Below are positions 1 to 58,849 of a stretch of 58,849 nt of DNA, piece after piece (position 1 is the first letter of the stretch; each line of letters starts with the position of its first letter). The stretch is from NCBI RefSeq assembly GCF_004212215.1, contig NZ_QVFV01000002.1, positions 547,630 to 606,478 on the forward strand. The letters are read 5' to 3'. The position numbers and the translations under genes are program-made. The DNA comes from Leptolyngbya iicbica LK. Lineage in GTDB: Bacteria > Cyanobacteriota > Cyanobacteriia > Phormidesmidales > Phormidesmidaceae. The notes under the pieces were generated by a model. That model made no database searches, had not been told where the DNA came from, and saw only the letters and a list, made by a program, of their open reading frames with translations.

Positions 1-76
1 CGGTCATCCTATCAGCGCGATAGTCACTACCTTAAGCCTCCTTTTCTCTGCTGGGAGGAATGACAACCGAACACAG

Positions 77-256
77 ACGCTAAACACGTACGGTTCCTCT
101 CCTTGGCAAGGAGAGGTTAGGTGAGGTTCTACAGTCCTGAAAACGGCTACAACCGATCTCTAAACTGACTAGCTGAAAAGGGATACAGCAACTTTTGTGT
201 AAGGGATAGCTCCATCGGAGGGGTGCAGCTATTCCGAACTAACGCTAAACACGTAC
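77..256. repeat. 15-nt direct repeat pair in gene-free left end
   Basis: The 15-mer ACGCTAAACACGTAC occurs exactly at 77-91 and again at 242-256. The first 349 bases hold no gene I can support. They contain this repeat and two hairpins (96-116 and 292-313), which together look like the remains of dispersed intergenic repeats downstream of dps. Function is unknown. Confidence 0.6.
96..116. repeat. REP-like perfect hairpin
   Basis: CCTCTCCTT (96-104) and AAGGAGAGG (108-116) form a perfect 9-bp stem with a 3-nt loop, followed by GTTAGGTGAGGTT. This type of pyrimidine/purine palindrome is common between cyanobacterial genes, and no coding function is implied. No T-run follows on either strand, so it is unlikely to be an intrinsic terminator. 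Confidence 0.55.
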
Positions 257-291
257 ACAGCCCCTTGATAGTTTGCGCTGATGTGGCCAAT

Positions 292-313
292 GGGGAGGGT
301 GGTTACCCTCCCC
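292..313. repeat. GC-rich hairpin downstream of dps
   Basis: GGGGAGGGT (292-300) pairs with ACCCTCCCC (305-313). It lies about 40 bases past the dps stop codon, so it may mark the 3' end of the minus-strand dps transcript. It lacks a U-tract, so calling it a terminator would be inference. Confidence 0.4.
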
Positions 314-349
314 CCAGTTAGCGGCACCTTAGCGGCAACCTTGCGTGGA

Positions 350-865
350 TTATTTCGCCAGGAGACTGCGGAGCATCCACGCGGTTTTTTCGTGTACTTG
401 CATGCGCTGGGTTAGTAAGTCAGCCGTCGGTTCGTCGTTGGCTTTATCCACCACCGGAAAGATGGAACGAGCGGTGCGTACCACGGCTTCCTGACCTTCC
501 ACCAGTTGGGCGATCATGTCTTCAGCGCTGGGCACGCCTTCTTCTTCCTTAATGGAAGAAAGTTTGCCAAAGGCTTTGTAAGTGCCCGGGGCCGCGACGC
601 CTAAGGCCCGAATGCGTTCGGCAATCATATCAACGGCGAGAGCGAGTTCGTTGTACTGCTGCTCAAACATGAGATGCAACGTCTGGAACATGGGACCAGT
701 GACGTTCCAGTGAAAGTTGTGGGTCTTGAGGTAAAGGGTGTAAGTATCAGCGAGCAGGTTAGATAGACCGTCGGCAATGGCCTGACGATCCTTTTCCTCG
801 ATGCCGATGTTGATCGGCAGCGTGCTCACTTCGGTAGCAGCAGTGGCTTTCTTGGTTTTACCCAT
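350..865 (-). CDS. dps: Dps-family DNA-binding/ferritin-like protein
   Basis: This is a mini-ferritin that stores iron using peroxide as oxidant and protects DNA in the cytoplasm as a dodecamer. The 171-residue length is normal for the family. The ferroxidase ligands have canonical Dps spacing: H52, H64, D79 and E83, with the signature around [12 protein letters not shown] (residues 49-60). The Lys/Thr-rich N-terminal tail ([10 protein letters not shown]) could contact DNA, as such tails do in other Dps proteins. The ATG is preceded on the minus strand by AAGGAG about 8 bases upstream, which fixes the start. It is divergent from the racemase gene and shares a 241-base promoter region with it. 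Confidence 0.93.
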
Positions 866-1106
866 GGATGTTTCTCCTTCGCTGACGAGCTAGTTGCGAT
901 CGCCCGCCGCATTCATGATTTTGCACGCTAACCATAGTGGCGCGATTTGGGCCAGTTGGAGTAAATGCGTAACATTCTTCTAGGCATCTTGGGAAATGTG
1001 TGCGATCGCGCCACTGACTTTTTGTTAATCCGCGACAGTCAACCGCTAGCGACTCGATTACATTAGAAACTGCCAAACGCCAATATTCGATTTTCGGGAA
1101 CTGCCC

Positions 1107-1862
1107 ATGACTGTAACTCCCACCTGCCGCATCAAAGTGATTAACGGCAACACTTGTGAGCCGATGACGCAAAATATTGACGCTTCGGCACAAGCGGCGA
1201 AGTTCCCCCATACCGAAATCATTACAGTGACTCCTAATGCCGGGCCGATTTCGATCGAAGGCTTTTATGACGAATATTTGGCGATTCCGGGTGTGATGGA
1301 ACAGATTATTTTGGATGCGGACTCGGACGCTTTCATCCTGGCCTGTTGGGGCGACCCTGGCATTGAGGCGGCGCGGGAAATCACGGCTAAACCAGTCGTG
1401 GGCATTGCTGAAGCCAGTCTCTATGTGGCGAACATGCTGGCCGCCAAATGGAGTGTCGTAACAACGCTCCATCGAGCTCGGGACATGGCCGAAAAAACGG
1501 TGCAGAAAGCGGGCATGACAGAACGCTGTGCCTCCATCCGGACCACGTCACTATCCGTTTTGGATACCGAAAACGATCGCGCCCATACGGTTGAAATCCT
1601 CGCGGCAGCTAGCAAGTTAGCGATTGAAGAAGATGGCGCCGAAGCGATTTGTCTCGGCTGTGCCGGGATGAGTGGGCTGGAAAAACAGTTGGAGGAGCGG
1701 CTCGGCGTCCCCGTTATCGATTCCGTTGCTGCTGCCGTCAAAATGGCAGAGTCGCTCGTCAGCTTAGGTAAGCTCACCAGCAAGCAGCTCACCTACCGCT
1801 TACCAGAAAAGAAAGTGATTCGCGGTTATGGCGACCATTTTCAAGTGGAGAATTTTGCCTGA
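1107..1862 (+). CDS. Asp/Glu/hydantoin racemase family protein
   Basis: The 251-residue cytoplasmic protein begins with IKVINGNT, typical of the hydantoin/allantoin branch of the Asp/Glu racemase superfamily. These enzymes use two cysteines as acid and base. C80 (in ACWGDPG) and C185 (in CLGCAGM) sit where the catalytic pair is expected. The substrate could be a hydantoin, allantoin, aspartate or glutamate, and sequence alone does not decide. No hydantoinase or carbamoylase lies next to it. It is divergent from dps and convergent with the HLIP gene. The ATG has only a weak GGGA upstream. Family assignment is firm; specificity is open. Confidence 0.85.
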   Translation: MTVTPTCRIKVINGNTCEPMTQNIDASAQAAKFPHTEIITVTPNAGPISIEGFYDEYLAIPGVMEQIILDADSDAFILACWGDPGIEAAREITAKPVVGIAEASLYVANMLAAKWSVVTTLHRARDMAEKTVQKAGMTERCASIRTTSLSVLDTENDRAHTVEILAAASKLAIEEDGAEAICLGCAGMSGLEKQLEERLGVPVIDSVAAAVKMAESLVSLGKLTSKQLTYRLPEKKVIRGYGDHFQVENFA

Positions 1863-2007
1863 GCCGAAATCTCATCAGGAGCTGAATACAGGACCGAATC
1901 TGTGAGAGCTTGATGACGAATCGAGCAACACAGAATTAGTTCGAGGCGTAGCGCATTGAGCCGTCGATAGCAGGGTGATCGCTCCTTCAACTCAGTTATC
2001 CAGCGGC

Positions 2008-2223
2008 TCAGAATCCGAGCCAGGTGAAAAAGTCTTGTCGAGTAATCAGCTCCAGCAGCAGCAATGCCACAAAGCCAATCATGGCAAACCGACCATTGAT
2101 GCGCTCGGCGTAAGTATTCCATCCGAAGCTGGGAGCCTTTTCGGCGGTTTCGGTAGCTGATGCCGCTTCAGTCGTCGGCGTATCAGAGGTGGGTGTTGAC
2201 GTGTCCTGGGAGTCAGCAGTCAT
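2008..2223 (-). CDS. High-light-inducible protein (HLIP, one-helix CAB-like)
   Basis: This 71-residue one-helix thylakoid protein carries the chlorophyll-binding motif E40-R-I-N43-G-R45-F-A-M at the start of its single membrane helix (about residues 43-60). Such proteins bind chlorophyll and carotenoid, quench excess energy and help chlorophyll recycling around photosystem II assembly. The first 30 residues are Ser/Thr/Ala/Glu-rich and probably disordered on the stromal side. It is last in a minus-strand group behind the DUF3326 gene (48-base gap), suggesting possible cotranscription. Stress-induced expression is known for the family but no specific promoter motif was recognised here. Confidence 0.93.
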
Positions 2224-2271
2224 GATGAGTTGGCGGTGTCGGTGGATGAAGAATCGATTTCCCTAGCTACC

Positions 2272-3393
2272 TTAGCCCAAGAGAGCATCTTGCGGAAGCG
2301 ATACAGGGATTGATGACGATGAGGACGTGGGCAACGAGGTTGAAGCGTCGGGCTGAATCTGGGGCAGATGGGGCGCGATCGCCCTCGCGTCAATTCCTGC
2401 TTTGTGGGCTGCCATTACCCCGATCGCTTCCAAATAGGAGCGCACCCGTAGAGCGTTGACGCCCACTTTTTCGGGGGTAATGGTGAGGGTGGTCGTGTTT
2501 TCTTCCACGGCGATGAGCTGGGCAGCGGTACCACTCAAACTCAGCACGCCACTGCCGCCAAAGGCTGTGGCCGGGGCAATCACCGCATCGACTTGGTCGC
2601 GATTGACGATGCCCATGGGGCGATCGCCCGATGTCACAAACTGCGGCGCGCGGCTGAGTCCGGCCAACACGCAGGGCAAGAAGGTATGCCCCAGCTCTTC
2701 CGCCGCCGACTTGGGCGACAACGTCGGGTCTAGCGGCAGCGGACTCAGGGCTGGCGCATGGGCACAGGGAATCTGCAAATGCCGCACCAGTAAGTGGCTA
2801 ATGACGGCTTCAGCTCCCGCGAGGGGGTCAACCCCTTGCCCCTGGCGATAGTTCTGTAGCGCGATCGCGTCTTCCTCTTCGGGAAAGCGGACTACCACGG
2901 CGATCGCCTCGGCCCCTAGCTGCACCAACCGCTCGGCGGCTCGGAGTAACGTGCCAGGATTGGCAATGGTGCCCCAGGTCGCGCCAGAGTCAGCCGTTTG
3001 CAGCGTTACCCTAACCGGGGCGTCAGTTACGACATAGTCCGTCATCGCCAGTCCTAAAGTGGCACGGGCGGCGTCGGCGGCCTGCACATGTCGCCAGCGC
3101 AAAGACTCCTCGATCTCGGAATCCAGCAGCAGGCCGATGCGGTTGCGATGCACGGGGCGCAGTCCCCACTGACCCGCCGCAAACTGATCAAGACCGTAGC
3201 CTTCAACATACAGCGCATTGGGCAGGGGCCAATAGAGTTGGGCACCGTTCAAAACATTAGGGTGAGTGATGACGGTGTCGGCCACTTGGGCGATCGCTCG
3301 CACCACCGGCAACGCATCGCCCGCATAGCCACCAATGGCGGCCCCCACCCCGGTCGGCACAATGAGGACTGCCGTGTAAGGCCGTTGCAGCAT
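2272..3393 (-). CDS. DUF3326 domain-containing protein
   Basis: The 373-residue protein resembles a cyanobacterial/plastid-lineage family of unknown function (DUF3326) along nearly its full length. Features seen are a Gly-rich N-terminus (VPTGVGAAIGGYAGDA, about residues 12-27), HPNVLNGAQ at about 44-52, and an Ala-rich middle. No signal peptide or membrane helix is evident, so it is probably soluble. The last 25 residues are a Ser/Pro tail. It starts 14 bases after the stop of the 57-residue gene and ends 48 bases before the HLIP start, so the three genes may form an operon. Function cannot be assigned; a link to photosynthesis is inferred only from the HLIP neighbour. Confidence 0.82.
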   Translation of the reverse strand: MLQRPYTAVLIVPTGVGAAIGGYAGDALPVVRAIAQVADTVITHPNVLNGAQLYWPLPNALYVEGYGLDQFAAGQWGLRPVHRNRIGLLLDSEIEESLRWRHVQAADAARATLGLAMTDYVVTDAPVRVTLQTADSGATWGTIANPGTLLRAAERLVQLGAEAIAVVVRFPEEEDAIALQNYRQGQGVDPLAGAEAVISHLLVRHLQIPCAHAPALSPLPLDPTLSPKSAAEELGHTFLPCVLAGLSRAPQFVTSGDRPMGIVNRDQVDAVIAPATAFGGSGVLSLSGTAAQLIAVEENTTTLTITPEKVGVNALRVRSYLEAIGVMAAHKAGIDARAIAPHLPQIQPDASTSLPTSSSSSIPVSLPQDALLG

Positions 3394-3407
3394 AAAAAAT
3401 TAAGCCA

Positions 3408-3581
3408 CTACTTTTCGGTGACAACGGCTTCGACTTTGGCCGTTTTTTGCGTTTCGTCTACCTCAGCGATCGCCCATCGCAGGGGCTCCCCGCGCTTTTG
3501 CAATTCTGCTTCCACTTTTTGGGGCAGTTCCACCGGATTTTCGGTCAAATCAATTTCAGCAGCGATAAAGTGAGTGGTCAT
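3408..3581 (-). CDS. Small conserved-looking protein (57 aa)
   Basis: The minus strand reads an ATG-initiated 57-residue frame starting MTTHFIAAEIDLTENP and ending VEAVVTEK. It has alternating hydrophobic and charged residues, no membrane helix and the look of a small alpha/beta domain. I recall short proteins of this kind in cyanobacterial genomes but cannot name a family. Its stop lies 14 bases before the DUF3326 start on the same strand, and the tight spacing supports it being real and cotranscribed. It is too short for most ORF callers. Function is unknown. Confidence 0.65.
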   Translation of the reverse strand: MTTHFIAAEIDLTENPVELPQKVEAELQKRGEPLRWAIAEVDETQKTAKVEAVVTEK

Positions 3582-3767
3582 AACAATGCTCCAAACTTAA
3601 CTTTTGCAAGGACGTGACGGCGATCTCGGTGCCAAGTCAAACGAGTTTTCGGCCTCGATCCGTCGCTAACTGAGGGATCAGAATTATCCAAGCTCCAACT
3701 CTGCCCCAATCAATGCGGTGCTCAACGGCAAACAGCCGAGAGGTCGGTTCTGACCGTAATTAAAGGC

Positions 3768-4088
3768 TTAGGAAGGCTGTCCAAACTGCTTTTGGTAAAC
3801 CACATCCTCTTTTTCAGTTTCCAGCTTAATGTCCGACCGAGGAAAGGCTACACACAGCAAAGCATAGCCTTCAGCCTGCAAATCTGGCCCGACCCCCATG
3901 CCGTCGGTTTGATCCACAGATCCTTCAGTAATGAGGGCGGCACAGGTGGTGCAGACCCCGGCACTACAGGAAAACGGTAGATCTAGCCCGGCTTCGTTCG
4001 CCGCCGTCAGAATGGGAGTATCTTCAGGCACTTGAATGCTGGTTACTTTGCCCTGGTGCTTAATTTCAACAGTGTACGTATTGGCCAT
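3768..4088 (-). CDS. Plant-type [2Fe-2S] ferredoxin
   Basis: This 106-residue soluble electron carrier has the cluster ligands C41, C46, C49 and C79 in the canonical C-x4-C-x2-C...C pattern (SCSAGVCTTCAA). Family members take electrons from photosystem I and pass them to FNR, thioredoxin reductase and assimilatory enzymes. It differs from the major photosynthetic ferredoxin: the loop after C49 reads ALITEGSVDQTDG, and the C-terminus extends to QKQFGQPS. It may therefore be a minor or specialised isoform, so no petF symbol is given. The ATG lies within CCATGG. It stands 186 bases upstream of the 57-residue gene on the same strand. Confidence 0.92.
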   Translation of the reverse strand: MANTYTVEIKHQGKVTSIQVPEDTPILTAANEAGLDLPFSCSAGVCTTCAALITEGSVDQTDGMGVGPDLQAEGYALLCVAFPRSDIKLETEKEDVVYQKQFGQPS

Positions 4089-4207
4089 GGACGCTTATTA
4101 AACAGTGAACTCACAAGTGTAAACGACAAGGGGGGCAGGTCGGATGAATCTGCGTTCAGGATGGCCGCAGGGGGGTGAGCGATCGCAACGCAGCGATCGC
4201 CCCGACG

Positions 4208-4393
4208 TTATCCGTTCGTGTCAGCCGCTGGGAAAATCTCATCGAACTCGGCAATCAAATCATCCATCTCTTCCAGCGCTTGATTCACGTCAATGCGCAG
4301 CATACCAATGTCAGGCTGTTCCAAAAGCTTGACCAGGGCTTCTCGCTTGCTGCGAATCATCTCGACCCGGTCGCGAATTGCTTGCTTTTCCAT
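4208..4393 (-). CDS. Small helical protein of unknown function (61 aa)
   Basis: A 61-residue, highly charged and probably all-helical protein beginning MEKQAIRDRVEMIR. Acidic residues dominate the second half (EEMDDLIAEFDEIF). A TTG start 36 bases upstream would add 12 residues, but the ATG is preferred and has GAAGAG about 12 bases upstream. It is downstream of the tamB-like gene on the same strand and upstream of the ferredoxin gene. No motif is recognised. The heptad-like spacing of Leu/Ile suggests a short coiled coil or a helical hairpin. Codon use looks like that of its neighbours. Confidence 0.6.
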   Translation of the reverse strand: MEKQAIRDRVEMIRSKREALVKLLEQPDIGMLRIDVNQALEEMDDLIAEFDEIFPAADTNG

Positions 4394-4555
4394 ACTGTTT
4401 TGCCACTCTTCAGTTAATAAGATAGGCAACTTTGGGGCCAGAAGAAAACCAACTTCTCAGATTTCCAGCGATATTCAGCGATCAACTTGACCGCAAAAGG
4501 TTGACGTGTCACCGCTCACCGCCATTGGGAACGCGCTGCTCCGCACTCGACTGGG

Positions 4556-7500
4556 CTAGAAGGTGGTGCGGTATTCCAGGCGCATTTCGGTGTCGTTGAG
4601 GTTTGATGAGCCCCGCAGTTGCAGTTCATCGGTAATGCGATACTGCAGTCCCAACTGGGGCGGATTGCCGCTGTTCAAAATTTCGAGCACGCTGATGCCG
4701 ATACTGTCACCAATCGCAAAGGACGCTTCGACCCCAATCGCCACGCCTGCGGTGCTTTCTTCAGAGGTATCGGTGGTGGGGAAGACGCTAAAGGAGCGCA
4801 ATCCGAGTGCATTTGCCAGGTCGTTACCAAAGCCCGCCAAGCCCCCGGCGCCTAAGAATCCGGCAAACTGCGTCAGTGTGGCATTAGCCAGGCCTCCCGT
4901 AATGTTGCTGCCCAGCAGGGCCACCAACTGTTCTTGGCTCCGGGCGGGGTTGCTGGTCAGAGACAGACTTTCATTCAAATCGCTGACATAGCCTTGAGCG
5001 ATCGCTTCTACGTTAATAAACTGCACCTCACCAACTGAGCGAATGTCATTGTCGCTAATTTCGGAACTGACAAATCCGTCGTTAGAGGCTGGAATTTCGG
5101 TGACGTTGGTTTCCCGGACCCGGGTTCTCAGCGCCACATCCACATAAGGATCAAGGCCATCTTCCGGAGTAAACACAACGGTGTTGGGCGCATTGGAATC
5201 GAGCAAAAACTGCGTTGAGAATAGATTGATCCAGCCGGTGCGGAGGTCAATTTCGCCGTCGGGTCGCGGGTCGGAGAGCGTGCCGTTAATCTGAATGCCG
5301 CCGTCGGCTGTGAGGTTGTAAAACGGCTGTCCGGCAATGACGAGGCGATCGCGAAACACCAGCACCAAATTTTGCAACGATACCTGGTCTAAGAAGCTCG
5401 GTGCGGCAGCCTTAGTGCCTGCCGCCAACGGATCGATGCCGAGGAACTGGGCGCGATAGGGATTGATTTGTTCTACTTCTTCGACGGTGGGGAGATTGAT
5501 CGCCCCCAACTGCCGCAACAATTGGTTGGCTTGCACAAAGCCCTCATCCAGTTCAATTTTGCCGCCAATGGTGGGTTCTAGCACCGCTCCAGTAATGCCC
5601 ACTCGCCCATCGACCCGTAAGTCGACCACACCGCGATAGTCGAGGGGCAACTCTCCCAGCGCAATTCTGATGCCACTGGGCGGCGCTGCCTCATCGGTGG
5701 ACTGCGGTTTGGTGAATTGCTGTTTGGCCTGCGCCAGGGTTAAGAGTGACTCACCCGACGCCAACAACGGCAACTGGCCGCTGATCGCTAACGTGCCATC
5801 CCCCATTTCACCCTGCAACTGGGGAATGCTGACCTGTTCGAGGTCAAAATTTATCTGCCCTGTGAGATCAGTCAGCGGTTGCCCCAATTCCTTGCTGCCG
5901 ATGATGCCATCACGTAAGGTGACCGCTCCCACCACTATCGGCTCAACCACCGTGCCGCCAACCTGGACGCGGATTTCGCCCTCGCCCCCCTCCCAGCGGA
6001 CTTCTTCAGCGGTGAGCACATTCATCAGGTCAAAGGCGTCGTCCGGCACGATCGCCACCAGCGAGATGTTTTCGGTGGGCGGCTGCACCGTCATAAAGGG
6101 CAGCGCATAGGGAATCTCGCCCTGCAAGGTCAGGGGTTGCTCATCAGGAGCGATCGCGGCGACGCCATCCACCTCAAACACGGCATCGCGATAGCCAAAG
6201 GTTGCAGCGACTCGCTCTAACGGTTGCTGCCCCACTTGCGGCTCGGCAACCAGCAATTCCCCCGCAATTTGGGGATTCGCGAGACTGCCCTCAAACTCGG
6301 TGGTGACATCGATATCCCCCGTCACCTCTAGGGGCAGCGGATACAAAGCTTGGGCTAACTCGACGGGCAAATTATCTACCAAGAGTTGGCCTTGTAAGCG
6401 CTCGAAACTGCCGCTACCCGCCAGGTTGATCACCGTGTCTTCAATAATGGCGGAGACGGGGTCGAGGGTCACGGTGGATTGCTGCACATTGCCGCTCACG
6501 ACGAACTGATTGGGGGGACTGTACGGTCCCCACACCCAGCTCTGTCCCTGAAAGTTGAAATCAGCGGTGAGGCCGTCTAAGTCGAGCGATCGCCCAGCCA
6601 CCGTGAGTCCGCCCGCAAATTCCCCCATCAGGGTATCCCAAGGCGGCAAGGCCAACATCGGATCGGTGGTGGATGGCTCCGGTCGCGTGGCTTCGTAGGC
6701 AATGAACGCCTCTAACTGCTCTAAAAAGGAGGCCATCGGCAACCGAATCGATTGCACTTGTAGGTCGGCGGCGCTACCCATGGGAGCCTGTCGCCGCAAC
6801 CCAAACCGCAAAGCTTCCAGGTCAATGGTTTCGGCGATCGCGACTACATCTTCGACATAGCCTTCGGCCACGGTCAATTGCCCGGTGTAGGCCAATTCCG
6901 GCTGCAGAATGGCGCTGCCCGCCAGCAAAACGCGGCTGTTATCGAACAGCAATTCGCCCTGGCTCAGAGCAGCGGTGTTGTCGGCATAGCGAAACGCCGC
7001 GGTAAATAAATCGGCTTCCACAGGATCAAGGCCGGGATTGCTGACGCTAAGGGTGCCGCTGGCGATCGGATTTTGGAAGTCGGCTAGGTTGGCGGATACC
7101 TGCAGATCTACCAAGCCGGAGACGATGCCAAACCCGTAGTCTTGGGCGGGCTGCACGGCAAATTTTTCTAGATCCAAGTTTTGCACGGTGGCATCAAGGC
7201 GGCGATTGGCTCCGGTGCCAAAGGCGACGAAGTCTTGATTGCGCACCTCAAAGGCGTTGGGCCAGAAGTCAGAATCCACCACCAGAGCCACGCGATCGCC
7301 CTCCTGGCTACGGAGGTCAAGTTCGCCTCCCTGAGCTAATGACAGCGCCACGGGGCCAGTGAGCGGCGCAAAGAGCAAATCATTGACGGCCAAATCGACC
7401 AACCGCGCATTCCCTGTCACTTGCGGATTGTCGAGGGTGCCTGTGAGCTGGCCGGTGAAGCTAGTGAGGCCCAGGAGTTGCCCATAGTCCCGCACCGCCT

Positions 7501-9532
7501 CTGGGGCAAAACTGTTGAGGGGTTGCAGGTCATAGTCTTGCAGGGCCACATTTAACGCCAGCGCCCCAATGGGCATCGGCTGATTGAAATCTACGCCAAT
7601 GGTGCCGTCTGCCTGCACATTGGGCGCGGTGAACCGATTGACGGCAATGCGATCGCCCAAAAACTCAAACTCAGTAATCCAATCTCCCTGGGGCAAGAGT
7701 GGCGCGGCGGTAGGAATCGGCTGCACTAAGGCGTCAGCCACGATCGCATCGCCCCCCGCCCGAATGGTTGCCAGGTCAAAGTTGTATAGATTGCCATCCG
7801 CCTCCAGGTTAGCGGTCAGCAACCCTTGGGCCTGGGGGGTAAATTGCTGGATGGGCACTTGCGCCGTTGTCGCCGTCGCTTGCCAGTTGCCTGTCGTCAG
7901 GTCGGCGATCGCCTCTGCCGTGACACTGCCCTCGGCGACGCGCAGCAGCGTATCATCCAGCACGAGTTGATTGTCGGCCAGGGTCAGCCTCCCCCCACCG
8001 GGAAAGGTTGACTCAGAAAGCTGCCACTGAGCGACAGCGGCTTGTGAGGTCAGACTACCCGACCCCTCTGCCTCTGCGGTCAAGTTTCCCACGACAACGT
8101 CGGGTGGCAGCGACACCCCGTACAGCTCGGTATAGGCATCTACCGGCACATCGACTTGAGCCGTCAGCTGAAATTGTGGATCGGTCAAATTAGTTAAATC
8201 TGCCTCACCCTGGGCAAATATCACACCGCCCGCGACGGGTATCACCCGCAGTTCCGTCAGGTCAAAGCGGTCTTGATTGAGGCGAAAGTCGGACGTGAGG
8301 GTCGCTACCTCGACTTGATCAACTTGGACGATCCCCTGGTTGCTCAACCGGCCAGAAATTTGCGGATCGAGTAGCTCCCCTGTCACCTCAGCATTGAGCT
8401 GAAAAGTGCCAGCCGCGTCAATCGGCAACTCCAGATCCGCGAGGGATTGCACGTCCGCGATCGCGATCGCGGGAATCTGCGCCCGCAAGTTATGCCCTTC
8501 TCGCAAATGCACATCGCCCTCAGCCATCAGCGTGATGTCTTCGAGCTGTAGCCCCGTGTCTTCCAGCGTCACCTGTTGCCCCTGAAATCGGAGTTGACTG
8601 CGAATATTACGCACAGGAGCAGGGACGCCACGTACTTGGATCTCTCCATCCTGTAATCGGGCCGTACCTCGAATATCAACGGTGTCTAAATCAAGCTCAT
8701 TGTCGTCGGTCAGGGCAGCTTTAATTGTCAGGTTGCTGCTGACCAGACCATCCTCTAGACCAACTGAAGAAGGGAGTAAAAGGTTAACACCAGTCGTAGG
8801 TAAATCTTGTAAACGTATGTTGGTGTTAACCACGCGCTGGCTTAAGTCACCTTGGCCCTTTATATCAAAGCGCCCGCTATCAAGGTCCCCGGTGAGAGAA
8901 AATATGACTAACTGATTTTCTTCACCTTCAAACTCGGCTGCAACATCCACTCCAGTAATTTGAACCGGCTCACGCACCACAATCGCCTCGGGCTCTCGAA
9001 TGCGGGTCAGGGCAGTGAGATGGGCATCCTCAACTGTCAGGGACTGAATTTCGAGATTGATGCGAGATTCACCTTCCGGTGGCTCGGGCAGCACTAGATC
9101 AAGCCACTTGGCATCAGTTGCCTGCACCAAGGTGACCTCAGGCCGAATTAGGCGCAAATCAAACCCAACTGTTTGCTCAAAGATCAGCGATAGCAAGGTG
9201 ACATTGAGCTCTGCCGACGCGACTGTAACGGTACTTTCGTCGTTCTCAGTCGGGGGAATCAGGATATTTTCTAAACGAATGCTCCAAATAGATATACCGG
9301 CAACTTCACCCAAATCGATAGGACGACCAATTGTCTTCTCCACCTCTTCTTCAACAATTGGAAGCACATGGGACTCGACGAGACGTTCTCCCCACACCAC
9401 AGCAATAATGCCTCCGGCAGCTGCCACCACGCCGAGTCCAGCAGCAAGTTTCAGTAAGGGTGAAAACGAACGACGAGACGGGCGTTCCTCTTCGGAAGAG
9501 TCTGGCGGAATGGGGTTGGGGCTATTTGACAT
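4556..9532 (-). CDS. tamB: TamB-like translocation/assembly module protein (DUF490)
   Basis: A very long (1658-residue) single-pass periplasmic protein. A membrane anchor follows a short Pro/Ser/Glu-rich and basic N-terminus at about residues 26-47 (LLKLAAGLGVVAAAGGIIAV). The rest is repetitive beta-strand sequence typical of AsmA/TamB-like bridge proteins, ending in the conserved DUF490/TamB domain over roughly the last 400 residues, with the terminal strand LRLEYRTTF. TamB proteins span the periplasm as a hydrophobic groove and are implicated in phospholipid delivery to the outer membrane or in outer-membrane protein assembly. Length fits cyanobacterial homologues, which are longer than E. 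coli TamB. No Omp85 partner is adjacent. The reading frame is uninterrupted. Confidence 0.9.
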   Translation of the reverse strand: MSNSPNPIPPDSSEEERPSRRSFSPLLKLAAGLGVVAAAGGIIAVVWGERLVESHVLPIVEEEVEKTIGRPIDLGEVAGISIWSIRLENILIPPTENDESTVTVASAELNVTLLSLIFEQTVGFDLRLIRPEVTLVQATDAKWLDLVLPEPPEGESRINLEIQSLTVEDAHLTALTRIREPEAIVVREPVQITGVDVAAEFEGEENQLVIFSLTGDLDSGRFDIKGQGDLSQRVVNTNIRLQDLPTTGVNLLLPSSVGLEDGLVSSNLTIKAALTDDNELDLDTVDIRGTARLQDGEIQVRGVPAPVRNIRSQLRFQGQQVTLEDTGLQLEDITLMAEGDVHLREGHNLRAQIPAIAIADVQSLADLELPIDAAGTFQLNAEVTGELLDPQISGRLSNQGIVQVDQVEVATLTSDFRLNQDRFDLTELRVIPVAGGVIFAQGEADLTNLTDPQFQLTAQVDVPVDAYTELYGVSLPPDVVVGNLTAEAEGSGSLTSQAAVAQWQLSESTFPGGGRLTLADNQLVLDDTLLRVAEGSVTAEAIADLTTGNWQATATTAQVPIQQFTPQAQGLLTANLEADGNLYNFDLATIRAGGDAIVADALVQPIPTAAPLLPQGDWITEFEFLGDRIAVNRFTAPNVQADGTIGVDFNQPMPIGALALNVALQDYDLQPLNSFAPEAVRDYGQLLGLTSFTGQLTGTLDNPQVTGNARLVDLAVNDLLFAPLTGPVALSLAQGGELDLRSQEGDRVALVVDSDFWPNAFEVRNQDFVAFGTGANRRLDATVQNLDLEKFAVQPAQDYGFGIVSGLVDLQVSANLADFQNPIASGTLSVSNPGLDPVEADLFTAAFRYADNTAALSQGELLFDNSRVLLAGSAILQPELAYTGQLTVAEGYVEDVVAIAETIDLEALRFGLRRQAPMGSAADLQVQSIRLPMASFLEQLEAFIAYEATRPEPSTTDPMLALPPWDTLMGEFAGGLTVAGRSLDLDGLTADFNFQGQSWVWGPYSPPNQFVVSGNVQQSTVTLDPVSAIIEDTVINLAGSGSFERLQGQLLVDNLPVELAQALYPLPLEVTGDIDVTTEFEGSLANPQIAGELLVAEPQVGQQPLERVAATFGYRDAVFEVDGVAAIAPDEQPLTLQGEIPYALPFMTVQPPTENISLVAIVPDDAFDLMNVLTAEEVRWEGGEGEIRVQVGGTVVEPIVVGAVTLRDGIIGSKELGQPLTDLTGQINFDLEQVSIPQLQGEMGDGTLAISGQLPLLASGESLLTLAQAKQQFTKPQSTDEAAPPSGIRIALGELPLDYRGVVDLRVDGRVGITGAVLEPTIGGKIELDEGFVQANQLLRQLGAINLPTVEEVEQINPYRAQFLGIDPLAAGTKAAAPSFLDQVSLQNLVLVFRDRLVIAGQPFYNLTADGGIQINGTLSDPRPDGEIDLRTGWINLFSTQFLLDSNAPNTVVFTPEDGLDPYVDVALRTRVRETNVTEIPASNDGFVSSEISDNDIRSVGEVQFINVEAIAQGYVSDLNESLSLTSNPARSQEQLVALLGSNITGGLANATLTQFAGFLGAGGLAGFGNDLANALGLRSFSVFPTTDTSEESTAGVAIGVEASFAIGDSIGISVLEILNSGNPPQLGLQYRITDELQLRGSSNLNDTEMRLEYRTTF

Positions 9533-10310
9533 AGAACTGGGGTGAACTAGACGCTAGCGCTGAGGCAGCGCGAACAGGAGCAAAAGTGCTGTCGGCAATA
9601 ATTAGTAGCTAGGCGCATGGTTCAGCAAGATGGATGCTTCCTCCACGATGGATGGCTCAAAGCTGGCCGTAAATCTGACATCAAAACTATCAAAACTCTT
9701 GGAATTGGGATAGTCCTGCAAATAATATCGCGCTCACCATAATTTAAAGATCCGCACGCTTAACTGGCTTAACTGATTTAGCGGGCTGCGATTAATGGCG
9801 CTTTTGAAGCGCGATCGCCCGTTGGAGGGAGATCATTCTCACCCCAGTGTCGTGAATTATCGTTCACTGCTCGCAACGCTTGACCCGCACGTCAAAAGCC
9901 TATCGAACGATGGTTTTGGCCGTCGTTGACGATTGGCAAAGTGATCGGTGGTGAAGACTCGTGAAATCACCCGTGCCAGAGTTGTGGGCAACAGCATATT
10001 CAATCGTCTAGCAACCACAAGCACCAGCCACGACGCTACGTGCCCCCTTGGACATCACCAGAAGCGTTCGGCGTCATGTTTGAATATAGGTTGGCTGTTT
10101 CCCGATGCTGGTCAAGTTTGTCGCCTGGTGTTGACATCACAGGCGAGCTTAATCTAGCCGTTGCCCCTAGCTAAATCGCCTTCTTACTGGGCGGGACTTG
10201 CGGTCGTAACCAGGCAACCGTCTGCTCCGTCTTGAGTCTGGGAGCACGATCGCGGGGACCGGCGCTGATCATTGGCAAATCTGAAAATTGTTGAGCTATT
10301 AAGCGATCGC
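9533..10310. other. Gene-free spacer between tamB and the TauE/SafE gene
   Basis: About 780 bases between divergent genes. I see HIP1 sites and ordinary mixed sequence, no tRNA, no strong inverted repeat and no convincing frame. A 69-codon plus-strand frame near 9948 has no recognisable protein character. It presumably carries both promoters and perhaps degraded coding DNA. Confidence 0.5.
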
Positions 10311-11216
10311 ATGAGTCTGGAGTATTGGTTTACGTTTCCCATTGGAGTGGTGATCGCGACGATCGCCATGGCCTCCGGGGTCGAAGGCGCAACCTTTTTC
10401 ACGCCGCTGTTCATTATTGGTTTGGGGCTACCGACTGAGGTGGCCGTCGGCACCGGGTTAATCACCGAAGCGTTTGGTTTTTCTAGTGGGCTATATGCCT
10501 ATGTCCGCAAAGGGCTGATCGACTACCAGTTGGGTGGGCGCTTGCTGTTGGTGACTATTCCCCTGGCCCTGCTGGGTACCTGGTTGGCAAAAAGCATTCC
10601 GGGCGATGTCCTCAAAGGCATCTTAGGGGTTGGGCTCTTTGCGATCGCGGTCAGTTTTTTGCGATCGCCCAAGCCAGCAGCGATCGCCGTGCTCGACCAA
10701 GACATCGAAACCCATCAAGACAGTCACCCCCAAACCTGCATCACCGACGCCACTAATGCCACCTATTGCTACACCATCGCCCATCCCACCGAAGGTCGCA
10801 TACTCGCGGGGCTAGGGGCGCTGTTTTTGGGCATGGTCTCCACCGGTCTGGGAGAAATGAATGGGTATTTTTTGATGCAGCGCTGTCGCGTACCCAGCAA
10901 AGTTGCCGTCGCTACGAGCGTCTTCATCGTGGCGATCACGGCACTCACCGCCTCCATTGGTCATGTGGTGCAGTTTGCCCACGCCGGCGATGACACCCTG
11001 ACCACAGTCCTGAGTTTGGTCATTTTTACGGCACCAGGCGTCTTGATTGGCGCTCAATTCGGCTCAATCGTCGCCAATCGTTTGCCCCATCACTTGCTTG
11101 AGCGCAGCATGGGAATTTTGTTTGTGTTGGTTGGGGCCATCTTGTTGGGAGAAATCACCTTGCACCACCGAGCAATCGCGCTGGCCTGGCTACAAAATTT
11201 AGGCTGCTTGGTCTGA
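10311..11216 (+). CDS. TauE/SafE family sulfite exporter-like membrane protein
   Basis: A polytopic membrane protein of about 301 residues in the TauE/SafE family, whose members export sulfite, sulfoacetate or other small organic anions. It has two halves of hydrophobic helices separated by a hydrophilic loop (roughly residues 130-165). The N-terminal half contains the Gly-rich pattern GVEGATFFTPLFIIGLGLP. The second half has GMVSTGLGEMNGYF and an Ala/Gly-rich C-terminus. A TTG start 39 bases upstream is possible, but the ATG at 10311 places the first helix right after a four- to five-residue N-terminus and is preferred. The substrate is unknown, and no sulfur-metabolism gene is adjacent. Confidence 0.83.
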   Translation: MSLEYWFTFPIGVVIATIAMASGVEGATFFTPLFIIGLGLPTEVAVGTGLITEAFGFSSGLYAYVRKGLIDYQLGGRLLLVTIPLALLGTWLAKSIPGDVLKGILGVGLFAIAVSFLRSPKPAAIAVLDQDIETHQDSHPQTCITDATNATYCYTIAHPTEGRILAGLGALFLGMVSTGLGEMNGYFLMQRCRVPSKVAVATSVFIVAITALTASIGHVVQFAHAGDDTLTTVLSLVIFTAPGVLIGAQFGSIVANRLPHHLLERSMGILFVLVGAILLGEITLHHRAIALAWLQNLGCLV

Positions 11217-11384
11217 GAGCATTAAGTCGGTCAACCGTAATGAGGGTATCTCTCTATTTGTAGGCTGTGGTTGAGGCCCAAAACCCGCTAATTATTTAGG
11301 TTGCACTGCACTCATCTAGCCCAAGCAAATGGCAAACCTTGCAGACCGCCCACTACATTTCAGGCTTTCAGTCGTTGACTCTGA

Positions 11385-11412
11385 GTAGCCAACTCAATGT
11401 AGCCAACTCAAT
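11385..11412. repeat. Exact tandem duplication of 14 nt
   Basis: GTAGCCAACTCAAT occurs twice back to back (11385-11398 and 11399-11412) in the spacer between the convergent TauE/SafE and MscS genes. It is probably replication slippage, and no function is inferred. Confidence 0.7.
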
Positions 11413-11435
11413 TAGGGAATCTCACCAGCAATCGG

Positions 11436-12356
11436 TTAGTTAAAGTCTGAAGCCACTTCTTGATTCGCTTTACCATTGTCCGCCTGCTGTCGAGTCGGTG
11501 TGGCATCAGCGAACTGCTGCTGATCAAAGAAATAAACCGTACGGATTGGGTAGGGAATATTCAAACCTGTGCGATCGCACGCTGCCTTTAAAGCCATGAT
11601 GACTTCAGTCCGAGTTCGGCGAACAATTGCCTGGGTTGGGCGAGTCCAGTAGCGCACCACAAAATCAATCGAGCTAGCCCCAAATTCGACAATATCAACC
11701 TCTACCTGAGGCTCGGCCAAAACACCGTCAACTTCCCTGGCAACCCGACTCAATAACTCTCTGGCGTCAGGCAGAGACGTGTTGTAGTCAAGACCAATGC
11801 CCAAATCGGTTCTACGACAAGCTTTTTCCGTCAATACCTCGATCGCATTCGTAAAGACCACAGCATTGGGCACAACAATTTGCTCGCCCTGATAGTTACG
11901 AATTTTGGTCGAGCGAATGTCGATAGTTTCTACAGTGCCTTCATAGTCGCTAACGATAATCTGGTCGCCCACTTGAAATGGCTGATTCAACAGCAGTAAG
12001 ATGCCTGCCAAGAAATTCTTAAAAATGTCTTGAAATGCAAAGCCCACCGCAACCGAGCTGAGACCGACTAGCGCAATGATGTCTCCCAACCCGAGATTAG
12101 GAAACAATAAAATACCGCAAAGTAGTATTCCCAACAGCCAAACGCCGACATTCGCAATCTGAACGGCAAGCAACTGTAGGGAAAAGTTCGAGGTGATTTT
12201 TTCGACCACTGTGCGGGTGAGTCGCCGAATCGGCAAGGCGCTAAATCGAGTGGCCAAAATGACGAGTATCGACAAAGCGATCGCCGGCAAAAATTCGATG
12301 GTGTTCGCCAACAGTTCTAATAAGCTCTGCTGAATAGTTTCTAATACCGCTGCCAT
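11436..12356 (-). CDS. Small-conductance mechanosensitive channel (MscS family)
   Basis: A 306-residue inner-membrane channel with three helices at about residues 21-40, 64-86 and 92-112. The pore-lining third helix runs into VGFAFQDIFKNFLAG, the MscS signature. The beta domain follows (residues 120-185, FQVGDQIIVSDYEGTVETI), then an alpha/beta vestibule. Such channels open under membrane tension and release solutes during hypo-osmotic shock. Length and topology match E. coli MscS, not the long multi-domain forms. The C-terminal 20 residues are polar and Gln/Asn-rich. It is monocistronic, convergent with the TauE/SafE gene, and starts at a clear ATG. Confidence 0.93.
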   Translation of the reverse strand: MAAVLETIQQSLLELLANTIEFLPAIALSILVILATRFSALPIRRLTRTVVEKITSNFSLQLLAVQIANVGVWLLGILLCGILLFPNLGLGDIIALVGLSSVAVGFAFQDIFKNFLAGILLLLNQPFQVGDQIIVSDYEGTVETIDIRSTKIRNYQGEQIVVPNAVVFTNAIEVLTEKACRRTDLGIGLDYNTSLPDARELLSRVAREVDGVLAEPQVEVDIVEFGASSIDFVVRYWTRPTQAIVRRTRTEVIMALKAACDRTGLNIPYPIRTVYFFDQQQFADATPTRQQADNGKANQEVASDFN

Positions 12357-12763
12357 GAAACTACTTTATAAATGACTTGTAGAAGTTATCGAATAAGGCA
12401 CGGTCTGGCATCTATCGCCAGCCATGTATCACCATGGTAATGTGCATCCCGTATCGGGCATGATTAAAGACTTATCCACAGGCTCAAACAGAAGGCGTTG
12501 ACTCGCAGCCCCCGTTTCCAAACTTGGTCTGCGTCAGGCAAAGCAAGGTAGTCGCCTTATCTATAAAAATAGGAACAGGGCGATCGCTATCCCTGTTCCT
12601 ACTCAAGATGTATGCTGCTGCTCAGAGGCGAAACATCCGTGTTCGTTGAATTGAGCAACTTGCGGAAGTGTCCCCTTGGCCATGTTGTAAGAGCCCTAAA
12701 CTCAAGCTCTATAGCCCTCTCGTTGACAACACTCGGACAATTTACCGACTGCAACTGCAATGA
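12357..12763. other. Spacer between the dioxygenase-like and MscS genes
   Basis: About 400 bases with no gene. It holds the minus-strand terminator hairpin at 12563-12601 and, nearer 12356, presumably the MscS promoter. Nothing else stands out. Confidence 0.5.
12563..12601 (-). terminator. Intrinsic terminator of the dioxygenase-like gene
   Basis: TAGGAACAGGG (12570-12580) and CCCTGTTCCTA (12591-12601) form a perfect 11-bp stem around a 10-nt loop containing GATCGC. Read on the minus strand the stem is followed by TTTTTATAG, the expected U-tract. It lies about 160 bases past the stop of the minus-strand gene at 12764. Confidence 0.8.
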
Positions 12764-13657
12764 TTAAGCTTGAGAGCGACGACGCAAGCACTGTTTCTGG
12801 CGAGGTGTCAGGTGAGGGCTGAGAGCTGGCATATCGCCAAAATAAATCTTCTCGTAAGTCATCAGCGGCGACTGTGAAATGTAGTGGAAGGTGATGGAAT
12901 ATCGGTCTCGGCTGATCGGTGGCCGTGCCCGGTGGAAAATACTACAAGTATCGACAATGAAAGCTGAATGCTGAGGCCCAACACAAGCTTGCCAATACTC
13001 TGGTGGAATATAGCGGCCCATCACCTCATCAGCGACAAGTCCTGAAGAATAATTCATCGCTTTGGCAGCAGTTTGACTGAGTGGCTTCGACATACATTCA
13101 AATGGTCCGCCTTGTTCATCTACGTCATTGAGATAGATGATCACTTTCATCATGCGACGATCTTCTTTGTCAATGTGCCAACAACGCACACCTTCTAGTG
13201 AGTCATCAGAAACTTCCCGCTTGAGTTCAGCGCCTAAATAGAAAATCGGTAACTGAATGTAATTTTCTGCTAGATCTAGAAGATCTTCGTTGGCTCCCCA
13301 CAAAAAGATTTCAGGATGCTGGTTCAGAGTTGCTGTCGAAATTCGGTTGCGCGACCCATCAGCGTAAAACTGCTTGGCATCGTTAAGGATTTCCCAAGCC
13401 TTGCTCACCATGACATCCGTGCCTGGTATGGACAACTGTGTCAAGTCAGTACTCGCCATCCCTTTGACGCCGAGGTCATTCAAAAGCCTGCCATATCGAG
13501 GACTCAGTTGAGGTAGCGTTGACTTATGAGAATCAACCTCTCGGGAGTAAGCAAAATTAAGCAAATGCTTAACAGCAGGAAGCTGCTTAACCTTCCAGGA
13601 TAAATTTTGCGAGTTTCTGTAGAAGTAGGAAGCTTGAAAGAAATCGTTGGCGAGCAT
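12764..13657 (-). CDS. Phytanoyl-CoA dioxygenase-like 2-oxoglutarate/Fe(II) oxygenase
   Basis: A 297-residue cytoplasmic protein with the facial-triad pattern of Fe(II)/2-oxoglutarate oxygenases. H161-x-D163 sits in CWHIDKEDRR, the distal H242 in SIFHRARPP, and R250/R252 about eight to ten residues later could bind 2-oxoglutarate. YLNDVDEQGGPFE between them is typical of PhyH-like double-stranded beta-helix proteins. PhyH relatives hydroxylate lipids or small secondary metabolites. No biosynthetic cluster surrounds it, so the substrate is unknown. The N-terminal 110 residues match nothing I know. The C-terminus is basic (PRQKQCLRRRSQA). A terminator follows at 12563-12601. The motif reading is solid; the function is not. 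Confidence 0.72.
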   Translation of the reverse strand: MLANDFFQASYFYRNSQNLSWKVKQLPAVKHLLNFAYSREVDSHKSTLPQLSPRYGRLLNDLGVKGMASTDLTQLSIPGTDVMVSKAWEILNDAKQFYADGSRNRISTATLNQHPEIFLWGANEDLLDLAENYIQLPIFYLGAELKREVSDDSLEGVRCWHIDKEDRRMMKVIIYLNDVDEQGGPFECMSKPLSQTAAKAMNYSSGLVADEVMGRYIPPEYWQACVGPQHSAFIVDTCSIFHRARPPISRDRYSITFHYISQSPLMTYEKIYFGDMPALSPHLTPRQKQCLRRRSQA

Positions 13658-14489
13658 ACATCATTACCGTAATTCCCAAATGTAAGGATGGCAATCAAGC
13701 CACAGTAAAAGCCACCGTATGTCGGTGCTCTTTAAGTAATCTTCAAGTTTCTCTGCCCAGAAATAAAGTTATCGCCAGCTTCTATTTATACATCTCGCCG
13801 AGTACGTACAAACACTTAAGCGAATTCCTGCAAACCTCGTATCATGCCTAAGTGATTTTACTGGACTAGACAATGCGTACAAATACTCCACCCTGGTGGA
13901 TTCGCAGTAATGCTCAAGATAGCCTGGCTCGATTTCCCCGATCTAATCTTGTCAAGGTATACCGCTCAACAGCACAGGCCACCTGGGAATGCCAAAATCC
14001 ATTCCAATTAGCCGTGTCATCAATGCCGTTCAACCGATCAATCAATCATTTCGTAGCTATCCCAACCAAAGTTATTAGAAATGGCTCAAGGGAAAGATCG
14101 ACGAGAAAGGCCCTGGATGTTGAAGTAGTCCGTCAAGTTATCGCATCGATCTTTCCTGTATGCCACCTACATCCCAATGGGCGCAACAACTGATGTCACG
14201 CTAGCGGCTCAACCGCGATCGCTGTCTGCCTAATGGGGAGTCGTACAAATAATGAGCCCCTAGCGGCGTACTCGTTTAGGTGACTTTCACGTAATACCTC
14301 TCACGTAACTTCAAGGTATTCTCATTTACTGAAAGCAGCTGCAGGATATGGATAAGCCTGAATAACGGAAGGCAATCAGTACCTTAGTTGATCGATTCCC
14401 CTCAGATTTCTCATAAATGCAGTCATAAGTTAATGTTTGACGTTACGATAAGTAACACAGACAGATCCTCGCTTACTCAGGAAAAGTTC
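13658..14489. other. 830-base spacer with no supported gene
   Basis: Between the divergent dioxygenase-like gene and the small conserved protein at 14490. A 106-codon plus-strand frame at 13873-14193 has no recognisable family, no ribosome-binding site and an irregular composition, so I do not call it a gene. It may be degraded coding DNA. The AT-richer part after 14280 probably holds the promoter of the next gene. Confidence 0.45.
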
Positions 14490-14882
14490 ATGACTGGCTT
14501 TATTCGTGGCTTGTTCGGCCGTAAAAACTCTCAATCCGCTGCAGCTCAACCGAAACAAACAGGTGCGTTCTTCCTCAGTGAAGATGACGCTAAAACATTT
14601 GGTGATATCGATTACATGCGTTCCTCCAAGGTGGTTAAGCGCACCTTTGCCCGCAAAAAGGGGCAAGAGGAATTGGAATCAGTGCGACAGATTTCGGCCA
14701 TGGGTATGCGCGAGTTGGATGAAAAGGGCTTGCCTTCTCAAGAGTCCAGTAACAATGGCGCATCCAGTTTTGAAGCAGCTAAGTCAACTTCTAGCAGTTC
14801 TGACTTTCAGCGTCGTACGGCCAAAACTGACACCAGTATGGATATGTTTCGGAACATGGCAAAAGATATTAAGAAGCGCTAG
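14490..14882 (+). CDS. Conserved cyanobacterial protein of unknown function (130 aa)
   Basis: The start at 14490 (MTGFIRGLFGRKNSQ) is chosen because AGGAAAAG lies 4 bases upstream and the preceding in-frame residues look non-coding. The protein opens with an amphipathic or membrane-interacting stretch, then contains FFLSEDDAKTFGDIDYMR (about residues 25-42), a pattern I recall from cyanobacterial hypothetical proteins. A Ser/Asn-rich linker and a conserved-looking tail DMFRNMAKDIKKR follow. No catalytic motif is seen. It is monocistronic, with a strong intrinsic terminator 40 bases past its stop. The role is unknown. Confidence 0.8.
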   Translation: MTGFIRGLFGRKNSQSAAAQPKQTGAFFLSEDDAKTFGDIDYMRSSKVVKRTFARKKGQEELESVRQISAMGMRELDEKGLPSQESSNNGASSFEAAKSTSSSSDFQRRTAKTDTSMDMFRNMAKDIKKR

Positions 14883-14920
14883 CGCTTGAGCGATTGTGTT
14901 TTCCAGCTTCTAAATTCTGC

Positions 14921-14951
14921 AGGGCAAGCCCATTGGGTTGCCCTGTTTTTT
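14921..14951 (+). terminator. Intrinsic terminator
   Basis: AGGGCAA (14921-14927) pairs with TTGCCCT (14938-14944). The loop can extend the stem by CCC/GGG, and GTTTTTT follows at once. It ends the transcript of the 130-residue protein. It also argues against any long N-terminal extension of the downstream permease, which would have to run through it. Confidence 0.87.
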
Positions 14952-15154
14952 ATGGAGGCTCATCACAGCACTTGGATTGTTCTGTAGGGGCGCATGGTTA
15001 CGCTCTTTGCCCAAACTTGGGACTTTTTAACCTGAGTCAGAGCATTGAGCTGGTGCCAGAGACTGGTGCAATGGGGGCATTTCTATATAATGACGATGGT
15101 TCTTGTTGCTCAAAGGCGCAAACAGCTTGGGCTCAGCAAGGGCGATCGCTGATT

Positions 15155-15162
15155 AGAGGTGA
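15155..15162 (+). promoter_or_regulatory. Ribosome-binding site that decides a TTG start
   Basis: AGAGGTGA stands 4 bases before TTG at 15167, a good Shine-Dalgarno sequence. The alternative in-frame ATG at 15071 lacks one and is followed by a TATAAT-like hexamer (15087-15092) that may be the gene's own -10 box. Confidence 0.55.
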
Positions 15163-15166
15163 TTTC

Positions 15167-15964
15167 TTGGCGCAGGCCATCGAGTTTTCCAGTCTTTCCA
15201 AATGGGGGCGTCGCTCTTTTGCGGCAGTTATGCTCATGGGGCAGGTTGTCATGCACTTGATTTCCCGCCCAATTCATCGTCGCAATACGATCGAGCAAAT
15301 GGTGGCCGTCGGCCCCGAGTCGTTGATGATTGCTTTGCTGACGGCCAGTTTTGTCGGCATGGTTTTTACCATTCAAGTAACCCGTGAATTTATTAATTTT
15401 GGGGCCGGTACTGCAGTCGGTGGGGTGTTGGCATTGACCCTGGCCCGCGAGTTAGCTCCCGTACTGACGGCGGTCGTGCTGGCTGGTCGTGTTGGCTCGG
15501 CCTTTGCCGCCGAAATTGGCACGATGAAGGTCACTGAGCAAATTGATGCCCTGCAAATCTTAAAAACCGATCCGATCGATTATTTGGTCATCCCACGAGT
15601 GGTGGCCTGCGCGCTGATGCTGCCGGTGTTAACGCTACTGTCTTTTATCACCGGGATGAGTGGTGGCCTGCTAATCGCGACTAACTTATATGGCATTGCG
15701 CAAAAGGTGTTCCTCGATTCGGCCCAAAACTTCCTTTCTACCTGGGATTTGGTATCCGCCATCATCAAGGCGTTTGTCTTTGGCATCCTGATTGCGATTA
15801 TTGGCGCTAGTTGGGGACTTACTACCACTGGTGGGGCCAAAGGGGTCGGACAATCCACGACTACGGCGGTCGTGACGGCCCTATTGGCTATCTTTATTAG
15901 CAATTTCTTTTTGTCCTGGCTCATGTTTCAGGGAACGGGCAGCGCGGTCTTGGGCAATGTTTAG
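15167..15964 (+). CDS. MlaE-family lipid ABC transporter permease
   Basis: An inner-membrane permease of the MlaE/YrbE family (about 265 residues from the TTG start). Relatives move phospholipids or, in plastids (TGD1), phosphatidate between membranes with an MCE-domain protein and an ATPase. The conserved core is clear: NTIEQMVAVGPESL, TASFVGMVFTIQV, ARELAPVLTAVVLAGRVGSA, then EIGTMKVTEQIDAL, the helix that couples to the ATPase. The C-terminus GTGSAVLGNV is typical of cyanobacterial members. The open frame extends back to 14894 but runs through an upstream terminator, so the extension is not coding. DUF3119 and DUF3086 genes follow on the same strand; no ATPase or MCE gene is in the window. 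Confidence 0.88.
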   Translation: MAQAIEFSSLSKWGRRSFAAVMLMGQVVMHLISRPIHRRNTIEQMVAVGPESLMIALLTASFVGMVFTIQVTREFINFGAGTAVGGVLALTLARELAPVLTAVVLAGRVGSAFAAEIGTMKVTEQIDALQILKTDPIDYLVIPRVVACALMLPVLTLLSFITGMSGGLLIATNLYGIAQKVFLDSAQNFLSTWDLVSAIIKAFVFGILIAIIGASWGLTTTGGAKGVGQSTTTAVVTALLAIFISNFFLSWLMFQGTGSAVLGNV

Positions 15965-16202
15965 GTCGATAAACCCATAATTTCAAGTGCTTGACTGGGC
16001 GTGGTGGGCGATCGCCCCCTGACTGACAGCAATGAGTCAAGACTCATGTCGTTTGCCTGCGCCATGATGGCCGAGATTGAGCCAAACTTTTGCCATCTCG
16101 TTGGTAGGGGAAGGGAGGCCAACCTTTACAATGAAGGCAATCGCCATCAGGCTTTGCCTAAAAGATGACGCTATTGTGGATGTGGCCAGGATTGAGCATA
16201 TC

Positions 16203-16616
16203 GTGACAGTTTCTTCAGCAAATCAGACAACCACCTTGCAGCCTAGTTACAACCTGCCAATCGCCTTGATTTTAGGGGGGATTGCTTGGGCCTGCTTGTC
16301 CTTAGTGATGTGGGGCACGTTAGTTGCTATCGTTGCGGGAATTGTGGCTTTGTTTGGCGGCTTTTTGCTGTATCAGGCGGCGACTTTACGGCTGGTCTTT
16401 ACAGCGACTGATCTGGATATTTACCGAGGCGATCGCCGCATTCGTCAGTTTCCTTATCAAGACTGGGAACATTGGGACATTTTTTGGCAACCTGTTCCTG
16501 TTTTGTTTTACTTCCGGGAAGTCAATAGCATTCACTTTTTGCCGATTTTGTTTAGCCCCATCATGTTGCGATCGCAGCTCGAGCAACACGTACCGCATCA
16601 GGCTGATGATCGCTAA
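16203..16616 (+). CDS. DUF3119 family membrane protein
   Basis: A small membrane protein (137 residues from GTG at 16203) with two adjacent hydrophobic helices at about residues 17-60. A conserved soluble tail follows, containing FPYQDWEHWDIFWQPVPVL and IHFLPILFSP, the pattern of cyanobacterial/plastid DUF3119. The frame is open to a TTG at 16077 with an ATG at 16131. I prefer the GTG because family similarity begins about ten residues after it, but the start is uncertain. It lies between the MlaE-like permease and the DUF3086 gene, an order I recall from other cyanobacteria, which hints at a membrane-lipid role. Biochemical function is unknown. Confidence 0.8.
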   Translation: MTVSSANQTTTLQPSYNLPIALILGGIAWACLSLVMWGTLVAIVAGIVALFGGFLLYQAATLRLVFTATDLDIYRGDRRIRQFPYQDWEHWDIFWQPVPVLFYFREVNSIHFLPILFSPIMLRSQLEQHVPHQADDR

Positions 16617-16680
16617 TGTGAGTCCGTCACATATTTGAAGTTGCCTTTTTCGTTCTTCTATTGATTCTTTGAGATTGCTT

Positions 16681-17634
16681 ATGCCTGCTGATGAATCGCC
16701 GCTATCGTCTGCTCAGTCTGCACCAGGAAATAGCAGTACCTCACGGACGGACGCACGCGTGCAAGCTGATTTGGCCCGGATGGTACGAGAGGCCGTCAGC
16801 GACCTAGAGCGTAAAAAGAGATCGCTAGAGTTAGAGATTGAAAAACTCGAGCGCCGCCGCGATCGCATCAACGCTGAGATGAAGACCACTTTTGCTGGTG
16901 CTTCGCAAGAGTTAGCCATGCGAGTTCAGAGCTTTAAGGAATATCTGGTGGGTAGTCTGCAAGACCTAGCAACTTCAGCTGAGCAGTTGTCCCTATCTCC
17001 TCCAGAACCACCACCCAATCGCCCTTCCGCCGGCCCCCAACGACCGGAGCCCGAGCCGCCCCCCACACCAGCTCCCCCGGTCACTCGTTCGCCACATTTA
17101 TTGGATGCAGAACGCATTCAAAGTCTGTTGGATCAATATCGTTTACGGCCCGACTACTACGGCCCCGTCTGGCAACTACGTCGTACCTTTGAACCCATTC
17201 ATGCTGATCGCGTTGCTAACTGGATGCTAGAACAAGGCGGGCGGGGGGCGATCAAAACCCTGAATAGCCGACTGCAAAATGTGTTGGTCGCCTCGGCGGC
17301 AATTTCGATGTTGCACACTATGCATGGCGATCGCCTGCGGGTGCTGGTACTAGCTCGGAGTCCTGAGCGACTAGGCGACTGGCGGCGGGGCTTTCAAGAC
17401 TGCTTAGGCGTATCGCGGGCTGACTTTGGCACTCGCAGTGGCATTATGCTGTTTGAATCGTCAGAGCCCATGGCCCAGCGTGCCGAACGTCTATTAGAAA
17501 ACAATTACCTGCCATTCATCATCATCGACGAGTCAGAAGGTAAAGTTGCCCTGTCAATCTTGCAGTTTCCCCTTTGGTTGGCAATTGCCCCTGATCCCAG
17601 CAATCCCACTTCAGATGCCTACGAGTTCTACTAA
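16681..17634 (+). CDS. DUF3086 domain-containing protein
   Basis: The 317-residue protein has three parts. A Ser-rich N-terminus leads into a strongly charged coiled coil (about residues 28-85, EKKRSLELEIEKLERRR-like). A Pro-rich linker (about 105-140) comes next. The C-terminal domain (about 145-310) matches DUF3086, with LRPDYYGPVWQLRRTFEP and FIIIDESEGKVALSILQFP. The ATG at 16681 is chosen over an in-frame TTG 12 bases upstream. It is probably cytoplasmic, perhaps membrane-associated through its neighbours. It is third in the MlaE-DUF3119-DUF3086 group. No enzymatic motif is visible and function is unknown. Confidence 0.83.
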   Translation: MPADESPLSSAQSAPGNSSTSRTDARVQADLARMVREAVSDLERKKRSLELEIEKLERRRDRINAEMKTTFAGASQELAMRVQSFKEYLVGSLQDLATSAEQLSLSPPEPPPNRPSAGPQRPEPEPPPTPAPPVTRSPHLLDAERIQSLLDQYRLRPDYYGPVWQLRRTFEPIHADRVANWMLEQGGRGAIKTLNSRLQNVLVASAAISMLHTMHGDRLRVLVLARSPERLGDWRRGFQDCLGVSRADFGTRSGIMLFESSEPMAQRAERLLENNYLPFIIIDESEGKVALSILQFPLWLAIAPDPSNPTSDAYEFY

Positions 17635-17989
17635 AAGATGAGAATAACAATCCAATAACATCGAAGTTGTTGCAGCAATGAGCATTGCTATAGCAATCCG
17701 CAGTCAGGTGCCGAGAGCCCAAAAGTTCAAAGCATGGGCATTAAATCGAAGTTTCGACAGCCGTCTCGGCTGTCTTGGGGCAAGCAAGATGCTTGCTCAA
17801 CAAAACTTGGGTTGGATTTGAAAAATCCTGCTTCCTAACCTAAGCCCCTCGTTTTTCCGTCAAATCAATGAACGGGGCTATCTGCGCAACGCTATGGTAG
17901 AAAATTTCCCGGCCAAGTTTTCTCAGCTCGCAACCAAGAACGAACGAGCTCGAGGCCCGCTACTCTCGGGGGCGATGACTGACTGTCCG
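17635..17989. other. Convergent spacer with small palindromes
   Basis: 355 bases between the ends of the DUF3086 and coiled-coil genes. It contains GACAGCCG-TCT-CGGCTGTC (17756-17774) and AGCAAG-ATG-CTTGCT (17783-17797), short perfect hairpins of the kind dispersed in cyanobacterial spacers. No gene is seen. Confidence 0.55.
17756..17797. repeat. Pair of short perfect palindromes
   Basis: An 8-bp stem with a TCT loop (17756-17774) is followed 8 bases later by a 6-bp stem with an ATG loop (17783-17797). They sit between convergent genes and could assist transcription termination, but neither is followed by a U-tract. They are more likely REP-type repeats. Confidence 0.5.
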
Positions 17990-19492
17990 CTATTCAGTCG
18001 GCACTTTAGGCAAGGGTGGAAAGTTAGGCAACTCCACAGCCGATAAAGATTTGCGTTTCCGTTGGGACGGGCGCTGTGGATGCACTAGTGGTGACGGCGA
18101 GTTTTGACTAGTCTGCATCGCCTCTAGTGCTGGTACTGACGGAGTTGCTACGGGATAGTCACTAGTCCCAGCGCTGGGTGGCCCGGAGGCTGTTGCCCAT
18201 GTCTGAGATGCAGATGCAGAACTAGCAGAGTCATGGTTGCCTGGTTCTTCGCTTGCCTCCTCGCTTGCTTCCTCATGAGGAATGGAGGCTGCTGGAGAGA
18301 ACTCACTCACAGGGGCTCCCCAAGGAATGGGTTCAGTAAACTCGGCAGTCGACGACAGTGGCTCAGTGGCCTCAGTAGGCGGCGCTTCAGCACTTCCTGC
18401 GGGTGAGTGGTCGGTTGAATCTAGCTCTGACTCTAATGGTGTAGTAGCCGTCATCGTATTCTCTATGACGCGCTCTACGTCTTGCCAGAGTTGCTGCTCG
18501 GCGCTGCTGTTCGGCAGAGGGGGTGACACTGCCTCTGGGGCCTCGTCAGCTAAAATAGGCTCGCTAATAGCCGTCTCTGGCAATTCCGAAGGGCTTGGGG
18601 GAGTGGATGGCGATGGCATCGGAGCCTTTTCCGCAGGCGTTCTCAGTAATGAATGCAGCTGAGGATCCGTGGCCATCTGTACTGGATTGGCCGACCAAGG
18701 GCGAATGCTCTCGGAGCGAGGCATCCCAATGGTGGGTGAAGAGGATGCTGATGTCTCAGCCACAGATTCGCCACCTTGGATTACACCGTGTTCAATGCTT
18801 CGGGAGGTATGTTGAAAAGCCGTGGTGTCCAGGCATTTTTCCAAGGCCGATTTGAATTGCAAAGTGTATTGTTGCTGCCGTTGTAAGCGCGATCGCAAAT
18901 CGGCACAAGTATCTTCTGCCGCTTGCAGTTGTCTGGCTCGCTCGGTTTTTCGTTTCCGCAAGATATTGCATTCTTGTTCGAGCCGCTGCGATCGTTCTTC
19001 AGCAGCTTTCAGCTGAGCGCTCAGAGTGTCAGACAAGAGGGTTTGTCGCTTCAGAGCTGCATTTGCCTCATCCAATTCGCTGAGTAACTGGGCGACTGAG
19101 CGAGTCTGGGCGGCGGCCACTTTTTCTTCCTCAGTGAGCCGTTGCGATCGCTCGACTTCTTGCTGCAAGGCTTGTTGCGATCGCTCTAACGCTTCTTCAA
19201 GTTGGTTTACCCGGGATAGCAGCACTTCATTGCACTCTTGCAAGTCGTCAATGCGGCCCTGCAAGTTACTGCTATTATCTGGCACACCTGCGATCTCTGT
19301 CGTCTCCGCATTAGACGACGGCTCACCGGTAGCCCCTGCACTCAAAGGTGGCATGCCCATAATGGCAATCGTTTCCCAATCATCACTGCCGGGTGGGGGA
19401 TCTGACGGCAGCGGTAACTGACCTTGAGCAGCAGCTAACGAATCAGCCGAATTAGCATCGTGAGAACGGGGCGGCACGTTTCCTTTGCTCAT
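17990..19492 (-). CDS. Coiled-coil protein of unknown function (500 aa)
   Basis: The protein has a disordered Ser/Pro/Ala-rich N-terminus (residues 1-75) and a long coiled coil at about 76-215 rich in Glu, Gln, Arg and Leu heptads. A compact segment RQQQYTLQFKSALEKCLD (about 207-224) looks conserved. A second disordered region (about 225-480) precedes a basic patch (PQRPSQRKRKSLS) and the C-terminal peptide VELPNFPPLPKVP. I recall cyanobacterial proteins with the same LQFKSALEKCL-like segment after a coiled coil, but no named function. There is no signal peptide or membrane helix. A cytoplasmic scaffold is possible. The ATG is clear. Confidence 0.72.
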   Translation of the reverse strand: MSKGNVPPRSHDANSADSLAAAQGQLPLPSDPPPGSDDWETIAIMGMPPLSAGATGEPSSNAETTEIAGVPDNSSNLQGRIDDLQECNEVLLSRVNQLEEALERSQQALQQEVERSQRLTEEEKVAAAQTRSVAQLLSELDEANAALKRQTLLSDTLSAQLKAAEERSQRLEQECNILRKRKTERARQLQAAEDTCADLRSRLQRQQQYTLQFKSALEKCLDTTAFQHTSRSIEHGVIQGGESVAETSASSSPTIGMPRSESIRPWSANPVQMATDPQLHSLLRTPAEKAPMPSPSTPPSPSELPETAISEPILADEAPEAVSPPLPNSSAEQQLWQDVERVIENTMTATTPLESELDSTDHSPAGSAEAPPTEATEPLSSTAEFTEPIPWGAPVSEFSPAASIPHEEASEEASEEPGNHDSASSASASQTWATASGPPSAGTSDYPVATPSVPALEAMQTSQNSPSPLVHPQRPSQRKRKSLSAVELPNFPPLPKVPTE

Positions 19493-19723
19493 GATCTTCG
19501 GGGGAGTATCAACAGTAAATCGCAGGAATCAGTAGCATATTTAGCGTGATGGCTGCGTTAATCACTATGGTGTAGCACAAAATCTCAAATGCAACTCGCC
19601 GATGTCAAGAAAATATCCCAAATGAGGGGGCACAACCCTCTCCCGAGGACTTTTACTGTCAAGTTATGTTAGTCACATAGTGATCGCTGTTATCAGTGAT
19701 TATCCCTACCATCAGTGTGTTTT

Positions 19724-19806
19724 GAAAACCCGAAGGTTCTCAGTGCTGAGTCTAGCCGTTTGCTCAGAAAACGGTCTGCTCGTACTGGTAATGCTTTCGG
19801 GTTTTC
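19724..19806. repeat. Nested inverted-repeat element with multi-hairpin fold
   Basis: GAAAACCCGAA (19724-19734) is the exact reverse complement of TTCGGGTTTTC (19796-19806), closing an 83-base element. Inside are CTCA-GTGC-TGAG and CCGTTT-GCTCAGA-AAACGG, so the whole could fold as a branched structure on either strand. No frame runs through it sensibly. It may be a non-autonomous mobile repeat (MITE-like) or a structured RNA; the sequence does not distinguish them. Confidence 0.55.
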
Positions 19807-19985
19807 TTCATGGCATAAGCTGTAGCTAGATTTTAGGTGAAGGTCGCACGAAGCTCTGTCGTCTAGAAACTGTTGGCCCAATCTCGTTATAAACCAATTG
19901 TTTTGCCAGTATTTCCTTACTCTCCTCTCGTGTCTTCAATCCTGCCGGTTATGGCAGTCTCTTAGGCTGGGCCTGTCGTCATCTA

Positions 19986-20023
19986 AATTGAAAGCCCCCT
20001 CCGCCACTGGGGCGGCAGGGGGC
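19986..20023 (-). terminator. Probable clpC terminator
   Basis: Read on the minus strand, GCCCCCTGCCGCC pairs with GGCGGAGGGGGC (one bulged base, CAGT loop region) and is followed by TTTCAATTT. It lies about 65 bases past the clpC stop. Confidence 0.75.
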
Positions 20024-20088
20024 AATGAGGATGCATGGCCAAAGTCAGTGAACAGTGGGTAGATATCTAGAACCCACATAATCAAAGG

Positions 20089-22563
20089 CTAGCGCTGTAC
20101 GCCTGCTAGGGCGGGCGTTTGTTGCTGCTCAACACGAACGTTGTCTTCGTCATCGACAGTCAACAACACGGCATCACCATCTTGAACTGAACCAGCCAGA
20201 ATTGCCTCGGCTAGTGTGTCTTCGACTAAACAAGCGATCGCTCGACGCATCGGACGGGCTCCATAGCGCTGGTCATACCCAGCGTTGATCAGCTTTTCTT
20301 CAAACGCTGGGGTAACACTGACCGTAATGCCTCGCTCTGCCAGTCGTTGGTTTACGCCGACCAGCATTAGATCAGCAATCTCCTTGACTTCGGGCTTCGT
20401 CAGCTGACGGAAGACAATAATTTCATCCAGACGATTCAGCAACTCCGGACGAAAATACTGTTTCATCTCTTCTTGCACCAGACTGCGAATATTGTTGTAC
20501 CGAGTGGTGGCTTCGTCTTCAATCGCGGTGTCAAAGCCCATGCCGCCGCCGCCCTTCTCGATGACCTGTGAACCAATATTCGAGGTCATGATGATTAGCG
20601 TATTCTTGAAGCTGACCGAACGACCTTTGGAGTCTGTTAAACGGCCATCATCTAGAACTTGCAGCAGGATGTTGAAAACGTCGGGATGTGCCTTTTCGAT
20701 CTCGTCTAGCAAAATGACTGAGTAAGGCTTGCGACGTACGGCTTCAGTTAGCTGTCCACCTTCGTCATAGCCCACGAATCCTGGAGGGGAACCGACTAGT
20801 TTTGAGACGGTATAACTCTCCATATATTCCGACATATCGAGTCGAATCATCGCTTCTTCTGAGCCGAACAGAGACGCAGCAAGCGCTTTGGTGAGCTCAG
20901 TCTTACCGACTCCGGTCGGGCCAGAAAAAACCAGGCTCGCAATGGGACGATCTGGACTCGCCAGTTTAACTCGGGAACGGCGAATGGCGCGGGCAGACGC
21001 TTCTACCGCTTCGTGTTGACCAATGACGCGCTCGTGCAGGGTGTCTTCTAAATGCATCAGTTGCATTGCTTCAGACTCAGTCATGCGCGTGACCGGTACT
21101 CCAGTCCAAGAAGCCACAATTTCAGCGATGTCGTTGTCTTCGACCACCGGCTGAGTCATGGGCGGAGCCTCCGCCGCTTCGGGCTGAGGGCCTTGGATTT
21201 GGGCCAATAGCTCATGCTTACGGTGGCGCAGTTCTTGAGCTTGAGCAAACTCCTGAGAGCGGACAGCCACTTGCAAATCGCTCGAAACTTGTCGCAACTC
21301 TTGCTTCACCTCAGGCGAAGGATAGCTGATTTGATAACGTAACTTGATGCGAGATCCCGCCTCATCAATCAGGTCAATCGCTTTGTCAGGCAAGTGGCGA
21401 TCGCTAATGTACCGATCCGATAGCTCGGCTGCAGCTTTCAGGGCAGAGTCTGAGATCAAGACATTGTGGAACTGTTCGTAGCGGCTGCGGATGCCTTCCA
21501 AGATTTCAATCGTATCGGTCACCGAAGGCGGCTCTACCATGACAGGTTGAAAGCGCCGCTCTAGCGCTGCATCTTTTTCGATGTGTTGACGATATTCGTC
21601 GAGGGTGGTGGCCCCAATACACTGCATTTCCCCGCGAGCAAGGGCAGGCTTGAGCATGTTTGCGGCATCCATGCCCCCTTCAAGGGAACCCGCCCCAACT
21701 AGCGTATGAATCTCGTCGATCACCAAAATGATGTCGTCATCGTTGCGGACTTCATCTAAAAGCTGAGTCAGTCGCTCTTCAAAGTCGCCTCTGAAACGGG
21801 TGCCCGATACCAGCAGACCCATGTCGATGGCATGAACCTTCTTGCCCATGAGGGTGGCAGGCACATCTTGGTTCACGATGCGCTGAGCCAAGCCCTCAGC
21901 GATCGCGGTTTTACCGACACCGGGTTCGCCAATGAGTACAGGATTATTTTTGGTGCGCCGCCCCAGAATTTGGACAACACGCTCAATCTCTTTGGCACGA
22001 CCGACGACCGGATCAAGCAATCCTTCGGCGGCTTTCAAGGTCAGGTCAGTGCTGTATTCTTCGAGAACTTTGCTCTTGCGACGGCGATCGCTCGTGCGGG
22101 CTTTGCGTCCTCCGGCTGGAATCGCTGCTGCTTCGCCCAAATCTTTGATTAAGCGAGTCCGCACCTTGCTGGGAGAAACGCCTAAATTTTCCATGACTCG
22201 ATAGGCCACACTCTCCCGGCTTTGAGTCAAGCTCAGCAATAGATGCTCCGGTTCGATGTAAGAAGCATCTAACTTGCGAGCCTCTTGAAAAGCGCTTTCG
22301 AAAACTTGTTTGACTTTGGGCGTAAACGGCACCTCGGAAGGGGGATTGCCACTGCCCCGCCCAATGATGGCTTCGACTTCTGTACGTGCGTCGGTCAAAT
22401 TTACGCCAAACTCAGTTAAAACTGCGGCGGCAACGCTGGAATTTTCCCGTAGCAACCCGAGCAGCAACTGCTCGGTGCCAACGAAATTATGCTGCAATCG
22501 ACGGGCCTCTTCCTGGGCCTTCATAATGACGGCGATCGCGGTGTTGGTGAAGTGCTCAAACAT
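20089..22563 (-). CDS. clpC: ATP-dependent Clp protease ATPase subunit ClpC
   Basis: An 824-residue Hsp100 unfoldase that feeds substrates to ClpP in the cytosol; cyanobacterial and plastid ClpC is essential or nearly so. Domains seen: the double Clp N repeat (residues 1-145); AAA-1 with Walker A GEPGVGKT (212-219) and Walker B VIDEIHTL; a short middle coiled coil (about 415-470); AAA-2 with GPTGVGKT and [14 protein letters not shown]. The GGGGMGFD loop (in AAA-2) is at the place of the ClpP-docking tripeptide. Length matches the family. The ATG is unambiguous. It appears monocistronic, with a terminator at 19986-20023. Confidence 0.97.
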
Positions 22564-22925
22564 AGCCCCGTGTTGGTTCTGGTGTGCAAGGGAGACAGAC
22601 TTCCCTAAATTGGCTGCTCTGGCGATGAGGTGACTGCCGTCTACGGAGACTGCACTACCTCTGTAAAGAAACTGTACAAAGAAACTTTACTAAACGGCAG
22701 TAGGGAGAGCCGAATGAAGCTCATAAAATCTCTGAAATTCAGCCACAACAGAGGAAATCAATAAGGTAAAACTTTTGCGAATACTCTCTGACAGAAGGCT
22801 AAACTTAGAGGTTATTTACATAATTTAACAAGTTATGTTCCAAAATGGATGCTTTTTGCCACAAATGAGGCTAAAATCCCAACCTGAAAAAAGAGATTCA
22901 TAATTCTCAACGTTAAGAGGTTTCG
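22564..22925. other. Divergent promoter region of clpC and the 76-aa gene
   Basis: About 360 bases without a gene. GTAAAGAAACTGTACAAAG (22660-22678) continues into AAACTTTAC, giving a direct repeat of AAAGAAACT and a weak inverted repeat upstream of clpC. The AT-rich part after 22780 probably holds the promoter of the 76-residue gene. No known operator was recognised. Confidence 0.45.
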
Positions 22926-23156
22926 ATGTTCCAACCGACTCATTGGCTAGTTTCCCGTTCACGTAAGGTGCCCGTTGTCGTGCAGGCACGTGGGGAGAAA
23001 TCGTTGGTGTTTACTGAGCATGAATGGGGAAAGACCGACACTCCAGCGTTTGAGCTACATGTCCGTATGGGTATGTATTGCCGGGGCGTGCAAGTGTTGG
23101 GGTACTCTCTAGAGCCAATATCGGTGGAGGCCATTAAGGCCGTTGAGGCATCGTAG
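22926..23156 (+). CDS. Conserved cyanobacterial protein of unknown function (76 aa)
   Basis: A small soluble protein beginning MFQPTHWLVSRSRKVPVVV. It has a compact alternating pattern suggesting a beta-rich fold and a Trp/Gly/His middle (EHEWGKTDTPAFELH). I recall short cyanobacterial proteins with the same opening (F-x-PTHxLVSR) and length, but no function. AAGAGG stands 5 bases before the ATG, which fixes the start. It is monocistronic, convergent with the gene at 23386, and ends before the bidirectional hairpin at 23308-23347. Confidence 0.8.
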   Translation: MFQPTHWLVSRSRKVPVVVQARGEKSLVFTEHEWGKTDTPAFELHVRMGMYCRGVQVLGYSLEPISVEAIKAVEAS

Positions 23157-23307
23157 GGGTGCAGTTCGTTAAATCGGCTCAGCATACTGTCCTGAGGCAG
23201 GCAAGATAAGTGCCCTAACAATTTGAACGCGATCTGGCCCTCATTTCTCATCTCGGCAATGCACTACAGCGCAGCCGAAGTTTGGGCCTTGACAGGGCAC
23301 TAGATAA

Positions 23308-23347
23308 AAAGCGAGCGCTAACACGAGAAATTTGCAGCGCTCGCTTT
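23308..23347. terminator. Bidirectional intrinsic terminator
   Basis: AAAGCGAGCGCT (23308-23319) and AGCGCTCGCTTT (23336-23347) form a perfect 12-bp stem. A/T-rich flanks on both sides (TAGATAA before, ATTGTT after) let it work for both the 76-residue gene (+) and the secreted protein gene (-). Confidence 0.78.
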
Positions 23348-23385
23348 ATTGTTGGGAGGATCAACGTATGTCTTCAAGATGACCG

Positions 23386-23892
23386 CTAGCGGCTTGTGCA
23401 AGTCTGGAGGACTTGTCGATCAGTTGCTGTAACCTCTGTAAGGCGATGAAATCCTGCTGGCACCCATGTGTTGGCAACGCTAGTTTCTGAAGCTACTACC
23501 GTTGAGTTCTCTAGGGGCATCGCCAAGGAATGCTCTTCTTGGGCGTAACTGTCGATGACTGTGAGGGTCATGTATGTGCCAGTGGCTTCACCATAAAAGC
23601 AGTCGAATGATGAGGCCGGCTGATAGAAACCGCCGCTGACGTCTTGCCCAGCCACCTCCATCACCATGTAAGTCGTACCGAGTTGATGTGCTGTGGGGCT
23701 TTCACCAAACACATAAATACCATCGGCCAATGGAGAAGGCGTTGCGCTGGCCGCTGTGGTCTCAGCCATCCACGCGAGGGAACCGGTAATCAAGCTGCAC
23801 CCCAAGATTAGGGCCGCTAAGGGATGACGAAAGACTCGGAACCGTTGTGGAACCGATTGTGCTGGGACAGTGGTAGACAAGACAGAGAACAT
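23386..23892 (-). CDS. Secreted or membrane-anchored hypothetical protein (168 aa)
   Basis: The ATG at 23892 (MFSVLSTTVPAQ) is preferred over an in-frame TTG 120 bases upstream because it puts a signal sequence near the N-terminus. Basic residues (RFRVFRH) are followed by a hydrophobic helix (LAALILGCSLITGSLAW) and an Ala-rich cleavage region (TTAASATPS). The mature part has LADGIYVFGES and GGFYQPASSFDCFYGEA, a pattern I associate with cyanobacterial exported proteins of unknown function. Two cysteines (in SFDCFYG and the terminal TCTSR) might form a disulfide in the periplasm. It is convergent with the 76-residue gene across a bidirectional terminator and divergent from the ATPase gene at 24068. 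Confidence 0.7.
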   Translation of the reverse strand: MFSVLSTTVPAQSVPQRFRVFRHPLAALILGCSLITGSLAWMAETTAASATPSPLADGIYVFGESPTAHQLGTTYMVMEVAGQDVSGGFYQPASSFDCFYGEATGTYMTLTVIDSYAQEEHSLAMPLENSTVVASETSVANTWVPAGFHRLTEVTATDRQVLQTCTSR

Positions 23893-24067
23893 TGATTCGG
23901 TAATTTTGAGGTTCAGTATTAATATCAACGGAAAGCAGTTAAATTCCAGTGATAAGGCTAAATTCTTGAGTTGATCTTCGTCCGACATCCTGGTGATAGG
24001 CATCTGGCACAAGTGTGATCTTGATCAGTAATGTCTTCAATTAAGGCTGATTGTGCTTTGAATCTCT

Positions 24068-25786
24068 ATGACAGTTAATCGTTTAAGCGATCGCTTGCAC
24101 GCTCTCGATGGGCAAAGCTACAAAGCTTACAAGTCCCTGCAGGGAAGTCATGCGCTAGCTAATTTCATGCTGCATGTTGATTATGTGCAGGGTGATCCGT
24201 TTGCTGCGCCGAGCCGCATTCGGGTGGAGGTATCACAGGCGATCGCACAGTTGCCCGCTGCGCTGTATAACGTGCTGTCGCGCCGCATAGCGCTGGAAGA
24301 TTACTTGATTCGTCAATTTGACCAGCAGATTCAGACGGTGGGACGGACCGCAGGTTCTGGAAAAAGTGGATTGATTGAGATTGTGCGGCCTTCCCAAGCA
24401 ATTTTGCCGCGCAGTGCAGCGCACATCTCTGAGCAAAGGGTGGAGTTACGTTTAGCCGTCGGATTGCCAGCATTTGGGCGGCGCATTGCTGGACGACAAG
24501 CAGCTACTCTCTTGTGCGAACACTTACCTGCATTGGTTAACCAAACGCTGCTTTATGCGCGACTGGATGCCGCTGCGCTGCAAGCCCATTGCGACTGTGC
24601 TGAGGCCGCAGACTATTTGCGTCATCAGTTACGCGATCGCCATCTGGTGGCGTTTATTGCCAATGGGGCGATATTGCCTCGCCGAAGTGGCGTGGATGAT
24701 CGACCGTTAGGCCAAGATGCCGTTCCGTTTCAGGCCCCCCCTTCGTTACAGACAAGTTTGCACTTGCCGAATGGGGCCATCGTTACTGGCATGGGTATTC
24801 CCCAAGGGGTGACGTTGATGGTGGGGGGCGGATATCACGGCAAATCGACTCTGCTGCGGGCGATCGAGGCAGGCGTTTACAATCACATCCCTGGCGATGG
24901 TCGAGAGCAGGTGGTCACAGAGGGGATGGCGATGAAGGTGCGCGCTGAGGATGGCCGCAGCGTGGCGGGGGTCAATATTTCACCCTTTATCAATCATTTG
25001 CCGCAAGGACGCTCGACGGCCCAATTTTCGACACCAGACGCTAGCGGCAGCACGTCGCAGGCTGCCAGCATCATTGAGGCCATCGAGGTAGGAGCGACCA
25101 CGCTATTAATCGATGAAGATACGTCGGCGACTAATTTTATGATTCGCGATCGCCGCATGCAGGCGCTGATTGCCAAAGCCCAAGAACCCATTACGCCCTT
25201 TGTCGATAAAGTGCGTCAGTTGTACACAGACTATGGCGTTTCCACCATTTTGGTCATGGGGGGGAGTGGCGATTACTTTGATGTGGCGGATACGGTGATT
25301 GCCCTCGACAATTACCGTCCTGACGATGTGACGGAGCAGGCGCGGGCGATCGCCCAATCGGATCAAAATATTCGCCGAGCTGAGGGGGGGACAACCTTTG
25401 GCCCCATTGCCTCGCGTATCGTAAGGCCTGACAGCATTGATGCGCGAAAGGGCAAACGACCCGTGAATCTAAAAGCTCGTGCTACCGATGAAATTCGGCT
25501 CGGTATGCATGAGATTGACCTCTCAGCGGTTGAGCAGTTGGTGGAGTCTGGACAACTGAAGGCGATCGCGGCTGCCATGGTGTATGCACAGCAATATTAC
25601 TTTGATGGTGAGCGATCGCTGGCTGCTGCGCTAGACCGGGTGATGGGCGACATTCAAGCTCACGGATTAGATTGTTTGAGCGATCGCCTCAGTGGCGAAT
25701 TTGTTGGCTTTCGGGCTCTAGAGCTTGCTGCCGCTCTCAACCGTTTGCGAAGCTTAGCAATTGAGGAAGCATCTAGCGACCATTGA
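24068..25786 (+). CDS. ABC-class predicted ATPase (PF09818-type)
   Basis: A 572-residue soluble protein of the 'predicted ATPase of the ABC class' family. A conserved N-terminal region (HVDYVQGDPFAAPSRIRV) precedes the P-loop GGGYHGKST at about residues 257-265. A signature-like region is FSTPDASGSTSQAASI, and the Walker B region is TLLIDEDTSATNFM. MGGSGDYFDVADTVI is also characteristic. Members are found in bacteria, archaea and some eukaryotes without a settled function. They carry no membrane domain, so this is not a transporter. It stands alone on the plus strand, 55 bases from the divergent secreted-protein start. Confidence 0.85.
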   Translation: MTVNRLSDRLHALDGQSYKAYKSLQGSHALANFMLHVDYVQGDPFAAPSRIRVEVSQAIAQLPAALYNVLSRRIALEDYLIRQFDQQIQTVGRTAGSGKSGLIEIVRPSQAILPRSAAHISEQRVELRLAVGLPAFGRRIAGRQAATLLCEHLPALVNQTLLYARLDAAALQAHCDCAEAADYLRHQLRDRHLVAFIANGAILPRRSGVDDRPLGQDAVPFQAPPSLQTSLHLPNGAIVTGMGIPQGVTLMVGGGYHGKSTLLRAIEAGVYNHIPGDGREQVVTEGMAMKVRAEDGRSVAGVNISPFINHLPQGRSTAQFSTPDASGSTSQAASIIEAIEVGATTLLIDEDTSATNFMIRDRRMQALIAKAQEPITPFVDKVRQLYTDYGVSTILVMGGSGDYFDVADTVIALDNYRPDDVTEQARAIAQSDQNIRRAEGGTTFGPIASRIVRPDSIDARKGKRPVNLKARATDEIRLGMHEIDLSAVEQLVESGQLKAIAAAMVYAQQYYFDGERSLAAALDRVMGDIQAHGLDCLSDRLSGEFVGFRALELAAALNRLRSLAIEEASSDH

Positions 25787-25885
25787 CCCATGGGTGAACG
25801 CTTTAAGAGGAGAAATATCTCTGACAACGGATCTGCCCTAAATCCATCCAAGACTTCTACCTCATCGCTTAATGGCGGCCCAAAC

Positions 25886-26071
25886 CTATGGTTCGCGCTT
25901 AAACACCAAGCTGTAAACCGCCAAGCGTTTAATGTCTTCATACAGCGACTGTTCACCATCAGCAGCCCGACGAAGGTCGTTGGCCCCCACCAAAAATATC
26001 GCCCAAAGCGCCAACAGAATGATGAGACGGCCGCAAATCGCAAAGGGACAAAGCAACGAGGGCTTAAACAT
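25886..26071 (-). CDS. Small single-helix membrane protein (61 aa)
   Basis: A 61-residue minus-strand frame: MFKPSLLCPF, then one hydrophobic helix (about residues 12-30, GRLIILLALWAIFLVGAND), then a charged soluble tail (LRRAADGEQSLYEDIKRLA). AAGGA lies about 9 bases before the ATG. The composition looks like a real membrane peptide. An overlapping plus-strand frame of 114 codons is polar and unstructured and is taken as its shadow. It is convergent with the ABC-class ATPase gene. No family is recognised. Confidence 0.55.
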   Translation of the reverse strand: MFKPSLLCPFAICGRLIILLALWAIFLVGANDLRRAADGEQSLYEDIKRLAVYSLVFKREP

Positions 26072-26286
26072 GATGAAAAGTCCTTAGGGCGTGGTCAGGA
26101 CGTTAGATATCTGAACTACCAATTAGTATGCTAGCGAGTCGAACGGAGCGTTTCCATTAAAAAATATTCCAAAAAATTTTTGAATGTTATGCCATGTGAG
26201 CGGCGAAGAAGCTGTGCTGTGACGCTGACTGTAGGCAGAACCGAGTTCGTCCAGTATCCGCCAGGATCAGACAATTTTCGGTCAGT

Positions 26287-26883
26287 CTAGTCAGGTTCAC
26301 GTCGCAGTCGTTTGGGGGGGCGATCGCTCCGGTTAGGCTGCTTTAGATACCACTGCCGCCAGGTTTGTGAGGTTCGCAGGGCCAGCCACAATAACAATAG
26401 GGCGATGAGTCCCCCTTGTTCGGGCGCGTCGAACGCAAAGAGGACCAGGCAGACACATAGAAAATCTTCGGCAAAGATGACCCATACCTTGGGACGCTGG
26501 AGGCGATAAATCCAGCCGACTTGCACCAGATGAATCACCAGAGCGAGCAGACCACCGAGCAACCCGAGCACAATTGCGAGGGTATCGTCGATCTGGAAGG
26601 TGCGGGCGACGGCAATGCCCGCGATCGCGCCCACGACCGGACTGAGTAGCAAGCCAATGGTGCGAATAAGCCGCTGCATCAATGGCTGGGTGGAAAAAAT
26701 CAATTCTGCTAAGGCCCAACTCACCAGCGCGCCGACAATGAGTGTCGGTGGCAGCTGTGATAATCCCGGCATGTGCGACCAGAGATTGCCCGACAGCAAG
26801 CCAATCAGTAGCAGCGGTAGGGCGATGCGCAACCCGGCTGCGGCTGAAACTGACAACACTGCTAGCAGTTCTGTAATAATCAC
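26287..26883 (-). CDS. DUF4126 family membrane protein
   Basis: A 198-residue hydrophobic protein with about five to six membrane helices. The N-terminal AGLRIALPLLLIGLL and later GAIAGIAVARTF plus LGLLGGLLALVIHLVQ fit DUF4126, a bacterial membrane family without known function. The C-terminus is strongly basic (SDRPPKRLRREPD), consistent with a cytoplasmic tail under the positive-inside rule. The start is GTG at 26883; no better ATG exists upstream, and the first helix begins within six residues. It is divergent from the rhomboid gene (177 bases apart). Confidence 0.82.
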   Translation of the reverse strand: MIITELLAVLSVSAAAGLRIALPLLLIGLLSGNLWSHMPGLSQLPPTLIVGALVSWALAELIFSTQPLMQRLIRTIGLLLSPVVGAIAGIAVARTFQIDDTLAIVLGLLGGLLALVIHLVQVGWIYRLQRPKVWVIFAEDFLCVCLVLFAFDAPEQGGLIALLLLWLALRTSQTWRQWYLKQPNRSDRPPKRLRREPD

Positions 26884-27060
26884 GGTCGGACCGAACTCGG
26901 TATGCTGAGGGTTATAACCCCTGCAACATCAAACATCGTTACTTTAAACTTCTAAGGTGCTCTGGGTTGTCCGTCAAAAACTATTAGTCATTGTCAACCT
27001 AAATTTTGTCGCTTCACAGCCCTTTTCTAGTCACCTAATTCAACGCTTTGTATCAAGGTT

Positions 27061-27642
27061 ATGCCACCACAGTATCCTCAACCGTTGCCTAGATCGCCTT
27101 ACAACCCGGTGTGGAACTTAGTCGCGATCGTGATTCTATTGTGGGGCGTTCAGATGGTGAATGTCGGTTTGTTCGACGGGCGATTAATTTTGAACGGCAT
27201 TTATCCACGTCAATTGGACGAGTTACAAGGAATTCTCTGGGCGCCCTTCTTGCATGGCAATTTTGGTCATCTTTTAGCCAACACCTTTCCCATCATCATT
27301 CTGGGAGGACTGGTGATGTTGGGCAAAGCCGAAGATTTTTGGGTCGTGACCGGCTTATCGGCGCTGGCGAGTGGCTTGGGAACCTGGTTGATTGGTGCAC
27401 CTAACTCCATTCATATTGGCGCTAGTGGCGTGGTCTTTGGCTATTTTGGTTATCTGCTGCTGCGCGGCTATTTCGATCGCAGCGCGTTTGCCGTGACGTC
27501 TTCTATGTTGGTGATTATTTTCTACGGCAGTTTTCTCTGGGGGGTTTTGCCTAATCAACCCGGCGTCTCCTGGGAAGGTCATTTATTTGGCTTTATCGGT
27601 GGCGGATTTTCTGCCTGGCTGCTGTCTAAATCAGCTCGCTGA
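27061..27642 (+). CDS. Rhomboid family intramembrane serine protease
   Basis: A 193-residue membrane protein with six helices. The catalytic dyad is visible: S122 in GASG (IHIGASGVVFG) and H174 in WEGHLFGFIGG. HGNFGHLLANT (residues 65-75) is the conserved L1-helix 2 region whose His/Asn stabilise the transition state. Rhomboids cut single-pass membrane proteins within or near the bilayer; this substrate is unknown. The length is minimal for a six-helix bacterial rhomboid, with no extra domain. The ATG is clear. It is convergent with the DUF4335 gene and divergent from the DUF4126 gene. Confidence 0.92.
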   Translation: MPPQYPQPLPRSPYNPVWNLVAIVILLWGVQMVNVGLFDGRLILNGIYPRQLDELQGILWAPFLHGNFGHLLANTFPIIILGGLVMLGKAEDFWVVTGLSALASGLGTWLIGAPNSIHIGASGVVFGYFGYLLLRGYFDRSAFAVTSSMLVIIFYGSFLWGVLPNQPGVSWEGHLFGFIGGGFSAWLLSKSAR

Positions 27643-27785
27643 ACTAGGATTCAGCAATCAGAATGGTGTCAACCCTGGCGCTGATCAACTGCATACCATG
27701 CTTCAGCATGAACAATCGTCTCAGCGATACAGTTGCTTGCCCCTGGTGCCTGAGAGGCTGTATGGGCCAGCCTAGACTAACCGAT

Positions 27786-28958
27786 TTACTCTGCATCGGT
27801 CGCTTCGACAGGGGTCAATTCCACCGTGCCGTCGGGCTGCAAAGTCAGGCGAAATTGGGCTACAGGCTCCGAGATCGCCTGCTCGACATCAATGGGAATA
27901 AACGTCAGCTGGGGTAGTGGCGTGCGATCAACATTTTCCAGGGCGGCGTCATTTTCGTACTTATAGCCCAAGATATCGCCCTCTGTAGAGACGGCGATGC
28001 GGTAAATCAACGCATCATCAAAGGCTAAGCCGCCATCGTCGGCCAAATCTTCAAGGGCTGCTTCGAGGGTGTTGGTGACCTCCGTTTCTAAATCGGCGAG
28101 CAAATCATCATCGGCGATCGCAGGTGCAGTGGATAGTCGCCCTAAAGCAATTCCTGCCGCCACGGGATCGGCCACGTCTTCACTAGTCGTCAGCTCGCTA
28201 GTCTCACTGGTCGCCTCGGTGCCTGGATCCGTCTCAGCATCAGCACTTGGATCAGGAGTTGCACTGGTCGACTCAGCATTGGGGTCATTGGCTTCATCGG
28301 AGCCCGGGGCAGCTGCACCGCTGTCTGCGCCGTTGGTGGTATTCGGGTCGACGAGTTCTGATTGTTCTTCGCGATCGCTGCGCTGGGGCTCAAACTCAGG
28401 TACTGGCACGATAAAGAGCAATACCGACGCGACTGCCAGGGCAGAAACGCCCACAGCGGCAGGAATCACGCGCTGGGCAACGGGTTCAGCCGGACGGGCG
28501 TGACGGCGATTGAGAGGCGTCACCTGCAAGGCCATGTCAGGCAAGGTAAACGCATCGGCCAAGAGCTGATCGACCGCTTCTACCAGGTCAAAGAGCTGTA
28601 CCGTATTGAGCGCGATCGCTTGCTGCATTTCCGCGCCGTTGGCGTCCGTCAGCGTGGCAATTAACTGATGACGATGATCCTCCGTGGGTTGCAGAATCAC
28701 GGGGTGATCGGCGGTGGGCGTGGTGGCAATCGGATAGGGCACGCCACTCAGCAAAGACTGGGCGTAATCGCTGACCGTTTTGACCAGCGCATTCAAAAAC
28801 TCACGGCCCCCGCTGAGGCGATCAGGTGTGCCCGGAAAGGTACATTCCGTATTCAGCACCACCGTCAGCGGTGAGGTCGGATCAGCTTCGTCTCCAGTGA
28901 CAAGACCTTCCACAATCAAATTGCAGTTCGGCAAAATGTATTGACGCTGTGCCGTCAT
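27786..28958 (-). CDS. DUF4335 domain-containing protein
   Basis: A 390-residue protein beginning TAQRQYILPNCNLIVEGL, the hallmark of cyanobacterial DUF4335 proteins. The N-terminal region (about 1-165) is soluble. A hydrophobic helix follows at about 174-192 (AVGVSALAVASVLLFIVPVP). Next comes an acidic Asp/Ser/Thr-rich linker (about 195-270) and a C-terminal domain (about 275-385) ending VELTPVEATDAE. It therefore spans the membrane once. Its ATG overlaps the DUF3038 stop by 4 bases (ATGA), so the two are translationally coupled. That pairing is common in cyanobacteria. Function is unknown. Confidence 0.83.
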   Translation of the reverse strand: MTAQRQYILPNCNLIVEGLVTGDEADPTSPLTVVLNTECTFPGTPDRLSGGREFLNALVKTVSDYAQSLLSGVPYPIATTPTADHPVILQPTEDHRHQLIATLTDANGAEMQQAIALNTVQLFDLVEAVDQLLADAFTLPDMALQVTPLNRRHARPAEPVAQRVIPAAVGVSALAVASVLLFIVPVPEFEPQRSDREEQSELVDPNTTNGADSGAAAPGSDEANDPNAESTSATPDPSADAETDPGTEATSETSELTTSEDVADPVAAGIALGRLSTAPAIADDDLLADLETEVTNTLEAALEDLADDGGLAFDDALIYRIAVSTEGDILGYKYENDAALENVDRTPLPQLTFIPIDVEQAISEPVAQFRLTLQPDGTVELTPVEATDAE

Positions 28959-29560
28959 ACGACTTCTCCATCAAACAGGCTATTCCATAGGCGCTGCGGC
29001 CCTTGGGTGCCAGTGCAAAATAATAAACGGGTGAGCAACAAAATCGCTAGTTCATCGAGTTTTTCGTCGGTGCTGTAGGCAATCACTCCAGCGCGTTTGG
29101 GATTCATGCGCGCCCGAAACAGACTCCGAAATCGCTGTAAATATTCCGCCAGACGGAAATGATGCTCTGGGGATAGATTTTGGTCTTGTAACTGCTGGTA
29201 GCCCAGTAACAGTTGACGAATCAACACGGTCAACCGCTTGGCGAGGAAACAAATCACTAAAGTCAGAGCTTTGGCTTGGTCAAGGGAAAGCGGGTCGCGT
29301 TGGCTTTGTCGCCGCATGGGGTTGGTGCTGCGGATGAGCCACAACTTAACCCGCCCCGGAATGACGGGCTGTAAGCCGAGTTGCTCAGACACTTTGAGGA
29401 GCGCTTCTGACCCGGCCACATCGAGAGATTCGATCGCCAGAATCAACAAATCTAAATCGGTGCGTACCCGGCGCGGACAGTCTTGCGACGGCAGGCTGGG
29501 CGTAGCGAGGGTTTCTAGGATCGAGGGCGACGGTGACGCCGGCGGGCTGTCGACTTGCAT
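28955..29560 (-). CDS. DUF3038 domain-containing protein
   Basis: A 201-residue, probably all-helical soluble protein. A disordered Pro/Ser-rich N-terminus (1-30) leads to RVRTDLDLLILAIESLDVAGSEALL (quoted in parts: RVRTDLDLLILAIESLD at about 33-49). Later parts read LYWL-like WLIRSTNPMRRQ and FRARMNPKRAGVIAYSTDEK. These segments match the cyanobacterial DUF3038 family as I recall it. Its last codons overlap the DUF4335 start. It is downstream of zipN on the same strand with a 225-base gap that probably carries its own promoter. No enzymatic motif is seen. Confidence 0.83.
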   Translation of the reverse strand: MQVDSPPASPSPSILETLATPSLPSQDCPRRVRTDLDLLILAIESLDVAGSEALLKVSEQLGLQPVIPGRVKLWLIRSTNPMRRQSQRDPLSLDQAKALTLVICFLAKRLTVLIRQLLLGYQQLQDQNLSPEHHFRLAEYLQRFRSLFRARMNPKRAGVIAYSTDEKLDELAILLLTRLLFCTGTQGPQRLWNSLFDGEVV

Positions 29561-29785
29561 ATCCTCAAGTTCAGTAGGTCAGCAACATTAAAGTACCCGT
29601 GATCAAGCGGATAAATGACTCTCACTGGTCAGTGGGATCACCATCATAGCTTTGACACACAAGCGCTCAACATACCGCAAAATGGGTGAATGCACCACTC
29701 TTGTCGGTGGGCGATCGCGAATCTTCACGCCGTCGTTGAACCGAGCCTAAGCGACGTTGCCACCGCCAGAAAGTTGCCGCTGTAG

Positions 29786-32128
29786 CTATTCGCCCACTTC
29801 GGCCATATCCCTTACATACCAATCGTCACCCTCGCGCACAAGTTCGTACCGCATGGTGAGATTTGTATCGTAAGACAGGGTGTCGTTACGGGCGCCGAGT
29901 TCAAAAAACTCCGCGACTTCATTGACTTCCGCTTCGACGGTGATCGCCTCAGCCGTTGGATCATCGGGTTCAACGCTAATCACATTGACCGAATGCTCGA
30001 AGGTGTAATACCAGTTATCGCGCTCACCGCCAGCGGCCCGGTTTTGCCATTGAGTGAGCACCGGATCGACTAATGCCGTTTCCAGTACAGCGATGTTGTG
30101 CTCTGGCCCCATTGCAAGGCGTTTGGCTTCTAGCCAGTTGGTAATCGTGCGCTCAGCAATGTCAGTGACGCCGATAGTCGCCTCGGGACTTGGCGCTTCG
30201 GGCAAGCTAATGGGGGGAGTTGACAAACTGATGTTGAGGGCGGGTTGCTGAATTTTGGGTCCAGAAAATAGGCCGCCAATCCATGCGAGTGCTCGTACCG
30301 TCACCACCCCGAGGGTGCCCATGGCCAGTAACCCCACAATCACCACCACTGCTAAGCGGCCCCAGCGAGGCGATCGCGAGGGGGATGATGGGGTCGACGG
30401 CGGCGTTGACCGAGACGGCTGGGCCGGAGGGGGGGATACTACTTGAGCCGATGGTCGATAGCCATTGCTGGCGGCCCCGGTCGAGCGAGGCTTGGCCTGA
30501 CTACCTTGCAATTGCCCATCCGGAGAAAGCTGCGACACTCGCTCCGCCACACTCAAATCATGCTCCAGGTTGGTTCCTAGCGTTTCTGCCGCGCCCGCCT
30601 TGGCGAGTTTTTCGTCCACAAAGGTGAGTCCTTGGGCTAAGGAGGCATCCGGATTTGCGCTAGCGGCATTCGCCTGACCAGACATTGAGGCCGCTGCAAA
30701 TGCTGACTGGGGCAAGACTTCATCGGCAGCGACGGACAGGTCAGGACGCTCGCTCGTGTAGAGGGGCACAGAAGTAGATGGCGGTGACGCTGGCGCCACG
30801 GGCATCGTCTCTAAAAACGACTGCACTTGTGGGTCAGCGAAGTAATCTTTGAGGGCAGTTTGCTGGTCGGTCAGGTCACGAAAGTGAGTAAATACCTCCT
30901 CTCGCAGCCAGCGCTCGGCATACAGGCAGAGCCCCGGCAACAAGTCCGGCGCCCCTTGAGAATGTTCTCGAATAAAGGCGAGGGGTTCGTACTCCTGACT
31001 AAGCTCGAGGGCATGTCCTGCCTCCTCGGCTTGGCCAAGTAATAAAGCGCAAACCGCCTGCTCTAAATGCACGTCTTGGCGGGTACCGACCTGTTGCAGT
31101 AGTTGCTTGGCCCGGCGCACCAAAGCGGGCTGATGAAAGGAGAACCCCCGAGCCAGCAGTGCATATACTGCCAAATAGGTCGCAACGGCGGAGGGGCGAC
31201 GAGCTTCTTTTTCAAAAATCTCTTGTTGCTCAGCAGCGGTGAGGTAGCCGCGCAACTGCTGAATGAAGCGAAGAAAGTCGTCGGTCGAGAGGCCAGAGCG
31301 ATCATCCCCTGCACCGTCGATGCCGCCCCGGTCTTGCAGCATCGCCTTCAAGAGTTGAAAGCCTTGGCGACGTTCTGCAGTTTGCTCTAAGGGCCGCGCT
31401 ACCAGTTCGAGGACACGGTAAGGCCGCAGCTTGTCTAGATCGGAACGCAACTCAGCCTGAATGGCGGGAAAGTTATTTTCTTGGACTAGCAAGGTGAGTC
31501 CTGTATCGAGCGATTCGGCGGCATTTTCGTACTGATTTTGCTGCCACTGCTCCCGTCCTAGTTCTAAGCAAGCCAGGGCAAGAGATAACACGACATCCCC
31601 TTTGACTCGGGCTGGCTCGCCATAGCGACCGTCGGCGAGGGTGTCACTGCCATTCGCCATAAAGGGACGCCCTAAGCGAATGGCTTGCTCATATTCGCCC
31701 AGTTCCAGCAAGATCAGCAAAGCGCCGACGAACTGGTCATTGCTAATTTCGACCGTGGGCGTGTAGGGCTCAAGGGTCGGTGCTGGCGTGTTATCTGCGG
31801 CCAGCGATCGCAGCGTTTCTTCGCCCATTTGGGGATTGAACTCCGCCGCCTCGCCTTCGGCATGGACTGATTTAAAGGCTTCCAGCGCACTGGGTGTGTA
31901 GGTGCGGGCTAAGAATTGAGCATCATAGCTCTGGCGCTGTTCGACATCAGCCAGCAATCGATAGGCTTCGTCGATCAACGACTTGCGCGACTCAATTGCA
32001 ATTTCTGAATATTCCCGACGGGGCAATTGCAGCGTGCGATCGCGATGGGCCTGTTTCAGTTGTTCTGGCGTGGCCTGTATTGGTAAGCCCAGTATTCGGT
32101 AGTAATCCAGTGGAATTCGCACTGTCAT
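29786..32128 (-). CDS. zipN: Cell division protein ZipN/Ftn2 (ARC6 homologue)
   Basis: A 780-residue cyanobacterial divisome protein, ancestor of plastid ARC6, which tethers and stabilises FtsZ filaments at the membrane. A degenerate J-like domain at residues 6-70 opens IPLDYYRILGLP and lacks the HPD tripeptide. A long helical repeat region follows (about 100-440), then a low-complexity Ala/Ser/Pro linker. One membrane helix (about 592-615) leads to the C-terminal IMS/ARC6-like domain (about 655-778, NWLEAKRLAMG...WYVRDMAEV). The ATG at 32128 is preferred over an in-frame TTG 27 bases upstream, because MTVRIPLDYY matches homologues. It is divergent from pdhA. Confidence 0.93.
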   Translation of the reverse strand: MTVRIPLDYYRILGLPIQATPEQLKQAHRDRTLQLPRREYSEIAIESRKSLIDEAYRLLADVEQRQSYDAQFLARTYTPSALEAFKSVHAEGEAAEFNPQMGEETLRSLAADNTPAPTLEPYTPTVEISNDQFVGALLILLELGEYEQAIRLGRPFMANGSDTLADGRYGEPARVKGDVVLSLALACLELGREQWQQNQYENAAESLDTGLTLLVQENNFPAIQAELRSDLDKLRPYRVLELVARPLEQTAERRQGFQLLKAMLQDRGGIDGAGDDRSGLSTDDFLRFIQQLRGYLTAAEQQEIFEKEARRPSAVATYLAVYALLARGFSFHQPALVRRAKQLLQQVGTRQDVHLEQAVCALLLGQAEEAGHALELSQEYEPLAFIREHSQGAPDLLPGLCLYAERWLREEVFTHFRDLTDQQTALKDYFADPQVQSFLETMPVAPASPPSTSVPLYTSERPDLSVAADEVLPQSAFAAASMSGQANAASANPDASLAQGLTFVDEKLAKAGAAETLGTNLEHDLSVAERVSQLSPDGQLQGSQAKPRSTGAASNGYRPSAQVVSPPPAQPSRSTPPSTPSSPSRSPRWGRLAVVVIVGLLAMGTLGVVTVRALAWIGGLFSGPKIQQPALNISLSTPPISLPEAPSPEATIGVTDIAERTITNWLEAKRLAMGPEHNIAVLETALVDPVLTQWQNRAAGGERDNWYYTFEHSVNVISVEPDDPTAEAITVEAEVNEVAEFFELGARNDTLSYDTNLTMRYELVREGDDWYVRDMAEVGE

Positions 32129-32541
32129 CTTGTTTATATACCCGTTTACTGTCAATTCATCGAGGTTTTCCGACGTGCTATCGGGGACTGCCCGCTGTGC
32201 CTGCAGTCAAGGCTCTGGGGGTAAAAGTTACCTGCTGGCCACCGGCTCGAAATAAACGTCCCTCATGATAGGTCGGTTATTGCGTTCTTAACAGTCCAAT
32301 CTGAGAAAACCGTCCAAATCTGAGATTGAGGCCACTAATTTTCATATTCTCAAGCACACACTACTCATCTAAGGAAGGATGTAGGTATAGAATTGTTGAG
32401 CTTGTGGGTGCGGGCGATCGCTGGCACTTTTACGAGTGAAATATTGCCCACTAGTTGCGTCAGTCCCCAGAAGATGACCAACTACTGGCCACTTTTGTTT
32501 ATTGTGTAAAGTTGGAACTGCCGTAAGGATACGTCAAGCTC
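32129..32541. other. Divergent promoter region of zipN and pdhA
   Basis: About 410 bases with no gene. AATCTGAGA recurs at about 32298 and 32321. The 150 bases before pdhA are AT-rich and include TATTGTGTAAAG, a possible -10 area, followed by TAAGGAT as the pdhA ribosome-binding site. No known operator was recognised. Confidence 0.45.
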
Positions 32542-33570
32542 ATGGCCCAGGAACGGACCCTACCTGTATTTGATGCTGCCGATGCCCTTGTGACCCGCGA
32601 AGAAGGGCTCACAATCTATGAGGACATGGTACTCGGTCGTTATTTTGAAGATAAATGCGCCGAGATGTACTATCGGGGCCGCATGTTTGGCTTTGTGCAT
32701 CTTTACAACGGGCAGGAAGCGGTTTCGTCTGGCGTCATTAAATCGCTGCGCACCGATGACTACGTTTGCAGCACTTACCGCGATCACGTCCATGCCCTGA
32801 GCGTCGGCGTTCCGGCTGACAACGTTATGGCCGAGTTGTTTGGCAAGGAAACGGGGTGTAGCAAAGGACGGGGCGGTTCCATGCACCTGTTTTCAGAAGA
32901 GCATCATCTCCTCGGCGGTTTTGCCTTCATCGGCGAAGGCATTCCCGTTGCCTTGGGGGCCGCGTATCAATCGCACTATCGGCGGGTGGCGTTGGGCGAC
33001 CCCAGTGCCGATCAGGTGACGGCCTGTTTCTTTGGTGATGGCACCAGCAACAACGGGCAGTTCTTTGAATGCTTGAATATGGCCGCGCTATGGAATTTGC
33101 CCATCATCTTCGTGGTGGAAAACAATAAGTGGGCGATTGGCATGGCCCATGAGCGCGCCAGTTCTCAGACGGAAATCTATAAAAAAGCCAGCGTCTTTGG
33201 GATGCCCGGTGTTGAGGTAGACGGCATGGATGTGCTGGCCGTGCGCGACGCTGCCAAGACGGCTGTAGACCGCGCCCGCGCTGGCGAAGGGCCGACGCTG
33301 ATCGAATGTTTGACCTACCGCTTCCGGGGCCATTCCCTCGCTGACCCTGATGAACTGCGCACTAAGGAAGAAAAAGAAGAGTGGTTGTCTCGCGATCCGC
33401 TCAAGCGATTTGAAACCTATTTGCTCGGTCAAAAATTGGTGAAGGCTGAAGAGCTCAAAGCCATCCGCGACAAGATTCAGCAAGTGGTAGACGACGCTGT
33501 CACTTTTGCCGAGCAAAGTCCCGAGCCAGACCCGAGCGAACTCCGCCGTTACATCTTTGCGGAAAACTAA
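32542..33570 (+). CDS. pdhA: Pyruvate dehydrogenase E1 component, alpha subunit
   Basis: The 342-residue alpha subunit of the heterotetrameric E1 that decarboxylates pyruvate with thiamine diphosphate and acetylates the E2 lipoyl group, linking glycolysis to acetyl-CoA. The TPP/Mg motif runs from [12 protein letters not shown] to VVENN (about residues 167-196). The phosphorylation-loop region [15 protein letters not shown] is present near 256-270. Length and sequence match cyanobacterial and plastid pdhA. TAAGGAT stands 9-15 bases before the ATG. pdhB follows after 85 bases containing a hairpin. Confidence 0.96.
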
Positions 33571-33586
33571 GGGGCGCTGACGCCCC
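33571..33586 (+). promoter_or_regulatory. Hairpin in the pdhA-pdhB spacer
   Basis: GGGGCG-CTGA-CGCCCC begins at the base after the pdhA stop. A second possible stem, GGCAAG...CTTGCC, follows at about 33591-33617. There is no U-tract, so this is more likely an mRNA-stabilising or processing structure than a terminator. Confidence 0.4.
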
Positions 33587-33655
33587 TCAGGGCAAGCTCT
33601 ATTTCCCTGGTCTTGCCATTCTTTCAACCTTTATTACTTTTCAACTCACAATCCT

Positions 33656-34639
33656 ATGGCAGAAACACTCCTATTCAATGCGCTGCGCGAAGCCGTTGAC
33701 GAAGAAATGGGCCGCGACGATACGGTCTTCGTTCTGGGTGAAGACGTTGGCGTCTACGGTGGCTCCTACAAAGTCACCAAAGGACTGTACGAAAAATACG
33801 GTGAGTTCCGCGTTCTCGACACCCCCATTGCCGAAAACAGCTTTACGGGCATGGCCGTGGGTGCTGCGATGACTGGGCTGCGTCCCATCATCGAAGGCAT
33901 GAACATGGGTTTTCTGCTGCTGGCATTCAACCAAATTGCCAACAATGCCGGGATGTTGCGCTATACCTCGGGCGGCAACTACAAAATTCCCATGGTGATT
34001 CGGGGCCCGGGTGGCGTGGGGCGGCAATTGGGAGCGGAGCACTCCCAGCGATTAGAGGCATATTTCCAAGCCGTTCCCGGTCTCAAAATTGTGGCCTGTT
34101 CCACTCCCTACAACGCCAAAGGCTTGCTCAAGTCCGCCATTAGGGACAATAATCCGGTGCTCTTTTTCGAGCATGTGCTGCTCTACAACTTGAAAGAAAA
34201 CCTGCCCGACCACGAGTATCTGGTGCCATTGGACAAAGCTGAAGTGGTGCGACCCGGTAAAGACGTAACGATTCTGACGTACTCCCGGATGCGGCACCAT
34301 GTCACCCAAGCCGCCAAAAAGTTGGAGCAAAAGGGCTTTGACCCTGAAGTCATCGATCTGATTTCCCTAAAGCCGCTGGACTTTGACACTATTGGCGCGT
34401 CGATCAAGAAAACTCACCGGGTGATTGTGGTCGAAGAATGTATGAAGACTGGGGGCATCGGTGCGGAAATCGTGGCTTCGATTAGCGATCGCTTCTTTGA
34501 CGAACTAGATGCGCCTGTCTTGCGGCTCTCTTCCCAAGACATTCCGACTCCGTACAACGGTAAACTAGAAAGTCTGACAATCGTGCAGCCTCGTCAAATT
34601 GAGGAAGCGGTTGAGAAGATGATGGCACTGCAAATTTAA
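33656..34639 (+). CDS. pdhB: Pyruvate dehydrogenase E1 component, beta subunit
   Basis: The 327-residue beta subunit of PDH E1, forming the alpha2-beta2 enzyme with the upstream product. Features seen: the N-terminal [16 protein letters not shown], the [17 protein letters not shown] segment holding the conserved Glu that activates the TPP ring, [11 protein letters not shown], and the transketolase C-terminal domain (from about 195) with [10 protein letters not shown]. The stop is only 7 bases before the secD start, so pdhB and secD are very probably on one mRNA. The ATG is clear and the length usual. Confidence 0.96.
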
Positions 34640-34646
34640 GGACACC

Positions 34647-36113
34647 ATGGGCAGACAACGGTTGCTGCTGGCACTGATTTTAGGCTTGGTCATTGGCGCG
34701 ATCTTCGTGATTAGCACCATTCCTACCCGACTCGGGTTAGACCTGCGGGGGGGCACGCAATTGACCCTGCAAGTCGAGACCACCGACAAAGTGCCGACCA
34801 TCACCGAACAGGATATGGAAGCGGTCCAGCGAGTTATTGCTGACCGGGTAAACGAGTTAGGGGTCTCGGAAACTTCCGTTCAGCAGTTGGGACAAAATCA
34901 GCTCCTGGTGCAGTTGCCAGGGGTGAGTGATCCCGAACAAGCTCAGCGGGTGTTAGGCGAGACCGCTCAGCTCGAATTTCGTCCCCAGAGTCCGGGCACT
35001 GAGCAGCAGTTCCAGATTGAAAATCAGATTTTGCAGCAGCATCAGTTGGAGCTATTAGCTCTTCAAGAAACGGCCAATCCGAGCTCCCAAACCTTACTAG
35101 AGTCCGCCACGGGTGAACCAGGCACTGCCGGGAGCGACGACCTAGAGCAGCAGATTCAGTCGGTGCAACAAGCTATTCAAGAAAGCAATCGCGCCATTCG
35201 GGATCTCTTTGCGCCTGCCGACCTGACCGGGCAAGCGTTGACCGATGCCTATGCCAGACCCCGCCAGAGCGGCAATCAGTGGGAAGTCGTGATTCAGTTC
35301 GATTCTGCTGGTGCCAACAAGTTTGCGGAAATCAGCCGCGACATTGCGGGCACGGGGCGCAGCATTGGTATCTTTCTCGACGATCGCCTGATCAGTGCCC
35401 CCAGCGTCGATGTGCAATATGCCGAAACGGGCATCACCGGCGGCAGCGCTGTGGTTTCGGGTAACTTCAACGCTGATTCTGCCAGTGATTTGGCGATTCA
35501 ATTACGGGGGGGAGCACTGCCGCTACCCGTCGCCGTTGTTGAAACCCGCACCGTGGGGCCAACCCTCGGCCAAGACAGCATTCGCCGCAGTCTATATGCC
35601 GCCATTGTCGGACTCGTCCTAGTGTTGATTTTTATGGCAGTGTACTATCGCTTGCCGGGCATATTGGCCGACTTGGCTTTAGTCGTCTACGCCCTGTTGA
35701 CCTTGGCCGCCTTCAACGTGTTTGGCGTTACCTTGACGCTGCCGGGAATTGCCGGCTTCATCCTCAGTATTGGCATGGCAGTTGATGCCAACGTGCTGAT
35801 TTTTGAGCGCACTCGCGAAGAGTTGCGCAGTGGCAAAACCCTGTATCGCTCCGTTGAATCGGGCTTTTATCGAGCCTTTTCCAGCATTCTCGACAGTAAT
35901 GTTACAACGCTGATCGCCTGTGCAGCCCTCTTCTGGTTCGGGGCAGGATTGGTGAAAGGGTTTGCCCTGACGCTGGCCATTGGGGTCGTGATTAGCCTAT
36001 TTACAGCGGTTACCTGTAGCCGCACACTGCTGCTCTTTTCCTTAAGCCTGCCGCAATTCCGCAAACCTGAACTCTTTTGTCCGGGCCTGTCCACCGCACC
36101 TGCAAAGCCATGA
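34647..36113 (+). CDS. secD: Protein translocase subunit SecD
   Basis: A 488-residue RND-type membrane protein that uses the proton gradient to help the SecYEG channel release preproteins on the far side. The first membrane helix (about 6-24) precedes the conserved [16 protein letters not shown] large P1 head domain follows (about 35-300), including a Gln/Glu-rich helical stretch at about 110-185. Five C-terminal helices contain [32 protein letters not shown] stands 5 bases before the ATG. The stop overlaps the secF start by 4 bases (ATGA). SecDF serves both plasma and thylakoid membranes in cyanobacteria. Confidence 0.96.
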
Positions 36114-37075
36114 AGTTAGACGTTATTCGACAGCGATCATTTTGGTGGTTGATTTCTGGCATTTTGCTGGCAGCTAGTCTGATCGGTATGATTATCAGCT
36201 GGCAGCAGTTTGGCGCACCGCTGCGACCTGGGCTCGATTTTGTGGGGGGAACCCGCATTCAAGTGACACGCGATTGTGGGGCTGCCGATTGTAGTGAGCC
36301 GATTGATTCGGCCGATGTGCGATCGCTGCTCGCTAACCAAGGCTTAGAAACTGGCGTCATTCAAGTCACCGGCACCGAAGGGCAAAGCGTCTCGATTCGG
36401 ACGCGCAACCTCACTGTTGATGAAGAAGCCACTCTCCGCGCTGCACTCAACGAAGAGATTGGCCCTCTCGATAACCGCTCAGTGCAAATTGACTCGGTTG
36501 GGCCGCTGGTGGGTCAACAATTGTTTGCCTCGGGTCTGTTGGCGCTCATCGTATCGTTCGCAGGTATCGTGATTTATCTGAGCCTGCGTTTCCAATTGGA
36601 CTATGCGCTATTGGCGATCGTGGCCCTGCTACACGATGTGCTTGTCGCGATGGGGCTCTTTGCCTGGCTGGGCTTGTTACTCAAAGTCGAAGTCAATAGT
36701 CTGTTTATTGTGGCCTTGCTGACCATTGTGGGCTTTTCGGTCAACGATACGGTGGTGATTTACGATCGCATTCGCGAAAACATTAAGCTCCATCCCGAAC
36801 GCCACATCAACGATCTGGTCGATGATGGTGTTAATCAAACCCTGACCCGCTCGATTAACACCACCTTGACCACGATTCTGCCGCTAGTGGCGATCGTCCT
36901 GTTCGGTGGCGAAACCCTGAAGTTCTTTGCCTTAGCCTTAATTGCAGGCTTCCTGGCAGGGGCTTACTCCAGTATCTTTGTCGCTAGTACGTTACTGGCT
37001 TGGTGGCGGGTCAAGTCGGGCAAAGCGATCTCTGGTCTGGCAGAACCGGCACAACCTGCTGAAGAATCTCTTTGA
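36110..37075 (+). CDS. secF: Protein translocase subunit SecF
   Basis: The partner of SecD in the SecDF complex. The start is set at the ATG at 36110, which overlaps the secD TGA (ATGA) and gives a 321-residue protein starting [13 protein letters not shown]. The frame is open 33 bases further upstream, but coupling favours the overlap start. The first helix (about 10-28) is followed by [14 protein letters not shown], a periplasmic domain of about 100 residues, and five helices including [18 protein letters not shown], the conserved TM4 region. Length is normal. Confidence 0.96.
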
Positions 37076-37084
37076 CGCTGTCTT

Positions 37085-37423
37085 GTGTCGTTTGACCCTG
37101 TACCACCAGAAATGGAGCAAATGCTTGCGCTGCGTCGCCGTTGGCTTAAGCGTTGGTGGTTAATCACTTTGGCCTTGTGGGCCTCGGTTGGCGTAGTGAG
37201 CATTTGGAGCCTGCGCCGCACTTGGCAGCAACTCGCTGACTATTTCACTTGGGCAGCGTTGCGATACGGCCTCGCATTTAATAGATTGGCAGCGATCGGC
37301 TTGGGCCTCTGCTTGGGCCTCACGGTTGCTCTATTGGTCAAACAGGCACGGTTTTTGTTGTTTGGCCTTACCGCCGCTGAACGTCAGGATCTGATAAAAG
37401 CGCTAAACAAGCGCCAAACTTGA
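37085..37423 (+). CDS. Small two-helix membrane protein after secF
   Basis: A 112-residue frame starting with GTG, 10 bases past the secF stop; an ATG at 37112 would remove nine residues. A very basic segment (LRRRWLKRWW) precedes the first helix (about 22-42). A second helix spans about 66-86 (LAAIGLGLCLGLTVALLV). A short charged tail ends ALNKRQT. No family is recognised. The spacing suggests it is the last gene of pdhA-pdhB-secD-secF. The basic residues before helix 1 predict a cytoplasmic N-terminus. An auxiliary role in the Sec system is only a guess. Confidence 0.62.
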   Translation: MSFDPVPPEMEQMLALRRRWLKRWWLITLALWASVGVVSIWSLRRTWQQLADYFTWAALRYGLAFNRLAAIGLGLCLGLTVALLVKQARFLLFGLTAAERQDLIKALNKRQT

Positions 37424-37519
37424 TTGTTGAGCGCTGGATATATTTGCCCTCTGGGGATCTAAATTTAGTGACAGCAAGCCTCTCATAGTTGAAAGCGATG
37501 CTTTACAATAGCTAAGCCT

Positions 37520-37604
37520 GGAGAGGTGGCAGAGTGGTCGATTGCGTCCGACTTGAAATCGGATGAGCCGAAAGGTTCCCAGGGTTCGAATCCCTGCCTC
37601 TCCG
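37520..37604 (+). tRNA. tRNA-Ser (UGA anticodon)
   Basis: The acceptor stem GGAGAGG (37520-37526) pairs with CCTCTCC (37597-37603), followed by the discriminator G. The anticodon arm reads CCGA-CTTGAAA-TCGG with anticodon TGA. A long variable arm (class II) follows, and the T-arm GGGTTCGAATCCC is perfect. CCA is not encoded. The 3' end is a likely phage/island attachment site, since an integrase remnant lies 78 bases downstream. Confidence 0.97.
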
Positions 37605-37682
37605 TTGTTTTATAGCTCTTTATTTGCGCTAGTGGCTGTAAATAGTGCGAATATTGTGAGGATTTCTAGTCGTATTTGAGTC

Positions 37683-38189
37683 GTGCGGGAACAGCGATTA
37701 GAGCGGGAATCCGCTAAATTTACTCGCGTCAGTATTTGGCAGAATGGTGGCTCTTACGTCTTGAGGGCCAGTTTGCCGCCGAAGCCCGGAAAGCAGGGGA
37801 AGTGGCGGCAGCAGTGGGTCTCAATTCGCTGTAAGGCGACTAAGGCGGGGCTGAAGGTGGCTGAAGCGAAAGCTGCCAAGCTCGAATCAGATTTACTGCT
37901 AGACCGATTTGATTGGGATGATTGGCTGAAAAATACGACTAGCCAGAATACGACTAATAAAACGGCTCATGAGTGGGTCGAGGCGTTTCTGGCGTGGAAG
38001 GGGGAATCAGTAAAGGATACGACTATTCGCAACGACTATCAACCCTACACACAGTTGGTTGACTGCCAGCAGACCATTAGAGCCGCATTGCTAACGGAAG
38101 CTTGTAGACAGGGCGCTACACCCAATTCTAGGGCACAGAAAGCTTATGTGAGGTGCTTGAAAACCCTGGCGCTTGCCGATCAAAAGTAG
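37683..38189 (+). pseudogene. Truncated tyrosine-type integrase (N-terminal part only)
   Basis: A 168-residue frame (GTG start) that looks like the DNA-binding N-terminus of a cyanobacterial tyrosine recombinase. An arm-type domain with VSIWQNGGSYVLRASLPPKP and QWVSIRCKAT precedes a spacer helix EAKAAKLESDLLLDRFDWDDW. A core-binding-like segment follows (WVEAFLAWKGESVKDTTIRN). The C-terminal catalytic domain with its Arg...His-x-x-Arg...Tyr residues is missing, and the frame ends in TLALADQK. The jump from the core-binding region to RAALLTEACRQGATPNSRAQ may mark an internal deletion. Its place next to tRNA-Ser supports a decayed integrative element. It should not be active. Confidence 0.65.
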
Positions 38190-38230
38190 ATTGGACAGGT
38201 CTGACGTACTCACTGGCCTTTCATACTAAA

Positions 38231-38255
38231 GCGGGGCACATGGCCTATACCCCGC
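38231..38255 (-). terminator. Possible frr terminator
   Basis: GCGGGG (38231-38236) and CCCCGC (38250-38255) form a 6-bp stem with a 13-nt loop. On the minus strand TTTAGTATG follows. It lies 55-80 bases past the frr stop. The tail is short, so confidence is limited. Confidence 0.38.
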
Positions 38256-38309
38256 CCATTGATACTGCCAACACCTTGGCGGTGGTTATTTGGAGTCTGG
38301 CTGAAGCGT

Positions 38310-38867
38310 TTACACCGTCATGATGTCTTCTTCTTTAGCCTTGAGTGCTTGGTCAATTTGAGCCGTGTACTTATCGGTCAAAGTCTGCACTTCATCTTGT
38401 AAATCGCGCAATTCATCTTCCGAAATTTCGCTGTCTTTCTCTTGTTTTTTGAAGACATCCAGGCCATCGCGGCGGACATTCCGCACCGACACTCGACCCT
38501 CTTCGGCATACTTGCTGGCTACTTTGACAAACTCTTTGCGGCGCTCATTGGTCAGCGGGGGAATATTAAGCCGAATGAGTTTGCCATCATTATTTGGGAC
38601 GAGGCCCACATCAGACATGGAAATGGCTCGCTCAATATCGCTGAGAGAACTGGGGTCAAAGGGCTGAATCATCAGCGTGCTAGCGTCTGGGGTGCTCACA
38701 TTGGCCAGCGACTTGAGCGGGGTGGGGCTACCGTAATAGTCCACCATGATTTTGTCCAACAGTGAGGCATTGGCCCGTCCCGTACGGATGGTGTTGAATG
38801 CGCGTTTGGTGGCATCCACCGCGTTTTGCATTGCTAGTTCGATATCAGTTAAGTCAGCTAACTTCAC
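38310..38867 (-). CDS. frr: Ribosome recycling factor
   Basis: A 185-residue tRNA-mimicking protein that, with EF-G, splits the post-termination ribosome. The three-helix domain residues are evident: [23 protein letters not shown] near the N-terminus (in part [17 protein letters not shown]). [22 protein letters not shown] and [17 protein letters not shown], the most conserved segment, follow. Length is canonical. Its start overlaps the pyrH stop by 14 bases, so it is translationally coupled in the pyrH-frr order common in bacteria. Confidence 0.97.
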
Positions 38868-39582
38868 AGGACTCTCCCACTATTGTGCCGATCGATTCTC
38901 CCATCACTGCCCGGCGAATGTTACCCGGCACCGATAGGTCAAATACCATAATAGGAATATTGTTGTCTTTGCACAGGGCGATCGCCGTGCCATCCATCAC
39001 TTTAAGGTCGTGGGCGAGCACATGGCCATAGGTCAGGCTGTTGAATCGTTTAGCATCTGGATTGACCTTCGGGTCAGAATCATAAACGCCATCGACTTTG
39101 GTGCCTTTGAACACGACATCAGCCCCGATTTCCGCTGCCCGCAGCGCCGCTGTCGTGTCGGTCGTGAAGAAGGGATTGCCAGAACCCGCCCCAAAAATGA
39201 CCACGCGATTCTTTTCTAAATGGCGAATCGCCCGCCGCCGAATGTAGGGTTCTGCCACCTCTTGCATGGTGATCGCGGTTTGGACGCGAGTGGGAGTGCC
39301 ATTGCGCTCGATCGCATCTTGCAGCGTAATCGCATTCATGGCCGTGGCCAACATGCCCACATAGTCCGCTGTGGCCCGATCCATACCCGCCGCCGAGCCC
39401 CGGATGCCCCTAAAAATATTGCCACCGCCGACGACGATGGCAATTTGAATTCCGTGTTGGACGACGGAGCTAACTTCTTCCGCAATGGATTGGACAATAG
39501 TGGGGTCAATACCATAGGCGAGATCACCCATGAGGGCTTCGCCGCTTAATTTCAGTAATACGCGCTTGTAAGTATTCGTCAT
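38854..39582 (-). CDS. pyrH: Uridylate (UMP) kinase
   Basis: A 242-residue amino-acid-kinase-fold enzyme that phosphorylates UMP to UDP with ATP in the cytosol for pyrimidine nucleotide supply. Motifs seen: [11 protein letters not shown] at the N-terminus, [11 protein letters not shown] (about 49-59), MGMLAT-like [24 protein letters not shown] (about 130-143) and the uridine/ATP region [13 protein letters not shown]. Bacterial UMP kinases are hexamers, activated by GTP and inhibited by UTP. It is the first gene of pyrH-frr with a 14-base overlap. The ATG is unambiguous. Confidence 0.97.
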
Positions 39583-39755
39583 TCAGCCTATCCCCAAGTT
39601 CATACCCTCAGGATTCCCCAACCATCTAACCACATCTGAGCCGGGCTTCGCCCAAATCTAAGGGGAGAACTTAGTATTTTGCCAATGCCCCATCACCCGA
39701 TGGCCAAAGCGTTAGCCAGAGGTGGGAGCCAAAACAGGAAAACGACCACACCAGG

Positions 39756-40685
39756 TCACAGGATGAGGTCATGATGGCGACGGCTGCCGAACAGATGCGC
39801 ATAAACATAGGACATGACGCATCCAAAGAAGAAGATTTGACAAGTGAGATAAATCCACAGCATCAAAATCATGACCCCACCGATCGCTCCGTAAGACTGA
39901 TATTGGCCGCCAATGTGGATAATGTTGCGACTGACCAACTGTTGCAAACCGATCAGCAATGCAGTGGTCAATAACGTACCGGGCCAGAGGTCTTTCCAAG
40001 GGGTGCGGGTGGAGGGCAAAAATCGAAATAGCAGCAGCACCGCCAAGGCCACCAATAAAAAGGAAGAACTGATTTGCAACGCTTTGGCAATCGGCAAGTC
40101 ATCGACGTGTACAAATGGCAGCGATCGCCCCATATTGTCGATAAATTCAAGCACCACGCGAATAACGATATTCGACAACAGGGACAGCAGCAAGAGCATT
40201 GAGGTGCTGATCACCAGGGCAAAGGCAAAGAGTCTTTTGCCGAGAAAGTTGGTGGCGTTGTCTTTCAAGCTGGTGGTGCTGTCGGTGTCGGTGTCTTCCG
40301 CTTTCCAAATGCGATCAACGGAGCGATCGAGCGCCGCAAACACGCTACTGGCCGCAAAAAACGAAACGCTGAAGCCCACGATGCCCGCCCCGACGCTTTG
40401 GCGGTTGAGTCTCAAGAGCGTGCGTTGAACAATCTCAAAGGCTTCTGGCGGCAAAGAATCTTGGGTAAAGGTCAAAATCTTTTGGGCAGTATCGGTGTCC
40501 GGCCCGAGCAAAAATCCTAAAACACTCGCGAGCACTAACGTGATCGGAAACAGTGAGAACAGGGCGTAATAGGACAGCGCTGCACCCATTTCTAAGCATT
40601 TGTCCTTTTGCCACTTCAGCCCGGTTTGAATGATTAGTTGTGCGCCGCGACTGGGTAAGACTTTGTCTCGCAAAAAAGGCAGCAT
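39756..40685 (-). CDS. YihY/BrkB family membrane protein
   Basis: A polytopic inner-membrane protein of about 309 residues. The YihY/BrkB signature CLEMGAALSYYALFSLFPITLVLASVLG (read in parts: AALSYYALFSLFPI) lies near residues 36-50. Six helices and a Gly-rich segment YGAIGGVMILMLWIYL near the C-terminus follow. Once annotated as ribonuclease BN, the family is now regarded as membrane proteins of unclear function, possibly export related. The ATG at 40685 has AGGTGA 5 bases upstream and is preferred over the GTG at 40694. The C-terminus is His/Arg-rich (SRRHHDLIL). It is divergent from ligA. Confidence 0.88.
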   Translation of the reverse strand: MLPFLRDKVLPSRGAQLIIQTGLKWQKDKCLEMGAALSYYALFSLFPITLVLASVLGFLLGPDTDTAQKILTFTQDSLPPEAFEIVQRTLLRLNRQSVGAGIVGFSVSFFAASSVFAALDRSVDRIWKAEDTDTDSTTSLKDNATNFLGKRLFAFALVISTSMLLLLSLLSNIVIRVVLEFIDNMGRSLPFVHVDDLPIAKALQISSSFLLVALAVLLLFRFLPSTRTPWKDLWPGTLLTTALLIGLQQLVSRNIIHIGGQYQSYGAIGGVMILMLWIYLTCQIFFFGCVMSYVYAHLFGSRRHHDLIL

Positions 40686-40865
40686 TGCTCTCACCTTTGG
40701 TCATCCCAACAGCTTTTACAGTATCGCTGAAGGATGCCCTGAGCTGCTTTGTTCACTATGGTTTGGGACGAAGAAGATAGTCTGGTGCTGGCCAAGGGCA
40801 AAAGCTTCCCCAACGGCGATAGAGAAGCCCCGTTAAGAACGGTAAACTGGGGGTCTGCAATGTGA

Positions 40866-42917
<2,052 letters not shown>

Positions 42918-43049
42918 GTATTAGCGACTTGAGCGACCTGGACGTTGAGCGATGGTAATGATGCCGATCGCAAAAGATGCCCAGTCACAATTTCAGAGGC
43001 AAGAGACACAAGCTATTCTAAATAGCGTTGCAGATTGGCAGAGTACAGC

Positions 43050-43838
43050 ATGACGAACAGGGTGGTGACATCGCTACAGCGGGGGCTTTGGCTCAGCTTG
43101 ATGCTGGGGGCGATCGCGGCTTGCCAATCAACGCCGAACGCAGCGGAAGATACGGCTACCGATGCCGCCTCCAGTCAGACGACGGAGCAGTCAGACGCCG
43201 CTAGCACCGACTCGACAAAGGGGGATGGCGCGATCGGCACGGCCAACAACACCACTGAACAGTCCACCCAGCCCAAAGCGCCCGCGCCCAAACCCGTGCC
43301 CAAGTTGCCCGCCGAGTGTGCCAGTCCTGACACCCAAACTCAGATGAATATTTGTGCGGGGGCGGAATATGAGCGGGCCGATGTGCAACTCAACAATGCG
43401 TACCAGGCGACGCTAGCGACCGTAAGTGGCGCCCAAGCCGACCAACTCGTAGCGGCAGAGCAAGCGTGGATTACTTACCGTGATCTGTATTGTGACTTTG
43501 TGCAGGGGCAGTATGCGGGGGGCTCGATACAACCCCTCATCTATGGCACCTGCATGACCCAACTCACCCAAGAGCGCACAGCTTTGTTGGAACAGACCGC
43601 CCCGATGCAGACTGATTTCGAAGCGGCTGATCAAGCGCTGAATGTGGCTTACCAAGACTTGCAAGATCTATTGTCAGCATCAGAACAAGATCAGTTAACG
43701 GACGCGCAACTGGCCTGGCTCGACTATCGGGATGCCCACTGCGCCTTTGAATCTGGCGCTATGAATACTTGCATGGCCACCGTCACCACCCAGCAAACCC
43801 AACAGTTGCAGGCCCAAGTCGAGAGCCGCTCACTGTAG
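43050..43838 (+). CDS. Lipoprotein with two LprI-like (DUF1311) domains
   Basis: From the ATG at 43050 the protein has a basic start, a hydrophobic helix and a lipobox-like IAAC, with C25 as the lipidated residue. A Thr/Ser/Ala-rich linker and a Lys-Pro stretch (QPKAPAPKPVPKLP) follow. Two homologous modules of the LprI/DUF1311 type come after. Each has the pattern of a helical pair with LVAAEQAWITYRDLYCDF and LTDAQLAWLDYRDAHCAFE and paired cysteines. LprI of mycobacteria inhibits lysozyme; most relatives are uncharacterised. A periplasm-facing lipoprotein is inferred. An in-frame TTG 15 bases upstream is less likely. It is convergent with the amidohydrolase. Confidence 0.8.
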   Translation: MTNRVVTSLQRGLWLSLMLGAIAACQSTPNAAEDTATDAASSQTTEQSDAASTDSTKGDGAIGTANNTTEQSTQPKAPAPKPVPKLPAECASPDTQTQMNICAGAEYERADVQLNNAYQATLATVSGAQADQLVAAEQAWITYRDLYCDFVQGQYAGGSIQPLIYGTCMTQLTQERTALLEQTAPMQTDFEAADQALNVAYQDLQDLLSASEQDQLTDAQLAWLDYRDAHCAFESGAMNTCMATVTTQQTQQLQAQVESRSL

Positions 43839-43854
43839 CACTGTCTTGAACTGC

Positions 43855-45300
43855 TCAGGCTGGGCGCTTCAAGACTCGCCCGGTACGGCTATCGGTAGTG
43901 CCTCTGGCATTCCAGGCGATCGCGCCATTCACTACCACATACTCGATACCGCTGGCGGGCCGAGTCGGCTCCTCAAAACTGGCCTGATCGAGGATCGTAT
44001 CGGCATCAAAGACGGTGATGTCAGCAAAGGCTCCGGGTTGCAGCACGCCGCGATCGCGCAATCGAAACTGTGCCGCCGAGAGTCCCGTCATGCGATGCAC
44101 CGCTTCTTCCAGCGAAAACAGCCCCAGATCGCGGGCGTAGTGGCCCAACACGCGGGGAAATGCGCCCCATAACCGGGGATGGGGAAAGCGATCGTGGGGT
44201 AAGCCGTCGGAACCGACCATGGTGTGGGGATAGGCGAGAATGCGCTGCACATCCGCTTCATCCATCTGGAAATAAACGGCCCCGGCGGGTTGCAGGCGGG
44301 CGGCCGCTTCGGTTTGGGAACAGCCCCATTGCGCGGCGATCGCGCTCAAATCTTGTCCGGCCATTTCTGGGGCGGCTTCGGACCAGGTGATGCGGGTGCG
44401 GAGTTGGTCGTCCATCAACTCCGGCATCAGCACGGTGGAACTGGCGGCATAGGGATACACATCCAGGCCCACGAGTTGGCGAGATCGCGCCTGGTCAATC
44501 TTTTGCAGGGTTTGCACGCTGCGGCCCCAGTTCGCGCGACCCGAGCATTTGTGATGGGAAATCACCACGGGGACGCCTGCGGCCTGGGCTGTGGCAAAGG
44601 TTTCGTCCAGGGACTTTTCCACATCGTCTGCTTCGTCGCGCATGTGGGTGGTGTAGATGCCGCCGACAGGAGCGAGCAGTGCGGCCAGGGCAATCACTTC
44701 TTCCTTGGGAGCCGGTTTGTTGGTGGGGTAAAACAGTCCCGTGGAAAAGCCGATCGCCCCCGCATCCAATGCTTCTTGCAATAGCGATCGCATGGTCTCG
44801 ATTTCGGCTGGGCTAGCAGGCTGCCGGACATCTGCCATCGCCGCCACCCGCAACGTGGAATGCCCCACCATGGGCGCGGTATTGATGGCGGGAGGATGGG
44901 ACTCTAGTTCGGCGATGTATTCCGCAAAGGTGGCGAAGCGATACCAGGGGCGATCGCCCAGCAAATCTAGCGGTGGCGGGGGGCGATCCGTGGCTTTCAA
45001 GGGCGCGAGGCTGATACCACAGTTTCCTGTAACGACGGTGGTTACGCCCTGGCTGAGCTTCGGCGTCATCGCTGGATGGGAGAGCAGCAGGCGATCGTCG
45101 TGGGTATGCACATCAATGAAACCGGGGGCCACAATTCGTCCGGTCGCGTCAATTTCCTGTGGTGCAGAAAGGTGGGCCAAATCGCCGATGGCCGTGATGC
45201 GATCGCCCGTCACAGCCACATCCACACTCATCCGCTGGGCTCCCGTTCCATCAATGACCGTACCGTGACGAATGATCAAATCGGGCAACATGTTCGTCAT
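43855..45300 (-). CDS. D-aminoacylase-type amidohydrolase
   Basis: A 481-residue metal-dependent hydrolase of the N-acyl-D-amino-acid deacylase/dihydroorotase group. The opening strand DLIIRHGTVIDGTG and metal-binding GFIDVHTHDD (His-x-His) are present. TGNCGISLAP (about 94-103) is characteristic of N-acyl-D-aminoacylases. Later come HMRDEADDV, ISHHKCSG and VGSDGLPHD with the conserved Asp. The family releases D-amino acids from N-acyl or dipeptide-like substrates in the cytosol. AAGG before the ATG supports the start. The dipeptide transporter 3 kb away and the PIN/RHH pair just upstream on the same strand set the context. The exact substrate is not predictable. Confidence 0.88.
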   Translation of the reverse strand: MTNMLPDLIIRHGTVIDGTGAQRMSVDVAVTGDRITAIGDLAHLSAPQEIDATGRIVAPGFIDVHTHDDRLLLSHPAMTPKLSQGVTTVVTGNCGISLAPLKATDRPPPPLDLLGDRPWYRFATFAEYIAELESHPPAINTAPMVGHSTLRVAAMADVRQPASPAEIETMRSLLQEALDAGAIGFSTGLFYPTNKPAPKEEVIALAALLAPVGGIYTTHMRDEADDVEKSLDETFATAQAAGVPVVISHHKCSGRANWGRSVQTLQKIDQARSRQLVGLDVYPYAASSTVLMPELMDDQLRTRITWSEAAPEMAGQDLSAIAAQWGCSQTEAAARLQPAGAVYFQMDEADVQRILAYPHTMVGSDGLPHDRFPHPRLWGAFPRVLGHYARDLGLFSLEEAVHRMTGLSAAQFRLRDRGVLQPGAFADITVFDADTILDQASFEEPTRPASGIEYVVVNGAIAWNARGTTDSRTGRVLKRPA

Positions 45301-45320
45301 CTCATCAACCTTCGGACAAA

Positions 45321-45554
45321 TTATTCAGTCTCACGATCCTGAGTGAGATGATCAAGGTGATCTAGCAGTTGCAATCCGGTTTGGGCACTCCCTTGGGCGG
45401 CCATTGCTTGGAACCGGGTGAAGGTCTCAAATTCGACTAGCGCAGTGGTTGATAGTTCTTCCATCAGGGTATTGAGACTGATGCCGCGACTGCGAGCGAG
45501 TGCTTGGAGTCTTTCATGTTTGTCGTCTGGTAGCCGAATAGTCAGTGTGGCCAT
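45321..45554 (-). CDS. Ribbon-helix-helix antitoxin
   Basis: A 77-residue protein with an N-terminal ribbon-helix-helix (about 1-45): the strand ATLTIRLPDD, then helices around HERLQALARSRGISLNTLMEEL. This is the CopG/Arc type used by antitoxins that bind their own promoter. The C-terminal 30 residues probably wrap the toxin. Its ATG lies within the 3' end of the PIN-toxin gene (13-base overlap), so toxin precedes antitoxin. That is the reverse of the common antitoxin-first order, though known for some PIN pairs. Autoregulation is inferred. Confidence 0.85.
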   Translation of the reverse strand: MATLTIRLPDDKHERLQALARSRGISLNTLMEELSTTALVEFETFTRFQAMAAQGSAQTGLQLLDHLDHLTQDRETE

Positions 45555-45979
45555 GATGATTCGCCCTTTAAAATTGCTTCTGGTTTCAATATCTGTAGAT
45601 GGGGAAAGCGGAGTTCACTATTTTGGAAGTCCCTGATGTTATTCGTCGCAATTAGACTTGCCCGCCCAGCGATCGCCAGTTCAATGAGATGGTTGTCGGC
45701 CTCATCTTTGAGGTTAGGACGCCAAGTGTAATAAACAAAAACCCACTGACTCACGCTCATTAGCGCTTGAAGCAAGGCTAGGATTTCGGCCTGAGTGAGC
45801 GGGCATGGCTCAAGAACCTGCTTTCGACCGATCACTGATTCGTACTCGCAAAACAAGCTGGTGCCCATCAGTTGATATTCACCAGTAAGACAACGCCGAA
45901 TCAACTGGCGACTTGGGCCAGATGGTCCAATTAAAGCGCTGACAAAAACGCTGGTATCAATCACGATTCTGGTTGTCAT
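45542..45979 (-). CDS. PIN-domain toxin (VapC-like, COG1569 type)
   Basis: A 145-residue putative endoribonuclease. The acidic PIN residues are visible: D8 in RIVIDTSVFVSAL, a Glu at 45 or 47 (CEYESV), D95 in DEADNHLIELA and D117 in NNIRDF. These bind Mg for RNA cleavage, often of tRNA or rRNA. The opening VIDTSVFVSALIGPSGPSRQ is typical of the 'putative toxin-antitoxin system toxin component, PIN family' group. It is the first gene of a two-gene operon with the ribbon-helix-helix antitoxin (overlap 13 bases). The pair lies between two genes of the peptide-use region. Confidence 0.87.
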   Translation of the reverse strand: MTTRIVIDTSVFVSALIGPSGPSRQLIRRCLTGEYQLMGTSLFCEYESVIGRKQVLEPCPLTQAEILALLQALMSVSQWVFVYYTWRPNLKDEADNHLIELAIAGRASLIATNNIRDFQNSELRFPHLQILKPEAILKGESSWPH

Positions 45980-46022
45980 GTGACGATAGTAGCGTAGGTG
46001 ATTGAGAGCCGAAGTGCAGCTT

Positions 46023-46970
46023 TTAAGGATGGGTATAGCTAATTTGCAAACTCGTTTGGCCGCTCATTTCGACAATGTGGCCGCCGCTGACAATGCAGAT
46101 CGGCTCGAAGAGGGTTTTGCCGATCGCCTGTCCGTTGTGGCGCACGATGCTGTGAAGGTAGATGCCGACGCCGGAGCGATCGCGATCGGTAAACGTGCGA
46201 TCGCTCGTCACCACCCGTTGCGCCACCCCGTATTCGTCCACGTCCACCGCATCTACGTCGCCATAAATAATCGGGACACCCGCCGCAATGGTGAAATGAC
46301 CAATCACTGGCGCTGGCTCCACCATGCACCGAAAGCCGATGTCAGCGACTAAGGGCGCAAGCGATGAGTAGGGCGAGATCGCGTTATGCAGCACGCCCAA
46401 CTTGGCTCCTGTGGCGGCATCTTCGCGATAGGCCATACCGATATCAGGACGCTTTTGCACCCGAGGGGCATTTTGCAGATACAGGTTGCCCTGACGATCA
46501 ATCGTGATAAAACCCACATCGGCTTGGGGATTGGCGGCTAATACCGACTCGGTAGCAGCTTGGGCTGATTGCCCCGATTGGAGGGCGTCCAAAACTTCAA
46601 CGTTGAGGGGAATGCCGTTGATGCTCGGCCCCTGGGGAACGCGGTGAGCGGTGACAAGTCCGGCATTTGCATCGGCGGTGAGAAATTGAGACAGTGGCGT
46701 TGGGCGATCGGGTCCGGAGGAAATCAGGGCTGCCGCGATCGCCCCTTGCACCATTTCTGGCGGTTCCACTCCTGTGGTTTCCCCCTCGGTGAACAGAGTG
46801 CGAGTGCCGCCTCGCTGGGTTTCGTAGCGTTGCAGTTCGCCCTCGCTTGTGATTACTGCCAACATCACAAAACCGCGAATGGCTCCTGTCCCCACGGCCT
46901 CAGCCGCTTGCAATGCCTTAAAAATAGCCAGTCCAGCATTGGGGCCGGAGGCCGCGATCGCGATCGTCAT
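46023..46970 (-). CDS. Uncharacterised 315-aa protein in the peptide-use region
   Basis: The protein opens TIAIAASGPNAGLAIFKALQ, continues with GGTRTLFTEGE and SSGPDRPTPLSQFL, and ends SGGHIVEMSGQTSL. There is no signal peptide or membrane helix. The Gly/Ala-rich alternating strands, with QNAPRVQKRPDIGMAYRED in the middle, recall Ntn-hydrolase-like folds, but I cannot identify a catalytic nucleophile. I recall similar proteins in proteobacteria near peptide transporters and amidohydrolases, possibly labelled DUF6963, but this is from memory. It lies between the D-aminoacylase/TA genes and the cyclase, all on the minus strand. A role in peptide or D-amino-acid breakdown is inferred from context only. 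Confidence 0.6.
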   Translation of the reverse strand: MTIAIAASGPNAGLAIFKALQAAEAVGTGAIRGFVMLAVITSEGELQRYETQRGGTRTLFTEGETTGVEPPEMVQGAIAAALISSGPDRPTPLSQFLTADANAGLVTAHRVPQGPSINGIPLNVEVLDALQSGQSAQAATESVLAANPQADVGFITIDRQGNLYLQNAPRVQKRPDIGMAYREDAATGAKLGVLHNAISPYSSLAPLVADIGFRCMVEPAPVIGHFTIAAGVPIIYGDVDAVDVDEYGVAQRVVTSDRTFTDRDRSGVGIYLHSIVRHNGQAIGKTLFEPICIVSGGHIVEMSGQTSLQISYTHP

Positions 46971-47046
46971 CGGCTTCTCGTCAATAGGGGACAGCCCATT
47001 CTAAAAGATGAGTAAGCTCAGGGTCGGTGCCTGCGGCCACCTGCTG

Positions 47047-48294
47047 TCAAGCGACTCGCCAAACTGTCAGAGGCTCCGTTTTGCCTTTCAGGTTCAGGTT
47101 GTGGGACTGTTTCACTGCCACCCGCTGATGCAGGGCCTGATACACGGCATCCGAAATTGTGATTTCCCCTGCCGGGGTAGCGCTTTCCAAGCGTTTCGCC
47201 GTATTCACCACATCACCAATCACGGTGTAAGTGCGCACCGAGTCGCCGCCAAATAACCCTTCCACTACGGTGCCGTAGTGAATACCGCATCCCGCCCCGA
47301 TGTGGTGCGGCTGCAACACCGGGGCGGCGGCCTGCTGCATCGCTTGCGCGGCGGCCAACGCCTGCTGCGGACTGGCATAAATCGCCATGATTTCATCCCC
47401 GGTGAAGGTGATGCGCAGGGGATGGTGTTGGGAAACGGCGGGTTCTACTTGCTGGTAGTAGTGGTTAAGGGTGGCGGCAACGGTTTCGGTATCGGTGTGT
47501 TCTGACCAGTGAGTAAAGCCACGAATATCCATAAACACGATGGCGCGATCGCACTGCTGAAAGGCTAACCGCTCGGGATGGTTCACCGCGGTCATTACAG
47601 CATGGCTGCCCAATCCCCATTCCGCCAGGTTCTGCAACAGCACCGTCGTTTGTTGGAGCTGGCGTTGTTGCCTGACAATTTGCAACTGGTGCATCCCTAA
47701 CAACAGCCCCACCAGCATCAAACTTGTCATTAAAAAGAAATGGGTATTCTCGTCGGCAAACTGCCCTAACCACTGCCAATTCATTAACTGACTGGACTGA
47801 TCGCCCGCTCGCACCACCAAATAAAAGAGCAGCACCATCAACATGCGCACGACACTTTCCAGCGGTAGCGTCCAGCGTTCCCATTGGGGTCGCCAATGAT
47901 AGCGACTGCTTTGCAGCAGGGCGATCGCGAGCGAAAACAACCAAAAAACGCCGTGCGATGGACTCTCGAAAAACTCCCGGCCATCCACCGGCAAATCAAT
48001 CAGCGTGTATAGGCTGACCCCCATCAAATTGCCCCAAAACCTTGACGGATGGGGGCGAGACAGATACAGCGTTTGGAGCAGCATGGCCCCAATCAATAGA
48101 TATTCAGTGGGGTCGGTCACAAACCCCCGCCAGCCGTAGAGCGCAATATCCGCCAGACTTTTCAGAATGAGGAAATGACCGCTATTACTCAAGAATTCTC
48201 GTCGAAAGGCAAGGCCTAGGGGCGGCGGACTCAGATCATGGGTGAGCGCTGGGTCAGAGCTAATAGCGGGAGAAGAGGCGACAGTCGGAGTCAT
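47047..48294 (-). CDS. Membrane class III adenylate/guanylate cyclase-like protein
   Basis: A 415-residue protein: about 45 polar residues, a membrane region of five to six helices (about 45-205), a short coiled linker (LQIVRQQRQLQQTTVLLQ), and a class III cyclase domain (about 225-410). Metal-binding Asp residues are in VFMDIRGFT and FTGDEIMAIY, and the transition-state Asn and Arg are in VVNTAKRL. The usual base-selecting Lys just before GD (K-x-x-GD) appears to be Thr (TFTGD). The partner position in YTVIGD is Thr, as in some cyanobacterial adenylate cyclases. Product and activity are therefore uncertain. It is divergent from the dipeptide ABC operon. Confidence 0.85.
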   Translation of the reverse strand: MTPTVASSPAISSDPALTHDLSPPPLGLAFRREFLSNSGHFLILKSLADIALYGWRGFVTDPTEYLLIGAMLLQTLYLSRPHPSRFWGNLMGVSLYTLIDLPVDGREFFESPSHGVFWLFSLAIALLQSSRYHWRPQWERWTLPLESVVRMLMVLLFYLVVRAGDQSSQLMNWQWLGQFADENTHFFLMTSLMLVGLLLGMHQLQIVRQQRQLQQTTVLLQNLAEWGLGSHAVMTAVNHPERLAFQQCDRAIVFMDIRGFTHWSEHTDTETVAATLNHYYQQVEPAVSQHHPLRITFTGDEIMAIYASPQQALAAAQAMQQAAAPVLQPHHIGAGCGIHYGTVVEGLFGGDSVRTYTVIGDVVNTAKRLESATPAGEITISDAVYQALHQRVAVKQSHNLNLKGKTEPLTVWRVA

Positions 48295-48559
48295 AGCGTG
48301 AGTGATCGTACAGTTTTGGGTAACGCTTGATACGCCTGATTGCGTCTAGTATGCCCATCCTTTCCCTGACGTTGACGCCGCCCACATTCACCCCTATCAG
48401 CGCAACCAACTCGTGTTTTCCTAATCAAACCTTAAACTTATCTGCACAAATTCTGGCTTGATGGGCTTCCCCCTTATGGTCTTTCAATAAGTTCCTAGAG
48501 ATGGGAAAACTCGGCCCCCGGCTTTGGCAGCCATAAAGATTGAGGAGAACGCAAAAGCA

Positions 48560-50197
48560 ATGAGTTTCAACTTCCACCCTAAACACGCCGGTAAATTGTT
48601 AGCGGGATTTGCATTAGTCGGATTCGCGATCGCGGGATGTGGCGGCGATCAAACCGCCACCACAGAGACGGGCGAAGACGGCGCGACAGAAGAAGCGGGC
48701 ACCCCGACAGAAGGCGGATCGGTCACGTGGGCCCGCTATGGCGACGCCGACTCCCTCGACCCCCATCGCACGACCACGACCCTTTCCTGGCAAGTGTTCG
48801 ACCAGATTTACGACACCCTGTTAGCGTTTAACGACAATGGCGAAGTCGTGCCCAACTTGGCAAAAGAGTGGACAGTGAGCGACGACGGCTTGGAAGCGAC
48901 CTTTGTCTTGAATGAGGGCATTGTCTGCCATGACGGCACCCCCTTTGACGCCAATGACGTGAAGTACACCGCTGAGCGGGCGATTAATGAAGAAAATCCC
49001 AGTGTCACCAGCGGCGCGTGGGGGCCGATTACCTCGGTCGAAGTCGTCGACGATCTGACGGTGAAATTCACTTTTGAAAAGCCATTTGGGGCTTTCATTT
49101 CCTTCATGGCGGATCCGTTCTCCAGCCAGATTTGCGACAGTGCGGAAGAGCTGGGCGACGAGTTTGGGGTGAGCGCGGCGGTCGGTACTGGTCCCTGGAA
49201 GCTCGTGAGCTGGACCAAGGGTGACGAGATTGTGCTGGAAAAGAATGCCGATTATCAGAACTTTGGCCGACCCATTGAGAATCCCGGTGCGCCTTACCTG
49301 GATGAGTTAGTCATCAAACAGATCCCGGAACCGCAGACCCGTCTCGCGGGTTTGCAAACTGGCGAGCTCGACATCATTGCAGAGCCGCCGTTGGAAGAAT
49401 TAGAGGCGATTCGCTCGGACGATTCCCTCGAACTGTATGTGGCGGAGAAGACCGGGCAGAACGTGTTCTTTGAATTCACCATTTCTCGCCCACCCTTTGA
49501 TGACATTCGGGCGCGGCAGGCCGTGGCCTATGCGATCGACCCGGATGCGGCGATCGATATCGTCTTTGGTGATGTGGTGAAGCGGGAAAAATGCACCGTG
49601 GCTCGCGGGGTGCTGGGGAACGACCAGGAATTCTGCGCGGAGCACGGCTACGAATATGACCCCGCTAAAGCTCAGGAACTGCTGGCGGAGCTGGGATATG
49701 GTCCCGAAAATCCGCTCACGGTCACGATGATGACCTGGGTGGGCGGCAACCGCGAAAAGATGGTGCAGGTCTTCCAAAATCAGCTTGCACAGGTGGGCAT
49801 CGAAACCGAAATCGAGACCATGGATATCGGCACGATGAACGCGCGGGTGAAGCAGGAGAATGAAACCGATAGCGGCCAAAGCACCTTTGACATGATGGGC
49901 TGGGCCTGGTATGACCCCGACATTTTGCACCAGCTCTGGCACTCTCCCGGTGCTTACAGCGGCTACCAAACCCCCGAACTGGATGCGTTGTTGGACACTA
50001 CCCGCACAACCGTCGATCCAGAAGCACGGCTCGCGGCGGTGCAGGATGCGCAGCAGTACCTGCTAGAAAATGCGGTGCATGTGCCCCTCTACACGCCGGG
50101 CTGGCTGTGGATTTACACCACCACGTCGGCAGTGGATGGGTTTGTGATTGGGCCGTTCAACCGTCCATTGTTTAACGACATCAAATTGGTGCAATAA
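48560..50197 (+). CDS. Dipeptide/oligopeptide ABC transporter substrate-binding lipoprotein
   Basis: From the ATG at 48560 (GAGGAGA about 12 bases upstream) a 545-residue lipoprotein. The signal helix LLAGFALVGFAIAGC ends in a lipobox at C27. A Thr/Glu-rich linker precedes the SBP family 5 domain, with DADSLDPHRTTTTLSWQVFDQ, LAKEWTVSDDGLEATFVL and FDANDVKYTAERA. Family members capture peptides, and some take up heme, nickel or opines, so the ligand is not certain. It is the first gene of a five-gene set ending at 54524. An in-frame TTG 36 bases upstream is less likely. The following 240-base spacer has two palindromes. Confidence 0.92.
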   Translation: MSFNFHPKHAGKLLAGFALVGFAIAGCGGDQTATTETGEDGATEEAGTPTEGGSVTWARYGDADSLDPHRTTTTLSWQVFDQIYDTLLAFNDNGEVVPNLAKEWTVSDDGLEATFVLNEGIVCHDGTPFDANDVKYTAERAINEENPSVTSGAWGPITSVEVVDDLTVKFTFEKPFGAFISFMADPFSSQICDSAEELGDEFGVSAAVGTGPWKLVSWTKGDEIVLEKNADYQNFGRPIENPGAPYLDELVIKQIPEPQTRLAGLQTGELDIIAEPPLEELEAIRSDDSLELYVAEKTGQNVFFEFTISRPPFDDIRARQAVAYAIDPDAAIDIVFGDVVKREKCTVARGVLGNDQEFCAEHGYEYDPAKAQELLAELGYGPENPLTVTMMTWVGGNREKMVQVFQNQLAQVGIETEIETMDIGTMNARVKQENETDSGQSTFDMMGWAWYDPDILHQLWHSPGAYSGYQTPELDALLDTTRTTVDPEARLAAVQDAQQYLLENAVHVPLYTPGWLWIYTTTSAVDGFVIGPFNRPLFNDIKLVQ

Positions 50198-50210
50198 CGT
50201 TGTTGCCTGT

Positions 50211-50234
50211 GTCGCGATCGCGAATGATCGCGAC
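50211..50234 (+). repeat. Perfect hairpin 13 bases after the binding-protein gene
   Basis: GTCGCGATC-GCGAAT-GATCGCGAC: a 9-bp perfect stem containing a HIP1 core. It could protect the mRNA of the binding-protein gene from 3' exonucleases, which often makes binding proteins more abundant than permeases. No U-tract follows. Confidence 0.55.
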
Positions 50235-50241
50235 ACCGGTC

Positions 50242-50314
50242 GTAGGGGCGAGGCATTTTGAGAATCACATTCTGGTGTTGCCAGGACGAATCAAACAAAA
50301 TGCCTCGCCCCTAC
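50242..50314. repeat. 73-nt element with 18-bp perfect terminal inverted repeats
   Basis: GTAGGGGCGAGGCATTTT (50242-50259) is the exact reverse complement of AAAATGCCTCGCCCCTAC (50297-50314), with 37 bases between. Elements of the form GTAGGGGCGA...TCGCCCCTAC are dispersed in many cyanobacterial genomes, so this is probably a MITE/REP copy inserted between the binding-protein and first permease genes. It could act as a transcript attenuator. Confidence 0.75.
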
Positions 50315-50437
50315 CGGGGGATGGAGATCGCCCCATCCCCCCAATCGTTCACGATGAACGTTTAATTTTTCGCAAATTGCGTTGAATAGGCGCAACCTCG
50401 GCGGCATTGGCCGTTAACAAACGTAAAGCCAGCCCTC

Positions 50438-51361
50438 ATGACCCGATACATCCTCAAGCGCATTCTCAGCGGCATTTTCACTATTTGGGTGACGACGGTG
50501 GCCGTGACGCTGCTCATCCATCTGGTGCCGGGGGATCCGGTGCAGATCATGTTTGCCCAGTCGCAATCCACCACACCGGAACAGATTGAGCAAATTCGAT
50601 CGCAGCTTGGCCTCGATCGCCCCATCTACGAGCAGTACTTCATGTACATGGGGCGCATTTTGCAGGGGGATTTTGGCACCACCATTCGGGGCAATCAGCC
50701 CGTGCTGGAACTGTTGCTGGTGCGGTTACCGAATACGTTGGTGTTGGCGCTGAGTGCGTTGCTGATCACCATGTTCGTGGGGGTACCGATTGGCTTTTTT
50801 GCCGCTTACAAACGCGGCACCTGGCTGGATACGTCGCTGATGACGGGGGCGATTATCGGCATTTCGATTCCCAGCTTTTGGTTGGGGCTGATGCTGATGT
50901 ACGTCTTCTCGATTCGCTTAGGCTGGTTGCCAGTGTCGGGGACGGATTTCAAAAACCTGATTCTGCCCGCCCTCACCCTGGGTTTGGCGAATGCGGCGGC
51001 GGTGTCGCGGCTGACGCGATCGTCCATGTTGGATGTGCTGTCTCAAGACTATATGCGCACCGCCCGCGCCAAGGGGCTGGCGGAAACCCTGGTACTCTCG
51101 CGCCACGCCCTGCGCAACGGTCTGATCAACGTGGTGAACATGCTGGGTCTCCAGTTCACTTACATGATGGGGGGCGCGATCGTGGTGGAAAACGTCTTCG
51201 CCTGGAACGGCATTGGTCGGCTAGCGATTCAGTCGATTTTTCAGCGCGACTATCCCACCATTCAAGGCTTCATCTTGATTTTTGCCACCGTCGTGGTCGT
51301 GGTGTCCATTGTGCTGGACATTCTCTACGCCTGGATTGACCCCCGCATTACCTACAGCTAA
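50438..51361 (+). CDS. Dipeptide-type ABC transporter permease (DppB-like)
   Basis: A 307-residue inner-membrane permease with six helices. The N-terminal RYILKRILSGIFTIWVTT helix, the conserved LGLDRPIYEQYFMYMGRILQGDFG segment (in parts LGLDRPIYEQY and ILQGDFGTTIR) and the EAA coupling region around SRLTRSSMLDVLSQDYMRTARAKG mark the DppB/OppB family. It pairs with the next gene to form the channel. The stop overlaps the start of that gene by one base (TAATG). The 240 bases upstream contain the palindromes described separately. Confidence 0.93.
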   Translation: MTRYILKRILSGIFTIWVTTVAVTLLIHLVPGDPVQIMFAQSQSTTPEQIEQIRSQLGLDRPIYEQYFMYMGRILQGDFGTTIRGNQPVLELLLVRLPNTLVLALSALLITMFVGVPIGFFAAYKRGTWLDTSLMTGAIIGISIPSFWLGLMLMYVFSIRLGWLPVSGTDFKNLILPALTLGLANAAAVSRLTRSSMLDVLSQDYMRTARAKGLAETLVLSRHALRNGLINVVNMLGLQFTYMMGGAIVVENVFAWNGIGRLAIQSIFQRDYPTIQGFILIFATVVVVVSIVLDILYAWIDPRITYS

Positions 51362-52251
51362 TGACCCAGCCGGTTTCTGCCCTGTCTACGTCCAGTATTG
51401 TCGCCGCCAAGGTCAAAGACTTTGGTCAATTTCTCAAGCGACTCCTGAAAAGTCCCAGTGCCAAAATCGGCGCGGCGATTTGCCTGGTGCTGGTGGTGAC
51501 AGCCATCTTTGCGCCGCTCATCGCCCCCTACGACCCGACGGAATTAGGGGTCGGGTCCGCGCTGGAACCGCCGAATGCCGAGTTTTGGTTTGGCACCGAC
51601 GAATTTGGCCGCGATTTGTTTAGTCGCATCGTCTACGGTTCTCGCTTGACGCTGTATGTGGGACTGATTGCGGTGGGCATCTCTATGACGGCGGGCGTCT
51701 TGACCGGGCTGGTGGCAGGCTACGTCGGCGGCTGGCTGGAATCCGCCCTGATGCGAGCCGTGGATGTACTCTTTTCCTTCACCGAAACCCTCATTGCATT
51801 GGCCGCAGTCGCGGTGCTCGGCCCCAGCCTGACCAACGCCATGATCGCCGTGGGCATCAGCTCCATTCCGTTCTATGCCCGCATCACCTATGGGGCGGTG
51901 CTAGTGGAGAAAAACAAGGAATATTTCAAAGCGGCCCAGGCCGTCGGGGCTCAACATGTACGGCTGCTGTTTCGCCATATTCTGCCAAACATTCTTTCCC
52001 CCATCATTGTGGTGGCGACGGTGGGGGTTTCGGTAGCGGTGCTGTCCGCTTCGGCCCTCTCCTTTTTGGGACTCGGCGCTCAACCCCCCTCGCCCGAATG
52101 GGGCGCAATGCTGGCCGCTGGACGCGATTACTTCAAACGCGCCCCGTGGATTACCACGTTTCCCGGCTTAGCGATCGCCATCACCGTTCTCGGCTTCAAC
52201 CTCCTCGGCGACGCCCTCCGCGAAGCCCTCGATCCGCAACAACGAACGTAG
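51361..52251 (+). CDS. Dipeptide-type ABC transporter permease (DppC-like)
   Basis: The second permease, 296 residues. A cytoplasmic N-terminal segment leads to the first helix (about 37-58), followed by the family segment FWFGTDEFGRDLFSRIVYGS (about 78-97). The EAA loop is VEKNKEYFKAAQAVGAQHVRLLFRHILPN (in parts YFKAAQAVGA and LFRHILPN). The C-terminus GDALREALDPQQRT is typical. It is translationally coupled to the preceding permease (one-base overlap). The 138-base gap to the first ATPase gene is an unusual pyrimidine-rich repeat. Confidence 0.93.
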   Translation: MTQPVSALSTSSIVAAKVKDFGQFLKRLLKSPSAKIGAAICLVLVVTAIFAPLIAPYDPTELGVGSALEPPNAEFWFGTDEFGRDLFSRIVYGSRLTLYVGLIAVGISMTAGVLTGLVAGYVGGWLESALMRAVDVLFSFTETLIALAAVAVLGPSLTNAMIAVGISSIPFYARITYGAVLVEKNKEYFKAAQAVGAQHVRLLFRHILPNILSPIIVVATVGVSVAVLSASALSFLGLGAQPPSPEWGAMLAAGRDYFKRAPWITTFPGLAIAITVLGFNLLGDALREALDPQQRT

Positions 52252-52389
52252 CAATTCTGGATTGCCGATTTTTGATTCTGGATTTTCAAAAGTTCATCCA
52301 CTCCACCTATCACATTCACCTCACCCACCTCACCTACTCCATCGACCTCACCCACCCTCACACCCTGCCACCCAACCACTCCCCAACCC
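52252..52389 (+). repeat. Pyrimidine-rich spacer ending at an ATPase start codon
   Basis: The spacer starts with a duplicated TTCTGGATT and then becomes C/T/A-only repeats such as CACCTCACC. It ends with a 24-base block (52361-52384) that recurs exactly at 53495-53518. The block stops 5 bases before the ATG of the first ATPase gene, and no purine-rich ribosome-binding site is present. Confidence 0.65.
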
Positions 52390-53403
52390 ATGCCCCTACT
52401 CGACGTCAAAAACCTCCAAACCCGCTTCTACACTGGCGAAGGCGTCGTTCATGCCGTCAATGACGTTTCCTTCCAGGTCAACGATCAGGAAACCGTCGGC
52501 ATTGTGGGGGAATCGGGTTCCGGCAAGAGTATGACGATGCTGTCGGTGATGCGGCTGATTCCCCAGCCTCCCGGCAAGATCACGAACGGCGAGGTGATGT
52601 TTGAAGGGCAGGACTTGCTGAAGCTGAGCCTGCCAGATATTCGGCGGCTGCGGGGCAATCGTATTTCCATGATTTTCCAAGACCCGATGACCTCCCTGAA
52701 TCCGGTGCTGACGGTAGAAAAGCAGCTCACCGAGTCCATCCGGGTGCATATGAAGCTGGACAAGACTGCTGCCCGCGATCGCGCCATCGAACTGCTGGAG
52801 CATGTGGGCATTCCGGGGGCGAGCGATCGCATTCGCAACTATCCCCACCAATTTTCCGGCGGTATGCGCCAGCGGGTGATGATTGCCATGGGCCTGGCCT
52901 GCGACCCCAAATTGCTGATTGCGGACGAACCCACCACCGCCCTGGATGTGACCATTCAGGCCCAAATTGTGGAACTGGTGAAACGGCTGAAGGAAGAACT
53001 GAATATGGCGGTCATCTGGATTACCCATGACCTCTCCCTGCTGGCCAGCCTCGCCGATCGTATTCTCGTCATGTACGCCGGGCAAATCGTCGAATCCGCT
53101 CCTCTCGATCAACTTTACGCCAATCCGCGTCACCCTTACACCCTGGGCTTGCTGCAAAGCATTCCCCGCCTCGACGAAGCCCAAAAAGCCGAACTCAAAC
53201 CCGTCGATGGCATGCCCCCCGACCTCACCGACTATCCCTCCGGCTGCCCCTTCGCGGCCCGTTGTCCCTACGTCATCGATCGCTGCCACACCGACGACCC
53301 CACCCTCGAAACCGTGGGCGATCGCCCCGATCACACCGTCGCCTGCTGGGTCAAACCTAATGGCGCCGAAGTTTTGGAGAGGGCACGCGCGATCGCCCAT
53401 TAG
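52390..53403 (+). CDS. Dipeptide ABC transporter ATP-binding protein (DppD-like)
   Basis: A 337-residue ATPase. Walker A is GESGSGKS at residues 40-47, the signature FSGGMRQRV is near 156, and Walker B is LLIADEPTT. The C-terminal oligopeptide-transporter extension has [16 protein letters not shown], where cysteines in related proteins can hold an iron-sulfur cluster. It works as a heterodimer with the next ATPase. The ATG has no ribosome-binding site upstream; the leader is C-rich repeat (52361-52384), so leader-independent or coupled initiation may apply. A long antisense frame over this gene is a shadow. Confidence 0.94.
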
Positions 53404-53525
53404 CCCCCTACTCGCTCCCCGGCTCCCCTGCCCCCCTTTCTCCCCTACCCCATTTACCTCACCCACATCGCACCCAATCACCCTGCTACCCAATCACCCT
53501 GCCACCCAACCACTCCCCTTGCCCC
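53404..53525 (+). repeat. C-rich spacer with three 16-nt tandem repeats
   Basis: Three near-identical 16-mers lie at 53472-53487, 53488-53503 and 53504-53519. The first two differ in one base, and the third is diverged. The last part (53495-53518) matches 52361-52384 exactly over 24 bases. Purines other than A are rare on this strand. The spacer ends 7 bases before the second ATPase start codon, again without a ribosome-binding site. Confidence 0.7.
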
Positions 53526-54524
53526 ATGACCGCTACTCCCACTAAAACCCAAACTCTCCTCCGGATTGAAGATCTGCAAGTCCACTTTCCAGTAATGGAG
53601 GGGCTGATCTTTCAGCGTCAGGTGGGCAGCGTCAAAGCCGTGGATGGCATTACTTTCGAGGTGCGCCAAGGTGAGACGCTGGGCTTAGTGGGCGAGTCGG
53701 GCTGTGGCAAAAGCACCACGGGCAAAGCCATTTTGCAACTAGAGCGACCCACTGCTGGCAAGATCTATTTTAAAGAGGCCGAACTGACCGCGATAAGTGG
53801 CGAAAGCCTGCGGCAGCAGCGGCGCGAGATGCAGATGATCTTTCAAGATCCCTATGCGTCGCTGAATCCGCGCATGACGGTGGGCAGCATCGTCGGTGAG
53901 CCGTTAGAGGTGCATGGGCTGGCAAGCGGGAAAGAGAAGCGCGATCGCGTGGCGGAACTCTTGCACATCGTCGGCCTCAATCCGAAATTCATCACCCGCT
54001 ATCCTCACGAATTTTCCGGTGGGCAGCGCCAGCGCATCGTCATCGCTCGCGCCCTCGCGGTGAATCCCAAATTCATCGTGGCGGACGAACCCATTGCGGC
54101 GCTGGATGTCTCCATTCAGGCCCAGGTGGTGAACCTGATGCAGAAACTTCAACAGGAGTTGGGGCTAACATATCTCTTCATCGCCCATGATTTGAGTGTG
54201 GTGCGGCATATCAGCGATCGCGTGGCCGTCATGTACCTCGGCAAAGTCGTGGAACTGGCCGATCGCGTTGCCCTCTACGAAAATCCGCTGCACCCTTACA
54301 CCCAAGCCCTGCTGTCTGCTGTCCCCATCCCCGACCCCACCATTGAAGCGAAGCGGGAACGCATCATCCTCGAAGGCGATGTGCCCAGCCCCACCAATCC
54401 CCCCCAGGGCTGCCGCTTCCACACCCGCTGCCCCGTTGCCGTTGATGCCTGCCGCCACAACCCCGAACCCGAATTCAAAGATGCTGGCAATGGTCACTAT
54501 GTTGCCTGTCACTTAGTTAACTAG
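53526..54524 (+). CDS. Dipeptide ABC transporter ATP-binding protein (DppF-like)
   Basis: The second ATPase, 332 residues. Walker A is GESGCGKS at 56-63, with [18 protein letters not shown], the signature FSGGQRQRI and Walker B-like [14 protein letters not shown]. The C-terminal oligopeptide extension has [15 protein letters not shown]. It completes the A-B-C-D-F peptide importer, which has its binding protein, two permeases and two ATPases all on the plus strand between 48560 and 54524. It is preceded by the repeat leader described separately. After it the composition drops sharply to AT-rich. Confidence 0.94.
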
Positions 54525-54746
54525 ATTTTGTATACCACTCGGAATCGTGAAATTCAATTCCAAATATTGAATAAATAGTTGAGTTGTGTCTCAAGAGAAA
54601 ATTTTGCACATGACCTTCCCAAAGGTATGGCAAGATATTGTCAATGTTTCTCTAAGAAATCAAGACAGACTGCATAAAACAAGCATTCATTGATCTCTCG
54701 AAGAAATCAGAACTTATTAACTTATGTTTTTCGTAAAGACTGAAAC
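54525..54746. other. AT-rich upstream region of the ParA gene
   Basis: About 220 bases, much richer in A/T than everything before it, marking the left side of the ParA island. AAATATTGAATAAATAG and TTATTAACTTATG offer promoter-like stretches. No clear iteron or parS-like repeat is visible. Confidence 0.45.
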
Positions 54747-55688
54747 ATGCAAATTACCGCAGTAATAAATTACAAAGGTGGAGTTGGCAAAACCTCCGTT
54801 ACGGCCAATCTAGCTGCTGAACTGGCATGGCTCGGCTATCGCGTTTTGTTGCTTGATATGGATGCTCAAGCAAGTCTTACATTCTCATTTATCAAGCCCG
54901 AAATATGGCAAAAGTCTTATGCTGATTCCAAAACCATCAAGAGATGGTTTGATGCCATTGCCCAGCAAGAGTCCTTTCCATTGAATTCCTTAGTTATTAC
55001 GCCTGAAATAGCGAACTCAAAAATTAGTGAGAGCGGCAATGGTGGCAGACTTGATCTAATAGCATCTAATCTTGGACTTATTAATGTTGATCTCGAACTT
55101 GCAACTCAACTTGGTGGAGCCACGCTAAATCAGACCAAATTAAATTATTTGAAAGTTCATCGTCGTTTAGCTGAAGGTTTGGCAGAAATCAGTAACAATA
55201 GTTATGACTTTGTCTTGATCGACTGTCCTCCAAATTTCAATATCGTCACGAAAAACGCAATTGTTAGCAGTGACAACATTTTAATTCCTGCCAAACCTGA
55301 CTATCTATCAACTTTGGGGATTGACTATTTAATCAAAAGCGTGAATACTCTGGTCGAAGAATACAATGAGTTCAGTGAGGTTGGGGATAGTCTAGATGTT
55401 CCATTGATCAATCCCAAAATACTCGGCGTAGTATTCACGATGGTTGAGATAAGAAGCGGAGACGCAATTTCGGCATTACGTCCATTCATCAGACAAACTG
55501 AGAAATTAGGCCTTCCTGTTTTTGAGCAAAGATTGAGAGAAAATAAAACAATGTATGCTGACGCCCCTCAATATGGTGTCCCAGTGGTGCTAAATCGTTA
55601 CTCTAGCTCAACCCATAAAGACGTTGCACAAGAGCTTGAAACATTTGCAAGTCAGTTTATTGAAAAGTCTGGGCTTCGAAGAAAATGA
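54747..55688 (+). CDS. ParA/MinD-family ATPase
   Basis: A 313-residue deviant Walker-A ATPase. KGGVGKTS spans residues 10-17 with the signature lysine K10, DMDAQ is at 37-41, and Walker B-like DFVLIDCPP is at 154-162. Such ATPases form ATP-dependent dimers that position plasmids, chromosomes or protein complexes. Compared with minimal ParA it has an insert at about 52-105. No N-terminal HTH precedes the P-loop, so it is a small Type Ib-like form. No ParB gene or parS cluster is seen; instead a 126-residue partner overlaps its stop (ATGA). AT-rich codon use unlike its neighbours suggests acquisition by transfer. Confidence 0.9.
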   Translation: MQITAVINYKGGVGKTSVTANLAAELAWLGYRVLLLDMDAQASLTFSFIKPEIWQKSYADSKTIKRWFDAIAQQESFPLNSLVITPEIANSKISESGNGGRLDLIASNLGLINVDLELATQLGGATLNQTKLNYLKVHRRLAEGLAEISNNSYDFVLIDCPPNFNIVTKNAIVSSDNILIPAKPDYLSTLGIDYLIKSVNTLVEEYNEFSEVGDSLDVPLINPKILGVVFTMVEIRSGDAISALRPFIRQTEKLGLPVFEQRLRENKTMYADAPQYGVPVVLNRYSSSTHKDVAQELETFASQFIEKSGLRRK

Positions 55689-56065
55689 ATCAAGATATTT
55701 TCACAAGCTTGCTAAAGCAATTCACTCGATTCATAGACCGTCTTACAGATGAAGATATCTCAGCTCTCAAGTCTGGGAAAAAGATTTTGTCTTTTAAACT
55801 CATTGAAGATCAAAAAGCAAGTCGAGAAAACAAGGATTTGTCAGAATTTCGTAAGTTGGCAGACCAGCTTATGGAAATCAACTCTAGAGTTGAAGCAGAG
55901 AACCTTTTAGATAATCTAAAAAAAAAGAACTTGATTGAGCTTTCAAAGTTCCTCGATATTCCCGTCCAAAGCCGCGAAAATATATCTAAAATAAAGGAGA
56001 AAATAATTGAGTCTACCGTTGGATATAGGCTGAGATCTCAGGCGATACAGAGAAGTACTGACTAG
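55685..56065 (+). CDS. Partner protein of the ParA ATPase (126 aa, unrecognised)
   Basis: Translationally coupled to parA by an ATGA overlap. The N-terminal 70 residues are helical and charged (FTRFIDRLTDEDISALKSGK). Residues 72-122 form a second helical module, with NLIELSKFLDIPVQS followed by ISKIKEKIIESTVGYRLRS. This resembles SAP/Rho-N-like helix-loop-helix DNA- or RNA-binding modules (L...LA..L.I...S...L...I). I recall similar C-terminal modules beside ParA genes elsewhere but cannot name a family. It may take the ParB role (adaptor or ATPase stimulator), which is inference. It is basic overall and has no membrane helix. Confidence 0.7.
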   Translation: MNQDIFTSLLKQFTRFIDRLTDEDISALKSGKKILSFKLIEDQKASRENKDLSEFRKLADQLMEINSRVEAENLLDNLKKKNLIELSKFLDIPVQSRENISKIKEKIIESTVGYRLRSQAIQRSTD

Positions 56066-56211
56066 GCCACGCTCCTTGCTTTAAAGCAGTTCTTTATAGT
56101 TGTGAATTCTGCCAATATCCCCATTTTGATTTCAGTCTTGGCTCAGGAAAAATCCTTTATAGTGAAGATACTAGCAGCCGCTCAACTCAGCCGTTAAGCC
56201 AATCGCGAACC

Positions 56212-56733
56212 ATGAAAATAGCCGAACGTTATATCGTTCTTGCCAGTCATAACCAGAGAATGAATGCGCGATTATTCAGATTGGTTTCATCGCTGGATGT
56301 AGCTAGCCAAACTGAAGACAAAGGTGCTTTCTTTGGCTCTATCCTCGGCACCTTGAATCACATTATTTTTGGCAATCACTTTTTACTGACCCGGGTTCGC
56401 GCCCTCATCAATCGCCCCTCACCGTTGGATGCCATACCCCCACAATGGGACTTCCAACCCGATAAACAGTACGGGGCTAGCGTGGCTGAATTAGCGACTA
56501 TCTGCGCCGACATTGATCAAGCCGTCTGCGAATTCGTGAGTACTTTGGATGAGCGTGACTTAGGCAAAGAAACCGATGATGCTATCCCGCTATGGGCGTT
56601 GCTTGATCAACTCTTCCAGCATCAAACCCACCATCGTGGCCAAGCGACCACCTTGTTGTCACAGTGTGGCGTAGACTACCCCTCCTTCGCCGATGTGATC
56701 GGCACCCTCCAGGGAGAATCAGCGCCGTTTTAA
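56212..56733 (+). CDS. DinB-like four-helix metal-binding protein
   Basis: A 173-residue DinB/YfiT-superfamily protein. The probable metal ligands are H50 (LGTLNHIIFGNH), H137 and H141 in QHQTHHRGQATTLL, the hallmark H-x3-H-R-x-Q pattern. Members include thiol transferases (bacillithiol or mycothiol dependent) and many uncharacterised damage-induced proteins. WDFQPDKQYG and CGVDYPSFADVIGT resemble those of proteobacterial and cyanobacterial DinB proteins. The composition returns to that of the main chromosome, so the AT-rich island ends before it. The ATG is clear and the gene stands alone. Confidence 0.87.
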   Translation: MKIAERYIVLASHNQRMNARLFRLVSSLDVASQTEDKGAFFGSILGTLNHIIFGNHFLLTRVRALINRPSPLDAIPPQWDFQPDKQYGASVAELATICADIDQAVCEFVSTLDERDLGKETDDAIPLWALLDQLFQHQTHHRGQATTLLSQCGVDYPSFADVIGTLQGESAPF

Positions 56734-56854
56734 GAGTTTTGCTCCGACAGACGAGTTCATTTCCAGGGAATATGATTCGGATTGGGCCACAAAAGCGGTT
56801 CAAGGCTTCGGCTGGTTGGCGACCCGAGCAGCGAGGGGAATGACCGCTCAGTTG

Positions 56855-57787
56855 CTACCTGAAGCGACCGAGTGAAGCGACACTCACCGTGACAATGCCT
56901 ACGCCCAAAAGTTGGATGCTGGCCAGCGTTTCGCGAATGGCAACCCAGGCCAGCACCACAGTTAATGCTGGGTTGGCCGAGCCGAGCATCGAGGCTAACG
57001 TCGCCCCAATATATTTGATGCCAGAGTTAAACAGCATGTGACCGGAGAAAGTCACGATGCCAGAAATCAGGCTCCAAATCCAAATCGGCGTCCAAGCTAG
57101 ATCTTGCGCATCGGTAATCGGCCAGACTACCAGACAGATGGCGGCAAACAGCAGCGTCAGGGCAAAGCTGAGCCAGGTATACGTGAGCGGATGGAGATAA
57201 TCAAAGCTTTTTTGGGCGTTGACAGTATATGCTGCGTAGGCCACACCACTAGCGACTCCCAGCACTGCCCCGACCCAACTGCCGCCCCCTGACCATTGCT
57301 CTGCCGGAATCGTCAAGGCGCTACCCATCATGATGCAGCCCATAATGCCCCACTGCATCGCACTCGGACGCTGCCCTAAAAAGCACCACGATAACAGTGC
57401 CGTAAAGAGGGGAAAAGTGAAAAACAAGGTAAGGGCGATCGCGGTGGCAATGAGACCAATCGAGACATACAGCAGCGCCAGGTAAGTGAACATTAATAGG
57501 CCACCAGCGATCGCGTGCCCCAAAGCCTGCCGCTCACTAGGCTGTGCCAACTGGCGCACCTCCTTCCAGATGGGGGGATGCAGTCGACTGACGAGCAAAC
57601 CCATGAGTGGCACAGCCAGCACCATGCGCAACAGCAACAGCAAAAAGGAATTGTGTAGCGTTGGGGCCAAAAAGCCGCCAGTCACACCAATGCCGATCAA
57701 CGTTTGCTCGGCAAACAAAATGCGCACCACGACGTTTTGAATGCAAAAGAATAGTGACGACAGCAGAATTAAGATGAATCCGAGCAC
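56855..57787 (-). CDS. EamA-family (DMT) transporter
   Basis: A ten-helix inner-membrane carrier of about 310 residues, with two EamA repeats (about 3-150 and 160-305). The start is set at GTG 57787, preceded by AGGA 6 bases away on the minus strand. The in-frame ATG at 57898 would add 37 residues that look non-coding. Motifs seen include SSLFFCIQNVVVRILF at the start, LLRMVLAVPLMG, FFTFPLFTALLSW and the second-repeat SANPALTVVLAWVAIRETL. DMT carriers export amino acids or other metabolites; the substrate is unknown. It is convergent with the DinB gene. Confidence 0.85.
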   Translation of the reverse strand: MLGFILILLSSLFFCIQNVVVRILFAEQTLIGIGVTGGFLAPTLHNSFLLLLLRMVLAVPLMGLLVSRLHPPIWKEVRQLAQPSERQALGHAIAGGLLMFTYLALLYVSIGLIATAIALTLFFTFPLFTALLSWCFLGQRPSAMQWGIMGCIMMGSALTIPAEQWSGGGSWVGAVLGVASGVAYAAYTVNAQKSFDYLHPLTYTWLSFALTLLFAAICLVVWPITDAQDLAWTPIWIWSLISGIVTFSGHMLFNSGIKYIGATLASMLGSANPALTVVLAWVAIRETLASIQLLGVGIVTVSVASLGRFR

Positions 57788-57793
57788 GCTATT

Positions 57794-57797
57794 TCCT
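57794..57797 (-). promoter_or_regulatory. Ribosome-binding site supporting the EamA GTG start
   Basis: On the minus strand AGGA stands 6 bases before GTG (57787). It favours this start over the upstream ATG at 57898, and family homologues begin at the same place as I recall them. Confidence 0.5.
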
Positions 57798-57956
57798 GGT
57801 AGATAACAGTAGAACAGCAGCCCTCGTCTCAGAGAGTGAGGACTGGGGCTTTGCCCATAAGGCAAGAATTCCCCGCCCTTGCCCAGAGGCTTGTGCATGA
57901 GTTCAGCCTCCTATCATGACGGATCACCGCTGGCGGCCATAGCCCCCTAACGATAG

Positions 57957-58088
57957 ATGACCATTACGACTATCACTTCTATCCTGTTGACGGCGATCGC
58001 CGCCTTTTACACCGCCTTTTTGCTGCCGACACTTCAGCAATATCTCAGCACCCTCGTCAGTCGCTGGCACTTGTTCTCTAGAGGGTGA
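57957..58088 (+). pseudogene. Short membrane ORF apparently cut by the IS boundary
   Basis: ATG-initiated 43-residue frame: TITTITSILLTAIAAF, then a second hydrophobic stretch and LVSRWHLFSRG. The TGA stop falls inside GGTGATAG, where the IS1-family end probably begins. The native gene may therefore have continued into DNA now displaced by the insertion. It has a single membrane helix (about residues 5-25). It is too short to assign, and no ribosome-binding site is evident. Confidence 0.4.
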
Positions 58089-58849
58089 TAGCTAGAATGC
58101 TTGGAGTCCTTAAGTTCTAGCCTATGAGATGCCCGCACTGGCAGAGTGAACGAACCGTGAAAAACGGCACTGCCGTATTGAAAGCCCTCCCTCGGCAACG
58201 ATATCTGTGTCGTCAGTGTGGCAAACGGTTTAACGAACGGACGAATACGCCTATGGCGCGACTGAGGACGCCAGTTTCACTCGTGTCTTCAGCCTTGAAT
58301 GTCCGCACAGAAGGCTTGGGGCTGCGGGCCACGGGCCGCGCCTTTGGCAAGTCCCATCGCACGATTACCCGATGGGAAACGCGGTTGTCTGACCAAGTGA
58401 CTCCCTGGTCTCCATCGGCCCCAGCAACAGCGGCCGTCACTCTGGAAGGCGATGAAGTTTACACTCGCGTCGGCGAGAACCTTCCCCCCCAGTGAGTCGG
58501 AAGGGTGGACGATGCACTTTATCGAACGTCAGAGCCGCTACTGGGTGGCCGCCCACGCCGGTCAAAAAAAACGAGCAACTCTTTGACACAGGCACCGCAC
58601 AGCCTTGGCAGTGGTCAGCACCCGCCCAGTTCATTCGATGGTTCGCCGTTCGCGTAGCGTGCCGCAGACTTAGGTGAGCGGCGCTATGGTAACGCTTTAG
58701 GGTCACTGGCGAGTATGTTTCTCAAAAGGGGCGAAACTACACCTGCCTATCGGCGACGGAAAGTTTGGCGACAGGGGCTAGAAGTAGCGATAAAAATCAA
58801 AGGTTCCCAAGGACAACGCCGCGTCGTTTGGCTCAAAAGCGCCTCCCCT
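58084..58849 (+). mobile_element. IS1-family element, degraded, cut by the window end
   Basis: The element begins near GGTGATAGCTAGAATGC (left terminal inverted repeat inferred). It carries the transposase remnant from 58124 and runs past 58849, so the right end and target duplication are not visible. Homopolymer indels and a short insertion within the transposase show it is no longer autonomous. Confidence 0.7.
58124..58849 (+). pseudogene. IS1-family transposase, frameshifted remnant
   Basis: The zinc-finger/HTH part is readable (RYLCRQCGKRFNERTN, then GKSHRTITRWETRL) up to EGDEVYTRVGENLPP at 58489. One extra C in a run of seven moves the frame to SESEGWTMHFIERQSRYWV. One extra A in a run of eight moves it again, to EQLFDTGTAQPWQW and FIRWF. 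A 25-base segment (58650-58674, starting GTTCGCGTAGCGTGCCGC) then interrupts FA/GERRYG. After it, ASMFLKRGE and YRRRKVWRQGLEVAIKIKGS follow to the end. The first zinc cysteine pair is also damaged (CPHW instead of CPHC). At least three lesions make it inactive. Confidence 0.82.

Follow-up and report, generated by a model that had tools for sequence, protein, structure and literature searches.

The two-gene cassette analysed here, which encodes a ParA-type ATPase and a small helical partner protein, is best read as a horizontally spread anti-phage (anti-mobile-element) system, a reading to which we give a probability of roughly 60%. It is probably a so far nameless system of this kind rather than a leftover of plasmid partition. 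We favour this reading because the pair recurs in distant taxa and is often found among phage-defence genes or in the cargo slots of prophages. No description of the pair was found in the freely accessible main-text literature. If it does protect cells from phage, then an ATPase of the DNA-segregation type has been recruited for immunity, together with a dedicated adaptor, in at least 17 phyla. Prophages and islands contain genes annotated as 'ParA family protein' plus 'hypothetical protein' that may be taken for partition genes, and such annotations would then have an explanation. The presence of the pair in E. coli makes testing simple.

The locus and its two proteins

The window, by which we mean the whole 58,849-nucleotide stretch of Leptolyngbya iicbica LK DNA that was analysed, contains the following features.

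54525–54746, plus strand: AT-rich leader 5' of the ParA gene, with two 14-nt near-copies (at 54649 and 54696)
54747–55688, plus strand: ParA-type ATPase of 313 aa with a Soj fold and KGGVGKTS at residues 10–17
54774–54797, plus strand: deviant Walker A motif KGGVGKTS (ParA residues 10–17), N8 to T16 being invariant in 48 aligned sequences
55685–56065, plus strand: all-helical partner protein of 126 aa, overlapping the ParA gene by 4 bp (stop/start ATGA)
55919–56011, plus strand: tentative SAP/Rho_N-like helix-loop-helix (partner residues ~79–109), from weak profile and structure matches
56000–56047, plus strand: the most conserved stretch of the partner, a C-terminal helix (residues 106–121) with consensus K-I-I-E-x-T-x-G-x-R-L-R-S-x-A-I

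The sequence-only reading of this DNA had described two open reading frames with a stop/start overlap and a KGGVGKTS motif, lying in an abruptly AT-rich patch between a peptide transporter and a DinB gene with no parS array, and in all of this it was correct. The frame coordinates and the ATGA junction agree with it, and the three 500-bp windows covering 54501–56000 are each 37–39% GC, against 60% in the preceding window and 46% and 56% in the two that follow (among the 500-bp windows listed, the lowest value outside the patch is 43.6%). The cassette as a whole is 39.1% GC and the window 53.8%. The upstream flank is, judged from its sequence, a 332-aa peptide ABC-transporter ATPase and the downstream flank a DinB-family protein (Pfam); neither is a defence gene. 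Between 54400 and 56300 there is no parS-like repeat array, and promoter-like matches in the same interval show no excess over shuffles, with none inside the leader (54525–54746), whose two near-copies are possibly due to chance.

The octamer GCGATCGC, which we take to be a cyanobacterial mark, has 94 copies in the window, where 1.75 would be expected, and is absent from 54221–57435, the widest gap between copies in the window; the cassette lies inside that gap. An attempted empty-site comparison found a DinB match in one of five other genomes of the genus (34%). Elsewhere in the window, an ORF at 58124–58495 resembles, by eye, the N-terminal part of an IS1-type transposase.

The larger protein is a ParA-type (Walker A cytoskeletal) ATPase, having both a deviant Walker A motif with its signature lysine and a Soj-like fold. 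Its matches include Pfam AAA_31 (1.5e-37) and the PHROG for ParA-like partition (4.2e-48); of 30 NCBIfam models matched, the 25 listed all stay below their cut-offs. The five solved chains closest to the predicted structure (pLDDT 91.9) are Soj and ParA proteins (Z 31.6–32.5, 251–254 residues aligned). The ATPase motifs are intact: D37, D39 and D159 are, like the Walker A residues, invariant across the alignment of 48 ParA proteins (A2). Roughly 55–60 residues are additional to this fold; an alignment with three other ParA proteins places most of them between switch I and Walker B, an interval that also contains the invariant W54 and T63 (48 sequences). The genome itself encodes one ParA of the cassette kind, the next best match being 39% identical over residues 2–211.

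The partner has no match at curated cut-off in Pfam or NCBIfam, none in PADLOC and a PHROG match at chance level only. The earlier claim that it is not ParB stands as far as such searches reach: no ParB model in Pfam or NCBIfam matches the window's partner at E values up to 1, and comparison of profiles with 72 members of the partner family found no ParB family among the 25 listed of 72 weakly matching families. The members compared are those of alignment A1, comprising the window's protein and 71 of 77 partners from other genomes, without L040, L050, L082, L084, L085 and L088, which were near-copies or masked. Mean column identity is 16% for the partner (72 rows) against 59% for ParA (48 rows), and the best conserved partner positions are G113 (65 of 72 rows), I121 (63), S118 (61) and A120 (61).

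Structural comparison of the all-helical partner model (pLDDT 91.5, pTM 0.61) gives hints rather than an assignment. A fold search against solved structures returned no match at 0.001, nor did one against a viral structure library, where two of the rows shown were named for Rho termination or HeH/LEM; when the partner alignment was run as a profile against the PDB, the best match (E 0.008) was a designed trimer. Residues 64–126 align with a stretch of 1zbh (Z 7.6, rmsd 3.3, 61 residues aligned) and the partner aligns with DEK (Z 5.5, rmsd 4.5, 67 residues aligned), both scores being too low to be relied on for helical proteins; 1zbh and DEK both carry SAP domains. Profiles of Rho_N, SAP_new25 and SAP weakly match four, four and two of the 72 partners, respectively (best 2.8e-6), the window's own partner being unmatched. 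Together, these predicted-structure and profile matches weakly suggest that the C-terminal half may be SAP/Rho_N-like.

Six Micromonospora partners (76–96 residues) retain essentially only the C-terminal half. At the other extreme, nine partners are 186–224 aa long (L071, L073–L076, L078, L079, L086 and L087), and in L074 and L078 the partner profile matches twice side by side, perhaps a duplicated domain.

Pairing and spread across genomes

ParA and its partner form a real unit, paired far beyond chance. A search of a species-genome collection found 139 ParA relatives, of which the best 80 were kept (45–68% identical, nearly all almost full-length). Because the retrieval step used peptide patterns from a single ParA, the census is biased towards close relatives; gene calling followed a simple open-frame rule, and the longest open frame was taken as the partner. 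Two relatives, L061 and L072, have too little downstream sequence for a partner to be judged. In 77 of the 78 others a homologous partner starts no more than 21 bp past the ParA stop, and in 44 of these 77 pairs the partner touches or overlaps ParA. The sole exception, L068, has a ParA without a partner; a partner without a nearby ParA (L200) lies on a separate contig of the same Desulfobacterales genome, so that this may be a split or decayed pair.

The partner is also present beside ParA in all eight E. coli matches and in all four close relatives on predicted viral contigs (L089–L092), and searches with the partner query or profile found five further places with an adjoining ParA, namely G064, G347 and G273, which belong to the window's phylum, and G540, with two additional copies. 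The last of these, a Dactylosporangium genome, has three copies of the pair (L077, L198 and L199), whereas a single copy is present in most of the 48 genomes searched. No neighbour besides the partner recurs to any extent, the largest cluster spanning only 6 of 79 loci.

The partner is co-inherited with its ATPase. Distances between ParA proteins and between partners are correlated across 70 loci (r 0.68, with none of 2000 shuffles as high and host kinship ignored), and the correlation is 0.60 over the 59 loci without partners of odd length. Both this analysis and the ParA tree additionally leave out L028 and L081.

The spread of the pair across phyla is patchy. The 69 relatives on the ParA tree represent 17 phyla, as labelled in the titles of records that include many metagenome bins, which may contain foreign contigs. 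The tree has 70 rows, and placing the 17 phyla on it requires 24 changes, against a minimum of 16. The phylum labels nevertheless cluster far above shuffles and there has therefore been inheritance too, beside horizontal spread. The window's ParA is sister not to that of Nostoc but to a ParA from a Verrucomicrobia metagenome bin (support 100/99). The pair reaches very distant bacteria and one archaeon, a methanogen, and is found also in Nostoc and in E. coli prophages. Counting the window's own genome each time, the partner occurs in 3 of 386 genomes of the phylum and in 2 of 143 relatives. Low GC is general: in 61 of 68 loci the cassette has a lower GC content than its flanks, the mean difference being 9 points.

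Recurrence of the pair as a two-gene unit in unrelated genomes was the test that the sequence-only reading had set itself, and with 77 of 78 relatives and 17 phyla it is supported. Its interpretation of the cassette holds in part: an orphan ParA unit recurs with a partner that shows no ParB domain and without an NCBIfam match at cut-off for either protein, while the roles suggested for it fare less well (see below). The context of the relatives favours phage defence, a role that reading had not proposed.

Defence genes and the P2 prophage slot

Relatives of the cassette show enrichment both next to known defence genes and within a defence slot of prophages. We compared the seven genes nearest to the pair in 20 genomes with long contigs (140 proteins) with those of a control made up of up to seven genes from one random 12-kb region per genome, whose centre is over 50 kb distant (137 of 139 proteins; a single draw). 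At 1e-20 the pair's neighbours match 80 PADLOC families and the random regions four. The figure of 80 is no count of systems because many families match one protein, and the families derive from a smaller number of proteins. In a wider set of 137 immediate neighbours, 175 PADLOC families are matched at 1e-8, those among the 25 listed including methyltransferases and AriA; in Pfam the same 137 proteins give at most four members per family among the 25 listed of 151. Neighbour set A3 excludes proteins below 80 aa or of 1200 aa and above (137 of 140 were kept by the upper limit), and sets A4 and A5 exclude those below 100 or above 1200 aa.

Ten neighbours in other genomes, chosen for size, were also scanned singly: three match PADLOC and seven do not. 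The pair has as neighbours an AAA protein that PADLOC calls IetA (L042) and a UvrD-like helicase (L066), each from a broad family, and in L070 it lies next to a type IV restriction enzyme of nearly full length.

The clearest setting is provided by E. coli. With the Rahnella pair as queries, the cassette was found in 8 of 5426 E. coli genomes. Six copies lie between a DinI-like or replication endonuclease gene and the portal gene of a P2-like prophage, and two lie downstream of an integrase at tRNA-Asn. The interval between replication endonuclease/DinI and portal in P2-like prophages is a defence hotspot according to PMC9122126, and the same interval is so described in PMC9519451. Such slots hold other kinds of cargo as well, PMC9122126 reporting a putative plasmid-partition system in around a fourth of them and a toxin in about 2%. 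Ten genes from the E. coli pair regions were scanned, none of them an immediate neighbour of the pair in L157 or L162, and seven match PADLOC. In L159 the genes adjoining the pair are 3HP-like, matching PADLOC Hp1, Hp2 and Hp3 (4e-143 to 1e-244), and the corresponding positions in L160, L161 and L163 are also occupied by genes, with two or more of the three accessions identical. A three-gene system from the P2 hotspot is reported to protect against P1 (PMC9122126), and judging by the names Hp1–3 would be this system. Its proteins differ from those of the cassette, which resembles the hotspot systems of that report in occupying the same slot and, in L159, in lying beside Hp1–3 matches. Among the other E. 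coli copies, L156 has PDC-S42 three genes upstream of the pair, with two small unmatched genes intervening, L158 has ThsB and ThsA (Thoeris) at 6–7 kb and L160 has PD-Lambda-1 elsewhere within the pair's prophage.

It is thus the relatives, and not the window's own site, that lie in defence islands and prophage defence slots and show the patchy spread of such systems.

Alternative functions and a possible mechanism

Plasmid partition was the explanation considered first. It would make the pair a partition or maintenance module in which ParA and an unusual centromere-binding partner stabilise prophages, ICEs or islands, for example on excision. The nearness of the fold to Soj and ParA chains speaks for this, as do the six E. 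coli copies in prophages, the two beside an integrase and the four close relatives with a partner on predicted viral contigs (from a scan that gave 67 relatives in all; in L092 the ParA frame is broken). In addition, a putative plasmid-partition system is reported for around a fourth of P2-like phages in this same slot (PMC9122126). The cassette is unlikely to be that common system, since it occupies six P2-like prophages while 1264 E. coli genomes have a match to a P2 portal query. Six other P2 slots inspected for the partition system have no gene annotated as partition, and the main text of PMC9122126 does not mention ParA.

Searches of plasmid and phage records weaken partition further. At 1e-30 the ParA of L051 matches none of 72,556 plasmid records and that of L025 a single one, while the L025 protein matches none of 50,697 phage records. 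The single plasmid match (L244:5923–6428, Vibrio plasmid pMBL287) is a truncated ParA directly after qatD in a Qat operon (qatC-qatD), with no partner found in the 12.4 kb of sequence around it. The window's partner has no plasmid match. The window's ParA matches at least 5000 plasmid and 113 phage records, all below 60% identity (36% or less in the 40 plasmid rows listed). Compared with ParABS, the cassette shares with Soj/ParA the fold, the deviant Walker A motif and the conserved ATPase residues, but its ParA has the insertion described above, its partner lacks a ParB domain by sequence, its locus lacks a parS-like array and its family hardly occurs in the plasmid records searched. Taken together, we regard partition as unlikely. 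The earlier suggestion of island segregation or mobile-element maintenance is not supported, because the queries used found the family to be almost missing from these records, although the E. coli copies do occupy prophages and integrase islands.

A second possibility is a spatial organiser in which ParA waves on the nucleoid carry a protein assembly for which the partner is the cargo adaptor, as with the carboxysome-positioning McdA–McdB. McdB, the partner of McdA, is small and is not ParB, so the two-gene layout is similar, and McdA is among the structural matches of the window's ParA (6non_B, Z 29.0). The cassette differs in having no recurring cargo gene beside it at 79 loci, a result that also tells against the earlier idea that it positions protein complexes, and its patchy spread, down to those 3 genomes of 386 in the phylum, is unlike that of a housekeeping organiser. 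We consider this explanation very unlikely. A toxin–antitoxin or regulatory pair, hitch-hiking selfishly in variable regions without direct anti-phage action, would fit the small size of the gene pair, the 44 of 77 pairs that touch or overlap and the patchy occurrence in variable slots. Neither window protein is toxin-like in Pfam, NCBIfam or PADLOC, and the far greater conservation of ParA than of the partner says little either way; such a role seems to us quite unlikely.

How the preferred anti-phage system might work can be sketched only tentatively. ATP-bound ParA dimers of other family members coat DNA without sequence specificity, and those of the cassette may do the same. The partner would then serve for targeting and as the switch: the SAP/Rho_N-like half would contact nucleic acid, while the arginine-bearing C-terminal helix would engage ParA and set ATP turnover. 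On infection, the complex might load onto phage DNA or phage nucleoprotein and there block replication or packaging, or else trigger an effect harmful to the infected cell. For this specific form of the proposal, a widespread two-protein immune system in which a SAP-like adaptor helps a ParA-type ATPase to recognise or trap invading DNA, we would offer somewhat short of even odds.

A precedent for phage protection by a ParA-type protein is GiPD474 from the Gifsy-1 prophage, a single 1086-bp gene in a repressor region with a Walker motif at residues 29–34, which lowers plating of FO1, Alf5 and T4, while that of T7, SP6, LPST153, Jbel, VpaE1 and S16 is not lowered (PMC12724215). Like the cassette it places a ParA/AAA_31 ATPase in prophages, and its protective effect was demonstrated by its authors (PMC12724215). 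The two are compared by description only, GiPD474 being one gene near repressors (PMC12724215) and the cassette two genes. We think that GiPD474 belongs to another ParA branch because it is a single gene near repressors and because the viral scan gave only four close relatives of the cassette.

A one-gene ParA-like family was considered as a candidate for GiPD474 and set aside: its 37 viral loci have GGVSKT from residue 12 (residue 10 in one fragment) and not GGVGKT at 29–34. Two of its members share 23% and 24% identity with the window's ParA, and we equate the family neither with GiPD474 nor with the cassette ParA. Its proteins (L201:3486–4559; L203:4001–5077; L205–L241) are 346–360 aa where complete. 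In the enterobacterial prophages L201–L203 they adjoin repressor genes, a placement like that of GiPD474, and partial relatives occur in 109 of 5426 E. coli genomes.
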